The position numbers were made by a program, and so were the translations under genes. Of a stretch of DNA of 42,308 nucleotides, positions 1 through 42,308 are shown one piece after another. The DNA lies in assembly GCA_024404815.1 (NCBI GenBank), contig JAKSPL010000019.1, forward strand, positions 1-42,308, written 5' to 3'. How positions within the stretch are numbered: the stretch's first letter is position 1; every line of letters begins with the position of its first letter. Below the pieces are notes generated by a model, which saw only the letters and a list, made by a program, of their open reading frames with translations, searched no databases and was not told where the DNA came from. The DNA is from Oscillospiraceae bacterium. GTDB lineage: Bacteria; Bacillota; Clostridia; Oscillospirales; Ruminococcaceae.

Positions 1-17
1 TGATTGCGGAGCAATCA
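1..17. other. Short perfect inverted repeat at left edge
   Basis: A 7-bp perfect inverted repeat (TGATTGC/GCAATCA) with a GGA loop opens the window. It precedes two further hairpins. It could be the tail of a structure belonging to a gene left of the window. No T-tract follows it. Confidence 0.35.
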
Positions 18-20
18 AAG

Positions 21-49
21 AGGGGAAACCCCAACGAGGGGTTTCCCCT
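21..49. terminator. Hairpin, probable bidirectional terminator
   Basis: GGGGAAACCCC (22-32) pairs with GGGGTTTCCCC (38-48) around a 5-base loop. The T-tract is weak on both sides. It probably ends a plus-strand gene left of the window. Confidence 0.55.
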
Positions 50-74
50 TGTTCAACCATGCTTTATCTACAAG

Positions 75-102
75 AAAGGCGGAGCATTATTGCTCCGCCT
101 TT
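75..102. terminator. Hairpin, probable terminator of the P-type ATPase gene
   Basis: A perfect 12-bp stem (AAAGGCGGAGCA/TGCTCCGCCTTT) with a TTAT loop lies about 27 bases beyond the ATPase stop codon on the minus strand. A short T-run follows it on the plus strand, so it may work in both directions. Confidence 0.6.
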
Positions 103-128
103 TGTATGCTGATGGATATTCCTGACAT

Positions 129-2765
129 TTAGCCGTTCATGCGTTTCCGCTGTATCATTTTGACAATTTCAACGAGAGGTACGATAACAGCTGCCAGTAC
201 AAGACCGATCGTGTACTGTCCTGCCGAGAGTGCCACCAGCGAGAAAATACCGCGGAGTGCAGGAATCAGCAGAACGGGAACTGTCAGCACAAACGAGAAA
301 CCGATCGCAAAGACCAGCATCTTGTTGTGGCTCTGCATCTTGAAAATCGAACCGTACAGGCTCCGCATATTCCATGCGTGGAACATTTCGCAGAACGACA
401 GCGTCATAAACGCCATTGTGCTGCCTGCTTCGGGCGATGTACGATAACCTACAACATAGGAGATCAGCGTCAATGCGGCAATCGCAATGCCCTGCCAGAG
501 GAGGTTGACACCCATGCCCTCTGCAAAAATGTGCGCTTTGCTGTCACGCGGTTTTCTTCGCATGATGCCCTTTTCTGCGGCTTCCATGCCAAGTGCGACC
601 GCAGGGAAACAGTCAGAGATCAGGTTGATCCAGAGCAGATGTACAGGCTTGAAGATCGTGAACGAGCCGCCCGTCAGCGCACCCAGACCGAGTGTTGCCA
701 TGAGAATGCAGATAACCTCTGCGAGGTTGCTCGAAAGCAGGAACTGAATTGCCTTGCGGATATTGTCGTAGATACGTCTGCCTTCTTCGACCGCGCCGAC
801 GATCGTTGCAAAGTTGTCATCGGTCAGCACCATATCTGCGACATTCTTTGTAACGTCCGTACCTGTAATGCCCATGCCGACACCGATATCTGCGGACTTG
901 ATGGACGGTGCATCGTTGACGCCGTCGCCTGTCATAGCGGCGATTTTGCCCTGTTTGCGCCATGCGTTGACGATACGAACCTTGTGTTCGGGCTGTACAC
1001 GCGCATAAACGCTGTATTGTGCGACAGTCTTGTCGAAATCTTCATCGGGAATCTCACTCAGTTCTGCACCTGTCAGCGCGGATTGTCCCTCGTTCAGAAT
1101 ACCGAGTTCTTTTGCAATCGCAACAGCGGTATCGCGGTGGTCACCCGTGATCATGACAGGACGGATGCCTGCGTTGCGGCAGAGGTCGATCGCCGCCTTG
1201 ACTTCGGGACGTACAGGGTCGATCATACCCGTCATGCCGATGAACACCAGTTCCTTTTCGATGGCAGACGGTGCGGTATTCTGCGGAATTTCGTCATATT
1301 CGCGGAAAGATGCCATCAGGACGCGGAGTGCCTTGTCAGCGAGCTCCTTGTTCTTTGCGAGGATCGCTTTGCGGTCATCGTCGGTCATCGGACGGACTTT
1401 TCCGTCATCCCAGATGCCCGTACAGCAGCGGAGCACCTCGTCCGGCGCGCCCTTTGTGTATTGTACATAGCCGTTGTCCGTTTTGTGGATCGTGGACATC
1501 ATTTTGCGCATGGAATCGAACGGTGCTTCTGCGACACGCGGCGATGCGTCTTCCAGCTGATATTTTTTCAGACCGATCTTATTTGCATATGCGACAAGTG
1601 CGGCTTCGGTCGGTTCACCTGCAACGGTGTCGTCCTGATTGAGTGAGGCATCGCAGCAGAGTGCCATTGCCTTGCCGAGAAATTGTTCGTCCGTGCCGTA
1701 ATGTTCGACAACGGTCATTTTGTTCTGTGTCAGCGTACCTGTTTTGTCGGAGCAGATGACCTCCGCGCAGCCGAGTGCTTCAACGGCAGTCAGCTTGCGG
1801 ATGACCGCGCCGCGCTTTGACATATTCGTGACACCGATCGACAAAACGACAGTAACAACGGCAGCCAGACCTTCGGGGATTGCCGCAACTGCGAGCGAAA
1901 CGGCGATCATGAACGAATCGAGGAACACAGGGAGCGTCAATGCTTCGCCGCTTGCTGCCTTTTTAATGACGCTGAGTGCGAGGATGAAAATGCAAATTGC
2001 AAGAACGGCAAACGAGAGGATCTTGCTGAGCTGAGCGAGCTTTTTCTGGAGCGGTGTCTGGTCGTCCTCCGCCGCAGCGATCGCACCTGCGATCTTGCCC
2101 ATTTCGGTATCCATGCCCGTTGCGACAACCACAGCGGTCGCTCTGCCATAGGCAATGCTCGAACCCATATAGAGCATATTTTTGCGGTCGCCGAGCGGGA
2201 CTTCGTCGCCTTCGAGTGCTTCGCTGCATTTTTCAGACGGTACGCTTTCACCCGTCAGCGGCGATTCCTCTGCTTTCAGGGATGCCGCTTCGAGAATACG
2301 GCAGTCCGCAGGGACGCTGTCGCCTGCTTCGAGCGCAACGACATCGCCGATGACAAGGGACTTGCTTTCGATAACATTCAGATCGCCGTCACGCAGGACT
2401 TTGCTCTGTGCGGCACTCATCGCCTGCAATGCGGCGATCGCAGCTTCTGCTTTGTTTTCCTGATAGACACCCAGCACGGCGTTTGCGAGGACGACAAAGA
2501 GAATGATGAACACATCCGCATCCAGCTTCCCCTCGGAAATGATGCCTGTGATTGCGGAAATGATTGCTGCTGCAAGCAAAACGAGAATCATCGGGTCTTT
2601 GAACTGACCGAGGAATCTGGACAGCAGGGATTGTTTCGGCGGTTCTGCGAGTTTGTTTTCGCCATTTTTTGCAAGACGTTCGGCGGCTTCTTTGGCGGTC
2701 AGACCGCTTGCGGTACTGTGGACCTCCTGCAAGACCTCCTGTGCGGATACGAGATAGTGCTTCAT
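129..2765 (-). CDS. P-type (type II) Ca2+/Mn2+ transporting ATPase
   Basis: This is an 878-residue P2-type ATPase that should pump a divalent cation out of the cell at the cost of ATP. Visible landmarks are the cation-ATPase N domain (about 5-70), TGES (171-174), PEGL in membrane helix 4 (297-300), the phosphorylation motif DKTGTLT with Asp340, and TGDGVNDAP in the hinge. Helix 5 has SSNLAEV and helix 6 has NLISD, which match the SERCA site-II ligands with Ser for Thr. I chose the ATG at 2765 because GGAAAGGA lies just upstream; an open frame runs 20 codons further but enters the riboswitch terminator. By sequence alone it would be called a calcium ATPase. The upstream manganese riboswitch makes Mn2+ (or Ca2+ controlled by Mn2+) the better guess. 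Confidence 0.93.
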   Translation of the reverse strand: MKHYLVSAQEVLQEVHSTASGLTAKEAAERLAKNGENKLAEPPKQSLLSRFLGQFKDPMILVLLAAAIISAITGIISEGKLDADVFIILFVVLANAVLGVYQENKAEAAIAALQAMSAAQSKVLRDGDLNVIESKSLVIGDVVALEAGDSVPADCRILEAASLKAEESPLTGESVPSEKCSEALEGDEVPLGDRKNMLYMGSSIAYGRATAVVVATGMDTEMGKIAGAIAAAEDDQTPLQKKLAQLSKILSFAVLAICIFILALSVIKKAASGEALTLPVFLDSFMIAVSLAVAAIPEGLAAVVTVVLSIGVTNMSKRGAVIRKLTAVEALGCAEVICSDKTGTLTQNKMTVVEHYGTDEQFLGKAMALCCDASLNQDDTVAGEPTEAALVAYANKIGLKKYQLEDASPRVAEAPFDSMRKMMSTIHKTDNGYVQYTKGAPDEVLRCCTGIWDDGKVRPMTDDDRKAILAKNKELADKALRVLMASFREYDEIPQNTAPSAIEKELVFIGMTGMIDPVRPEVKAAIDLCRNAGIRPVMITGDHRDTAVAIAKELGILNEGQSALTGAELSEIPDEDFDKTVAQYSVYARVQPEHKVRIVNAWRKQGKIAAMTGDGVNDAPSIKSADIGVGMGITGTDVTKNVADMVLTDDNFATIVGAVEEGRRIYDNIRKAIQFLLSSNLAEVICILMATLGLGALTGGSFTIFKPVHLLWINLISDCFPAVALGMEAAEKGIMRRKPRDSKAHIFAEGMGVNLLWQGIAIAALTLISYVVGYRTSPEAGSTMAFMTLSFCEMFHAWNMRSLYGSIFKMQSHNKMLVFAIGFSFVLTVPVLLIPALRGIFSLVALSAGQYTIGLVLAAVIVPLVEIVKMIQRKRMNG

Positions 2766-2803
2766 AAAGTCGTGTCCTTTCCTGCGGAAATTTCCGCAAA
2801 TGC

Positions 2804-2872
2804 AAATAAAAAAGACCTTCGCCATGCAAATATCAACGACCGGAAAGCCGTTTGGTTGCAGAGCGAAAGTCT
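2804..2872 (-). terminator. Riboswitch-controlled intrinsic terminator
   Basis: On the minus strand AGACUUUCGC (2872-2863) can pair over 10 bp with GCGAAGGUCU (2822-2813), followed by UUUUUUAUUU. The 5' arm CUUUCGC is also the 3' strand of aptamer helix P1. Aptamer closure and terminator formation therefore exclude each other, so ligand binding should allow read-through into the ATPase gene. Confidence 0.85.
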
Positions 2873-2985
2873 TGCTGTTTCAATTTCAATGCGGTTTCCG
2901 CGACAATACTGTCGGAGAAACGGGTTTGTCGCAAAGAAATCCATTTCGGAGGAAAGCCGAAATGGGAGCTACTCCCTTTACGCGA
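2863..2985 (-). promoter_or_regulatory. yybP-ykoY manganese riboswitch aptamer
   Basis: The transcript has the family's signature loop AAAGGGAGUAGC (2979-2968), a 9-bp hairpin (2965-2957 with 2949-2941), a 7-bp GCGACAA/UUGUCGC stem in the second arm, and the conserved 3' end AGCAAGACUUUCGC. GCG-U-AAAG at the 5' end pairs with CUUUCGC at the 3' end to form P1. The family is known to bind Mn2+ between its two loops and to turn on Mn2+ exporters, including P-type ATPases in Lactococcus and streptococci. A TTGACA (3034-3029) lies upstream but I see no convincing -10. Confidence 0.87.
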
Positions 2986-3053
2986 TAGATCACAGTTCAT
3001 GGAAGTCAGAAAACTGAAACAAAAATCATGTCAAAATGATGTCGGCGGGACAA

Positions 3054-3098
3054 TCAAAAAGGGCATTCACTCTCATGCTTGGAATGAATACCCTTTTA
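3054..3098 (-). terminator. rpmB intrinsic terminator
   Basis: AAAAGGGTATTCATTC and GAGTGAATGCCCTTTTT form a long stem on the minus strand, with a T-run continuing on the 3' side. It lies about 30 bases after the L28 stop codon and insulates rpmB from the riboswitch. Confidence 0.85.
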
Positions 3099-3129
3099 CG
3101 GAATACGAATTTCAGCCAGATGAAGCGGC

Positions 3130-3321
3130 TCAGCCATTCGCACGTTCCACTTTGCCGGAGCGCAGGCATCTGGAGCAGACGTAGATGTGGCAGGGAGTAC
3201 CCTTCACGATTGCCTTCACACGCTGCACATTGGGCTTCCAAGTACGATTGGCACGACGGTGAGAGTGAGAAACCTTAATACCAAAAGTAACGCCTTTTCC
3301 GCAGATTTCGCATTTTGCCAT
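3130..3321 (-). CDS. rpmB: 50S ribosomal protein L28
   Basis: This 63-residue protein is a component of the large ribosomal subunit. It begins MAKCEICGKG, followed by the conserved SHSHRRANRTWKPNVQ segment and ending CSRCLRSGKVERANG. The two CxxC pairs mark the zinc-binding (C+) form of L28, relevant next to a metal-regulated gene because C+ forms act as a zinc store. The ATG at 3321 follows a strong AAGGAGGTG site; an in-frame extension upstream lacks one. It stands alone, with its own promoter and terminator. Confidence 0.97.
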   Translation of the reverse strand: MAKCEICGKGVTFGIKVSHSHRRANRTWKPNVQRVKAIVKGTPCHIYVCSRCLRSGKVERANG

Positions 3322-3358
3322 AGCTGGCACCTCCTTTTCAGACTTGTGTGCAGTATCT

Positions 3359-3387
3359 ATTGTAACAGATAACGTGGAAAATTGCAA
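3359..3387 (-). promoter_or_regulatory. Promoter of rpmB
   Basis: On the minus strand TTGCAA (3387-3382) and TACAAT (3364-3359) are separated by 17 bp and lie just ahead of the L28 ribosome site. Confidence 0.75.
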
Positions 3388-3446
3388 GCTTTTTTTTCAA
3401 ATTCGTGAAAATTTATCAGATTTCACAGAAAAAACCCGTTTGACAC

Positions 3447-3475
3447 TTGAAAACAGACGCATTTTATTGTATAAT
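3447..3475 (+). promoter_or_regulatory. Promoter of the site-2 protease/scpAB operon
   Basis: TTGAAA (3447-3452) and a consensus TATAAT (3470-3475) have 17-bp spacing, about 47 bp before the protease start. A TTGACA at 3440 is too far (24 bp) to be the partner. Confidence 0.82.
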
Positions 3476-3522
3476 ATGAGTACCGCATTTGTATTTTCTA
3501 CGTAAGGAAAGGAGATTTCCCT

Positions 3523-4239
3523 ATGCTGTTTAGTTCACAAAACCTTTTGCTGTATCTGACCAGAGTGTTCGTCATTCTGCTGGTGCTGCCGCTGCACGAG
3601 TGCGCCCACGCATGGATGGCGAAAAAACTGGGGGACGATACTGCGATGTATCAGGGCAGACTGACGCTCAATCCGTTTGCACACATTGACCCCGTCGGCG
3701 GTATTCTTCTTCTGCTGACTGGTTTCGGCTGGGCAAAGCCCGTACCTGTCAATCCCATGCGCTTCAATCGGAAATATTCACTCCGTGGCGGTATGGCACT
3801 GACTGCGGCGGCAGGCCCGATCAGCAACCTGATCGCTGCGCTGGTCGGCATGATCGCTATGCGTGTCTATGTGATGACCGACTTCTACCAAGAGTATGTG
3901 ATATCCTCGATAGAATCCGAGGTGGTGGGTGTCAATCCGCCTGAGATCATTGCGACATTCCTGATGTACTTTGTGTCTATCAACATTGGTCTGGCGGTAT
4001 TCAACCTCATTCCCGTGCCGCCGCTGGACGGTTCAAAGGTCATGTTCTTCCTGCTTGGAAACAAGGGTGTGACCGTTGCGGAATGGTTCTCCAAAAACGC
4101 ATATATTGTCAATATCGCATTCTATATCCTGCTGTTTTCGCCGATTCTTTCCAGACCGCTTTCGTGGATCTCTGATACCATTTATACAGGTATGATCTAC
4201 GCAACGAACTGGATCCCGATGCTGTTTGGTGCAGGCTGA
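3523..4239 (+). CDS. Site-2 protease family (M50) membrane metalloprotease
   Basis: This 238-residue integral membrane protein has the zinc motif HECAH (His25, Glu26, His29) in the first helix and the third ligand in NLIPVPPLDG (Asp169). It resembles the compact YwhC/Rip-like M50 peptidases that cut substrates inside the membrane. It lacks a PDZ domain, so it is not an RseP orthologue. The start has a good AAGGAGA site. It is the first gene of the operon and its stop overlaps the scpA start (TGATG). Its substrate cannot be told from the sequence. Confidence 0.92.
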   Translation: MLFSSQNLLLYLTRVFVILLVLPLHECAHAWMAKKLGDDTAMYQGRLTLNPFAHIDPVGGILLLLTGFGWAKPVPVNPMRFNRKYSLRGGMALTAAAGPISNLIAALVGMIAMRVYVMTDFYQEYVISSIESEVVGVNPPEIIATFLMYFVSINIGLAVFNLIPVPPLDGSKVMFFLLGNKGVTVAEWFSKNAYIVNIAFYILLFSPILSRPLSWISDTIYTGMIYATNWIPMLFGAG

Positions 4240-4991
4240 TGCAGAGTTTATCGTTTCATCTGCCTGTCTTTGACGGCCCGATGGACTTGCTGCTGCACCT
4301 GATCGCCAAGCACAAGCTGAAGATCCACGACATTGAGATCTCGATTCTGCTGGAACAGTATTTGCTGTATATTCAGCAGTGTGTCGAACAGGATTACGAG
4401 CTGGCAGGCGAATTCTTAGAGATGGCGGCAAAGCTCATCTGGATGAAAACCGCGGCACTTCTCCCGCAGCCCGAGGAGGCGGAAGCCGTCAAAAAGGAAC
4501 TGGAGGGTGCGCTGATCGAGTATTCCCTCTGTAAACTGGCGGCGACCAAACTGCGCGAGCAGTATCTGGGGGATGTACTGTTTGTTCGAAAACCCGTAAA
4601 ACTGCCTGTGGATATGACCTACCGCAGGGAACATCCGCCGACATTGCTGACGGAAGTATTTACCCAGATGGGACTCAAAAAACTGCCGAGCGGCGAACAC
4701 GAGGGACGCCTTGACGCGAAGATCCACGAGGTTGTGAAGATCCAGAGTCAGGTGACGAGCGTCTACTCGAAGGTCGTGTATATTCTGCGGCAGTTTTTCA
4801 AGCATGAAGCGGTGGACATTTCATCGCTGTTTGCAGATCTGACCTTGCGGACGGACAGAGTGGCGGCGTTCCTTGCGATACTGGAGCTGACGAAATCGGG
4901 CAGAATCCTCATCAGCGACGATGGAACCATGCTGACGATGCGGAATCCTGACGCGCTGAAAGCAGGCAAACGGATCCGCCGCGGCGGTTAA
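4239..4991 (+). CDS. scpA: Segregation and condensation protein A (ScpA kleisin)
   Basis: This 250-residue kleisin links the heads of the SMC dimer and recruits ScpB for chromosome compaction and segregation. The N-terminal region has the hallmark FDGPMDLLLHLI (about 9-20) and then the helical segment LAGEFLEMAAKLIWMKTAALLP. The C-terminal winged helix (about 175-245) binds the SMC head. The start overlaps the protease stop by one base, so translation is probably coupled. scpB follows 20 bases later, the usual order in Firmicutes. Confidence 0.96.
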   Translation: MQSLSFHLPVFDGPMDLLLHLIAKHKLKIHDIEISILLEQYLLYIQQCVEQDYELAGEFLEMAAKLIWMKTAALLPQPEEAEAVKKELEGALIEYSLCKLAATKLREQYLGDVLFVRKPVKLPVDMTYRREHPPTLLTEVFTQMGLKKLPSGEHEGRLDAKIHEVVKIQSQVTSVYSKVVYILRQFFKHEAVDISSLFADLTLRTDRVAAFLAILELTKSGRILISDDGTMLTMRNPDALKAGKRIRRGG

Positions 4992-5012
4992 AACTTTATG
5001 ATAGGAGCACCT

Positions 5013-5648
5013 ATGAATATTGAAATCGCTCGCGCCTCATTGGAGGCGGTTTTGTTTGCAGGCGGCGAACCGATGGAGATCTCCCGTCTGGCACAGGCTC
5101 TTGAAATGGACGAGGAAACTGTCACGCGCCTTGCTGCCCTGCTCGGAGAATCTTATGATACCTCAGGGAGTGCTTTGCAGCTCATTCAGCTCGGTACTTC
5201 CTACCAGATCACCACACGCGCAGAGTTTGCAGAGCCGATTCGCCGTGCGCTGGAAATCAAACGAAATACTCCTCTGTCCAATGCGGCGATGGAGGTTCTG
5301 ACGATCATCGCGTACAACCAGCCTGTCACAAAGGGATTTGTGGAGCGTGTGCGCGGTGTGGACAGCAGTTCGACCGTCAATACGCTTGTAGAGCGCGGTC
5401 TGCTCGAAGAAGCAGGACGCATCGAAGTTCCCGGACGGCCTGTGACCTATCGCACCACAACGCAGTTTCTCCGCTGTTTCGGTTTGCAGTCGCTTGCGGA
5501 TCTGCCGCCGCTGCCCAACGCCGAAGAACCGACCATGTTCGACCTGTCTGTCGAGGAGGCACTTGCCGCTGCGAACGAAAACACCGCAGATATGGAAGAA
5601 ACCATCGCCGAGGAAACAGACAATCTCGAAACGGTCGAGGCAGAATAA
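5013..5648 (+). CDS. scpB: Segregation and condensation protein B (ScpB)
   Basis: This 211-residue protein binds ScpA as a dimer within the SMC-ScpAB condensin complex. The two winged-helix domains are recognisable, with LEAVLFAGGEPM near the start and the family signature NAAMEVLTIIAYNQPVTKG in the second domain, followed by the VDSS and LVERGLLEE segments. An acidic tail of about 40 residues is typical. An ATG at 4998 is in frame but lacks a ribosome site; TAGGAG precedes the ATG at 5013, so I use that one. Confidence 0.95.
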   Translation: MNIEIARASLEAVLFAGGEPMEISRLAQALEMDEETVTRLAALLGESYDTSGSALQLIQLGTSYQITTRAEFAEPIRRALEIKRNTPLSNAAMEVLTIIAYNQPVTKGFVERVRGVDSSSTVNTLVERGLLEEAGRIEVPGRPVTYRTTTQFLRCFGLQSLADLPPLPNAEEPTMFDLSVEEALAAANENTADMEETIAEETDNLETVEAE

Positions 5649-5669
5649 CCGCAGGGAAAGGACAGTATC

Positions 5670-6500
5670 ATGTCGGAACAGCCGAAAAAGAAAACCGCAT
5701 TGCGCTTTGGCATTGCGGTCGTTGTTATCCTGCTGCTGGCAGGCAGTTACCTGCTTTTGTGGCGGCATATCGGAAATACGATGGAACAGGCACAGCACGA
5801 TGCCGCATATGCACAGTTCACGCTGGGCGATGCGGTGTATGAGGAATGTGATCTGAGCGTTGTACAGATGTATGCCCCCGAAATCACCGGAATTACAAAA
5901 GAAATCTGCGGCACGGACGCAGGAAAAGCTACATTCTCCGATGCAGAATATCCGCTCTGCCGACTTGCTGCGCTGGAAGACGCAGGAAAAAAAGACGGCA
6001 TCCTGCTGATGGAGTACGGTGAAAAACTGCGCTGTTACGAGCTGACGGGTTTTACCGCTCTTGCAGATGCACCGAGCATTGCGGACGTATGTGAAGCCTA
6101 TGAGATTGGCAGCGCGGAGGACATTGTATCTGTGACCATCGCAGAGGCGGACGGTACGAAAATTGACGAGATGACCGAAAAAGCAGATATTGCGGCGTTT
6201 TATGATAAATTCACCGCGCTGGGTGACTGTCTGAGTGAAGCGGAACAGGCAAAGGCGTATTACGATGCCTACGAAGAAAAGTACGGAAAAACAGACGATT
6301 TCACACTCGAAGGCGCGACGCTGACACCCAACTCCGATACGGCAAAAGAACAGGGCTATGCGCTCTGGGGTGACGGCATCTGTATTGTCGGGATCCGGCT
6401 TGCGAACGGTCTGCAAATCTGCGATATGGTCTATGCTCCTGTCCCGAAGCTTGTGACCGTGTTCGGATGCTATCGGCTGGAAACCCCGTTTTTCTCATGA
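5670..6500 (+). CDS. Membrane-anchored protein of unknown function
   Basis: I do not recognise this 276-residue protein. A basic N-terminus (PKKKTALR) is followed by one transmembrane helix (about 13-32). The rest, roughly 240 mostly acidic residues with a few cysteines, should lie outside the cell. It is the last gene of the protease/scpAB operon, 21 bases after scpB with an AAAGGA site. Its place behind a site-2 protease makes a single-pass membrane substrate conceivable, but that is inference only. Confidence 0.8.
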   Translation: MSEQPKKKTALRFGIAVVVILLLAGSYLLLWRHIGNTMEQAQHDAAYAQFTLGDAVYEECDLSVVQMYAPEITGITKEICGTDAGKATFSDAEYPLCRLAALEDAGKKDGILLMEYGEKLRCYELTGFTALADAPSIADVCEAYEIGSAEDIVSVTIAEADGTKIDEMTEKADIAAFYDKFTALGDCLSEAEQAKAYYDAYEEKYGKTDDFTLEGATLTPNSDTAKEQGYALWGDGICIVGIRLANGLQICDMVYAPVPKLVTVFGCYRLETPFFS

Positions 6501-6518
6501 ATTCCGCAATTTTCTGCA

Positions 6519-6547
6519 TTGACAAGGCGAAAAAGCTATGATATGAT
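6519..6547 (+). promoter_or_regulatory. Promoter of the small membrane protein gene
   Basis: TTGACA (6519-6524) and TATGAT (6542-6547), 17-bp spacer, lie 25 bp before the small gene's start. This supports independent expression. Confidence 0.8.
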
Positions 6548-6571
6548 ATTGATAGAAGGAGGCGATGCCGT

Positions 6572-6745
6572 ATGGCATTTTTGTTAGCAGCTTTGGAACT
6601 GAACCCTGCATATCTTGCGATTGGGCTGGTGGCGTTTGTCCTGATCTTCGCGCTGAAAGCAGTCAAAAAAGTGGTGAAGATCCTGCTTGGAATCGTAGCG
6701 GCATTTGCGGTCTATTGTTATTTCTTTGGGAATCCGCTGTTTTAA
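6572..6745 (+). CDS. 57-residue hydrophobic small protein
   Basis: This short gene encodes MAFLLAALELNPAYLAIGLV and onward. It has one clear hydrophobic helix (about 14-28), a basic KAVKKVVK loop, and a second hydrophobic stretch (about 37-51) ending YFFGNPLF. A strong AGGAGG sits 9 bases before the ATG and a near-consensus promoter lies in front, which argues that it is real despite its size. It is probably a two-pass membrane peptide. I know no family for it. The DegV gene downstream has its own promoter. Confidence 0.68.
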   Translation: MAFLLAALELNPAYLAIGLVAFVLIFALKAVKKVVKILLGIVAAFAVYCYFFGNPLF

Positions 6746-6788
6746 CGGAGATTTCAGCGGAGATACGGCTGAAATTTCGGAAAAGCCG

Positions 6789-6818
6789 TTGACAATACGC
6801 TGTGTTCTGTGCTATAAT
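6789..6818 (+). promoter_or_regulatory. Promoter of the DegV-family gene
   Basis: TTGACA (6789-6794) and TATAAT (6813-6818), 18-bp spacer, about 40 bp before the start codon. Confidence 0.82.
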
Positions 6819-6857
6819 TAGTATGTATGCGAATCTCAGCGCAAAGGAGAATGACTG

Positions 6858-7733
6858 ATGTCTGAATATATCATTGCAGCGGCATCCACCGCGGATTTGC
6901 CGCATACATATTTCGAGGAGCATCAAGTGCCCTGCATCCGCTATACCTATTCGATCGGCATGGATGTATTCGAGGACGACTGCCGTGAGGACAGCCGTCA
7001 GAAAGCATATGAAAAAATGAGAAGCGGCGTGGTTTATTCAACGTCGATGATCAATGCGGCGGTCTATGCGGATTTCTTCCGCGGACTGTTGGCAACAGGA
7101 AAAAATGTCATCTTCCTCGATATGTCCAAGGAGATGTCCAGCTCGCATACCGCAGCAGATGAAGCAGCGGATGCGGTCAGAGCAGAATTTCCCGAACAAA
7201 CACTCTACATGATGGATACGCGCTGTGTGTCGGGCGGTCTGGGACTGCTCGTTTCGGAAATGGTGCGCCGTCATGAGGAGGGAATGTCCTTTGACGACGT
7301 GATCGCATGGGGTGAGGAAAACAAACTCCGCATCATGCACCGCTTTACCGTGGACGATCTGCACTATCTGAAACGCGGCGGCAGAGTTTCCAACGCTTCC
7401 GCAATGGTCGGTTCGATGCTTGCGATCAAGCCTGTGCTGTATGTTCCTGATGACGGCAAGCTGACGATGGGTTCAAAGGTACGCGGCAGAAAAGCAGCAC
7501 TTGCTGCGATTTTTGAGGGTGTTCGCCGCGATATGGTGAATCCTGACGGACAGACGGTGCATATTCTGCACGCAGATTGTCTTGCGGATGCTGAGTGGCT
7601 GAAAGCGGAGCTGGAAAAAGCGTACCCGACACTTGCAGGCGTGGAGATCACCAGTCTGGGTGTCATTATCGGTGCTCATTGCGGACCGGGACTTCTGACG
7701 GTATTCTATTTCGGAGATGAACGAAAGGCGTAA
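6858..7733 (+). CDS. DegV family fatty-acid-binding protein
   Basis: This 291-residue protein fits the two-domain DegV/FakB fold, which holds a fatty acid; FakB proteins present it to the kinase FakA. The motif TSMIN (about 62-66) matches the conserved T-S-x-P/I-binding loop. SSSHTAADEA and the late HRFTVDDLHYLKRGGRVS segment are strong family marks. It is a single-gene unit with its own promoter and a terminator. No FakA partner is in the window. The ATG at 6858 follows AAAGGAG. Confidence 0.92.
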   Translation: MSEYIIAAASTADLPHTYFEEHQVPCIRYTYSIGMDVFEDDCREDSRQKAYEKMRSGVVYSTSMINAAVYADFFRGLLATGKNVIFLDMSKEMSSSHTAADEAADAVRAEFPEQTLYMMDTRCVSGGLGLLVSEMVRRHEEGMSFDDVIAWGEENKLRIMHRFTVDDLHYLKRGGRVSNASAMVGSMLAIKPVLYVPDDGKLTMGSKVRGRKAALAAIFEGVRRDMVNPDGQTVHILHADCLADAEWLKAELEKAYPTLAGVEITSLGVIIGAHCGPGLLTVFYFGDERKA

Positions 7734-7761
7734 ACGGGTATCTTCGATTATGATGATAACG

Positions 7762-7796
7762 AAAAAAGGGCGGAGTTACATAACTTCGCCCTTTTT
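7762..7796. terminator. Bidirectional terminator between convergent genes
   Basis: An A-run, the stem GGGCGGAGTTA/TAACTTCGCCC (one G-T pair) and a T-run lie between the DegV gene and the convergent gene, so it can serve both strands. Confidence 0.88.
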
Positions 7797-7820
7797 GTGC
7801 TTTGCGAGTGATACCGCCAT

Positions 7821-8492
7821 TCAGATCTCGTCCATTTCCGCAGATCTTGTCTGGAAATTGTGCTGTTTCTGCACGGCCGTTCCCTGCGGATGTGTCTTTT
7901 CGAAAAGCACATCGCGTGCAGATTTGTAGCATTGCCATGCCTGATACAGCCGTATTTCCGTGTTGGGATCATAGTCGCTGTGCGTTCTTGCCAGCTCACG
8001 CCCTTTTTTGTACTCCGGTGCATCATCTGTCAGGGTGATTGTCTTGCCCGACACAAGGTAGAATTCGAGCATCGAGCGCAGATGTAACCGCCAATATCGA
8101 CTTTTTCCACCGAGGTTTCGGATGGTTTTCTTGACGTACACGGATGAATTGTAAGTACCGGTGCGGCGATAGTATTCTTCGTAGTGCGTAAAATCGGAGT
8201 CCTCGATCTCGGAAAACGGGATCCGCTTTTTCCGCAGGAGCAGCTTGATCACAACAGCATCTTCTTCGATGATGATTTTTCCGCCGACAATTCGTTCGGT
8301 CAGGTGCAGGCATAAGAACAGAAGAGCCGCCGCAAGCTCACCGCCCATGATCCACAAGAATGCCAAAAGTACGTCTGCGCTGAAATTCCACCAGAGAAAT
8401 CCCAGTACGATCAGCGTCAGGATCCACAGTCCGAAACACACAAACATCATGATGTTGAAAAAGGGTGTCGTATGTTTGATTTTGAATTCCAT
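7821..8492 (-). CDS. Two-helix membrane protein, possibly PH-like, function unknown
   Basis: This 223-residue protein has two transmembrane helices (about 11-34 and 39-62). A cytoplasmic region follows, beginning GGKIIIEEDAVVIKLLLRKK and containing IPFSEIEDSDF, a pattern reminiscent of bacterial PH-like domains behind a membrane hairpin. I cannot assign a family firmly. It is transcribed alone from its own promoter, divergent from the DJ-1 operon, and shares a bidirectional terminator with the DegV gene. Confidence 0.78.
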   Translation of the reverse strand: MEFKIKHTTPFFNIMMFVCFGLWILTLIVLGFLWWNFSADVLLAFLWIMGGELAAALLFLCLHLTERIVGGKIIIEEDAVVIKLLLRKKRIPFSEIEDSDFTHYEEYYRRTGTYNSSVYVKKTIRNLGGKSRYWRLHLRSMLEFYLVSGKTITLTDDAPEYKKGRELARTHSDYDPNTEIRLYQAWQCYKSARDVLFEKTHPQGTAVQKQHNFQTRSAEMDEI

Positions 8493-8523
8493 TGTGATTT
8501 CCTCCGCGTATCAGAATAGTATC

Positions 8524-8552
8524 ATCATACACGATGAAACGCAGTTTGTCAA
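8524..8552 (-). promoter_or_regulatory. Promoter of the two-helix membrane protein gene
   Basis: TTGACA (8552-8547) and TATGAT (8529-8524) on the minus strand, 17-bp spacer. It diverges from the promoter at 8598. Confidence 0.82.
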
Positions 8553-8597
8553 GTGTTTGTACAGATGATTCTCTGAACGATTTTCTCGGAAGAAGCG

Positions 8598-8626
8598 TTG
8601 ACATTCTCCTGAAACTGTGATATAAT
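8598..8626 (+). promoter_or_regulatory. Promoter of the DJ-1/mltG operon
   Basis: Consensus TTGACA (8598-8603) and TATAAT (8621-8626) with a 17-bp spacer. No terminator is visible until 16110, so it may drive eight genes. Confidence 0.88.
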
Positions 8627-8681
8627 AAGATGGTATATTTTCAAAACAAACACATATGGAACGTCACACAGGAGGCGGCAC

Positions 8682-9227
8682 ATGATATACGTTTTTTTGG
8701 CAAACGGCTTTGAGGAAACCGAGGCGATCGCTCCGATCGACTGCCTGCGCAGAGCAGGAAAACAGGTCGTGACAGTCGGTGTCGGCGGAAAAACCATTGT
8801 CGGCTCGCATCAGATCCCTGTCGCTGCGGACATTACGGCGGACGAGATCTCGCTCGATGATACGCTGGAAATGGTGATCCTCCCCGGCGGTATGCCCGGC
8901 ACGAAGAACCTCGCCGCGAGCGAACAGGTCAGAACTGCTGTACAGTATGCCGCAGACAACGGCAAGTGGCTCGCTGCAATCTGTGCGGCACCCTCTGTAC
9001 TTGGAAAAATGGGACTGCTGAACGGCAAAAATGCTGTCTGCTACCCCGGCTTCGAAGCCGAACTGAACGGTGCAAAGGTCGGCACGGACGCTGTCTGTGC
9101 GGACGGAAAAACCGTGACCGCAAGAGGTGCAGGCTGTGCAATGACATTCGGTCTGAAACTGGTGGAATGCCTGTGCGGCAAGGAAGCATCGGACGCGATG
9201 GCAGAGGGCCTGATCTATCAGAAATGA
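8682..9227 (+). CDS. DJ-1/PfpI family protein
   Basis: This 181-residue protein belongs to the DJ-1 branch (DJ-1/PfpI/ThiJ), whose members act as glyoxalases, deglycases or redox-sensitive chaperones. The nucleophile is Cys101 in AAICAAPSVLG, at the nucleophile elbow, and the partner acid is Glu14 in GFEETEAIAPID, matching Glu18 of human DJ-1. Its length is typical. AGGAGG precedes the start. It heads the operon and its stop overlaps the next start (ATGA). The exact reaction cannot be read from sequence. Confidence 0.93.
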   Translation: MIYVFLANGFEETEAIAPIDCLRRAGKQVVTVGVGGKTIVGSHQIPVAADITADEISLDDTLEMVILPGGMPGTKNLAASEQVRTAVQYAADNGKWLAAICAAPSVLGKMGLLNGKNAVCYPGFEAELNGAKVGTDAVCADGKTVTARGAGCAMTFGLKLVECLCGKEASDAMAEGLIYQK

Positions 9228-9826
9228 ACAGCGAATTCTCTATTACAGAGCAGAAAAATCAGCTTCGGCAGCAAATGCGGCAGATTCGCAGAGCGATGCC
9301 GCCGGAAAAACGGGAAACGGCAGACAAAGCGATTTGTGAGGCGGTACTCGCACACCCCGATTTTATGCGTGCCAAGCAGATATTTGCGTATGTGGCAATG
9401 CCGATCGAGGTGCAGACAAAGGGCATTCTCGAAGCCTGTCTTGCAATGGGCAAGACGCTCGCGCTGCCTGTCTGCGAAACGGCTTCCCACGCAATGACGT
9501 TTTATCGGCTGGATGATATGGCGGAACTGACCGCAGGGGCATACAATATCCCCGTACCGCCTGTTTCGGCGGCGCGTGTCTGCACGCCTGACGCGGAAAC
9601 ACTCGTTCTGCTGCCGATGACGGCGTATGATGCACAGGGCTACCGTCTGGGCGCAGGCGGCGGCTATTATGACAGATTTTTCGCGCAGTACCCCTTCTTA
9701 CGAACCCTCGGCATCTGCTATGCCGACTGTTTCGCCGAGGTACTTCCGCATGATGAATATGACCAGAAAATGCAAGCTTGTATCACGGAAAACGGATTGG
9801 AGGACTTCCATGGCAGAACCGAATAA
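9224..9826 (+). CDS. 5-formyltetrahydrofolate cyclo-ligase
   Basis: This 200-residue enzyme converts 5-formyl-THF to 5,10-methenyl-THF with ATP, returning stored folate to one-carbon metabolism. The C-terminal motif LGAGGGYYDRF and the LPMTAYD segment just before it are diagnostic; the N-terminal KNQLRQQMRQIRR is the usual basic helix. The ATG at 9224 overlaps the stop of the DJ-1 gene; a longer open frame upstream only reads through that gene. Its last codons overlap the mltG start by 17 bases, so the genes are tightly packed. Confidence 0.94.
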   Translation: MNSEFSITEQKNQLRQQMRQIRRAMPPEKRETADKAICEAVLAHPDFMRAKQIFAYVAMPIEVQTKGILEACLAMGKTLALPVCETASHAMTFYRLDDMAELTAGAYNIPVPPVSAARVCTPDAETLVLLPMTAYDAQGYRLGAGGGYYDRFFAQYPFLRTLGICYADCFAEVLPHDEYDQKMQACITENGLEDFHGRTE

Positions 9827-11321
9827 GCCTATTGAAGAAGAAAACAACGAGATTCAGGACGAAGTGGATGCAATGGCGGAGGAGATTCTGAACGCAGACA
9901 AGGACTCTGCGGCAGAAACCGAACCGACAGATGCGCCCGCAGACGAGGAAACGGCAGAAGCAGAACCATCCGCAGAATCGGCAGAGGAGAATGCTTCCAC
10001 CGAAGAAACGGCGGAGAAATCCGACAAGCCGTCTGCATCTTCCAAAAAGCAGAAGAAACATTCCGGAAAGGCAAAAGCTGCCGCTGTTGTAAAGGCTGCA
10101 GCAGAAAATGCTGCTTCGGATGAGGATGACGATGAAGAGGATGACGACGAGGATTTCGGTTTCTACGAGGGACGTAAAAAATCCACGAAGAAACGTAAAA
10201 AACGCCGCGTGAAGCGCAAGAAGGGACGCGGTGTTTCCTGTGCGCTGATCCTCCTGACGCTGATCTTCTCGCTGTCTGTGACCGCCGCCGTAACGATCCT
10301 TGCACTCGCAAAGGAAATGTACGGCATCGACAAGGACATCACCGAAAAGGTTATTACGATCCCAGAGGGTTCCACCTCGGCGATGATCGCACAGCAGCTT
10401 CAGGATGAGGATATGATCCGTATTCCGAAACTGTTTCAGGTGTTCTCCCGTCTGAACGGCATGGACGGAAGCTATATCGCAGGCGAACACGTTATCAGTC
10501 CGTCGATGAGTTATGAAGCAATGATCTACGAACTTTGCAGCAACCATACCGATGACCGTGATTATGTCCGCGTGACATTCAAGGAAGGTCAGAACCTGCT
10601 GGAATGTGCAGAGATTCTCGAAGAAAACGGCGTCTGCAAGAAGAATGACTTCATCTTCTACTTCAACGCAGGCGGCTATAACTACAAGTTCGAGGAGTAT
10701 CTCCCCGAAGCTTCCTCGCTGAAATTCTATGCACGCGAGGGCTACTGCTTCCCCGATACCTATGAATTCTATGTGGACGAAGATCCGCAGATCGTTGTCC
10801 AGAAGATCTATGCGAACTTCGACAGCAAATTTACCGCCGCAGATTATAAAGCGATGGAATCCATGAACATGACGCTCGACGAGGTCGTCACCCTTGCATC
10901 CATTGTACAGGCAGAGGCACCGACCGTATCCTCCATGCGTATGGTTTCGTCGGTATTCCACAACCGTCTGAATATGTCGGGTACGTATCCTCGTCTGGAA
11001 TCCGACCCGACCAGAATCTATGCGGAAGATGTCATTGCGCCGAATCTCTCCATCAAGAACGAGATCATGTGCAATGCCTACAACACATATCAGGGCAACG
11101 GCCTGCCTCCCGGAGCGATCAACAACCCCGGAAAGGAAGCAATTTCTGCGGTTTTAAGACCGGAAGAAACACAGTATTACTTCTTCTGTGCGAACACCCA
11201 GACGGGCGAGATCTTCTATGCACAAGACAACGCAGGTCACGAAGCAAACCTCGAAGCGATTCGTTTGCAGCAGGCGCAGGCGGCTCTCGCAGACAACGGC
11301 GATGGAAATGGCAATGGTTAA
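9810..11321 (+). CDS. mltG: Endolytic transglycosylase MltG (YceG-like)
   Basis: This 503-residue membrane enzyme cuts nascent peptidoglycan strands and sets glycan length. About 140 cytoplasmic residues come first: an acidic low-complexity stretch, an Asp/Glu run (about 104-115), then a Lys/Arg block (about 123-140). One transmembrane helix (about 141-166) leads to the extracellular YceG domain. The catalytic region shows ASIVQAEA with the expected Glu, then VFHNRL, SDPT and GLPPGAINNPG. The start at 9810 has TTGGAGG. In Bacillus the mltG homologue yrrL is also followed by tRNA-hydroxylation U32 genes, as here. Confidence 0.95.
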   Translation: MAEPNKPIEEENNEIQDEVDAMAEEILNADKDSAAETEPTDAPADEETAEAEPSAESAEENASTEETAEKSDKPSASSKKQKKHSGKAKAAAVVKAAAENAASDEDDDEEDDDEDFGFYEGRKKSTKKRKKRRVKRKKGRGVSCALILLTLIFSLSVTAAVTILALAKEMYGIDKDITEKVITIPEGSTSAMIAQQLQDEDMIRIPKLFQVFSRLNGMDGSYIAGEHVISPSMSYEAMIYELCSNHTDDRDYVRVTFKEGQNLLECAEILEENGVCKKNDFIFYFNAGGYNYKFEEYLPEASSLKFYAREGYCFPDTYEFYVDEDPQIVVQKIYANFDSKFTAADYKAMESMNMTLDEVVTLASIVQAEAPTVSSMRMVSSVFHNRLNMSGTYPRLESDPTRIYAEDVIAPNLSIKNEIMCNAYNTYQGNGLPPGAINNPGKEAISAVLRPEETQYYFFCANTQTGEIFYAQDNAGHEANLEAIRLQQAQAALADNGDGNGNG

Positions 11322-12549
11322 GCCTGAATTGCTTTGTCCCGCGGGCGACAGAGAATGCCTTGAAGCCGCCGTACAGTACGGCGCAGATGCGGTGTATCTT
11401 GGCGCAAAGACCTTTGGAATGCGAGCTGCTGCGAAGAATTTCGATATTCCGCAGATACAGTCCGCCGTAGAGCACGCGCACGCAAATGGCGTGAAAGTCT
11501 ACCTTACGGTCAATGTCCTGCCGAGAAACCGCGAATTGGATGCATTTCCTGCATTTATCAAAGATGTACAGGCGTGCGGTGTGGACGCGGTGATCGCCGC
11601 GGACTTGGGCGTTATCACGAAAATACGCGAAATTACACCTGATTTACCGATCCACGCATCCACCCAGACGGGCGTGGTCAACTATGCGACCGCGACCGCA
11701 CTATGGAATATGGGCTGTGAGCGCGTAGTGTTGGCGAGAGAAATGTCCGTTGAGGAAATCGCGGAACTGCGTGCAAAAACGCCGCAGGAGCTGGAACTCG
11801 AAGCATTTGTTCACGGTGCGATGTGCATGAGCATTTCGGGGCGGTGTCTGCTGTCGGAGTACCTGACTGGCAGGGACGCAAACCGTGGGGCTTGCGCACA
11901 GTCCTGCCGCTGGAAATACGCGCTGATGGAGGAAAAACGTCCGAATCAGTTCTTTCCGATCGGCGAGGACGAGGACGGCAGTTATATCCTGAACGCGAAA
12001 GATCTTTGTATGGCAGAACATCTCGAAACGCTCGCAAAAGCTGGGATTTCATCGTTCAAGATCGAAGGCAGAGCGAAAGCCGCCTACTATGTCGCAGGTG
12101 TGGCAAATGCCTACCGTATGGCAATGGACTGCGTGTTCGGAAAACCGAAAATGGACGTTCCTGCGTGGGTATTCGATGAACTCGACAAGGTGAGCCACCG
12201 CCCGTATACCACAGGATTTTTCTTCGGACAGCCGAGCGACAGCATCCACAACGCGACCGCAAGCTATGTGCGCAATTACGATGTGGTCGGAATTGTACAG
12301 CGGACGGACAGCGGACGGATGTATGTCAGCCAGAGAAACCGCTTTTTCGCAGGAGATACGCTGGAAATCCTTGCACCGTATTCTGAGCCGATAACGATTT
12401 CCGTCAGCGATTTGCAGGACGGAGAGGGCAATGTCATCGAAGCCGCCAACCACGCGGTCATGGACTGCTCGATGGCGTATGACGGAAAAGAACTTCCAAA
12501 AGGTGCGTTTTTACGCAAAAAAGTCGAAGAATCACAAACAGGAGCGTAA
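11314..12549 (+). CDS. U32 family protein, TrhP-like tRNA hydroxylation factor
   Basis: This protein of about 411 residues belongs to peptidase family U32. The members closest in size (YegQ/TrhP and Bacillus YrrO) are needed for 5-hydroxyuridine at tRNA position 34 rather than proteolysis. The U32 signature is at 164-200, with Cys171, Cys178, Cys194 and Cys198, the four cysteines proposed to hold an Fe-S cluster. FKIEGRAK and the C-terminal beta domain are present. The ATG at 11314 (MVKPELLCPAG) lies inside the last codons of mltG; ATGs at 11302 and 11308 are also possible. The TrmR methyltransferase found between these genes in Bacillus is absent. Confidence 0.88.
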   Translation: MVKPELLCPAGDRECLEAAVQYGADAVYLGAKTFGMRAAAKNFDIPQIQSAVEHAHANGVKVYLTVNVLPRNRELDAFPAFIKDVQACGVDAVIAADLGVITKIREITPDLPIHASTQTGVVNYATATALWNMGCERVVLAREMSVEEIAELRAKTPQELELEAFVHGAMCMSISGRCLLSEYLTGRDANRGACAQSCRWKYALMEEKRPNQFFPIGEDEDGSYILNAKDLCMAEHLETLAKAGISSFKIEGRAKAAYYVAGVANAYRMAMDCVFGKPKMDVPAWVFDELDKVSHRPYTTGFFFGQPSDSIHNATASYVRNYDVVGIVQRTDSGRMYVSQRNRFFAGDTLEILAPYSEPITISVSDLQDGEGNVIEAANHAVMDCSMAYDGKELPKGAFLRKKVEESQTGA

Positions 12550-12598
12550 GCCGAAATGCTTGCGCTTCTTGTGTCATAAAGCACAAAGGAGAACGAAA

Positions 12599-14464
12599 AT
12601 GCTCTTTGAGAAAATCGAACCGCTGCTGCTGAATGTTCAGAAGCCAGCCCGATATATCGGCGGCGAGGCAGGCAGCGTCATGAAAGACAAAAAGGACGTA
12701 AAATGCCGCTTTGCGTTTGTATTCCCCGACCGCTACGATGTCGGCATGAGCAATCTCGGCATGAAAATTCTCTACACCTGCATCAATAACCGTCCCGAAT
12801 ACTGGTGCGAGCGTGTGTTTGCGCCCGACAGCGATTTCGAGCAGGCGATGCGCGAGAACGATGTGCCGCTGTATGCGCTGGAAAGTTTGGAGCCTGTCCG
12901 CGATTTTGATTTCATCGGCTTTACGATCGGCTACGAGCTGTGCTATACGAATATCTTGAATCTGCTGGATTTAGCAGGTGTTCCGCTGCTGCAAAAAGAC
13001 CGTGGGGAAACGCTTGCACCAATCGTTTGTGCAGGCGGTTCTTGCTGCTGCAACGCCGAGCCGCTCGCGGATTTCTTCGATCTGTTCTTCATTGGTGAGG
13101 GCGAGGAGCTTGACCTTGAAGTCATGGACCTCTACACGAAAATGAAGGAGCAGGGCGCGACAAGAAGCGAGTTTCTCCGCGCCGCCGCACAGATCGAGGG
13201 TGTATATGTGCCGTCGCTCTATGATGTCACCTACAACGAGGACGGAACGGTTTCTGCCATTACGCCGAAAGACGGTGCGCCTGCAAAAGTACGCAAACGC
13301 ATCATTTCCGATTTTAATAATGTAACAGTCCCCGAGGAATTTGTCGTACCGTTCGCAGAGATCGTGCATGACAGAGCCGTGACGGAAGTTCTGCGCGGCT
13401 GCATCCGCGGCTGCCGATTCTGTCAGGCAGGCTTCCTCTACCGCCCGTTCCGCGAGAAATCCCCTGAGGTCATCTGCGAACAGTCGCGCAAACTCATCGC
13501 CAACACAGGCTACGAGGAACTGTCGCTCTGCTCGCTGTCCACCTCCGACCACTCGCAGATCGAGGAGATGATGGACGGACTGCTGACCTTTACCGAGGAC
13601 GCGCACATCAACCTGAGTCTGCCGTCGCTGCGTGTGGACAATTTCTCCACCGCGCTGATGAACCGCATTCGCCGTGTCCGCAGCAGCGGTCTGACCTTTG
13701 CGCCCGAGGCTGGTACACAGCGTCTGCGCGATGTCATCAACAAAAATGTCACCGAGGAAGAACTGCTCCGAACCTGCAAGATCGCATTTCAGGGTGGTCA
13801 GGCGGCGGTCAAACTCTACTTTATGATGGGATTGCCGACCGAAACAGACGACGATATCCGCGGCATCGTGGAACTTGCACAGCGCGTGGTCGATTCGTTC
13901 TTCGAGATGGACGAGCGTCCGAAGGGCAAGAGCGTGCAGATCACCTGTTCGGTTGCGACATTTGTGCCGAAGCCGTTCACGCCGTTTGAGTTCCATCCGC
14001 AGGACACCCGTGAGATGATCGAGCATAAGCAAAAGGTGCTGGAAGAAGCAGTTTCGGGACACAAGCGCATCCGCGCAAACTGGCATTCTCCCGACACGAG
14101 CATTCTCGAAGCGGTGCTGGCACGCGGCGACCGCCGTCTGGGAAAAGTCATTCTCGAAGCATGGAAACGCGGCTGTATTTTCGATGCTTGGTCGGAGCAT
14201 TTCCGTTTTGACCTCTGGGAGGAGGCATTTGCCGCCTGTGGTCTGGACATGGCGTTCTATGCGAGCAGACCGCGCAGCTACGAGGAAATCTTCCCGTGGG
14301 ATCACATGGATTTCTATGTTGACAAGGAATTTCTCATCCGAGAAAACGAAAAGGCAAAGCAGGCAGGCTGTACGCCGCATTGTCGGATGCAATGTGCAAA
14401 CTGCGGTGTTACAAAAGTGACGAAAAAGCCGTGTTTTGACTATAAAAAGGAGGCGGAGGCATGA
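12599..14464 (+). CDS. B12-binding/radical SAM protein (TIGR03960 type)
   Basis: This 621-residue protein has an N-terminal cobalamin-binding-like Rossmann region (FPDRYDVGMSNLGMKILY, about 42-59) and a radical SAM barrel with the CxxxCxxC cluster motif at Cys268, Cys272 and Cys275. A cysteine-rich tail (HCRMQCANCG) may hold another metal or cluster. The family is widespread in Clostridia, is nearly always followed by the DUF2344 protein, and has no settled reaction as far as I know. AAAGGAG precedes the ATG at 12599. The next gene starts inside its stop codon. Confidence 0.92.
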   Translation: MLFEKIEPLLLNVQKPARYIGGEAGSVMKDKKDVKCRFAFVFPDRYDVGMSNLGMKILYTCINNRPEYWCERVFAPDSDFEQAMRENDVPLYALESLEPVRDFDFIGFTIGYELCYTNILNLLDLAGVPLLQKDRGETLAPIVCAGGSCCCNAEPLADFFDLFFIGEGEELDLEVMDLYTKMKEQGATRSEFLRAAAQIEGVYVPSLYDVTYNEDGTVSAITPKDGAPAKVRKRIISDFNNVTVPEEFVVPFAEIVHDRAVTEVLRGCIRGCRFCQAGFLYRPFREKSPEVICEQSRKLIANTGYEELSLCSLSTSDHSQIEEMMDGLLTFTEDAHINLSLPSLRVDNFSTALMNRIRRVRSSGLTFAPEAGTQRLRDVINKNVTEEELLRTCKIAFQGGQAAVKLYFMMGLPTETDDDIRGIVELAQRVVDSFFEMDERPKGKSVQITCSVATFVPKPFTPFEFHPQDTREMIEHKQKVLEEAVSGHKRIRANWHSPDTSILEAVLARGDRRLGKVILEAWKRGCIFDAWSEHFRFDLWEEAFAACGLDMAFYASRPRSYEEIFPWDHMDFYVDKEFLIRENEKAKQAGCTPHCRMQCANCGVTKVTKKPCFDYKKEAEA

Positions 14465-15126
14465 TACCTGTACGTGCGACATTCGAGAAACGGCGCAGAG
14501 CAAAATACATCTCGCACCTCGACCTGATGCGCTGTATGCAGCGTGCGTTCCGCCGCGCCGATGTACCGATCTGGTTCACCGAGGGCTTCAATCCGCACGC
14601 CTATCTGATGTTTCCGCTGGCGTTGTCGCTTGGCTACGAGAGCGGCTGTGAGTGCATGGATTTCCGCATTGACGGCGAAATGTCGATGCAGACGGCGATG
14701 CAGCGGCTCAATGCGGTGCTGCCCGAGGACTTACAGCTTGTAAAAGTCGCGCCGCCCGTCCGCAAGCACACGGACATCGCATTTGCGGACTACCGCGTCT
14801 GTCTGGACGTCTCAGAGGGGACTGCGGAGGAACTGCGTGCGGCGTGGGATGCGTTCATTGCACAGCCTGAAATTCTTGTGGAAAAGAAAACAAAGCGCGG
14901 CACGGCAATGGTCGATCTGAAAGCAAATGCGCAGATTCTGATGGTACAGACGCTGCAAGACGGTCTGTGGCTGAAACTGCGGATGCCTGCAGGAACGTCG
15001 GTCAATGTCAACCCTTCGCTGCTGATGGACGCATTCACCGCGTCGCTGCCCGAGGGCTTGCGGACGGGAATGCTTCGCGCGGAACGGCTGGCAATTCTCT
15101 GTGCGGACGGCACGGATTTTGTGTGA
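14461..15126 (+). CDS. Radical-SAM-associated DUF2344 protein (TIGR03936 type)
   Basis: This 221-residue protein carries the family opening RATFEKRRRAKYISHLDLMR, then FTEGFNPHAYLMFPLALSLGYES. In some genomes this domain is fused to the C-terminus of the radical SAM protein; here it is separate and overlaps it by four bases (ATGA), so a stable pair is likely. Its role is unknown. In many Clostridia the pair sits before RNase E/G and ribosomal protein L21 genes; here a Nudix gene follows instead. Confidence 0.92.
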   Translation: MIPVRATFEKRRRAKYISHLDLMRCMQRAFRRADVPIWFTEGFNPHAYLMFPLALSLGYESGCECMDFRIDGEMSMQTAMQRLNAVLPEDLQLVKVAPPVRKHTDIAFADYRVCLDVSEGTAEELRAAWDAFIAQPEILVEKKTKRGTAMVDLKANAQILMVQTLQDGLWLKLRMPAGTSVNVNPSLLMDAFTASLPEGLRTGMLRAERLAILCADGTDFV

Positions 15127-15142
15127 AAATCGAGGAGATACG

Positions 15143-15640
15143 ATGAAATTTACATATTGTCCCGACTGCGGTGCGGAAGCTGTACTGCGGCAGATCGGAG
15201 ATGAGGGTGAGATCCCGTTTTGCGAGCATTGCAACCGCCCGCTGTTTGATTATTTCAGCACCTGCGTACTTTCTGTTGTACGAAATGATCTGGGCGAACT
15301 GGCTCTGATTCGGCAAAGCTACGGCGATACCACGCGGTATGTCGGCGTTGCAGGGTACATGAAATGCGGCGAAACGGCGGAGGAAGCGGCGGCGCGTGAA
15401 ATCGCGGAGGAAATCGGCATCACGCCCGACAAGGTGCATTATGTGCTGAGCGCGTGGCATGGTGCGCGTGACCAACTGATGCTTTGTTTTTGCGCAGATG
15501 CGAAGAAATCCGCGCTGAAATGTTCGGGCGAGGTCGCGGAAGCTCGCTGGTTTTCGCCAAAAGAAGCGGCGGAAATTGTCCGCGAGGGCAGTATCATTCA
15601 GCGGCTCGTGCTGGCTGTGGCAACGGAGGAAAATCAATGA
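15143..15640 (+). CDS. Nudix hydrolase with N-terminal zinc ribbon
   Basis: This 165-residue protein starts with a zinc ribbon (Cys6, Cys9, Cys27, Cys30) followed by a Nudix domain. The Nudix box is complete at about 71-93 (G-x5-E-x7-REIAEEIGI). The ribbon plus Nudix layout recalls NudC-type NAD/dinucleotide pyrophosphatases, though it is much shorter than NudC (about 260 residues) and I do not see NudC's SQPWPFP-type substrate motif. The likely substrate is a nucleoside diphosphate derivative. CGAGGAG precedes the ATG, and the next gene overlaps its stop. Confidence 0.9.
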   Translation: MKFTYCPDCGAEAVLRQIGDEGEIPFCEHCNRPLFDYFSTCVLSVVRNDLGELALIRQSYGDTTRYVGVAGYMKCGETAEEAAAREIAEEIGITPDKVHYVLSAWHGARDQLMLCFCADAKKSALKCSGEVAEARWFSPKEAAEIVREGSIIQRLVLAVATEENQ

Positions 15641-16086
15641 CAGATTTGCTGAAAAGCGCGATGAAGCTTGTGTTTTGGCTGGCTCTGGCGGCGGTGCTTG
15701 TCATTTTGACGGCATGGCTTGCGTCGGTCGGCGTGTTGTCGGACAAGGCGGCTGTGGTCATCATATTCTCGCTGCCGTTCTGGTTTTGCCTATGGAAAGT
15801 GTGCAGATGCGTGTATATCATGAAACGCGGACTGCCTGCAACAGGATATTTTTCGATGCAGACGCGGCTTTCACACCTGCGCTACTGCTCGGCGGACGGG
15901 GTGGAACGAAAAGGCTCCTGCGACTTGCTGACGCGCCGTTCGCTGAAAAAAGGACACGCCGTTCCCGTCTGGTATCAATCGACGCACCCTGACAGATTCA
16001 CCACAGGGCAGAACGAAATCGTTGTAAATACGTTCTTCTGCATTCTGTTTGCAATTATCCCCATTTATCTGATGATTCGTTTGTGA
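15637..16086 (+). CDS. DUF3592-like membrane protein
   Basis: This 149-residue protein has two transmembrane helices near the N-terminus (about 10-31 and 36-55) and one at the C-terminus (about 130-147). The middle domain ends in VPVWYQSTHPDRF, which resembles the V-x-V-Y-Y-d-P-x-x-P-x-x-a signature of DUF3592 proteins, where a short soluble domain follows a membrane helix. The function is unknown. It is the last gene of the operon and is followed by a strong terminator. Two more proteins with this signature lie at 36391 and 37011. Confidence 0.78.
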   Translation: MTDLLKSAMKLVFWLALAAVLVILTAWLASVGVLSDKAAVVIIFSLPFWFCLWKVCRCVYIMKRGLPATGYFSMQTRLSHLRYCSADGVERKGSCDLLTRRSLKKGHAVPVWYQSTHPDRFTTGQNEIVVNTFFCILFAIIPIYLMIRL

Positions 16087-16109
16087 TGCAAAAATAGCAT
16101 AATTTCGAG

Positions 16110-16146
16110 AATTTCGTCTGACTATGATGTTGGACGAAATTTTTTT
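16110..16146 (+). terminator. Terminator of the DJ-1/mltG operon
   Basis: The stem AATTTCGTC/GACGAAATT is followed directly by a T-run, 24 bases after the last stop codon. Confidence 0.88.
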
Positions 16147-16156
16147 GCGAAAACCC

Positions 16157-16185
16157 TTGACAAATACATATGAGTGTGCTATCAT
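16157..16185 (+). promoter_or_regulatory. Promoter of the metal-resistance operon
   Basis: TTGACA (16157-16162) and TATCAT (16180-16185), 17-bp spacer. The first operator palindrome covers the spacer and the -10 box, as expected for a repressor that blocks RNA polymerase. Confidence 0.85.
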
Positions 16186-16187
16186 AT
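16168..16187. promoter_or_regulatory. Operator O1 for the ArsR/SmtB repressor
   Basis: An inverted repeat ATATGA-N8-TCATAT overlaps the -10 box. Its half-sites match the stronger palindrome at 16200 and the AT-rich operators of SmtB/CadC-type repressors. Confidence 0.7.
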
Positions 16188-16199
16188 GAACAGCAAAAC

Positions 16200-16219
16200 A
16201 TATGAATAGGTATTCATAT
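16200..16219. promoter_or_regulatory. Operator O2 for the ArsR/SmtB repressor
   Basis: A perfect palindrome ATATGAAT-AGGT-ATTCATAT lies in the leader just before the ribosome site. The core matches the TGAA/TTCA half-sites usual for this family. Two sites suggest cooperative binding. Confidence 0.82.
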
Positions 16220-16232
16220 AAGGAGGAAAACA

Positions 16233-16577
16233 ATGGAAAACTGTGAAAAACATTCGCACGAGGAACTGCTGCGAAGGGTGAAAAATGAGCTGCCGACAGA
16301 CGAGGTGCTGTGCGATCTGGCGGATCTGTTTCGGCTTTTTGCGGATACGACACGCGTGAAAATCCTGTATTTGCTGTTCGAATCGGAGCTTTGCGTGTGC
16401 GCGATCGCGGAACTGCTGGGCATGACGCAGTCGGCGATCTCGCATCAGCTGCGAATTCTGAAAGACGCGAATCTTGTCGCGAATCGCAGAGATGGAAAAA
16501 CGATTTACTATTTCCTTGCAGATGATCATGTCCGGTCGATGATTTTACAAGGATTTGAACATCTGCTGGAAGACTAA
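16233..16577 (+). CDS. ArsR/SmtB family metal-sensing repressor
   Basis: This 114-residue winged-helix repressor should leave DNA when it binds Zn, Cd or Pb. The DNA-reading helix is in MTQSAISHQLRILKDANLV. It has two sets of potential metal ligands. The CxC pair Cys54/Cys56 plus Cys4 resembles the CadC alpha-3N site. Asp97, His99, His110 and Glu113 have exactly the D-x-H-x10-H-x2-E spacing of the SmtB alpha-5 zinc site. It sits behind two operator palindromes and 31 bp before the ATPase gene, so it almost surely represses its own operon. Confidence 0.93.
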   Translation: MENCEKHSHEELLRRVKNELPTDEVLCDLADLFRLFADTTRVKILYLLFESELCVCAIAELLGMTQSAISHQLRILKDANLVANRRDGKTIYYFLADDHVRSMILQGFEHLLED

Positions 16578-16608
16578 ATCATCGTATATGTGAAGAAAGG
16601 ATGATGAT

Positions 16609-18453
16609 ATGCAGGAAGAACACGAATCTGTTAGAGAAATAGTACTCCGAATCGCAATTACGGTAATGCTGTTAATTATATCGTACTGTTTGACATTTAC
16701 AGGAATTCCGAAAATCATCGCGTTTGCTGTGCCCTATCTTGTGATTGGATGGGAAATGCTTGCAGATACGTTCAAAAAAGTGCTTCACGGGAAACTAGAA
16801 TTTGATGAGGAACTGTTGATGACAGCGGCGACACTTGGCGCGTTTGCTGTGGGTGAGTATGCAGAAGCATCGGCGGTGCTGATTTTCTTCGAAATTGGGG
16901 AGCTTTTCGAGCATCTGGCAACGAAAAAAAGCCGCTCGTCCATCGCAAAGCTGATGGATCTGCGGCCTGATCGTGCGATGGTTGTACGTGAGGACGAGGA
17001 AATCGAATTATCGCCTGAATGCGTAAAAATCGGTGATGTGGTCCGTGTGAGAGCCGGGGAAAAGGTGCCACTGGACGGTGTTATTGTTTACGGCGAAACG
17101 ACCTTGCAGACCGCGGCGCTGACGGGCGAAAGTGCCCCTGTTACGAAGAAAATCGGTGACGAAGTGCTGAGCGGGACAATCAATCTCAGCGGCGTGATCC
17201 TGGTGAAAGTCGAGCGCGAGGCATCCGAAAGCACCGCGGCGAAAATTCTCGAATTGGTCGAAAATGCAGCATCGCAGAAATCGAGTGCGGAAAATTTCAT
17301 TACACGATTTGCAAAACGGTATACGCCGTGCGTTGTGATTTGTGCGATTTTGCTTGCATTTCTTCCGCCAATCATACTGCACGGCGGGTGGCTGGAGTGG
17401 ATTCGGCGCGGTTGTATTTTCCTGATGATTTCGTGTCCGTGTGCGCTGGTCGTGTCCGTGCCGATGAGTTTTTGCTGTGGTATCGGCGGTGCGTCACGGC
17501 ATGGAATCCTCATAAAAGGCGCGAATTATCTGGAAAAACTGACACACCTCGATGCGACGTCGTTCGATAAAACGGGAACGCTGACGAGGGGCGAATTCGC
17601 TGTCGCAGAGGTGCATCCGCAGGGCATCACGTCTGAAAAATTGTTGAATCTCGCCGCGGCGGCGGAGCAGTTTTCGTCACATCCGATTGCTGAGTCAATA
17701 CTGAAATCATCGAATCTACGTGATTGTGCAATGACGGTGAATGCTGTTGAGGAGATTTCAGGCAAGGGCATCCGCGCGGAAATTGACGGAAAAGTGTATC
17801 ATGTCGGAAACGAAAAGCTGATGCGCGAAATCCACGTAAATGCACAAAAATGTGAACAAGTCGGAACGGCTGTGCATCTTGCGGAAAATGACAGATATCT
17901 TGGATATATCCTGATCGCAGATATGCTGAAAAGTGACGCAAATACAGCGATTTCGGAACTTCATGCGCAAGGCATCGGAAAAATTGTCATGCTGACAGGC
18001 GACAATGAAAAAACCGCGGCTGAGGTAGCCGCGGCAGTCGGTGCTGACGCATATCAGGCAGAAATGTTGCCTGCTGAAAAGGTCGCATTTGTGGAGAAAA
18101 TGATGTCTGACGGATTGTGTACCGCATTTGTCGGCGATGGCATCAATGATGCACCTGTGCTGATGCGTGCAGACCTTGGCATTGCGATGGGTGCGCTCGG
18201 CAGTCAGGCAGCGATGGAAGCCGCAGACATCGTTCTGATGGATGACAAACTGGAGAAGATTGCGAAATCCATCGCAATTTCGAGAAAAACGATGCGAATT
18301 GTACGGGAGAATATCGTGCTTGCGCTCGTGGTGAAATTGTTGATTCTGGTTCTGGGCGCGGTCGGCGCTGCGGGCATGACAGGTGCAATGATCGCGGATG
18401 TCGGTGTGCTGATCCTCGCCGTACTCAACGCGCTGCGCTGTATGCGCGTGTAA
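16609..18453 (+). CDS. Zn2+/Cd2+/Pb2+-exporting P1B-type ATPase
   Basis: This 614-residue heavy-metal pump exports soft divalent ions. It has TGES (172-175), the CPC metal motif in the sixth helix (Cys276-Pro-Cys278), DKTGTLT with Asp320, the SSHP motif of the nucleotide domain, and GDGINDAP. It starts directly with membrane helices and lacks the N-terminal heavy-metal-associated domain of CadA/ZntA, so it is a short form. The CPC motif and the SmtB/CadC-like regulator support Zn/Cd/Pb over copper. GAAAGGATG precedes the ATG. Confidence 0.94.
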   Translation: MQEEHESVREIVLRIAITVMLLIISYCLTFTGIPKIIAFAVPYLVIGWEMLADTFKKVLHGKLEFDEELLMTAATLGAFAVGEYAEASAVLIFFEIGELFEHLATKKSRSSIAKLMDLRPDRAMVVREDEEIELSPECVKIGDVVRVRAGEKVPLDGVIVYGETTLQTAALTGESAPVTKKIGDEVLSGTINLSGVILVKVEREASESTAAKILELVENAASQKSSAENFITRFAKRYTPCVVICAILLAFLPPIILHGGWLEWIRRGCIFLMISCPCALVVSVPMSFCCGIGGASRHGILIKGANYLEKLTHLDATSFDKTGTLTRGEFAVAEVHPQGITSEKLLNLAAAAEQFSSHPIAESILKSSNLRDCAMTVNAVEEISGKGIRAEIDGKVYHVGNEKLMREIHVNAQKCEQVGTAVHLAENDRYLGYILIADMLKSDANTAISELHAQGIGKIVMLTGDNEKTAAEVAAAVGADAYQAEMLPAEKVAFVEKMMSDGLCTAFVGDGINDAPVLMRADLGIAMGALGSQAAMEAADIVLMDDKLEKIAKSIAISRKTMRIVRENIVLALVVKLLILVLGAVGAAGMTGAMIADVGVLILAVLNALRCMRV

Positions 18454-18466
18454 GATTTTTCCTTTG

Positions 18467-18509
18467 AACGGGTAGTTTTTGGGGACGTTGTCGCCGAAAT
18501 CTACCCGTT
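18467..18509. terminator. Inverted repeat between convergent genes
   Basis: AACGGGTAG and CTACCCGTT form a 9-bp stem that can extend by three pairs, with a loop of about 25 bases. It includes the stop codon of the ABC-F gene. No good T-run follows on either strand, so its use as a terminator is uncertain. Confidence 0.4.
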
Positions 18510-20429
18510 TAATTCTTCTTCAATGAGGATCAGTTCTTCGAGAATTTCGTCCTGCCTTGTGCGAATCTCTTCCAACCGTGTGCAGACTGTCTGCATTTTC
18601 TCGTAGCTGCTTTGAATTTCGGGGTCGTTCAGCGATTCGTTCAGTGTCTGCTCCTCTGCGGCAAGGTTCTCTGTCTCCTGTTCCAAGTCCTTTTGCTGCT
18701 TTCGAAGTTTCGCATCCTGACTGCGCTGTTCTTTGCTGCGGAAGTTCGATTTGGCAGTTTCTGCGGCTTTTTTCTGCTTCTCTTGGATGAGAGCCGCCTG
18801 TTCCTCCTCGGTCTTTCGCTTGATCTGCTCCTGATAGACGGAGAATTTCCCTTTGAATCGTTCGACTGTGCCGTTTTCCAGTACCAGCAGATTATCCGCG
18901 ATGCGTTCCAGCAGGTATCGGTCGTGGCTGACAAATAAAACCGTGCCGTCGAATTCCGCGAGTGCTTCTTCCAGCACTTCTTTCGTGGTCAGGTCGAGAT
19001 GGTTGGTCGGCTCGTCCAGCAGCAGCACATTGCCGTGTTCCATCATCAGAATGGCGAAGCAGAGTTTTGCACGCTCGCCGCCCGAGATGACACCCGTGTC
19101 CTTGAACACATTTTCGCCGGTCAGCCGCACCTGTCCCAGCAGACTTCGCACCTCAAAATCGGACAGTGTCGGGTAGCGGTCGTGCAGTTCATCGAATACG
19201 GTCGCATAGGGGTTGAGGCTTTCGCTCTCCTGTTCGAAGCAGCCGAGCCTTGTGCCTGCTGCCCATCGCACCAGTCCCTTGTGGGGGATGATATTGCGCA
19301 AAACCTTTAACAGCGTGGATTTTCCTGCGCCGTTTTCTCCGATGATACCGATTTTCTCGCCGCGGCGGACTGCAAAGGAAATGCCGTCCATGAGGGTTTT
19401 CTGCGTGTCGCCCTTGCCGACGGTGAGGTCGATGTTTTTGACTTCTAGGACGTCCAGCGGCGGAGTGACCGCGTAGGTAAACGACAGTTTTGCGGACTTT
19501 TGCTCTGCAAACGGTTTGTCTACTCGTTCCATTTTGTCGAGCTGTTTGATACGGCTTTTCGCAGATTTGGAGGTCGATGCGCGGACGAGGTTCTTTGCGA
19601 CATAGTCCTCCAGCTTTGCGATTTCCTTTTGCTGTGCGTCATATTCTTTCTGCTGGCGTGCTTTTGCCTCTGCGCGGAGCTTGGTGAACGCGGTGTAGTT
19701 GCCCTTGTAGCGCGTCAGCGTGCCCTGTTCCAGTTCGCAGATGCTCGTACACAGGCGGTCGAGGAAAAAGCGGTCGTGGCTGACGATCAGCAGCGCACCT
19801 TTCCAGTCTTTGAGGTAGTCCTCCAGCCAGCCGACCGTTTGAAAGTCCAGATGGTTTGTCGGTTCGTCGAGGATCAGCAGGTCAGGGGATTCGAGCAGCA
19901 GCTTACAGAGGGCAAGACGGGTTTTTTCGCCGCCCGAAAAGCCCGAAACAGTACGCGGCAGGTCCTGCTCGGAAAAGCCCATACCGAACAGCACGGTTTT
20001 CAGGCGGACATCGGTATTATAGCCGCCGTTTGTTTCAAAATATGCGGAAAGTCTTGTATATTCGTCGCTTTCGTCATCGGTCAGTCCTGCGTTCATTTTC
20101 GCTTCCAGACGGCGCATCTCCGCCTGTGCGTCCAGCAGGGGCGCAAATGCGGCATTCATCTCCTCGGCAACGGTTTTCGAGCCGTCCAGCCCCGCATTCT
20201 GCGCGAGGTAGCCGATGCGGAGGTGGGTGGCTTTGGAGATGACAGGTTCCTCGGTATCGAGGCGGTCAGCGGATTCCTGTTCAGTCAAAATACGCAGGAA
20301 CGTACTTTTTCCGCAGCCGTTGTTGCCGACAAGACCGATTCTGTCCTGATTTTCGACGGTGAGGGCAAGCGATTTCAGCACCTGATTGCCCTGATAAAAC
20401 TTGTTGATTCCTGTGCAGGATATCAGCAT
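18501..20429 (-). CDS. ABC-F family ATPase (YdiF/Uup-like)
   Basis: This 642-residue soluble protein has two ABC modules and no membrane domain. The first has GNNGCGKS, FSGGEKTRLAL and LLILDEPTNHLD; the second has GENGAGKS, SGGERAKL and LLLDEPTNHLD. Between them is the roughly 80-residue linker typical of ABC-F proteins, and a charged coiled-coil tail of about 110 residues follows. ABC-F proteins act on the ribosome, either in translation or by displacing antibiotics. The sequence and its operon (downstream of alaS) suggest a housekeeping type, but a resistance role cannot be excluded. AAGGAG precedes the start. Confidence 0.93.
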   Translation of the reverse strand: MLISCTGINKFYQGNQVLKSLALTVENQDRIGLVGNNGCGKSTFLRILTEQESADRLDTEEPVISKATHLRIGYLAQNAGLDGSKTVAEEMNAAFAPLLDAQAEMRRLEAKMNAGLTDDESDEYTRLSAYFETNGGYNTDVRLKTVLFGMGFSEQDLPRTVSGFSGGEKTRLALCKLLLESPDLLILDEPTNHLDFQTVGWLEDYLKDWKGALLIVSHDRFFLDRLCTSICELEQGTLTRYKGNYTAFTKLRAEAKARQQKEYDAQQKEIAKLEDYVAKNLVRASTSKSAKSRIKQLDKMERVDKPFAEQKSAKLSFTYAVTPPLDVLEVKNIDLTVGKGDTQKTLMDGISFAVRRGEKIGIIGENGAGKSTLLKVLRNIIPHKGLVRWAAGTRLGCFEQESESLNPYATVFDELHDRYPTLSDFEVRSLLGQVRLTGENVFKDTGVISGGERAKLCFAILMMEHGNVLLLDEPTNHLDLTTKEVLEEALAEFDGTVLFVSHDRYLLERIADNLLVLENGTVERFKGKFSVYQEQIKRKTEEEQAALIQEKQKKAAETAKSNFRSKEQRSQDAKLRKQQKDLEQETENLAAEEQTLNESLNDPEIQSSYEKMQTVCTRLEEIRTRQDEILEELILIEEELNG

Positions 20430-20468
20430 GACGGTTCTCCTTATATATGTGAATCTGGCGCAGATACG

Positions 20469-21281
20469 TTAAAATCCAAGAAAGCTCTGCGCGTTGTTCC
20501 AGAAGATGTTTTCGTATTCTTCACGCGAGAAGCCCAGCGACAGCAGACGCTCTGCTTCCTGTGAGGGCGACCACATCGGGAAGTCGGAGCCGAAAATACA
20601 GCAGTCTGTTCCGAATTTACCGATGAGCCGTTTTGCACGCTCCTGCGACATTAAGCAGACAGAACTGCTGGTGTCGAAGCGGATATTTTCGCCGCCTTGC
20701 AGAACATCCTCCGCCTCGTCCCACGCGGCAAATCCGCCCAGATGGGATGCCAGCACTTTCAGCTTCGGGAAGTCGCGCATGACTTTTGCGAGCATTCTCG
20801 GGTGGGAAAAATCGTGGCGGTAGTCGCCTAAGTGGATGAGTACAGGCAGACGGCCTTCGATGGCTTCATAGATGCGGTAGGAGTCGGGGCTGTCGATGGG
20901 CGTGCGCTGGAAATCGGGGTGGAGTTTGATGCCGTGCAGACCGAGCGAGATGACACGTTCGACCTCGCCTGCGATGTCGGCGAACTGTCCGTGCATCGAC
21001 GCAAAACCGTAAAATTCGGGGTGGAGTCTGCATTCCTCCGCGATGAAATCGTTGATGGAGCAGACCTGTTTCGGGGTGGTTGCGACCGAGCAGACGAGCA
21101 TTTTTTCAGTCCCGATTTTCTGTTCGGCTTTGCGGAGATACTCCGACTCGCCGATGGGATAGTGCATCTGAATATCATAGAAGCTGCCAATGGATTCGGT
21201 AGCTTTTTCGCTGATTTTACTGGGGAAAATATGGGTGTGCATATCAGCGATGCGGAATTGTGCGGGGGTAAATTGTTCCAT
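20469..21281 (-). CDS. Amidohydrolase family metal-dependent hydrolase
   Basis: This 270-residue TIM-barrel protein resembles the amidohydrolase-2 group. MHTHIF (His15, His17) supplies the first metal ligands; GIKLHPDFQ, VLASHLGG and FGSDFPMW carry the later His and Asp ligands of the family. The family includes decarboxylases and hydrolases, and the substrate is not evident. It lies 26 bp after the MBOAT-like gene and 39 bp before the ABC-F gene on the same strand. Confidence 0.88.
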   Translation of the reverse strand: MEQFTPAQFRIADMHTHIFPSKISEKATESIGSFYDIQMHYPIGESEYLRKAEQKIGTEKMLVCSVATTPKQVCSINDFIAEECRLHPEFYGFASMHGQFADIAGEVERVISLGLHGIKLHPDFQRTPIDSPDSYRIYEAIEGRLPVLIHLGDYRHDFSHPRMLAKVMRDFPKLKVLASHLGGFAAWDEAEDVLQGGENIRFDTSSSVCLMSQERAKRLIGKFGTDCCIFGSDFPMWSPSQEAERLLSLGFSREEYENIFWNNAQSFLGF

Positions 21282-21307
21282 GCGGAAAATCCTTTCTATT
21301 CAAACGA

Positions 21308-22639
21308 TCAGGAAATATAAACGGCAACCAGACGCATCAGGCAGAGCAGAATCATACCGAATGCGGACAGCGGTACGACAGCCACGCTGATTTTCTCGAT
21401 GATCGGGTATTTTTCTTCGAGCGCGTGATACGCTTTGCGGAGCGGAAACAGGCAGGCAATCGCAAGCAGCAGGTCTGACCAATGCCACGAGATCGCGTAG
21501 AGTGCCGCACCGCTGAGCACAATGCCGCCTCTGCCGAACAGACAGAGAATATCGGACAGATGGGTGTAAACAGGGATCGTGCCCAGTCCGTAGCAGAACC
21601 CGACCGCAGTCAGCGTGACCAGTACGCACTTGACGGCAGCAGGGATTTTTTCGGTGATTTTCTGCGGTATCATTCGTTCCGCAAGCAGTACCGCCGCCGC
21701 GAGAACACCCCAGACGATGCCCGAAATGAGCGATTCGTTGAAGACCATGCCAATTACAAGCAGGCAGGCGAGGACACCGAAAAACCAGCGGACGGTTGAC
21801 ATTTTTGAGGAATTCTCAGGGATCCCTGTGATATCGCCTGCGGCAGCCCGAAACGGTTTGCAGACTCTGCCGCAGTATTCGCGGAGCGATTTCGAGAAGA
21901 TCGGAGCATCGTAGCCGTCAGGCAGTTCGTAGCCGAGCACCAGATGCATTCCCTGTCCGATGTCCATTCTGCCGTGGAAGCCGAAATAAAAGGCACAGTA
22001 GATTGCCAGCGCGGCAAACCAGCTGTCAAGCAGGCTGAGGTGTGTACCGATCTGCGATTCCACGATCATCGAGAAGAATTCAAACATCGTCATCGAGATC
22101 ATGACAAGTTCAAAAATGCCGAATACCATTTTCCAAAGCCCTTTGGCACAGCGTTCGATTTCGAAAGGCTTGCGGTTTTCGCGTGTTTCCTTGTATGCGG
22201 CAAAATCGGTCGGACAGAAGCCGAACCAGCGCGGATATTCACAGATATAGCCGACATACTGCGGCAGAGAGGGGATACGGAGCATTCCGTTGGCGCGGTC
22301 GATGACACAGATCACCGCCTGCATCCCTGAGAGCAGCAGATACAGATTGCATTTTCCGAGGATAACGATTGCGGTTTGCAGGACAAAGCTGATTGCGATC
22401 CACGCTTTTGCCTTTACAGCGTAGGGACCTGTGAGGGTGCGCGGACAGCAGCGGACTGCGAACCATCCGAGAAAGACAGACAGCAATGCCCAGAGAAGCG
22501 TCTGCCAGCCGTTCAAAAAGCAGGCGGCAAGTCCGCCGACCGTCAGTACCGCAGATTTCCATTTCTGCGGAACAACTGCGGTGAGAATTGTCAGGAGCGG
22601 CAGAAAAAACAGCAGCTCCCGTATTGTCGGGGTGAACAT
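21308..22639 (-). CDS. Divergent MBOAT-like membrane protein lacking catalytic residues
   Basis: This 443-residue protein has about ten membrane helices. Its layout follows AlgI-type O-acyltransferases: an opening LLFFLPLLTILTAVVP, a segment that aligns with the FPxLxxGPI region (ICEYPRWFGFCPTDF), FGFHGRMDIGQGMHLVLGYELP in place of FSGYSDMAIG...GF, and SGIVWGVLAAAVLLAERM in place of FVLWGLLHG...ER. The WRRWH block is replaced by YCGRVCKPFR and the GLWHG block with the catalytic His reads GMVFNES. It is therefore probably inactive as an acyltransferase. An alternative is an unrelated polytopic protein. Its ATG is one base after the stop of the previous gene, with GGAGG in place. Confidence 0.7.
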   Translation of the reverse strand: MFTPTIRELLFFLPLLTILTAVVPQKWKSAVLTVGGLAACFLNGWQTLLWALLSVFLGWFAVRCCPRTLTGPYAVKAKAWIAISFVLQTAIVILGKCNLYLLLSGMQAVICVIDRANGMLRIPSLPQYVGYICEYPRWFGFCPTDFAAYKETRENRKPFEIERCAKGLWKMVFGIFELVMISMTMFEFFSMIVESQIGTHLSLLDSWFAALAIYCAFYFGFHGRMDIGQGMHLVLGYELPDGYDAPIFSKSLREYCGRVCKPFRAAAGDITGIPENSSKMSTVRWFFGVLACLLVIGMVFNESLISGIVWGVLAAAVLLAERMIPQKITEKIPAAVKCVLVTLTAVGFCYGLGTIPVYTHLSDILCLFGRGGIVLSGAALYAISWHWSDLLLAIACLFPLRKAYHALEEKYPIIEKISVAVVPLSAFGMILLCLMRLVAVYIS

Positions 22640-22640
22640 A

Positions 22641-23249
22641 TCAGGTTTCCTCCTTTGGCAGATAGGCTACGAGAAAGTCGGGCAGTTTCTCCGCCGATGT
22701 CATCGTACAAAGCACCTCACAGAGTCCTGAAACGGAGAGGTGCATCGGCAGCCGAAGTGCAGTCAGAAGTGACTGTCGGCGTGCATTGGCGTTTGGTGTG
22801 CCTGTCAGTCCGTGTTCGTACAGAACCGCAGGCGTAATGTCACAGGGGAGTATGGGCGCGTTTTCCGTGTCAAATACCCCGGCCCGTGTCAAAGCATCCA
22901 GCAGGGTTTCGCGGTCCATGCCTTCCACGCCGAGCGTTCCCTCTGCGGAGGGGACAGTCTTGCGGCGTTCTTTCCCGTGAATATTGGGGATGTAGACATG
23001 GTAGAGTGTTCCGTCGGGGATCGCACCTTTCAGGAAGCCGCGGATCTGAAATCCTGCGGCGTCAGCGTCGGTGAGAACGATCAGCCCGACGGTTTTTGCG
23101 TAGTGACGCAGCAGATCGAGCTGTTCAGGACGCTTGTAGATGCGAAAACCGTCTGTGACGACGATCGTTGCGTCTACAATACTGTCAAGCCGAATCTTAT
23201 CGTATTTCCCCTCGACAACGATCGCAGGGGTAAGTTTCCGTTTTTCCAT
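22641..23249 (-). CDS. TOPRIM protein, RNase M5-like (DUF4093)
   Basis: This 202-residue protein has a TOPRIM domain with VVEGKYDK (catalytic Glu) and LTDADAAGFQIR (the DxD pair), then IPNIHGKERRK. It resembles the M5-like/DUF4093 group; true RNase M5 trims 5S rRNA precursors. It could be the 5S maturase here or a relative with another substrate. It lies three bases after holA, unlike Bacillus rnmV, which is next to ksgA. Confidence 0.85.
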   Translation of the reverse strand: MEKRKLTPAIVVEGKYDKIRLDSIVDATIVVTDGFRIYKRPEQLDLLRHYAKTVGLIVLTDADAAGFQIRGFLKGAIPDGTLYHVYIPNIHGKERRKTVPSAEGTLGVEGMDRETLLDALTRAGVFDTENAPILPCDITPAVLYEHGLTGTPNANARRQSLLTALRLPMHLSVSGLCEVLCTMTSAEKLPDFLVAYLPKEET

Positions 23250-23252
23250 CGG

Positions 23253-24335
23253 TCAGCGGAAATCCTCCCTTCCCTCGCGGTCCACACGCAGCATCCGCAC
23301 GATCGCCTGTTCGAGCAGGAGTCGGGGAGCGGTGCGGCTGGACTTGCAGGCGCGGTCGGTTTCGCGGAGAACGCGGATACAGGTGCGAAGCTGCGGAAGC
23401 GTCATGTTCTTACAGTCACGAATCGCATTTCGTACAGCAAACTCGCGGTTTTTTGGGTATCCGAAATCGGCGGTGATATCTTCGGACTGTTTTGCCGCTG
23501 CCGCGCCGAGTTTTGCGCGGTAGAGGTCGGTAAAGGTGCTGCTGAGAATGGAAAGCAGTCCGAGAATCGTTTTGGAGTCCTCGCTTTTTGCGGTGAGGGC
23601 TTCCAGCAGGCGAAAGGCGGTCTTGCCGTCGTTGCCCGTGACAGCGCGTGCCAGCCGAAAGGCATCGGCGTCAGGCTGCTGCACGGTCAGCGCGTCGATC
23701 ATGCGGAAGGTAATGGTTTCGCCGTCCGCACAAGCCATCAGCTTGTCGAGTTCGGTGTGAATCAATGTGGAATCGCACAGACAGCGGTTTGCGAGCAGTT
23801 CCGCGTCCTCACGGCTAATGTCGCAGCCGTGACGTTTTGCACGTTCCTGAATCTGCTTTCCGAGCTGAATGGCATTCTTCTTTTCACAAACGCAGAGAAT
23901 GCCGTTTTTCTCGAAGAAGCCAGCAAATTTCTTCTGCTTCGGGGTGAAAACGGGGACATTGCGCTTGACCTCATAGACGGCGATGCCGCGAATCACGACT
24001 AACACGATGACGCGGGGCGGCAAGTCCTCCCAGAGTTTCAGCAGGGCATCTGCGGCGGAGGGCGCGAGCGTGTCAGCGTCCAGATCGCGGATGAGAATGA
24101 CGTTATACGGCTGGAACATGGAGCAGAAACCGCAGGCTTCTGTCAGGCGTTCGAGGTCGAGTTCCTGTCCGTCGAACGCGGTGTATGCCATCGCATCGCC
24201 GTCGGTCAGTTTTTTGAGAATGCGCTGTTCGGTCTGTGCGACTGCGACACCGTCCTCTCCGCAGAGATAGCAAAGCTGCGGCGGTGTTTCCTGACTCATT
24301 TCGCGCACGGTATCGGCGGCAGCAAGCTTGGGCAT
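23253..24335 (-). CDS. holA: DNA polymerase III subunit delta
   Basis: This 360-residue protein is the clamp-loader subunit that opens the sliding clamp. The N-terminal part has the degenerate ATPase fold of delta (CYLCGEDGVAVAQTEQRILK, about 22-41), then FEKNGILC and the helical lid region. The C-terminal collar helices follow (LLSILSSTFTDLYRAKL and the late LPQLRTCIRVLRETDRACKSS). No Walker A is expected for delta. Genes for ComEC and HolA are neighbours in many Firmicutes, and the order is kept here, 42 bp apart. Confidence 0.93.
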   Translation of the reverse strand: MPKLAAADTVREMSQETPPQLCYLCGEDGVAVAQTEQRILKKLTDGDAMAYTAFDGQELDLERLTEACGFCSMFQPYNVILIRDLDADTLAPSAADALLKLWEDLPPRVIVLVVIRGIAVYEVKRNVPVFTPKQKKFAGFFEKNGILCVCEKKNAIQLGKQIQERAKRHGCDISREDAELLANRCLCDSTLIHTELDKLMACADGETITFRMIDALTVQQPDADAFRLARAVTGNDGKTAFRLLEALTAKSEDSKTILGLLSILSSTFTDLYRAKLGAAAAKQSEDITADFGYPKNREFAVRNAIRDCKNMTLPQLRTCIRVLRETDRACKSSRTAPRLLLEQAIVRMLRVDREGREDFR

Positions 24336-24377
24336 ATTCCATGCTCCTTTCGTGATATTCTTGTAAATACGTACTAT

Positions 24378-26459
24378 TTATGTGAGCGGACGAACCGTAT
24401 ACCGACCGTCCGATGAGATGATCCAAATGACATTGCGGCAGTTATCGTCTGCGCCTTTGCCATAGCGCAGTACGGCATCCGCAGGGGAAGAAATTTCCGT
24501 ATCTACGGGCAAAAGCTGTATCTTCCTTCCACAAAATTGCAGAAAAGCGTTGTCGGGATGCAGCATCAGTTCTGCATCGTCCAGCGAAACGGACACGGTA
24601 TCTTCATATGTTGGAATACAACCGCAGATACGTGCATTTTCACGAATCTGTCCGCCCTTTGACAGACAGACTTCCCCGACCGCGCCGAGCGATGAATCAT
24701 AGGCGGCGGCATCGCGGCTCGGGCAGTAGAGAAAATCGACCGTGCCGAGTTCGGAGTCCGCGAGGTACTGTGCGGCATATTCCGCATTTTTCGGGTTGCC
24801 TGTGAAGTCGGCGACTACGGTCTGACCACCGACTGAAATCACAGATACTGCGTTGCTTTTCGAACCGAGTACAGCGATGCGAAGCTGATTGTTTGCCGTG
24901 ATTTTTTGGAAAGCGAGCTGTGCGGAGAGTACGACCGCGCAGCAAAGTACCGCAAATGCGAACTGCTTTCTGTTGCGTGCGAAAATCCACACAAATCCGA
25001 CAAAAACAACACAAACCAGCAGTGTTGATGTCACCGCACCGTTCCGCACCTGCAAGTGGGAATACGGCAGTCCCGACACGAAATTCGCAAGTGTCAGCAC
25101 CATGCGGCAGAGCAGTCCTGCGGCAGGCAGAAGAAACGCAGTCAGTCCGCCCGTGCAGACCGTCAGCATCGCAAGGAACAGCGCACCGACACTCAGCGGC
25201 AGAATGACAAGGTTGCAGACAGGCGAAAACAACGAAGATTCGCCGCAAAACAGAATGGACGCAGGGAACACCGCGACCGATACGCAGAGGAGTCCGACCA
25301 GTTCCCGACCGACTCTTGCAGGCGCACGCCACGGCGAATGCTTGTCTGGGAGCGGAATGCCTTCGGTCATCCACGGCGCGAGAATGCCGATGCCGACCAC
25401 GCCCGATACCGACAGCCAGAACGATGCCGAGCCGACAACATAGGGCGAAAACAACGTACATCCGAGCATTGCAATACATAATGCACGCGGCGTATTCGGA
25501 TAGCGTCCGAACAGCGGAGCCGCCTGTGCGAGCAGGAACATGACGCCTGCGCGGTAGACCGACACCGCAGAATCGACCATCGCCGAGAACACGAGCACGG
25601 CAATGATATTTACGAAAAAACGTCGTTTTGGAGATACATACAGCAGTTTCAGCAGGGCGTTCAGCAGCGAGCAGAAAAACACCAGATGCAGTCCCGAAAC
25701 GGCGGTGATATGTCCGATGCCTGTGCGGTAGAGCGCGGCGGAGTCCTCGTCTGCAAGCCCGTCTTTGTCGCCAAAGAGCATGGCAAGCAAGAGTGCGGAC
25801 TCGTCTGACGGGAGCTTTGCCTGTATGCGCTTTGACATACGGACACGGTAATCCCGCAGCGTTTGTTTCAGTGAAAATCTGCGGTTTTGTGTGATTTCCA
25901 GTACATCCGCGCGGTAGATGCGGAGATATTTTCCCTGTCCTGCGGCATACTGTGCCGCGTGGTTGAGATAGTCCGAGGGAATCTCTGAAAATTCCGCCTG
26001 CATCCGCACCGTATCCCCGATGGCAAGCATGGGGAGCGTTTCATCGCCGTACCAGTCGATTACCATGCGTTTTCCATGTATCTTCGTGGAAATCGTATAT
26101 CGGATACTGTCGCTGACGGTTGTGCGTGCGTCCGTGATTTTTGCAGTCAGTTCGCAGGTTTCGCCAATCATCGCAAGCTGCGGCTGTCGGAAAGAATTGT
26201 CATAGATCGTCCAGACGCAGTTCGCGCAAAGCAGTCCGATGCCGAGCGGCAGTACGAAACGGCGCACCCGTTTCCAAAACAGACAAACCGCGCCGCCAAT
26301 CAGCAGAAACACAATGCAAAATACCAACAGATACGTGTGATTTGAAAACACAAAAGCCAACAGCAACCCCGAGATCCATGCTGCCGTAAAGCATTCTACG
26401 CCATGGAAACCCTTGGGATTGCTGTCGGCTGAATCACGGTGCAAGCGGTCGGGATTCAT
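24378..26459 (-). CDS. comEC: ComEC/Rec2 family DNA-uptake channel with degenerate C-terminal domain
   Basis: This 693-residue polytopic protein is the channel that carries single-stranded DNA across the membrane during transformation. It has N-terminal helices, an OB-like external domain (about 85-185), and the competence domain with ALLLAMLFGDKDGL and GIGHITAVSGLHLVFF. The last 150 residues align in position with the metallo-beta-lactamase domain (LGSKSNAVSVISVGGQTVVADF) but show no HxHxDH motif where it should be (FLYCPSRDAAAYDSSLG). It may therefore lack the nuclease activity proposed for this domain. The start overlaps the HIT stop (ATGA). Confidence 0.9.
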   Translation of the reverse strand: MNPDRLHRDSADSNPKGFHGVECFTAAWISGLLLAFVFSNHTYLLVFCIVFLLIGGAVCLFWKRVRRFVLPLGIGLLCANCVWTIYDNSFRQPQLAMIGETCELTAKITDARTTVSDSIRYTISTKIHGKRMVIDWYGDETLPMLAIGDTVRMQAEFSEIPSDYLNHAAQYAAGQGKYLRIYRADVLEITQNRRFSLKQTLRDYRVRMSKRIQAKLPSDESALLLAMLFGDKDGLADEDSAALYRTGIGHITAVSGLHLVFFCSLLNALLKLLYVSPKRRFFVNIIAVLVFSAMVDSAVSVYRAGVMFLLAQAAPLFGRYPNTPRALCIAMLGCTLFSPYVVGSASFWLSVSGVVGIGILAPWMTEGIPLPDKHSPWRAPARVGRELVGLLCVSVAVFPASILFCGESSLFSPVCNLVILPLSVGALFLAMLTVCTGGLTAFLLPAAGLLCRMVLTLANFVSGLPYSHLQVRNGAVTSTLLVCVVFVGFVWIFARNRKQFAFAVLCCAVVLSAQLAFQKITANNQLRIAVLGSKSNAVSVISVGGQTVVADFTGNPKNAEYAAQYLADSELGTVDFLYCPSRDAAAYDSSLGAVGEVCLSKGGQIRENARICGCIPTYEDTVSVSLDDAELMLHPDNAFLQFCGRKIQLLPVDTEISSPADAVLRYGKGADDNCRNVIWIISSDGRYTVRPLT

Positions 26460-26806
26460 ACACCCTGTTCCACAGACCAGCCCATTGTTTTGCCGGCAAG
26501 CAGATGGAAGTGCAGATGCGGAACGGTCTGACCGGCATCCTCGCCGCAGTTTGTGACGACACGGAAGCCGGAATCGAGGTGTTCCTCAGCGGCGACCTTT
26601 GCGATCGCGGTGAAGATCTTGCCGACGATCTCCGCGTTTTCGGGAGAAATTTCAGATGCGCCCGAAATATGCTGCTTCGGGACAAAGAGGTAGTGGACAG
26701 GTGCGATAGGGCTGATGTCCTTGAACGCATAGACGAATTCGTCCTCATAGACCTTTGCGCTGGGGATCTCCCCTGCGACGATTTTACAGAACAAGCAGTC
26801 GCTCAT
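26456..26806 (-). CDS. HIT family nucleotide hydrolase/transferase
   Basis: This 116-residue protein is a complete histidine-triad protein of the Hint/PKCI branch, which hydrolyses nucleoside phosphoramidates. The triad is HLHFHLL (His97, His99, His101). The CLFCK start has the CxxC pair of zinc-containing members. It lies just downstream of alaS and a GNAT gene. Hint enzymes can clear aminoacyl-AMP, so linkage to a tRNA synthetase gene is sensible. AGGAGGCG precedes the ATG. Confidence 0.95.
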   Translation of the reverse strand: MSDCLFCKIVAGEIPSAKVYEDEFVYAFKDISPIAPVHYLFVPKQHISGASEISPENAEIVGKIFTAIAKVAAEEHLDSGFRVVTNCGEDAGQTVPHLHFHLLAGKTMGWSVEQGV

Positions 26807-26836
26807 AGCTGACGCCTCCTATTCAAAATATATGGA

Positions 26837-27274
26837 TCAACGTGATTTTTCGAATTCCTTGGTGAACGGTGTGCCTGCATAGCCGCACGCCGTAAAGAAT
26901 TTTACCGCAGCGTCCGCAGCCGCACTTCCGTCCATGCGGATGCCGCCCGCGCCCTGTTCGAATGCCCAGCATTCTGCGCGGTGAAGCAAAGCCTTTCCGA
27001 TGCCGATTCTGCGGTAGGACGCGCCGACAGCCAGAGAAAGAATGGATTTCATCGGCGCGGTCAGCAGCAGGGAATCGTAGTCGCAGGCGTGGAGAAATCC
27101 CACAACTGCGTCATCGACCGCCGCCACGAAAATCTTGTGGCGCGGATTGACGCAGAGTTGGGACAGTCCCTGTGCGGTATCAGACGCAGAAACGGGCGTA
27201 AGCAGTTCTTCGCGGATGAGCTTGGAAATCGCTTTGGCATCATCGGGGGATGCGATACGAATTTTGACGCGCAT
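26837..27274 (-). CDS. GNAT family N-acetyltransferase
   Basis: This 145-residue single-domain acetyltransferase uses acetyl-CoA. The pyrophosphate-binding loop is in SYRRIGIGKALLHRAE (about 91-106), after the beta strand SILSLAV, and the ACGYAGTPFTKEF end is typical. The substrate is unknown. It lies 40 bp after alaS on the same strand and 30 bp before the HIT gene, with an AGGAGGA ribosome site. Confidence 0.92.
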   Translation of the reverse strand: MRVKIRIASPDDAKAISKLIREELLTPVSASDTAQGLSQLCVNPRHKIFVAAVDDAVVGFLHACDYDSLLLTAPMKSILSLAVGASYRRIGIGKALLHRAECWAFEQGAGGIRMDGSAAADAAVKFFTACGYAGTPFTKEFEKSR

Positions 27275-27314
27275 ACGTCCGTCCTCCTAGTTTTGTATGA
27301 TATGTGGCGGAACC

Positions 27315-29951
27315 TCAGCCTTTGAGGAAATCAGCGGCAAGCTCAGGGAGCATACCGAGTGCCTCATCGACCATGTAGCTCTTGCCGATACCTGCCATTG
27401 CGGTATCCGGTCTGCCGCCGCCCTTTCCGCCTGTGATGGCGGAGATGCGCTGGATGAGCTTGCCTGCGTGTGCGCCCTTGTCGATGGCGTTTTTCGAGCA
27501 GACACAGTAGAAATTGCCGTTTTCGCCGTTGACGCCTGCGAGGACTGCAATGACATTTTCCTCGCGGTCACGGATCTGGTCACCGAGGTTTCTCAGTACC
27601 TCAGGCTTGACATCCGACAGCATTGCGGAAACGATCTTAATGCCGCAGACTTCTTTTGCGTCAGCGAACAGTTCGGAAAGCTGACTGCCTGCGAGTTTTG
27701 CATTCAGACGGTCGATCTCCTTGGACTTCTCGCGCAGTTCGTTTGCGATCGCTGCACACTTCTCGGGCAGTTCGGAGAGATTTGTCAGTTTCAGAGCCTT
27801 TGCGGACTGAGCAATGCTGTTTTCTGCATTTTGCAGCAGTTCGAGGACATTTGCACCCGTTGCGAGTTCGATTCTGCGGACACCTGCTGCAACGGAACTC
27901 TCGGAAACGATGCGGCAAAGACCGAGCTGTGCGGTGTTGGAAACGTGCGTACCGCCGCAGAATTCGATGGAGTTGTCGCCTGCGCGTACCACGCGGACAA
28001 CATCGCCGTACTTTTCGCCGAACAGAGCCATTGCGCCGAGCTTCTTTGCATCGTCGATCGCCATTTCCTCCATAGTGACAGGGAGTGCGGCGAGGACTTC
28101 CGCATTCAGAAGCTGTTCGACCTTTGCCAGTTCCTCTGCGGACATCGCGGAGAAGTGGGAGAAGTCAAAACGGCAGCGTTCTGCGTTGACAAGCTGACCT
28201 GCCTGATGGACATGGTCGCCGAGTACCTTGCGGAGAGCCGCCTGCAAAAGGTGCGCAGATGTGTGGTTTCTCATAATTGCCATACGGCGTTCGGTATCGA
28301 CCTTTGTGGTGACGGTGCTGCCGACAGAGAGCGAACCCTGTTCGAGGGTACCCATGTGCAGGAAGTAGCCGTCGCCGCCTTTCTGGGTGTCAGCAACTGC
28401 AAATGTACCGTCGCCTTCGAGTTCACCCGTATCGCCGACCTGACCGCCGCTTTCTGCGTAGAACGCGGTCTGCGAGAGGATGACCGCGGCATCTGTGCCT
28501 GCTTCAATGGAATCGACCAGCTGACCGTCTGCGAGAATGGCAAGAACAGTTGCTTCGGTTTCCATCTTGTCGTAGCCGACAAACTTGGTCTTTGCGAGAT
28601 CCTTCGGAATTGCAAGGTCGCCGCCCCAGGAGGTCTTGACCTTCGAAGCGCGGTCTGCTCTTGCACGCTTTTTCTGTTCGTCCATCAGTTCATGGAACGC
28701 ATCGACATCGACAGTCATGCCCTGTTCTGCGGCGATCTCCACCGTCAGGTCGATCGGGAAGCCGTAGGTATCGCTCAGCTGGAATGCGTCCTTGCCGGGG
28801 ATCACGGTGCTCTTTTCGCGCTTGAGGTTGTGCATACAAGCGACCAGCATATCCATGCCGCGGTCGATGGTGCGTGCAAAGCTTTCTTCCTCGTGGCGGA
28901 TGATTTTTGTAATGAGGTCTTTTTTCTCGATGAGTTCGGGATATGCGCCGCCGTTTTCCTGAATGACGGTTTCTGCGACCTGATAGAGGAACGGTTCGCG
29001 GATGCCGAGGAGTCTGCCGTGGCGGGCAGCGCGGCGGAGCAGACGTTTCAGGACATAGCCTCTGCCTTCGTTTGCAGGGGTAATGCCGTCGCCGACCATG
29101 AATACGGTCGAACGGACATGGTCTGTGATGACACGGAGGGAAACGTCGGTCTTTTCGTCATCGTGGTAGGTAACACCTGCGATCTTGCAGATGTGCTTCA
29201 TGATATTCTGGACAGTATCGACTTCAAAGAGGTTGTCAACGCCCTGCATTGCAACAGCCAGACGTTCAAGGCCCATACCTGTGTCGATATTCTTGTTCTT
29301 CATTTCCTCGTAGTGACCTTTGCCGTCGCTGTCGAACTGGGAGAATACGAGGTTCCAGATCTCGATGACACGGTCGCAGTCGGATGCCTGTTCAAAGGAC
29401 TCGAACGGGCCGTAGCTTTCGCCGCGGTCGAAGTGGATCTCGGAGCAGGGACCGCAGGGGCCTGAACCATGCTCCCAGAAGTTGTCTTCTTTGCCGAGAC
29501 GGATGATACGCTCTTTCGGGATGCCGATCTTGTTCATCCAGATCGCTTCTGCTTCGTCATCGCTTTCAAAAACGGTGATCCAGAGTCTGTCAGCAGGGAT
29601 CTGCAGTTCTTTGGTGAGGAATTCCCATGCCCACTCGATGGCTTCGTTCTTGAAGTAGTCGCCGAACGAGAAGTTGCCGAGCATTTCAAAGAATGTGCCG
29701 TGGCGAGCGGTCTTGCCGACACGCTCAATGTCAGGGGTACGGATGCACTTCTGGCAGGTGGTCACACGGACATTGGGCGGAACTGCCTGTCCGAGGAAGA
29801 ACTTTTTGAGCGGTGCCATACCGGAGTTGATGAGAAGCAGGGAGTTATCGCCCTTCGGGATCAGCGATGCGCTGTCCATACGGGTATGATTCTTGCGTTC
29901 AAAGAAGGAGAGATACTGCTCACGCAGTTGATTTAAGCCTGTCCATTCCAT
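27315..29951 (-). CDS. alaS: Alanine-tRNA ligase
   Basis: This 878-residue enzyme charges tRNA-Ala. It has the class II catalytic domain (REQYLSFFERKNHTRMDSAS at the start and the GSGPCGPCSEIHFDRG segment), the tRNA-recognition domain, and the editing domain with zinc ligands in HTSAH (about 562) and CGGTH (about 664). The C-Ala domain closes the protein. The full length is normal. It is the first gene of the long minus-strand operon. There is no T-box leader, since only about 50 bases separate the promoter and start. Confidence 0.98.
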   Translation of the reverse strand: MEWTGLNQLREQYLSFFERKNHTRMDSASLIPKGDNSLLLINSGMAPLKKFFLGQAVPPNVRVTTCQKCIRTPDIERVGKTARHGTFFEMLGNFSFGDYFKNEAIEWAWEFLTKELQIPADRLWITVFESDDEAEAIWMNKIGIPKERIIRLGKEDNFWEHGSGPCGPCSEIHFDRGESYGPFESFEQASDCDRVIEIWNLVFSQFDSDGKGHYEEMKNKNIDTGMGLERLAVAMQGVDNLFEVDTVQNIMKHICKIAGVTYHDDEKTDVSLRVITDHVRSTVFMVGDGITPANEGRGYVLKRLLRRAARHGRLLGIREPFLYQVAETVIQENGGAYPELIEKKDLITKIIRHEEESFARTIDRGMDMLVACMHNLKREKSTVIPGKDAFQLSDTYGFPIDLTVEIAAEQGMTVDVDAFHELMDEQKKRARADRASKVKTSWGGDLAIPKDLAKTKFVGYDKMETEATVLAILADGQLVDSIEAGTDAAVILSQTAFYAESGGQVGDTGELEGDGTFAVADTQKGGDGYFLHMGTLEQGSLSVGSTVTTKVDTERRMAIMRNHTSAHLLQAALRKVLGDHVHQAGQLVNAERCRFDFSHFSAMSAEELAKVEQLLNAEVLAALPVTMEEMAIDDAKKLGAMALFGEKYGDVVRVVRAGDNSIEFCGGTHVSNTAQLGLCRIVSESSVAAGVRRIELATGANVLELLQNAENSIAQSAKALKLTNLSELPEKCAAIANELREKSKEIDRLNAKLAGSQLSELFADAKEVCGIKIVSAMLSDVKPEVLRNLGDQIRDREENVIAVLAGVNGENGNFYCVCSKNAIDKGAHAGKLIQRISAITGGKGGGRPDTAMAGIGKSYMVDEALGMLPELAADFLKG

Positions 29952-30010
29952 AATTTACGGATTCCTTTCGTATTTGCATAGATAAAATCGGGTATAACCA
30001 TACAAAATAT

Positions 30011-30039
30011 AGTATACCGCAAAATGCGCGGTTTGTCAA
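30011..30039 (-). promoter_or_regulatory. Promoter of alaS and the long minus-strand operon
   Basis: TTGACA (30039-30034) and TATACT (30016-30011) on the minus strand, 17-bp spacer. No terminator is visible downstream until the end of the ABC-F gene at 18501. Confidence 0.85.
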
Positions 30040-30051
30040 TCGGTTTGGCAG

Positions 30052-30084
30052 AAAAAATCCGCCCCTGAAACAGGAGCGGATTTT
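30052..30084 (-). terminator. Terminator of the LRR-dockerin genes
   Basis: A 14-bp stem built from AAAATCCGC and GCGGATTTT arms, TTTC loop, followed by a T-run on the minus strand, six bases beyond the stop codon. Confidence 0.88.
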
Positions 30085-30089
30085 GTATG

Positions 30090-31160
30090 TTACATCAGTG
30101 CATCGAGATAACCAAAGAGCACACTGTTGGCATCGTCTGCGGTGATCTTATCATCGAAGTCGTAGTCTGCGGACTTTGCCTGCTCCCGTGTCATGGTGCT
30201 TGCGCCGTTCATGACATTCACGGTGAGGTATTCGATCAGAACGAGGTTGGCATCGTCAGGGGTGAGCATTCCGTCCCTGTCGATATCGCCCTGTATGTTA
30301 AACCAGACATGGTGCTTTTCTGCATATGCCTGTGCGGTAGAGCCGAGATAGCCGCGCATCGGGCCACTGAAATTGAAGCCGCCGGTACTTGTTGCGATGT
30401 TGAAGAAGCAGCAGTAAACATCCTCACCCTTGTTTTTTTCCATACAGGCAAACACACAGTTCGGGTTGGCGACGGTCACGCCTGCGAGTTTCTTACAGTA
30501 AGAAAACGTACCCGGCGGGATGTAGCTGACCGACTTCGGGATAAAGACTTGATAGATTTCGGAATTTATAAACGCATTTGAGACGATCTGTGTGACGGTT
30601 TCGGGAATTTTGCAGTTTCCGGTGGCTTCCGCTCCATCAATCAGAATATTGTTGAAAATGACCAGCCCGTTTTTGCTTTTCTCTCTTTGGTCATATATCC
30701 ATGGGGTTGACGTGAAGCATTGCGAACCAATGCTTGTCAGCGATTTCGGGATGTTGATCTCTTTCAGCTTTTGACAAAAGTAAAACTGAACGGGTCCGAT
30801 CGACTGCACCCCCTCTGCCATTGTGACTTTGGTCAGGTTCTCACAGTAGCGGAATGCCTCCGCTTCCATGACCTTGACAGACGACGGCACACTGACAGTT
30901 TCGATGACCTTATTTTCATAAAAAGCATCTTCCCCGATCTTAGTGACAGGAACGCCGTTGACCGTTGAGGGAACGACAAGGTTGACAGGTGTTTTTGTCG
31001 CGCCTGTAAGAGTTGCCTGACCATTGGAGATCGTGTAGTTGAGTCCGTTCACGGTCACTTCTTGGTCTGCGGCAGAAACAGACAGACAGGGTAGCAGCAT
31101 CAGCGAAGAAAGCAGCATGACAGCCGCAGTCAGCAGCTGGAGCAGTTTTTTAGATTTCAT
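30090..31160 (-). CDS. Secreted BspA-type leucine-rich-repeat protein with C-terminal dockerin
   Basis: This 356-residue protein has a signal peptide (about 1-31, ending SVSAA), a short module around EVTVNGLNYTISNGQATLTG, BspA-type LRR_5 repeats (about 70-235, for example IGEDAFYENKVIETVSVPSS), and a type I dockerin (about 292-356). The dockerin has two calcium loops, GDIDRDGMLTPDDANLVLIEYL and DYDFDDKITADDANSVLFGYL, parted by a linker. It should dock on a cohesin scaffold at the cell surface. It has no catalytic domain, so a binding role is likely. It is a paralogue of the next gene upstream, 28 bp away. Confidence 0.9.
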   Translation of the reverse strand: MKSKKLLQLLTAAVMLLSSLMLLPCLSVSAADQEVTVNGLNYTISNGQATLTGATKTPVNLVVPSTVNGVPVTKIGEDAFYENKVIETVSVPSSVKVMEAEAFRYCENLTKVTMAEGVQSIGPVQFYFCQKLKEINIPKSLTSIGSQCFTSTPWIYDQREKSKNGLVIFNNILIDGAEATGNCKIPETVTQIVSNAFINSEIYQVFIPKSVSYIPPGTFSYCKKLAGVTVANPNCVFACMEKNKGEDVYCCFFNIATSTGGFNFSGPMRGYLGSTAQAYAEKHHVWFNIQGDIDRDGMLTPDDANLVLIEYLTVNVMNGASTMTREQAKSADYDFDDKITADDANSVLFGYLDALM

Positions 31161-31188
31161 AGGAAACCTCCAAGTAGATTTGTATCGG

Positions 31189-32247
31189 TTACTTCATCAT
31201 ATTCTCAAGATAGACCTGCAAAACAGCAGATGCATCGTCGGGAGTGATGTATGCATCCAGGTCGTAGTCCGAAGCGAAACGCTGATCCTGTGTCAGCGTC
31301 TTGCCTTGGTTCATGATCGTAGTGGAGAGGTATTCGATCAGGATATAGTTTGCATCGTCTGCGGTCAGGACACCGTCGCCTGTGACATCGCCCAGACCAA
31401 GGAACGGGATAGTATGATTTCTCGCATAGGTCTGTGCGGTCGAACCGAGATAGCCGCGGATGATACCATCATATTCCACCCTCCAGATTGCCAGTACACG
31501 ATTGTAAATACAGCAGGGGCAGTTTTTGTGATCTGCTTCCTCACAGCCGAATCTGCAATTCGGGTTGCCGATCGTGACCATCTGGAGGTCAGGGCAGGAA
31601 GCGATCGCCCCTTGCGGAAGATAGTCGATGTGTTTTGGGAGCACAATGCGGTAGAGTCCTTTTGCGTCATTGAACGAATCTGTAAGGATCGTTTTGATAG
31701 ATGTCGGGACCGTGCAGCTTGTGGTACAGGTGCTGCCATCAATCAGGATCCCGTTGACGGCCACCCATTTGCTTTCCTTCTGCTTGTTTTCCAGCCACAT
31801 GGTATTCCGGAAGCAGTTGGAGCCTATGGATGTCAGCGTTTTCGGGAAGCTGATATTTCTCAGAAGTGCGCTGGTGCTGAATACACTATAGCCCATTGTC
31901 GTCACGCCCTCCGCCATTGTGACCTCATTGAGCAGGTTGCAGCAGGAAAACGCGTAGTTTCCGATCGTTTTGACGCTGGACGGGATACTGACAGTCCGTA
32001 TGGTTTTATCGTGGTAAAAAGCTTTTTCTGCAATTTCCGTGACGGGGACACCGCTGACCTTTGACGGGATCACAAGGTTCTGCGGTGATTCTGCCGCACC
32101 TGTGAGGGTTGCCACTCCGTTGGAGATCGTGTAGTTGAGTCCGTCAGCGGTGATCTCTTTGTCTGCGGCAGAAACAGGCAGACAGGGCAGCAGCGTCAGC
32201 GTCAGGACAGCCGCAGTCAGAAACTGAACCAGCCTTTTTTTTATCAT
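31189..32247 (-). CDS. Secreted BspA-type leucine-rich-repeat protein with C-terminal dockerin (paralogue)
   Basis: This 352-residue protein has the same plan as its neighbour: signal peptide (about 1-27), the EITADGLNYTISNGVATLTG module, LRR_5 repeats, the shared GYLGSTAQTYARNH segment, and a dockerin with GDVTGDGVLTADDANYILIEYL and DYDLDAYITPDDASAVLQVYL. In the second loop a Tyr sits where Lys or Gly is usual, a small divergence. The pair arose by tandem duplication and is cotranscribed from a promoter at 32277. GGAGG precedes the start. Confidence 0.9.
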   Translation of the reverse strand: MIKKRLVQFLTAAVLTLTLLPCLPVSAADKEITADGLNYTISNGVATLTGAAESPQNLVIPSKVSGVPVTEIAEKAFYHDKTIRTVSIPSSVKTIGNYAFSCCNLLNEVTMAEGVTTMGYSVFSTSALLRNISFPKTLTSIGSNCFRNTMWLENKQKESKWVAVNGILIDGSTCTTSCTVPTSIKTILTDSFNDAKGLYRIVLPKHIDYLPQGAIASCPDLQMVTIGNPNCRFGCEEADHKNCPCCIYNRVLAIWRVEYDGIIRGYLGSTAQTYARNHTIPFLGLGDVTGDGVLTADDANYILIEYLSTTIMNQGKTLTQDQRFASDYDLDAYITPDDASAVLQVYLENMMK

Positions 32248-32276
32248 GGGTAACCTCCAAAAGAAATGATATCTCC

Positions 32277-32305
32277 ATTATACAGTTTATTTGACAAAAT
32301 TGCAA
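32277..32305 (-). promoter_or_regulatory. Promoter of the LRR-dockerin pair
   Basis: TTGCAA (32305-32300) and consensus TATAAT (32282-32277) on the minus strand, 17-bp spacer. Confidence 0.8.
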
Positions 32306-32317
32306 GATGCAGAGATA

Positions 32318-32350
32318 AAAAATTCCTGCCGCTGAGGACAGGAATTTGAT
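32318..32350 (-). terminator. Terminator of the DUF4003/dockerin operon
   Basis: AAATTCCTG and CAGGAATTT form the stem on the minus strand and the T-run continues from the 3' arm. It is just past the stop at 32356. Confidence 0.85.
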
Positions 32351-32355
32351 AGTAT

Positions 32356-32685
32356 TCAGGATTTTGCGAGAATTTGCAGGATTTGCAGGACATCGAGCGA
32401 ATTCAGCAGACCGTCCGCGCAGACATCGGCATTTTGCAGACCAATGTCAGAAATTTCAGCCGATCGGTATTCGGTGATGAATCTTGCGAGCAAAACCGCA
32501 TCGTTCATTTCGAGTGTACCGTTGTTGTTGATGTCGCCGGGGAGCGTTTCCTCATCAAACGGGACAAATTCGATTTCGTGGTCATCGGTCAGCGGTTCGA
32601 GTGTCAGAGCGGCTGCCGGGCAGGGCAGAGCGGACACTGCGAGAATTGCCGCGCAGAGTGTTCCGAGGATGCGGTTACAGATCAT
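32356..32685 (-). CDS. Small secreted protein consisting mainly of a dockerin
   Basis: This 109-residue protein has a signal peptide (about 1-26), about 22 acidic residues, and then a dockerin-like domain. The first loop is GDINNNGTLEMNDAVLLARF; the second is ADVCADGLLNSLDVLQILQIL, with Cys and Ala replacing two usual calcium-loop positions. No other domain is present, so it could occupy or cap a cohesin or serve as an adaptor. It follows the DUF4003 gene by 34 bp, with AAAGGAGGG before the ATG. Confidence 0.85.
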   Translation of the reverse strand: MICNRILGTLCAAILAVSALPCPAAALTLEPLTDDHEIEFVPFDEETLPGDINNNGTLEMNDAVLLARFITEYRSAEISDIGLQNADVCADGLLNSLDVLQILQILAKS

Positions 32686-32719
32686 GGTGACTCCCTCCTT
32701 TGATTCTGCCGTGCTGCTT

Positions 32720-33676
32720 TTACATAAGAGCGATCGAAGTGTCTGTCTGTGATATATTCAGGATCTGAACGATCTGGTTGATCGCCACGCTGCTGCAAAC
32801 CAGATTGCCGGGTGCGAGCGTAGTCGTGACGACGTGTGCCGCCAGCAGCCGTCTTGTCATTGTTGAAACGCCCAGCAGACCGCTGAAACCTTTCTGTGCT
32901 TTGAGGTGTTCGTCTGCGGTGATGAACAGTTCGGTCAGCATCTGCGGATCTGCACCGGTCAAAGCCATGCAGCCGAGTGCGGTCAGGTCATAGGACTGTC
33001 CGAATTTCTGACCGTTCTTTTTGAGTACTTCGAAGAGATTTGTGCAGGCTGCGGTTTTGGATGCGGCAGGCGCATCGGACAACGCCAGCACATGACTCAG
33101 CGTCTGCACAGGGTCATTCGAACCGAAATATTGTTTCAGGAGCGTAAAGCATTGTTCCACATCGTCCATGACGATTTCCGTGCTGCGCGGAGAAAGTGCA
33201 AGCAGTGCCGCAAACGGATAGTCCTCGCCTGCGGTCAGGAACGGGTGTGCCTGCTTCATTTTTTTATAGCATTCGAGCGTTTTTTCTGCATAGCGAACTG
33301 CTTCTTCGCCTGCTGCATTGTCACAGATAGACAACGCCGCCAGGAGCTGATATTCCGTTGAAAACAGTTTTCCTGCGCTCAGGGCATCGCGGGTGATTTT
33401 GAGATTTTCCAGATACTGCTGCGGATTTGCGGTCAGAGCCATTTTGCAAAGCACAATGATCTCAGCCATGCCGCGGAATTCCGAGAAAAGTCCCTCGCTG
33501 CTTTTGAGGATTTGGCGGCATTCCGTCATTTTTGCAATGTCAGGTTCCAGACCGAGCGTTGTGTAGATCGCGGCAGCGCCCAGACTGATCTCGGAAGAAT
33601 CCCATTTAAAATTCTGTTTCAGAAGCTGCCAGCTTTTTCCAAGCAGCTCGCAGTTGTTGACGATTCTCTGCTGCAT
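32720..33676 (-). CDS. DUF4003 family protein
   Basis: This 318-residue, mostly helical protein fits DUF4003: LGAAAIYTTLGLE, the GLFSEFRGMAE segment, HPFLTAGEDYPFAALLALS and TLSHVLALS are its recurring landmarks. It has no signal peptide or membrane helix, so it should be cytoplasmic. The function is unknown. I set the start at the ATG at 33676 behind GAGGTG; a GTG three codons earlier overlaps that site. It is cotranscribed with the small dockerin gene. Confidence 0.85.
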   Translation of the reverse strand: MQQRIVNNCELLGKSWQLLKQNFKWDSSEISLGAAAIYTTLGLEPDIAKMTECRQILKSSEGLFSEFRGMAEIIVLCKMALTANPQQYLENLKITRDALSAGKLFSTEYQLLAALSICDNAAGEEAVRYAEKTLECYKKMKQAHPFLTAGEDYPFAALLALSPRSTEIVMDDVEQCFTLLKQYFGSNDPVQTLSHVLALSDAPAASKTAACTNLFEVLKKNGQKFGQSYDLTALGCMALTGADPQMLTELFITADEHLKAQKGFSGLLGVSTMTRRLLAAHVVTTTLAPGNLVCSSVAINQIVQILNISQTDTSIALM

Positions 33677-33711
33677 TTTGTACACCTCATAAAGATTTAT
33701 TTATACACATA

Positions 33712-33740
33712 ATTATAGCAAATTTCGTGCGGAATGTCAA
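33712..33740 (-). promoter_or_regulatory. Promoter of the DUF4003 gene
   Basis: TTGACA (33740-33735) and TATAAT (33717-33712) on the minus strand, 17-bp spacer, divergent from the exporter promoter. Confidence 0.87.
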
Positions 33741-33763
33741 GACGGAAAGCTGTCAAAGAAGTA

Positions 33764-33792
33764 TAGACAAAGCCGCAGGGATATGCTATAAT
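33764..33792 (+). promoter_or_regulatory. Promoter of the polysaccharide exporter genes
   Basis: TAGACA (33764-33769) and TATAAT (33787-33792), 17-bp spacer, 32 bp before the GTG start. Confidence 0.78.
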
Positions 33793-33824
33793 AGGAAAGA
33801 AAAATACGACAAGGAGAGAACAGC

Positions 33825-35120
33825 GTGAGTACAGCGATACAGCAATGTCCGTATGCGATTCAGATCACAGACGTCCGCAAGCAGTACCGTCTTGGTCAGG
33901 TGAACAGCAGTACCTTGCAGGGTGAACTTGCATCGTGGTGGGCAAAAAAGCGCGGAAAAGAAGATCCAAACATGAAAATCGGAGCAGCACCGCGCATTTC
34001 GGGCGAAACCTTTATGGCATTGAACGGTGTCACTCTGACGATCAAACAAGGGGAAGCTGTCGGTATCATCGGGAAAAACGGTGCAGGAAAATCTACGCTC
34101 CTGAAACTCCTTTCGAGAGTCACCGCCCCCACCGAGGGCGAGATCGACATTTACGGCAGAATTTCCTCGATGCTGGAAGTCGGAACGGGCTTCAACGGAG
34201 AACTGACAGGCCGCGAAAATGTCTATATGAATGGTGCGATCCTCGGTATGACCAAAGCGGAGATCGACGCCAAGATGGAAGACATTATTGCGTTTTCGGA
34301 GGTGCGGGAATTCATCGACACCCCCGTAAAGCGGTATTCTTCGGGAATGTATGTCAAGCTTGCGTTTTCGGTCGCCGCACACCTCGACAGCGAGATCATG
34401 ATTATGGATGAGGTGCTGGCGGTCGGAGATATGGCGTTTCAGAAGAAATGCCTCGATAAGATGAAAGAAGCGGTTTCCGCCGAGGGACGCACCGTGCTGT
34501 ATGTGTCGCATAATATGGCAACGATTCGTCAGCTTTGCGAGCGGTGTATCGTGCTGGACGAGGGAAAAGTCGTCTACGACGGCGATGTGGAAACCGCTAT
34601 CGAATACTACATGAGCGGCGAGGATACCCTCAAAGCGCACAGGGACTATGTGTTCAAGGATTATCTGCTGAAAAACAAGCTTGTATTTCAGGTGCTTTCC
34701 TCTGATATCGACCATATCGACTGTCAGTACGGCATGGGCGAACCTGTGACTGTGCGGCTTGTATGCAAAAGTCAGACAGACCTCGACAATGTCCATTTCC
34801 GTTTGCAGTTTGTCTATAAAGACGGCACACGAGTCGGTTCTTCGTTCAGCAGCAGCGGCTTTTCGATTGCCGCAGACACGGAAACGACCGTACAGCTCAC
34901 GCTCCCGACAACAGAGCTTGTCCCCGGACAGCATCTTGCCGAGATCGCATTTTACAGCTGCAACGACGACAACTATAACTTCATCAACACGATTGAAAAC
35001 GGATTTTGCTTTGAGATTCGTACACCGACGCCTGAGAATCACCTGCCGTTCTGGGCGCGGAACTGGGGTCATGCCCATCTGGCAGACATGAAACTGGAGG
35101 TGCTGCCGCATGAATCCTGA
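33825..35120 (+). CDS. Polysaccharide ABC exporter ATPase, Wzt-like with C-terminal carbohydrate-binding domain
   Basis: This 431-residue ATPase powers export of a lipid-linked glycan. Walker A is GKNGAGKS (83-90), the signature is YSSGMYVKLAFS, and Walker B is IMIMDEVLAVGD. The inserted N-terminal stretch (about 27-62) is typical of the TagH/RfbE/Wzt group. About 170 residues after the ATPase form a Wzt-type beta-sandwich that selects the glycan (YGMGEPVTVRLVC and onward). The start is GTG with AAGGAGAG in front; no better ATG exists. The permease gene overlaps its end by 11 bases. Confidence 0.93.
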   Translation: MSTAIQQCPYAIQITDVRKQYRLGQVNSSTLQGELASWWAKKRGKEDPNMKIGAAPRISGETFMALNGVTLTIKQGEAVGIIGKNGAGKSTLLKLLSRVTAPTEGEIDIYGRISSMLEVGTGFNGELTGRENVYMNGAILGMTKAEIDAKMEDIIAFSEVREFIDTPVKRYSSGMYVKLAFSVAAHLDSEIMIMDEVLAVGDMAFQKKCLDKMKEAVSAEGRTVLYVSHNMATIRQLCERCIVLDEGKVVYDGDVETAIEYYMSGEDTLKAHRDYVFKDYLLKNKLVFQVLSSDIDHIDCQYGMGEPVTVRLVCKSQTDLDNVHFRLQFVYKDGTRVGSSFSSSGFSIAADTETTVQLTLPTTELVPGQHLAEIAFYSCNDDNYNFINTIENGFCFEIRTPTPENHLPFWARNWGHAHLADMKLEVLPHES

Positions 35121-35958
35121 GATCCGACATACGCATATCACCGCAAAGCACCGCTGGTTCGACTTGAAATTCCGTGAACTGCTGCAATACCGCGACCTGA
35201 TCGTCATGTTCGTGAAAAAGGATTTTTCGCTGAAATATAAGCAGACGATCTTAGGCCCTGCGTGGATCTTCCTCAACCCGTTTTTCACAACGGTGATCTA
35301 TACCGTTGTGTTCGGAAACATTGCCAATATCGGTACGGACGGTGTTCCGAAACTGCTGTTCTATATGGCAGGCAATGCACTCTGGAGCTTCTTTTCACAG
35401 TCTATCACTTCTACGGCAAATGTGTTCCAGTCCAATGCGCATATTTTCGGAAAGGTTTATTTTCCGCGTCTGACAAAACCGATCGCCAATGTTATTTCCG
35501 CAGGCATCAATTTTCTGGTACAGCTGATCATGCTGTTTTTCTTCTGGATATATTATGTTCTGCGCGGCAATGTGCATCCAAACTGGTGGAGTATGCTTGG
35601 ACTGCCGCTGGTACTGCTGGTGCTGGGTGTGATGGCACTGGGCTGCGGAATCATCGTCAGCAGTCTGACCACAAGATACCGCGATCTGGCGATCGTTGTG
35701 AATTTCGGTGTATCGCTCTGGATGTATGCAACACCTGTGGTCTATCCGCTTTCCACGGTGGGCGGCGGCTGGATGCGGACGGTACTGATGTGCAATCCTG
35801 TGACGCAGATGATGGAGGTATTCCGCTATATGCTGCTGGGACAGGGACAGGTCAGTTTTCTCGGCATTCTCTGGTCGGTGGTGTTTACCGTGCTGGTATT
35901 TCTGGGCGGTGTTTTGCTGTTCAATAAAGTCGAACGTACTTTTATGGACACGGTCTGA
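35110..35958 (+). CDS. Polysaccharide ABC exporter permease, Wzm/TagG-like
   Basis: This 282-residue ABC-2 type permease pairs with the preceding ATPase. The N-terminal amphipathic part (FRELLQYRDLIVMFVKKDFSLKYKQT) and GPAWIFLNPFF are typical, followed by six membrane helices. GGAGGTG precedes the ATG. No glycosyltransferase or glycan-modifying genes lie beside the pair, so the exported polymer cannot be named; a cell-wall teichoic-acid-like or capsular glycan is likely. Confidence 0.94.
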   Translation: MNPEIRHTHITAKHRWFDLKFRELLQYRDLIVMFVKKDFSLKYKQTILGPAWIFLNPFFTTVIYTVVFGNIANIGTDGVPKLLFYMAGNALWSFFSQSITSTANVFQSNAHIFGKVYFPRLTKPIANVISAGINFLVQLIMLFFFWIYYVLRGNVHPNWWSMLGLPLVLLVLGVMALGCGIIVSSLTTRYRDLAIVVNFGVSLWMYATPVVYPLSTVGGGWMRTVLMCNPVTQMMEVFRYMLLGQGQVSFLGILWSVVFTVLVFLGGVLLFNKVERTFMDTV

Positions 35959-35971
35959 TTTCTGTATATCC

Positions 35972-36023
35972 AAAAAACGAATCCCCTGATCGGCAAATGC
36001 CGAAAAGGGGATTCGTTTTTTAT
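35972..36023. terminator. Bidirectional terminator between exporter and peptide genes
   Basis: An A-run, the 14-bp stem AAAACGAATCCCCT/AGGGGATTCGTTTT, an inner CGGCAAATGCCG stem, and a T-run. It ends the exporter operon on the plus strand and the peptide gene on the minus strand. Confidence 0.9.
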
Positions 36024-36226
36024 TATTTCTGATTGTACTGCTTGATTTTCATTACGAGATCAACAATGCCATAGCCTGTTATGACTGTACCGTCTTCCAT
36101 CGTTTGCTTGAACTGCGGGAAGAACGTAGGCTGAATGGGCGGCCAGAATGTCCACGGATGGATCAAACCGCCGTTGATGTCTTGCATTTTTTCTTCGGAA
36201 AGAACTGCAAAATTCTTGGCTTCCAT
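36023..36226 (-). CDS. Double-glycine leader peptide, candidate bacteriocin precursor
   Basis: This 67-residue peptide starts MEAKNFAVLSEEKMQDINGG, a classic double-glycine leader: hydrophobic positions at -4, -7 and -12 and cleavage expected after Gly20. The predicted 47-residue product begins LIHPWTFWPPIQPTFFPQFK, rich in Trp, Phe and Pro, and ends with a more hydrophobic, basic half. It has no Cys, so no lanthionine, sactionine or disulphide is possible. GGAGG precedes the ATG at 36226, and further upstream codons lack a ribosome site. No peptidase-containing exporter or immunity gene is obvious nearby. A peptide signal is an alternative to a bacteriocin. Confidence 0.78.
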   Translation of the reverse strand: MEAKNFAVLSEEKMQDINGGLIHPWTFWPPIQPTFFPQFKQTMEDGTVITGYGIVDLVMKIKQYNQK

Positions 36227-36390
36227 GTGTAATACCTCCATAAGTAGTGTGATGTGTGTTGCGTGTTGTGTTGTGACGTGATCTGCATACATTCAGGCAG
36301 ATTTCCGTTCTGAAACCGTACGCTTTTCAGATGGAGAACTGCGAAAATGTATCTGTAATAAGATACACACCGGAAGCGGAGATGTTACAG
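36227..36390 (-). other. Leader region of the peptide gene with C/A-rich, G-poor stretch
   Basis: No gene fits here. On the minus strand the 40 bases at 36280-36241 hold about 16 C and only 2 G, with CA-rich repeats such as ACAACACAAC, ending in TATGGAGGTATT. Such RNA should be unstructured, which keeps the ribosome site open. I see no clear -35/-10 pair, so the peptide may be transcribed from the gene upstream. Confidence 0.5.
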
Positions 36391-36978
36391 CTACGGAAGC
36401 ATATCTTTCCAGAAAGCGGTTTCTCTGGACATCTCCCGCAGATAGAGATAAGCCAGAAAGAGACCAACGAGCGTGAACAGGACACCGGTTATGACAAAAG
36501 TCCATGATATATCCGGCGGCTGAACAGAGAACACAAGCAAAGCGATGCCGATCACGGTGAACAGGATCTCAAACAGTATCATCTCGCGGATAAGCTGACG
36601 CATATGTTTCTTTTTTAATTTTTCTGCGGGTATTTCGACACTCAGTATCCCTGTCTGCTGTGCTTCATCAAAACGAGCCTGAAATTCATCTCCCTCGAGC
36701 ATCTCGTGGAGCTTTATGGTACACCAAGCGGGACGATCAGGCTGTGTATAGACACGGAGGATCTTCCCTTCTGGGAGAATGCCTTTTGGCTCTTTCAGCG
36801 TTTCCCAATATATTTTGCCGTCCGCGCAGTAGGCAATGAGATACCGGCACAATTCGCAGCCTATCGTTGAATCTTTGATGAGCGTGCATTTCCTGAGAAC
36901 GCCCGTATACGGTCCTTGTCCATGCAAACACTGCGGTGCATTTGTCTGGATGGGTTCGGTCTGGAAACAGTCAGCCAT
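36391..36978 (-). CDS. DUF3592-like membrane protein, short form
   Basis: This 195-residue protein has a soluble N-terminal part with several Cys (CLHG, CTLIKDSTIGCELC) and two membrane helices near the C-terminus (about 135-152 and 160-180). ILPEGKILRVYTQPDRPAWCTIKLHEML matches the same segment of the next gene (VVRVYVDPEHPEKCTLNLEEYL), so the two are homologous in this domain. The function is unknown. It lies 32 bp after that gene and upstream of the double-glycine peptide, in the same direction. Confidence 0.8.
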   Translation of the reverse strand: MADCFQTEPIQTNAPQCLHGQGPYTGVLRKCTLIKDSTIGCELCRYLIAYCADGKIYWETLKEPKGILPEGKILRVYTQPDRPAWCTIKLHEMLEGDEFQARFDEAQQTGILSVEIPAEKLKKKHMRQLIREMILFEILFTVIGIALLVFSVQPPDISWTFVITGVLFTLVGLFLAYLYLREMSRETAFWKDMLP

Positions 36979-37010
36979 AGTCGGTTACTCCTTTCAGAAA
37001 ATAGACGAAA

Positions 37011-37985
37011 TCATTGCAGAAGCTCTTTGACAATGCCAATGGCGGCAAATACTGTAAACAGAATGCCGATCGCCAGCATAACGACTGCATTCATGATATA
37101 CGTATGCCGAACCGAAATCCCCCCGATCAGCAGGCCGATGCCGACCAGCAGAAACATCGCAAGAAGAATAATGGTCGGCACTTTGGATTTTGAATATTCC
37201 AGCGTATCGTTCGGCACTTCGAGCAGCAGCAGGTCGCGTGCTTCTTCGGTGCGTGTTTCGTATTCTTCGGGCGAAAGGTATTCTTCGAGATTCAGCGTAC
37301 ATTTTTCAGGATGTTCCGGATCGACATAAACGCGGACGACCTGTCCATCGGGGTGCTGGCCGTAAGAGCCTTGCAGCGACTTCCAGAACACCACGCCATA
37401 GACGGAATAGACGATCACATAGCGGTAGACAGCATAGCCGTTGACATACATATTGGTGGGGAAACAGCGCTTGATGACACCTGTAAATATCTCGTTCTTA
37501 TCCAGTCTGCGTATGCGGCATATTTCTTTGACCTGAAAGAATATGATGAAAAATCCGACTAAGATAAATGCCATCGGGCACAAAATGAGAAACAGCAGTT
37601 CCTTTTTATCGTATGCCGTGAGCCGCATACTGCGAATATGGATCTGTGGAGCGGATTCCGTTGCTTTGGCGGTGTAAACGCAGATGTCGATCGTATCGCC
37701 TGCTTTTACGTGTTTGCTGACATTTTCAAGCAGCATATGGTCATACGGATAGTTCGCATAGCGAAACGACACATAGGCATCGTATTCACTTTTGTTTTGT
37801 CGGAATGCTTCCGTGACGGATGCGGACACTTTTTCTTCGTATTCGGCGGGCCGAAGCGGACTTAGAACTTCCAGAAGACCGACGATCATGACACACAGAC
37901 CGGTAAGAAAAAAGACCAGTCCGAATAAAATGCCGCGAAGGGCAGCTTTGATAATTTCGGCTGTGTTGCTTTTCGTATCTGACAT
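37011..37985 (-). CDS. DUF3592-like membrane protein, long form
   Basis: This 324-residue protein has four predicted membrane helices: one near the N-terminus (about 15-40), one in the middle (about 130-152) and two at the end (about 270-292 and 296-320). An external domain of about 85 residues follows the first, and a cytoplasmic DUF3592-like domain with GQVVRVYVDPEHPEKC follows the second. The ATG at 37985 has AAAGGAG; a TTG two codons earlier is less likely. It has its own promoter. The function is unknown, and a role in immunity to the nearby peptide is only speculation. Confidence 0.8.
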   Translation of the reverse strand: MSDTKSNTAEIIKAALRGILFGLVFFLTGLCVMIVGLLEVLSPLRPAEYEEKVSASVTEAFRQNKSEYDAYVSFRYANYPYDHMLLENVSKHVKAGDTIDICVYTAKATESAPQIHIRSMRLTAYDKKELLFLILCPMAFILVGFFIIFFQVKEICRIRRLDKNEIFTGVIKRCFPTNMYVNGYAVYRYVIVYSVYGVVFWKSLQGSYGQHPDGQVVRVYVDPEHPEKCTLNLEEYLSPEEYETRTEEARDLLLLEVPNDTLEYSKSKVPTIILLAMFLLVGIGLLIGGISVRHTYIMNAVVMLAIGILFTVFAAIGIVKELLQ

Positions 37986-38027
37986 ACGCAATGCTCCTTT
38001 CGTGCCACAGGCATATTCTATGTTTTG

Positions 38028-38056
38028 ATTTTAACATAACAGCCATTGCTTGTCAA
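38028..38056 (-). promoter_or_regulatory. Promoter of the DUF3592-like gene pair
   Basis: TTGACA (38056-38051) and TAAAAT (38033-38028) on the minus strand, 17-bp spacer. Transcription could run on into the peptide gene. Confidence 0.8.
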
Positions 38057-38060
38057 TAGC

Positions 38061-38096
38061 AAACGCCGCATGACCTGAAAAATCATGCGGCATTTG
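38061..38096 (-). terminator. Terminator of the GntR/ABC operon
   Basis: ATGCCGCATGA and TCATGCGGCGT pair on the minus strand, followed by a short T stretch, about 20 bases after the permease stop. Confidence 0.72.
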
Positions 38097-38115
38097 AAAA
38101 AAGTGCGGCAGGGGG

Positions 38116-40254
38116 TTAGCTGTCGGCGGATTCTGCATTGTAGATCTTTTGAAGCTGGTCTTTGAAATAGTTGTTGATGATCGCATCGCCTGCTTTGTCG
38201 AGATAGAGCCACCGATAATCCTCTATCGGAATCGCACCGGCGACATCGCCCATATCGTCATAGCTTGTGTGAATATGGTGGTACAGTGCCTTGAAAGCCT
38301 TTGCGTCAAGCTTTATGTAATCTTCAGGCGGGATCTCACGGTAGAATCCCCAGGTTTCACCGAATGCAAATTCCTGTTTCGGAATCAGTTTGAGGTCGTT
38401 CTCCCGGAACACGTCTTCTATTGTCGGAACAGGCAGGATGTCTTCCATGACGGCAATCGTATTCTTGAATGCTTCGGGAATATACAGTCGGGAACCAGGA
38501 AACTGTCCCATAAACCAGAGCTGCGTTCCGTCGTCCATGGTTTCTTCCAGATATTCCCGATATTCGCCGTACAATGCGTCATAAACAACACGGCTTTGGA
38601 AGAAATATTCGTAATATTTGAAATCGTTTGCTGTCCATCCACTGCTGTCCCAGTCCTTGCGGTAGGCTTCCAGCAGGCGGTCGCAGTCCTCCGCCGAAAG
38701 TTTCGGTACAGAAAGGTAACCGAAATTATTATCATAAGGAGAGTATTTCGTGCCGAATTGCAGCATATGGGCATCGCTGTTGTTTGCATCGAGTATTTTT
38801 TTCAGCATTGTACACCAGAATTCCTTGTTGGATGTCGAATGTATCATCTGTTCAAGGGCTTCCTTTTGTTCATTTGGGATCGGCATGCCATAGAATTTCT
38901 GTTTATTACCGTAGTTGTATTCTATGTCGATTATTAATGCAGCCTCGGATGGCATGGTCTTTCTGCTTTCAGCGAGCACTTCGTTGATGGAATCCACATT
39001 CGCAGGTTCCCGAAGATACAATGTAGTATTTTCCATTTCGGCTTTGACTTCCACCAGTCCGAGCTTTGAGGGGGTCCTGTCGCCAAAGCCGAGGAAATGC
39101 GTATAGTTCAGACCGAAGAATACGATGAAAGCGGCGGCGGTGGCGAGAACGTAGCCTGCGATACGGCGCGGCATTTTTTTGAGGTTTCTGGTGGTGATGA
39201 GGTCGAGGATCAGCAGGATCAGCAGGCAAGCTATAACTGCAAGCAGCGGATAGAGAAGCGGACGTTCCCATTCCATATACGGATAAACTGCGTTTTCAGC
39301 ACTAATTTCTGTGAACAGGATGACAACAAACATCACCGTGAAAAACTGCATCAAATGGTATGCCGAGCGAATCGGGAACGGCTTCGAAACGGTTTCAGCC
39401 TTGCGCTTGCCGTGAACGAACCATGCAGCGAGGAATTCGAGAACAATGCAGGCTGCAAAGCCCAGCAGGCAATACAGCCCGATCTGAGCCCTGTTGCACT
39501 CATAGAGGATTACGTCAAAGCCGAAGTCTCTGAACGTGGGGCCCAGGGGACCAGCAAGATGGGAGAGGAAGTATTCAAAAAATGCACCTTTGTAGACACA
39601 CTGCATCTGGATAAGCTGTACGGATGCATCATTGGCGATAAAAGAAGTCAGCACGCCGAATACCACGAGTGCAAAGGCGAGCGACAGATGATTGCCGCAG
39701 AAATTGACACACATGACCGTCAGCGTATACAGCCAGAGCGCGACAAGGTCGTAAATCAGCAGACAGAGGAAGAACTCTGTTGGTGCTTCCATGATGCTGA
39801 GCACAGCCGCAGTGATGATATTGGAGATCAGCGTGGGGAGCAGCCATACGGTAAGTCCGCCGAGGTAGCAGCTGAAAAACCGCTGGTTGTGATTCATCGG
39901 CAGGCTGAAATACAAGTCCGTGTCGGATTTTTTCAGCAGATAGGAGAATGCCTGTATCGCGGCGTTGGCAATCATGAACACAATGACGACCATTGCCAGT
40001 ATACTGACGATGGTCAGCGTGGTTTGGAAGATTTCTGACATGTCTTGTGGAGTGGTTACCGCCTCATTGGGTGCTGCATAATAATCCGACATTTCCGAGT
40101 CGTATTTACGGAGTTCCACTCCTACAAACAATAAAACCGGAAGTCCGAGCAGAGAAAGAAATGTCAGGAAGATCATCAGCAGACGGTTTTTGCGGACAAT
40201 GCCGCGGAAATTACTGAGAAACGGGTTCATCGTTTTCAAAGACGTAGTTGCCAT
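38116..40254 (-). CDS. ABC transporter permease with large external domain
   Basis: This 712-residue membrane protein has about nine helices within residues 23-390. They are followed by about 320 residues with no further helix, probably outside the cell. It partners the ATPase just upstream, overlapping it by 44 bases. The ATG at 40254 follows GGAGGTG; earlier in-frame codons lack a site. The SDTDLYFSLPMNHNQRFFSCY segment is typical of permeases paired with YtrB-like ATPases. What it moves or senses is unknown; such GntR-controlled systems often respond to cell-wall-active compounds. Confidence 0.86.
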   Translation of the reverse strand: MATTSLKTMNPFLSNFRGIVRKNRLLMIFLTFLSLLGLPVLLFVGVELRKYDSEMSDYYAAPNEAVTTPQDMSEIFQTTLTIVSILAMVVIVFMIANAAIQAFSYLLKKSDTDLYFSLPMNHNQRFFSCYLGGLTVWLLPTLISNIITAAVLSIMEAPTEFFLCLLIYDLVALWLYTLTVMCVNFCGNHLSLAFALVVFGVLTSFIANDASVQLIQMQCVYKGAFFEYFLSHLAGPLGPTFRDFGFDVILYECNRAQIGLYCLLGFAACIVLEFLAAWFVHGKRKAETVSKPFPIRSAYHLMQFFTVMFVVILFTEISAENAVYPYMEWERPLLYPLLAVIACLLILLILDLITTRNLKKMPRRIAGYVLATAAAFIVFFGLNYTHFLGFGDRTPSKLGLVEVKAEMENTTLYLREPANVDSINEVLAESRKTMPSEAALIIDIEYNYGNKQKFYGMPIPNEQKEALEQMIHSTSNKEFWCTMLKKILDANNSDAHMLQFGTKYSPYDNNFGYLSVPKLSAEDCDRLLEAYRKDWDSSGWTANDFKYYEYFFQSRVVYDALYGEYREYLEETMDDGTQLWFMGQFPGSRLYIPEAFKNTIAVMEDILPVPTIEDVFRENDLKLIPKQEFAFGETWGFYREIPPEDYIKLDAKAFKALYHHIHTSYDDMGDVAGAIPIEDYRWLYLDKAGDAIINNYFKDQLQKIYNAESADS

Positions 40255-41143
40255 AACCAAGCACCTCCAATTCGTAGATAAAGATTTCTTCAAGTGTCAG
40301 GGGGATCAGATCGCAGACCACAGGATGCAGCGCAGAAAACCGTTCGCACAGTTCCTCCTCATCGCCCTTAACGACCAGATGGTACACGGATTGCTGTTTT
40401 TCAAAGTGGAGAATTTCCGTGCCTGTTTCTGCGAGCTGTTCTTTGGTGTACGCAGGTGCATCCGTAGGGAATGCGAGCTGTAATTTGTGCATATTCGAAC
40501 GAATGTCGTCCAGACTGCGCGAGAAGATAATGCGGTTGTCGTGGATCAGTGCCGCGCTGTCGCAGATCTCGTTGATTTCGGTGAGGTTGTGCGTGGAAAT
40601 GATGATGGTCATGTTTTCTTCGAGCATACGGTCGATCAGCAGCTGACGCACCAGCTTTCGCATCGCAGGGTCCAGACCGTCAAACGCCTCGTCCAGCAGA
40701 AGATATTCGGGCTGTGCGGCAATACCGATCATGGTGATCGCCTGTCGTTTCATGCCTTTTGAGAATGTGGAAAGCGGCTTATTGGTCGGGAGCGAAACGG
40801 CTTTCAGCATTTTTTCGAGCAGGGCATCCGAAAAGCGCGGATAATACAATTTGTAGAAGTTTGCAAGACTTTTGATGGTGAATGAATGGTACTGTACCGT
40901 TTCGTCTGATACAAAAAAGACGCGGCATTTGTTATCGGGGCTGTTGAAAATGGGCTTCCCGTCGAGCAGCACTTCGCCGCTGTCCGGCTGATATACACCG
41001 CTCATCAAACGGAGAATCGTGGATTTTCCTGCACCGTTCGAACCAATCAAGCCGAATGCACTGCCTTTTGGAATATCAAAACTGATGGAATCGAGAACGG
41101 TTTGTCCGTCGAAGGCTTTTGTGACTTGTTTGAATGAAATCAT
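40211..41143 (-). CDS. ABC transporter ATP-binding protein, YtrB-like
   Basis: This 310-residue ATPase has Walker A GSNGAGKS (34-41), the signature FSKGMKRQ with Lys for Gly at the second position, and Walker B LLLDEAFDGLD. The SKGM form and the Ala in DEAFDGLD are characteristic of the YtrB-like group found with GntR regulators. About 90 residues follow the ABC core. The start overlaps the gntR stop (ATGA), with AAGGAGCA in front. Confidence 0.92.
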   Translation of the reverse strand: MISFKQVTKAFDGQTVLDSISFDIPKGSAFGLIGSNGAGKSTILRLMSGVYQPDSGEVLLDGKPIFNSPDNKCRVFFVSDETVQYHSFTIKSLANFYKLYYPRFSDALLEKMLKAVSLPTNKPLSTFSKGMKRQAITMIGIAAQPEYLLLDEAFDGLDPAMRKLVRQLLIDRMLEENMTIIISTHNLTEINEICDSAALIHDNRIIFSRSLDDIRSNMHKLQLAFPTDAPAYTKEQLAETGTEILHFEKQQSVYHLVVKGDEEELCERFSALHPVVCDLIPLTLEEIFIYELEVLGYGNYVFENDEPVSQ

Positions 41144-41526
41144 GTTTGATGCTCCTTTCCATTTTGTATAAACTCGCTGCTGAGGGTGCGGATTCTGTCG
41201 CAGAGGGTATCCGCATCCACACCGACACGCATTGCGTTTTGTGCGGCGGTATCGAATTCTTTCAGGATGTCTGAATGCACATCGGCTTTTTGTATCTTGC
41301 CGATGAAACTGCCTCTGCCGGAGAGTGAATAGATGACACCATCGCGTTCGAGGTTCTGGTAGGCTTTCGAAACGGTATTGGGGTTGACGGAGAGGTCTTT
41401 GGCGAGCTGTCGGACGCTTGGAAGCTGAGAACCTTCCGGCAGGGCGCCTTTGACAGCGAGTTCAATGATTTTTCGGTAGAGTTGTTCGTAGATGGGAACA
41501 CGGCTTTGCAGGTCAATATCGAACAT
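41140..41526 (-). CDS. GntR family regulator, YtrA subfamily
   Basis: This 128-residue repressor has the GntR winged helix (about 10-75), with PIYEQLYRKIIELAVKGALP, the recognition region LPSVRQLAKDLSVNPNTVSKAYQNLE, and the wing RGSFIG. A short tail of about 45 residues replaces a ligand domain, as in YtrA. It should bind the palindrome in its own promoter. It is the first gene of the ABC operon, with a full AAAGGAGGTG site. Confidence 0.94.
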   Translation of the reverse strand: MFDIDLQSRVPIYEQLYRKIIELAVKGALPEGSQLPSVRQLAKDLSVNPNTVSKAYQNLERDGVIYSLSGRGSFIGKIQKADVHSDILKEFDTAAQNAMRVGVDADTLCDRIRTLSSEFIQNGKEHQT

Positions 41527-41558
41527 GACTGCACCTCCTTTGCAATGTCTGCTCTATG

Positions 41559-41579
41559 TGTACTAGTTGTTCTAGTACA
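41559..41579. promoter_or_regulatory. Palindromic operator of the GntR regulator
   Basis: A perfect inverted repeat TGTACTAG-N5-CTAGTACA lies immediately after the -10 box in the transcription start region. The size and position fit a YtrA-type GntR dimer that represses its own operon. Confidence 0.87.
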
Positions 41580-41582
41580 GTC

Positions 41583-41611
41583 ATTATAGCACGGCTTTTT
41601 CATTTTGTCAA
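41583..41611 (-). promoter_or_regulatory. Promoter of the GntR/ABC operon
   Basis: TTGACA (41611-41606) and TATAAT (41588-41583) on the minus strand, 17-bp spacer, directly followed by the palindromic operator. Confidence 0.9.
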
Positions 41612-41658
41612 GAGGGAGAGAAAAAATTTTTGTGCGGAGTTTGAGATGGCGCAGTCCC

Positions 41659-41694
41659 AAAAAAGAAAATGACCGATGCGGGTGCATCGGTCAT
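41659..41694 (-). terminator. Intrinsic terminator downstream of the Nif11-like peptide gene
   Basis: A perfect 11-bp stem ATGACCGATGC/GCATCGGTCAT with a 4-base loop is followed on the minus strand by TTTTCTTTTTT. It closes the transcript that begins right of the window. Confidence 0.92.
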
Positions 41695-42109
41695 ATATAA
41701 AGAGGAGAGGAAGTTTTCCAATGTGCAAGATGTCATGAAAAAGCTTGTACGGGATGTAGTAAGAGTGTAGTGAGATGTAAGAGTGAAATTGTAGAGAGAG
41801 TGTGTGGGGAGGGGGAGTGCAAAAACGAATAGGGCAGTGAAAGTATTTCCGTGTTGTCAGGTTGAAATTGTGGAATGATCGTGAGTGCGATGTAAGAGTG
41901 CGTCAGTTGTGAGAAAATAGTGCGTGAAGTAGTGTAAAGATAAAGTAGATGATCATAGAAATGTAGAAAATGGTAGAAATTTGTAGTAAGACGGAGTGGT
42001 GAGATGTTAGAACGTCAGTAGAAAAAAGGTTGTATGTTTGTGGGATAGGGGTGTTTGGCGGGGAGATGTGCAGTGAGATGTTTGCTGTGACGGAATGCTG
42101 TGATGTTGA
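41695..42109 (-). other. Long G-depleted, C-rich untranslated region
   Basis: No gene fits on either strand. By hand count 41701-42109 has about 146 G and 26 C on the plus strand, so the minus-strand RNA is about 36% C and 6% G with few possible stems. It lies between the stop of the Nif11-like peptide gene and an intrinsic terminator. The composition resembles a Rho-loading (rut) region. It may instead be a 3'-UTR-derived small RNA. Confidence 0.65.
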
Positions 42110-42308
42110 TTAGAGTTTGGAAAAAAGCCAGTTCGCAATTTTGACAACAAACGGACTGATCGTGATTGGTCCATACGGAGCAATTGCACCGCCGCTGACA
42201 TTTCCCAGCTGTTCTTCTGTCAGTTCGTCGTCACCGCCGCCGCAGCAGACGCGGACAAGGTCGCTTGCGAATTCCCGAAGTTCGTTCGGTGTGAAATCGT
42301 AACCGTCT
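42110..42308 (-). CDS. Nif11-like leader peptide precursor, 5' end cut by window
   Basis: The frame is open to the right edge, giving 65 visible residues without the start. It reads DGYDFTPNELREFASDLV, then VCCGGGDDELTEEQLGNVSGG. GYDFTPNEL matches the G-Y-x-F-T-x-x-E-L pattern of Nif11-derived leaders, and LTEEQLGNVSGG is a typical double-glycine end. The predicted 25-residue product starts AIAPYGPITISPFVVKIANW; it is hydrophobic with two Lys and no Cys. Nif11-type leaders serve several RiPP classes, but with no Cys in the core, lanthionine or thiazole formation is not possible. The processing genes may lie further right. Confidence 0.8.
   Translation of the reverse strand, partial: DGYDFTPNELREFASDLVRVCCGGGDDELTEEQLGNVSGGAIAPYGPITISPFVVKIANWLFSKL

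Follow-up and report, generated by a model that had tools for sequence, protein, structure and literature searches.

The window analysed here is the whole of contig C11 (42,308 nucleotides) of an Oscillospiraceae bacterium genome, G000, which comprises 1.97 Mb in 59 contigs and is 84% complete. At the right edge of the window, the minus strand carries a frame (42307..42110) of 65 codons and a stop that is open to the edge. An earlier note on this DNA had taken this frame, which has no start inside the window, for a Nif11-like precursor and had proposed extending the sequence rightwards for its start codon. The window ends with the same 55 bases with which contig C43 begins, 55 being the longest exact overlap, and the start of C43 was the only other match listed for the window's end bases. 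On C43, the frame extends 37 codons upstream to an ATG preceded by a ribosome site, AAGGAGGTGA. The gene therefore encodes 102 residues, made up of a 77-residue leader ending in ..DELTEEQLGNVSGG and a 25-residue Cys-free core. The start codon was thus found where the earlier note had pointed, together with a ribosome site, and the motifs that it had quoted are present in the 65-residue translation; the larger protein of another family that it had considered as the alternative did not turn up, as the gene starts 37 codons upstream. The features of the gene and its surroundings are the following.

42110..42307, minus strand: 3' part of the precursor gene, 65 codons and stop (open reading frame, codon usage)
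Contig C43, L003:55-165, minus strand: the other 37 codons of the precursor gene (frame continuation, ribosome site)
42188..42307, minus strand: C-terminal 40 of the 77 leader residues, ending in GG (TIGR03798 positions 40-68, 19.8 bits)
42188-42193, minus strand: GG codons, the double-glycine site
42113..42187, minus strand: core of 25 residues, Cys-free, the predicted mature peptide (translation)
42254..42308, no strand: 55-base overlap identical to the start of C43 (sequence identity, synteny with G013)
41695..42109, minus strand: G-poor, C-rich untranslated stretch 3' of the gene, 415 nt (base composition)
41669..41694, minus strand: intrinsic-terminator-like hairpin of 11 pairs, then the T run TTTCTTTTTT (terminator scan)
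41583..41611, minus strand: promoter-like site of gntR, 12/12 consensus, where homology with G013 resumes (promoter scan)
41140..41526, minus strand: flanking gene for a GntR-type regulator, present in G013 without the precursor (open reading frame, profile match, synteny)

The frame is supported as coding because its codon usage lies within the span of 0.19-0.36 per codon shown by the 12 genes behind the usage table. The window piece scored +0.29 and the C43 piece (36 codons before the overlap) +0.28; for each piece, the two other sense frames were negative and the antisense frames scored at most 0.13. The window piece was found in one of 30 genus genomes, G000 itself (E 0.1), where the precursor is single copy. 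Relatives were found neither in two scans of genome-contig collections nor among plasmids, phages (with the C43 piece among the queries) or PDB sequences. The one match among viral contigs (L058) was attributed to chance, because the matched stretch has a stop codon and crosses the start of another frame. Other Nif11 candidates in G000 were also discarded, as they are antisense to a larger frame (C15) or inside a 470-residue frame (C45). Among 396 genomes of the bacterial family, the best leader relative, in G178, is 33% identical over 55 residues; it was set aside, its C-terminal part being different and without the acidic GG leader end, and its GG near the end standing in another context. 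This G178 frame (L011 1354-1668) codes for 104 residues, resembles a leader in its N-terminal part (33% identity to the C43 piece), and adjoins genes that by eye resemble urease accessory genes. The lack of relatives in the genus, genome contigs, viral contigs, plasmids and phages would suit a chance open frame or a decayed gene, as would the promoter scan of C43 upstream of the gene, in which a promoter-like site was not found. Such an origin is nonetheless very improbable given the ribosome site, the in-range codon usage, the terminator-like hairpin and the profile matches on either side of the assembly break described below.

The join of C11 and C43 is supported by a congener, G013, in which a single contig carries the genes that flank the precursor on C11 and on C43. 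There, six genes of C43 (at 76-89% identity, with the sixth compared over 194 of 819 residues, to the end of the fetched stretch) are collinear with three window genes, those for the GntR regulator (76%), an ABC ATPase (71%) and a permease (28%). These three window genes lie together at 38116-41526, and the large permease is the one whose G013 counterpart is only 28% identical, against 71-76% for the others. In G013, the glycosyltransferase gene and gntR are adjacent and divergent, and neither precursor piece matches at the locus. Homology between the two genomes ends near C43:269 and resumes at window position 41611, in the gntR promoter; the intervening segment measures about 86 nt in G013 and about 910 nt in G000, the alignment on the glycosyltransferase side being weak and gapped. 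The precursor sits in a segment that is absent from G013. A close gntR occurs in 3 of the 30 genus genomes, namely G000, G013 and G017, the last of which has a different gene upstream of gntR and no precursor match. It is probable that a segment with this single gene was acquired between the glycosyltransferase gene and the gntR promoter. Gain in G000 is favoured because the 29 other genus genomes, several of them incomplete, gave no match, the comparison of gain with loss at the locus itself being between two genomes, G000 and G013. A profile scan of the flanks, which took in some of the window frames, recognised glycosyltransferases on C43 and the GntR regulator, the ABC ATPase and the permease in the window. 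The further precursors, modifying enzymes and C39 exporter that the earlier note had wanted sought beside the gene did not materialise: none of the scanned flanking frames was recognisable as a further precursor, a maturase or a C39 exporter.

Downstream of the gene, the minus strand at 41690-42109 contains 35% C and 6.4% G. Its minor/major G:C ratio is 0.17, whereas the 4110 other 400-nt steps taken through the window do not go below 0.59, and none of 12 other fetched stretches that were scanned was as extreme (lowest 0.26 in 300 nt, L065). A second G-poor stretch, on C59, is equally extreme and turned out to encode a poly-Thr linker. A 115-nt repeat spacing suspected in the present stretch was dropped, as it was not among the six best periods of a self-comparison. 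The hairpin at 41669..41694 is a probable transcript end; shuffles of the region yield 1.0 such hairpin site on average. Stretch and hairpin together outdo 98 of 100 shuffles in folding (z -2.2), the centroid structure is largely unpaired except for the hairpin, and an Rfam search of the window returned no match at gathering scores. Rho-dependent terminators have a C-rich, G-poor transcript. The G-poor stretch resembles such a terminator, but its length and end hairpin are odd. The corresponding site of G013 lacks the stretch.

Profile comparisons of the leader were made per piece, so that the 102-residue whole was scored only in parts. TIGR03798, which has a cut-off of 32.3 bits, matched the window piece at positions 40-68 with 17.8 bits (E 0.003), the leader part of that piece alone with 19.8 bits, and the C43 piece at positions 25-52 with 17.7 bits. 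In the search that the earlier note had recommended, the two pieces thus matched collinearly and jointly spanned model positions 25-68, each staying below the cut-off. The Pfam Nif11 model gave 18.4 bits for the C43 piece, under its cut-off of 23.8; a Pfam search of the window piece gave no match, and the 37 residues before the overlap, scored alone, matched no model. G000 was not listed in a family-wide search for Nif11 leaders at E 0.01, and a looser search gave 0.007 and 0.02. Compared by eye with the N11P/bacteriocin logo as its legend describes it, the leader end ELTEEQLGNVSGG fits at six of seven named positions, with Glu at -13 and -10, Leu at -12, Thr at -11, Leu at -7 and Val at -4, followed by GG; the exception is position -8, acidic according to the legend and Gln here. 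We class the leader as Nif11-type and not as a certified member of TIGR03798.

The core, AIAPYGPITISPFVVKIANWLFSKL, is hydrophobic, has a net charge of +2 and contains no Cys, one Gly and two Ser among its 25 residues; both Cys of the 65-residue window piece are in the leader. A Nif11-type double-glycine leader followed by a hydrophobic core without Cys, as first proposed for this frame, is thus supported. The precursor resembles the N11P family (TIGR03798; Haft, Basu and Mitchell 2010) in its leader match, its double-glycine site and the presence of an NHLM exporter in the genome. It differs in that each piece scores under the curated cut-off, the gene is single copy, the core is Cys-free whereas N11P cores are rich in Cys, Gly and Ser, and no maturase or exporter was recognised adjoining it.

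Since the core lacks Cys, it can contain neither lanthionine nor sactionine. No LanC-like enzyme (PF05147) was found in the 84%-complete G000, which together with the Cys-free core sets the gene apart from class II lanthipeptide precursors. The core could instead be altered in trans by a maturase, for example a radical SAM enzyme acting at Ser/Thr or Tyr-Gly, and the product would then be a modified RiPP. G000 does encode one SPASM radical SAM protein, on C23; in another genome, G032, the exporter and the Nif11-like precursors are separated by a radical SAM/SPASM-like frame, and about 16% of G000 is missing from the assembly. However, the 2.5 kb around the C23 gene contain, by eye, dockerin-like neighbours and no exporter, and with neither a LanC-like match nor Cys in the core we regard a modified product as unlikely. 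The exported product is likely unmodified.

A wider look at the bacterial family showed that cores of this kind are frequent. Application of a GG-motif filter to the 30 loci with the best Nif11-leader matches gave 37 cores from 19 loci (one core being counted twice), and 19 of the 37 listed lack Cys, for example GIIDTVKEWFGSLFGK and DIIDKLVEFFGGFFK. The Cys-free Nif11 kind is therefore not new. When six neighbourhoods of Cys-free cores were chosen for inspection, five contained an NHLM exporter, which was absent in G295, and the ABC1 proteins of these five exporters are 40-41% identical to that of C59. Both counts weaken the earlier note's view of an unmodified Nif11 product as something new. 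A literature search of titles and abstract starts returned, among the matches listed, none announcing an unmodified Nif11 class. At the four exporter-bearing loci other than that of G032, a scan of some of the frames revealed sigma factors (L066 and L067) and unknowns, and a maturase may be encoded there as well.

G000 encodes two C39 exporters, on C59 and C8, neither of which is on the contigs of the precursor. The NHLM cassette on C59 is complete, with 166.7 bits for the HlyD-like TIGR03794 (cut-off 156.2), 944.4 bits for TIGR03796 (853.3) and 713.1 bits for TIGR03797 (709.4). Among the 30 genus genomes, TIGR03794 exceeds its cut-off in G000 alone and is weaker in six others (best 80.7 bits, G001); TIGR03796, searched in seven of the 30, was positive only in G000. 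That the window piece and an over-cut-off TIGR03794 are both unique to G000 is a single coincidence and counts as weak evidence. Of the 396 family genomes, 37 have a Nif11-leader match, and TIGR03796 was found in 21 of these compared to 23 of the 359 others, G000 counting as one of the 23; where a leader exceeds the cut-off, the figure is 12 of 14 (Fisher's exact p = 2e-13 for any match and 6e-11 over the cut-off, relatedness ignored). These exporter counts may be low, because two exporter candidates per genome were scored and an NHLM exporter on contig C23 of G358 was missed. In the excerpted text of Haft 2010 (PMC2887384), N11P genes adjoin the three exporter families TIGR03794, TIGR03796 and TIGR03797. 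We assign export to NHLM on the grounds of this co-occurrence with Nif11 leaders and of Haft 2010; as the exporter is on another contig, the link to the precursor is one of co-occurrence and not of neighbourhood.

The NHLM loci of four genomes also code for an alignable protein of 61-66 residues in which an invariant AAG takes the place of GG (L046 3369-3566, on C59; L069 6600-6785; L067 6656-6838; L068 11897-12079). Those of L046, L069 and L067 were scanned and had no NCBIfam or Pfam match; the protein is possibly an accessory of the NHLM exporter. Downstream of the NHLM exporter on C59 (L046 9318-16000) are genes for proteins resembling an anti-sigma-factor antagonist, a TIR-FHA protein, a PP2C phosphatase and a Ser/Thr kinase. 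Also adjoining the cassette is a gene for a very long poly-Thr protein (L046 3-2978), truncated by the contig start, with dockerin-like repeats at its end as judged by eye.

The exporter on C8 is of ComA type (TIGR01193, 627.9 bits; cut-off 523.85) and lies downstream of at least seven short frames whose leaders end in GG (L045 5270-7064). Two of these frames were scanned against the class IIb model TIGR03949 (cut-off 21.5), one scoring over the cut-off (25.8 bits) and one under it (18.3 bits). The window piece matches the same model weakly, with 14.8 bits, or 15.2 for its last 47 residues, both below the cut-off. By eye, the last 13 leader residues are alike in the C8 class and the Nif11 class, and it is within the last 13 leader residues that the excerpted text of the LahT study (PMC6363468) places the recognition motif. 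The same precursor could thus be processed by the C8 exporter along with class IIb-like bacteriocins, its leader being merely a long one of the double-glycine type. However, the leaders on C8 measure about 18-24 residues by eye, compared to 77 residues with a Nif11 match here, and the exporter tied to Nif11 leaders, by our survey and by Haft 2010, is NHLM, although the survey covered NHLM exporters alone and the comparison is hence one-sided. We consider processing by the C8 exporter improbable. The precursor shares with the lactobin A/cerein 7B family (class IIb, TIGR03949) a hydrophobic core behind a GG leader and a weak match around the GG, and differs from it in scoring 14.8 bits against a cut-off of 21.5 and in its long, Nif11-type leader. 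It resembles LahA1-9 of Lachnospiraceae bacterium C6A11, for which, as far as the excerpted text goes (PMC6363468), Nif11-type GG leaders are cut by the C39 exporter domain of LahT; there nine precursors cluster with the exporter, unlike the single orphan gene described here.

Altogether, we favour with reasonable confidence the reading in which a complete 102-residue gene, with the window-edge frame as its 3' end, encodes a secreted peptide whose unmodified core is exported by NHLM. We infer that the leader would dock on the NHLM peptidase-exporter (TIGR03796) of C59, that a C39 peptidase would cut the precursor after GG, and that the unmodified, hydrophobic 25-residue core of net charge +2 would be released and may act on the membranes of competing bacteria. 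Among shuffled sequences, 23% reach the helical moment of the whole core and 10% that of its last 13 residues, so that amphipathicity was dropped as not significant. Because the helical moment is not exceptional, the proposed membrane action rests on hydrophobicity and analogy. A secreted signal (pheromone) in place of a bacteriocin, likewise exported by NHLM, is a less probable but credible alternative. The precursor is single copy, the core is short, two related NHLM loci (L066 and L067) have sigma factors, and no immunity gene was recognised in the scanned flanks, though the scan was not aimed at such genes; on the other hand, no receptor or regulator is linked to the precursor, and the neighbouring GntR gene occurs in G013 without it.

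For the family as a whole, we tentatively propose, as a possibility short of an even chance, that Nif11 leaders serve NHLM-exported, unmodified, Cys-free, membrane-active peptides, whose genes spread alone as single-gene inserts and rely in trans on an NHLM exporter that is already resident. Searches for precursors often take modifying enzymes or clusters as their starting point. An orphan gene such as this one, which an assembly break splits and whose exporter is encoded on a different contig, escapes enzyme-first and cluster-first mining alike. If Cys-free cores are released unmodified, they could be synthesized and tested directly.
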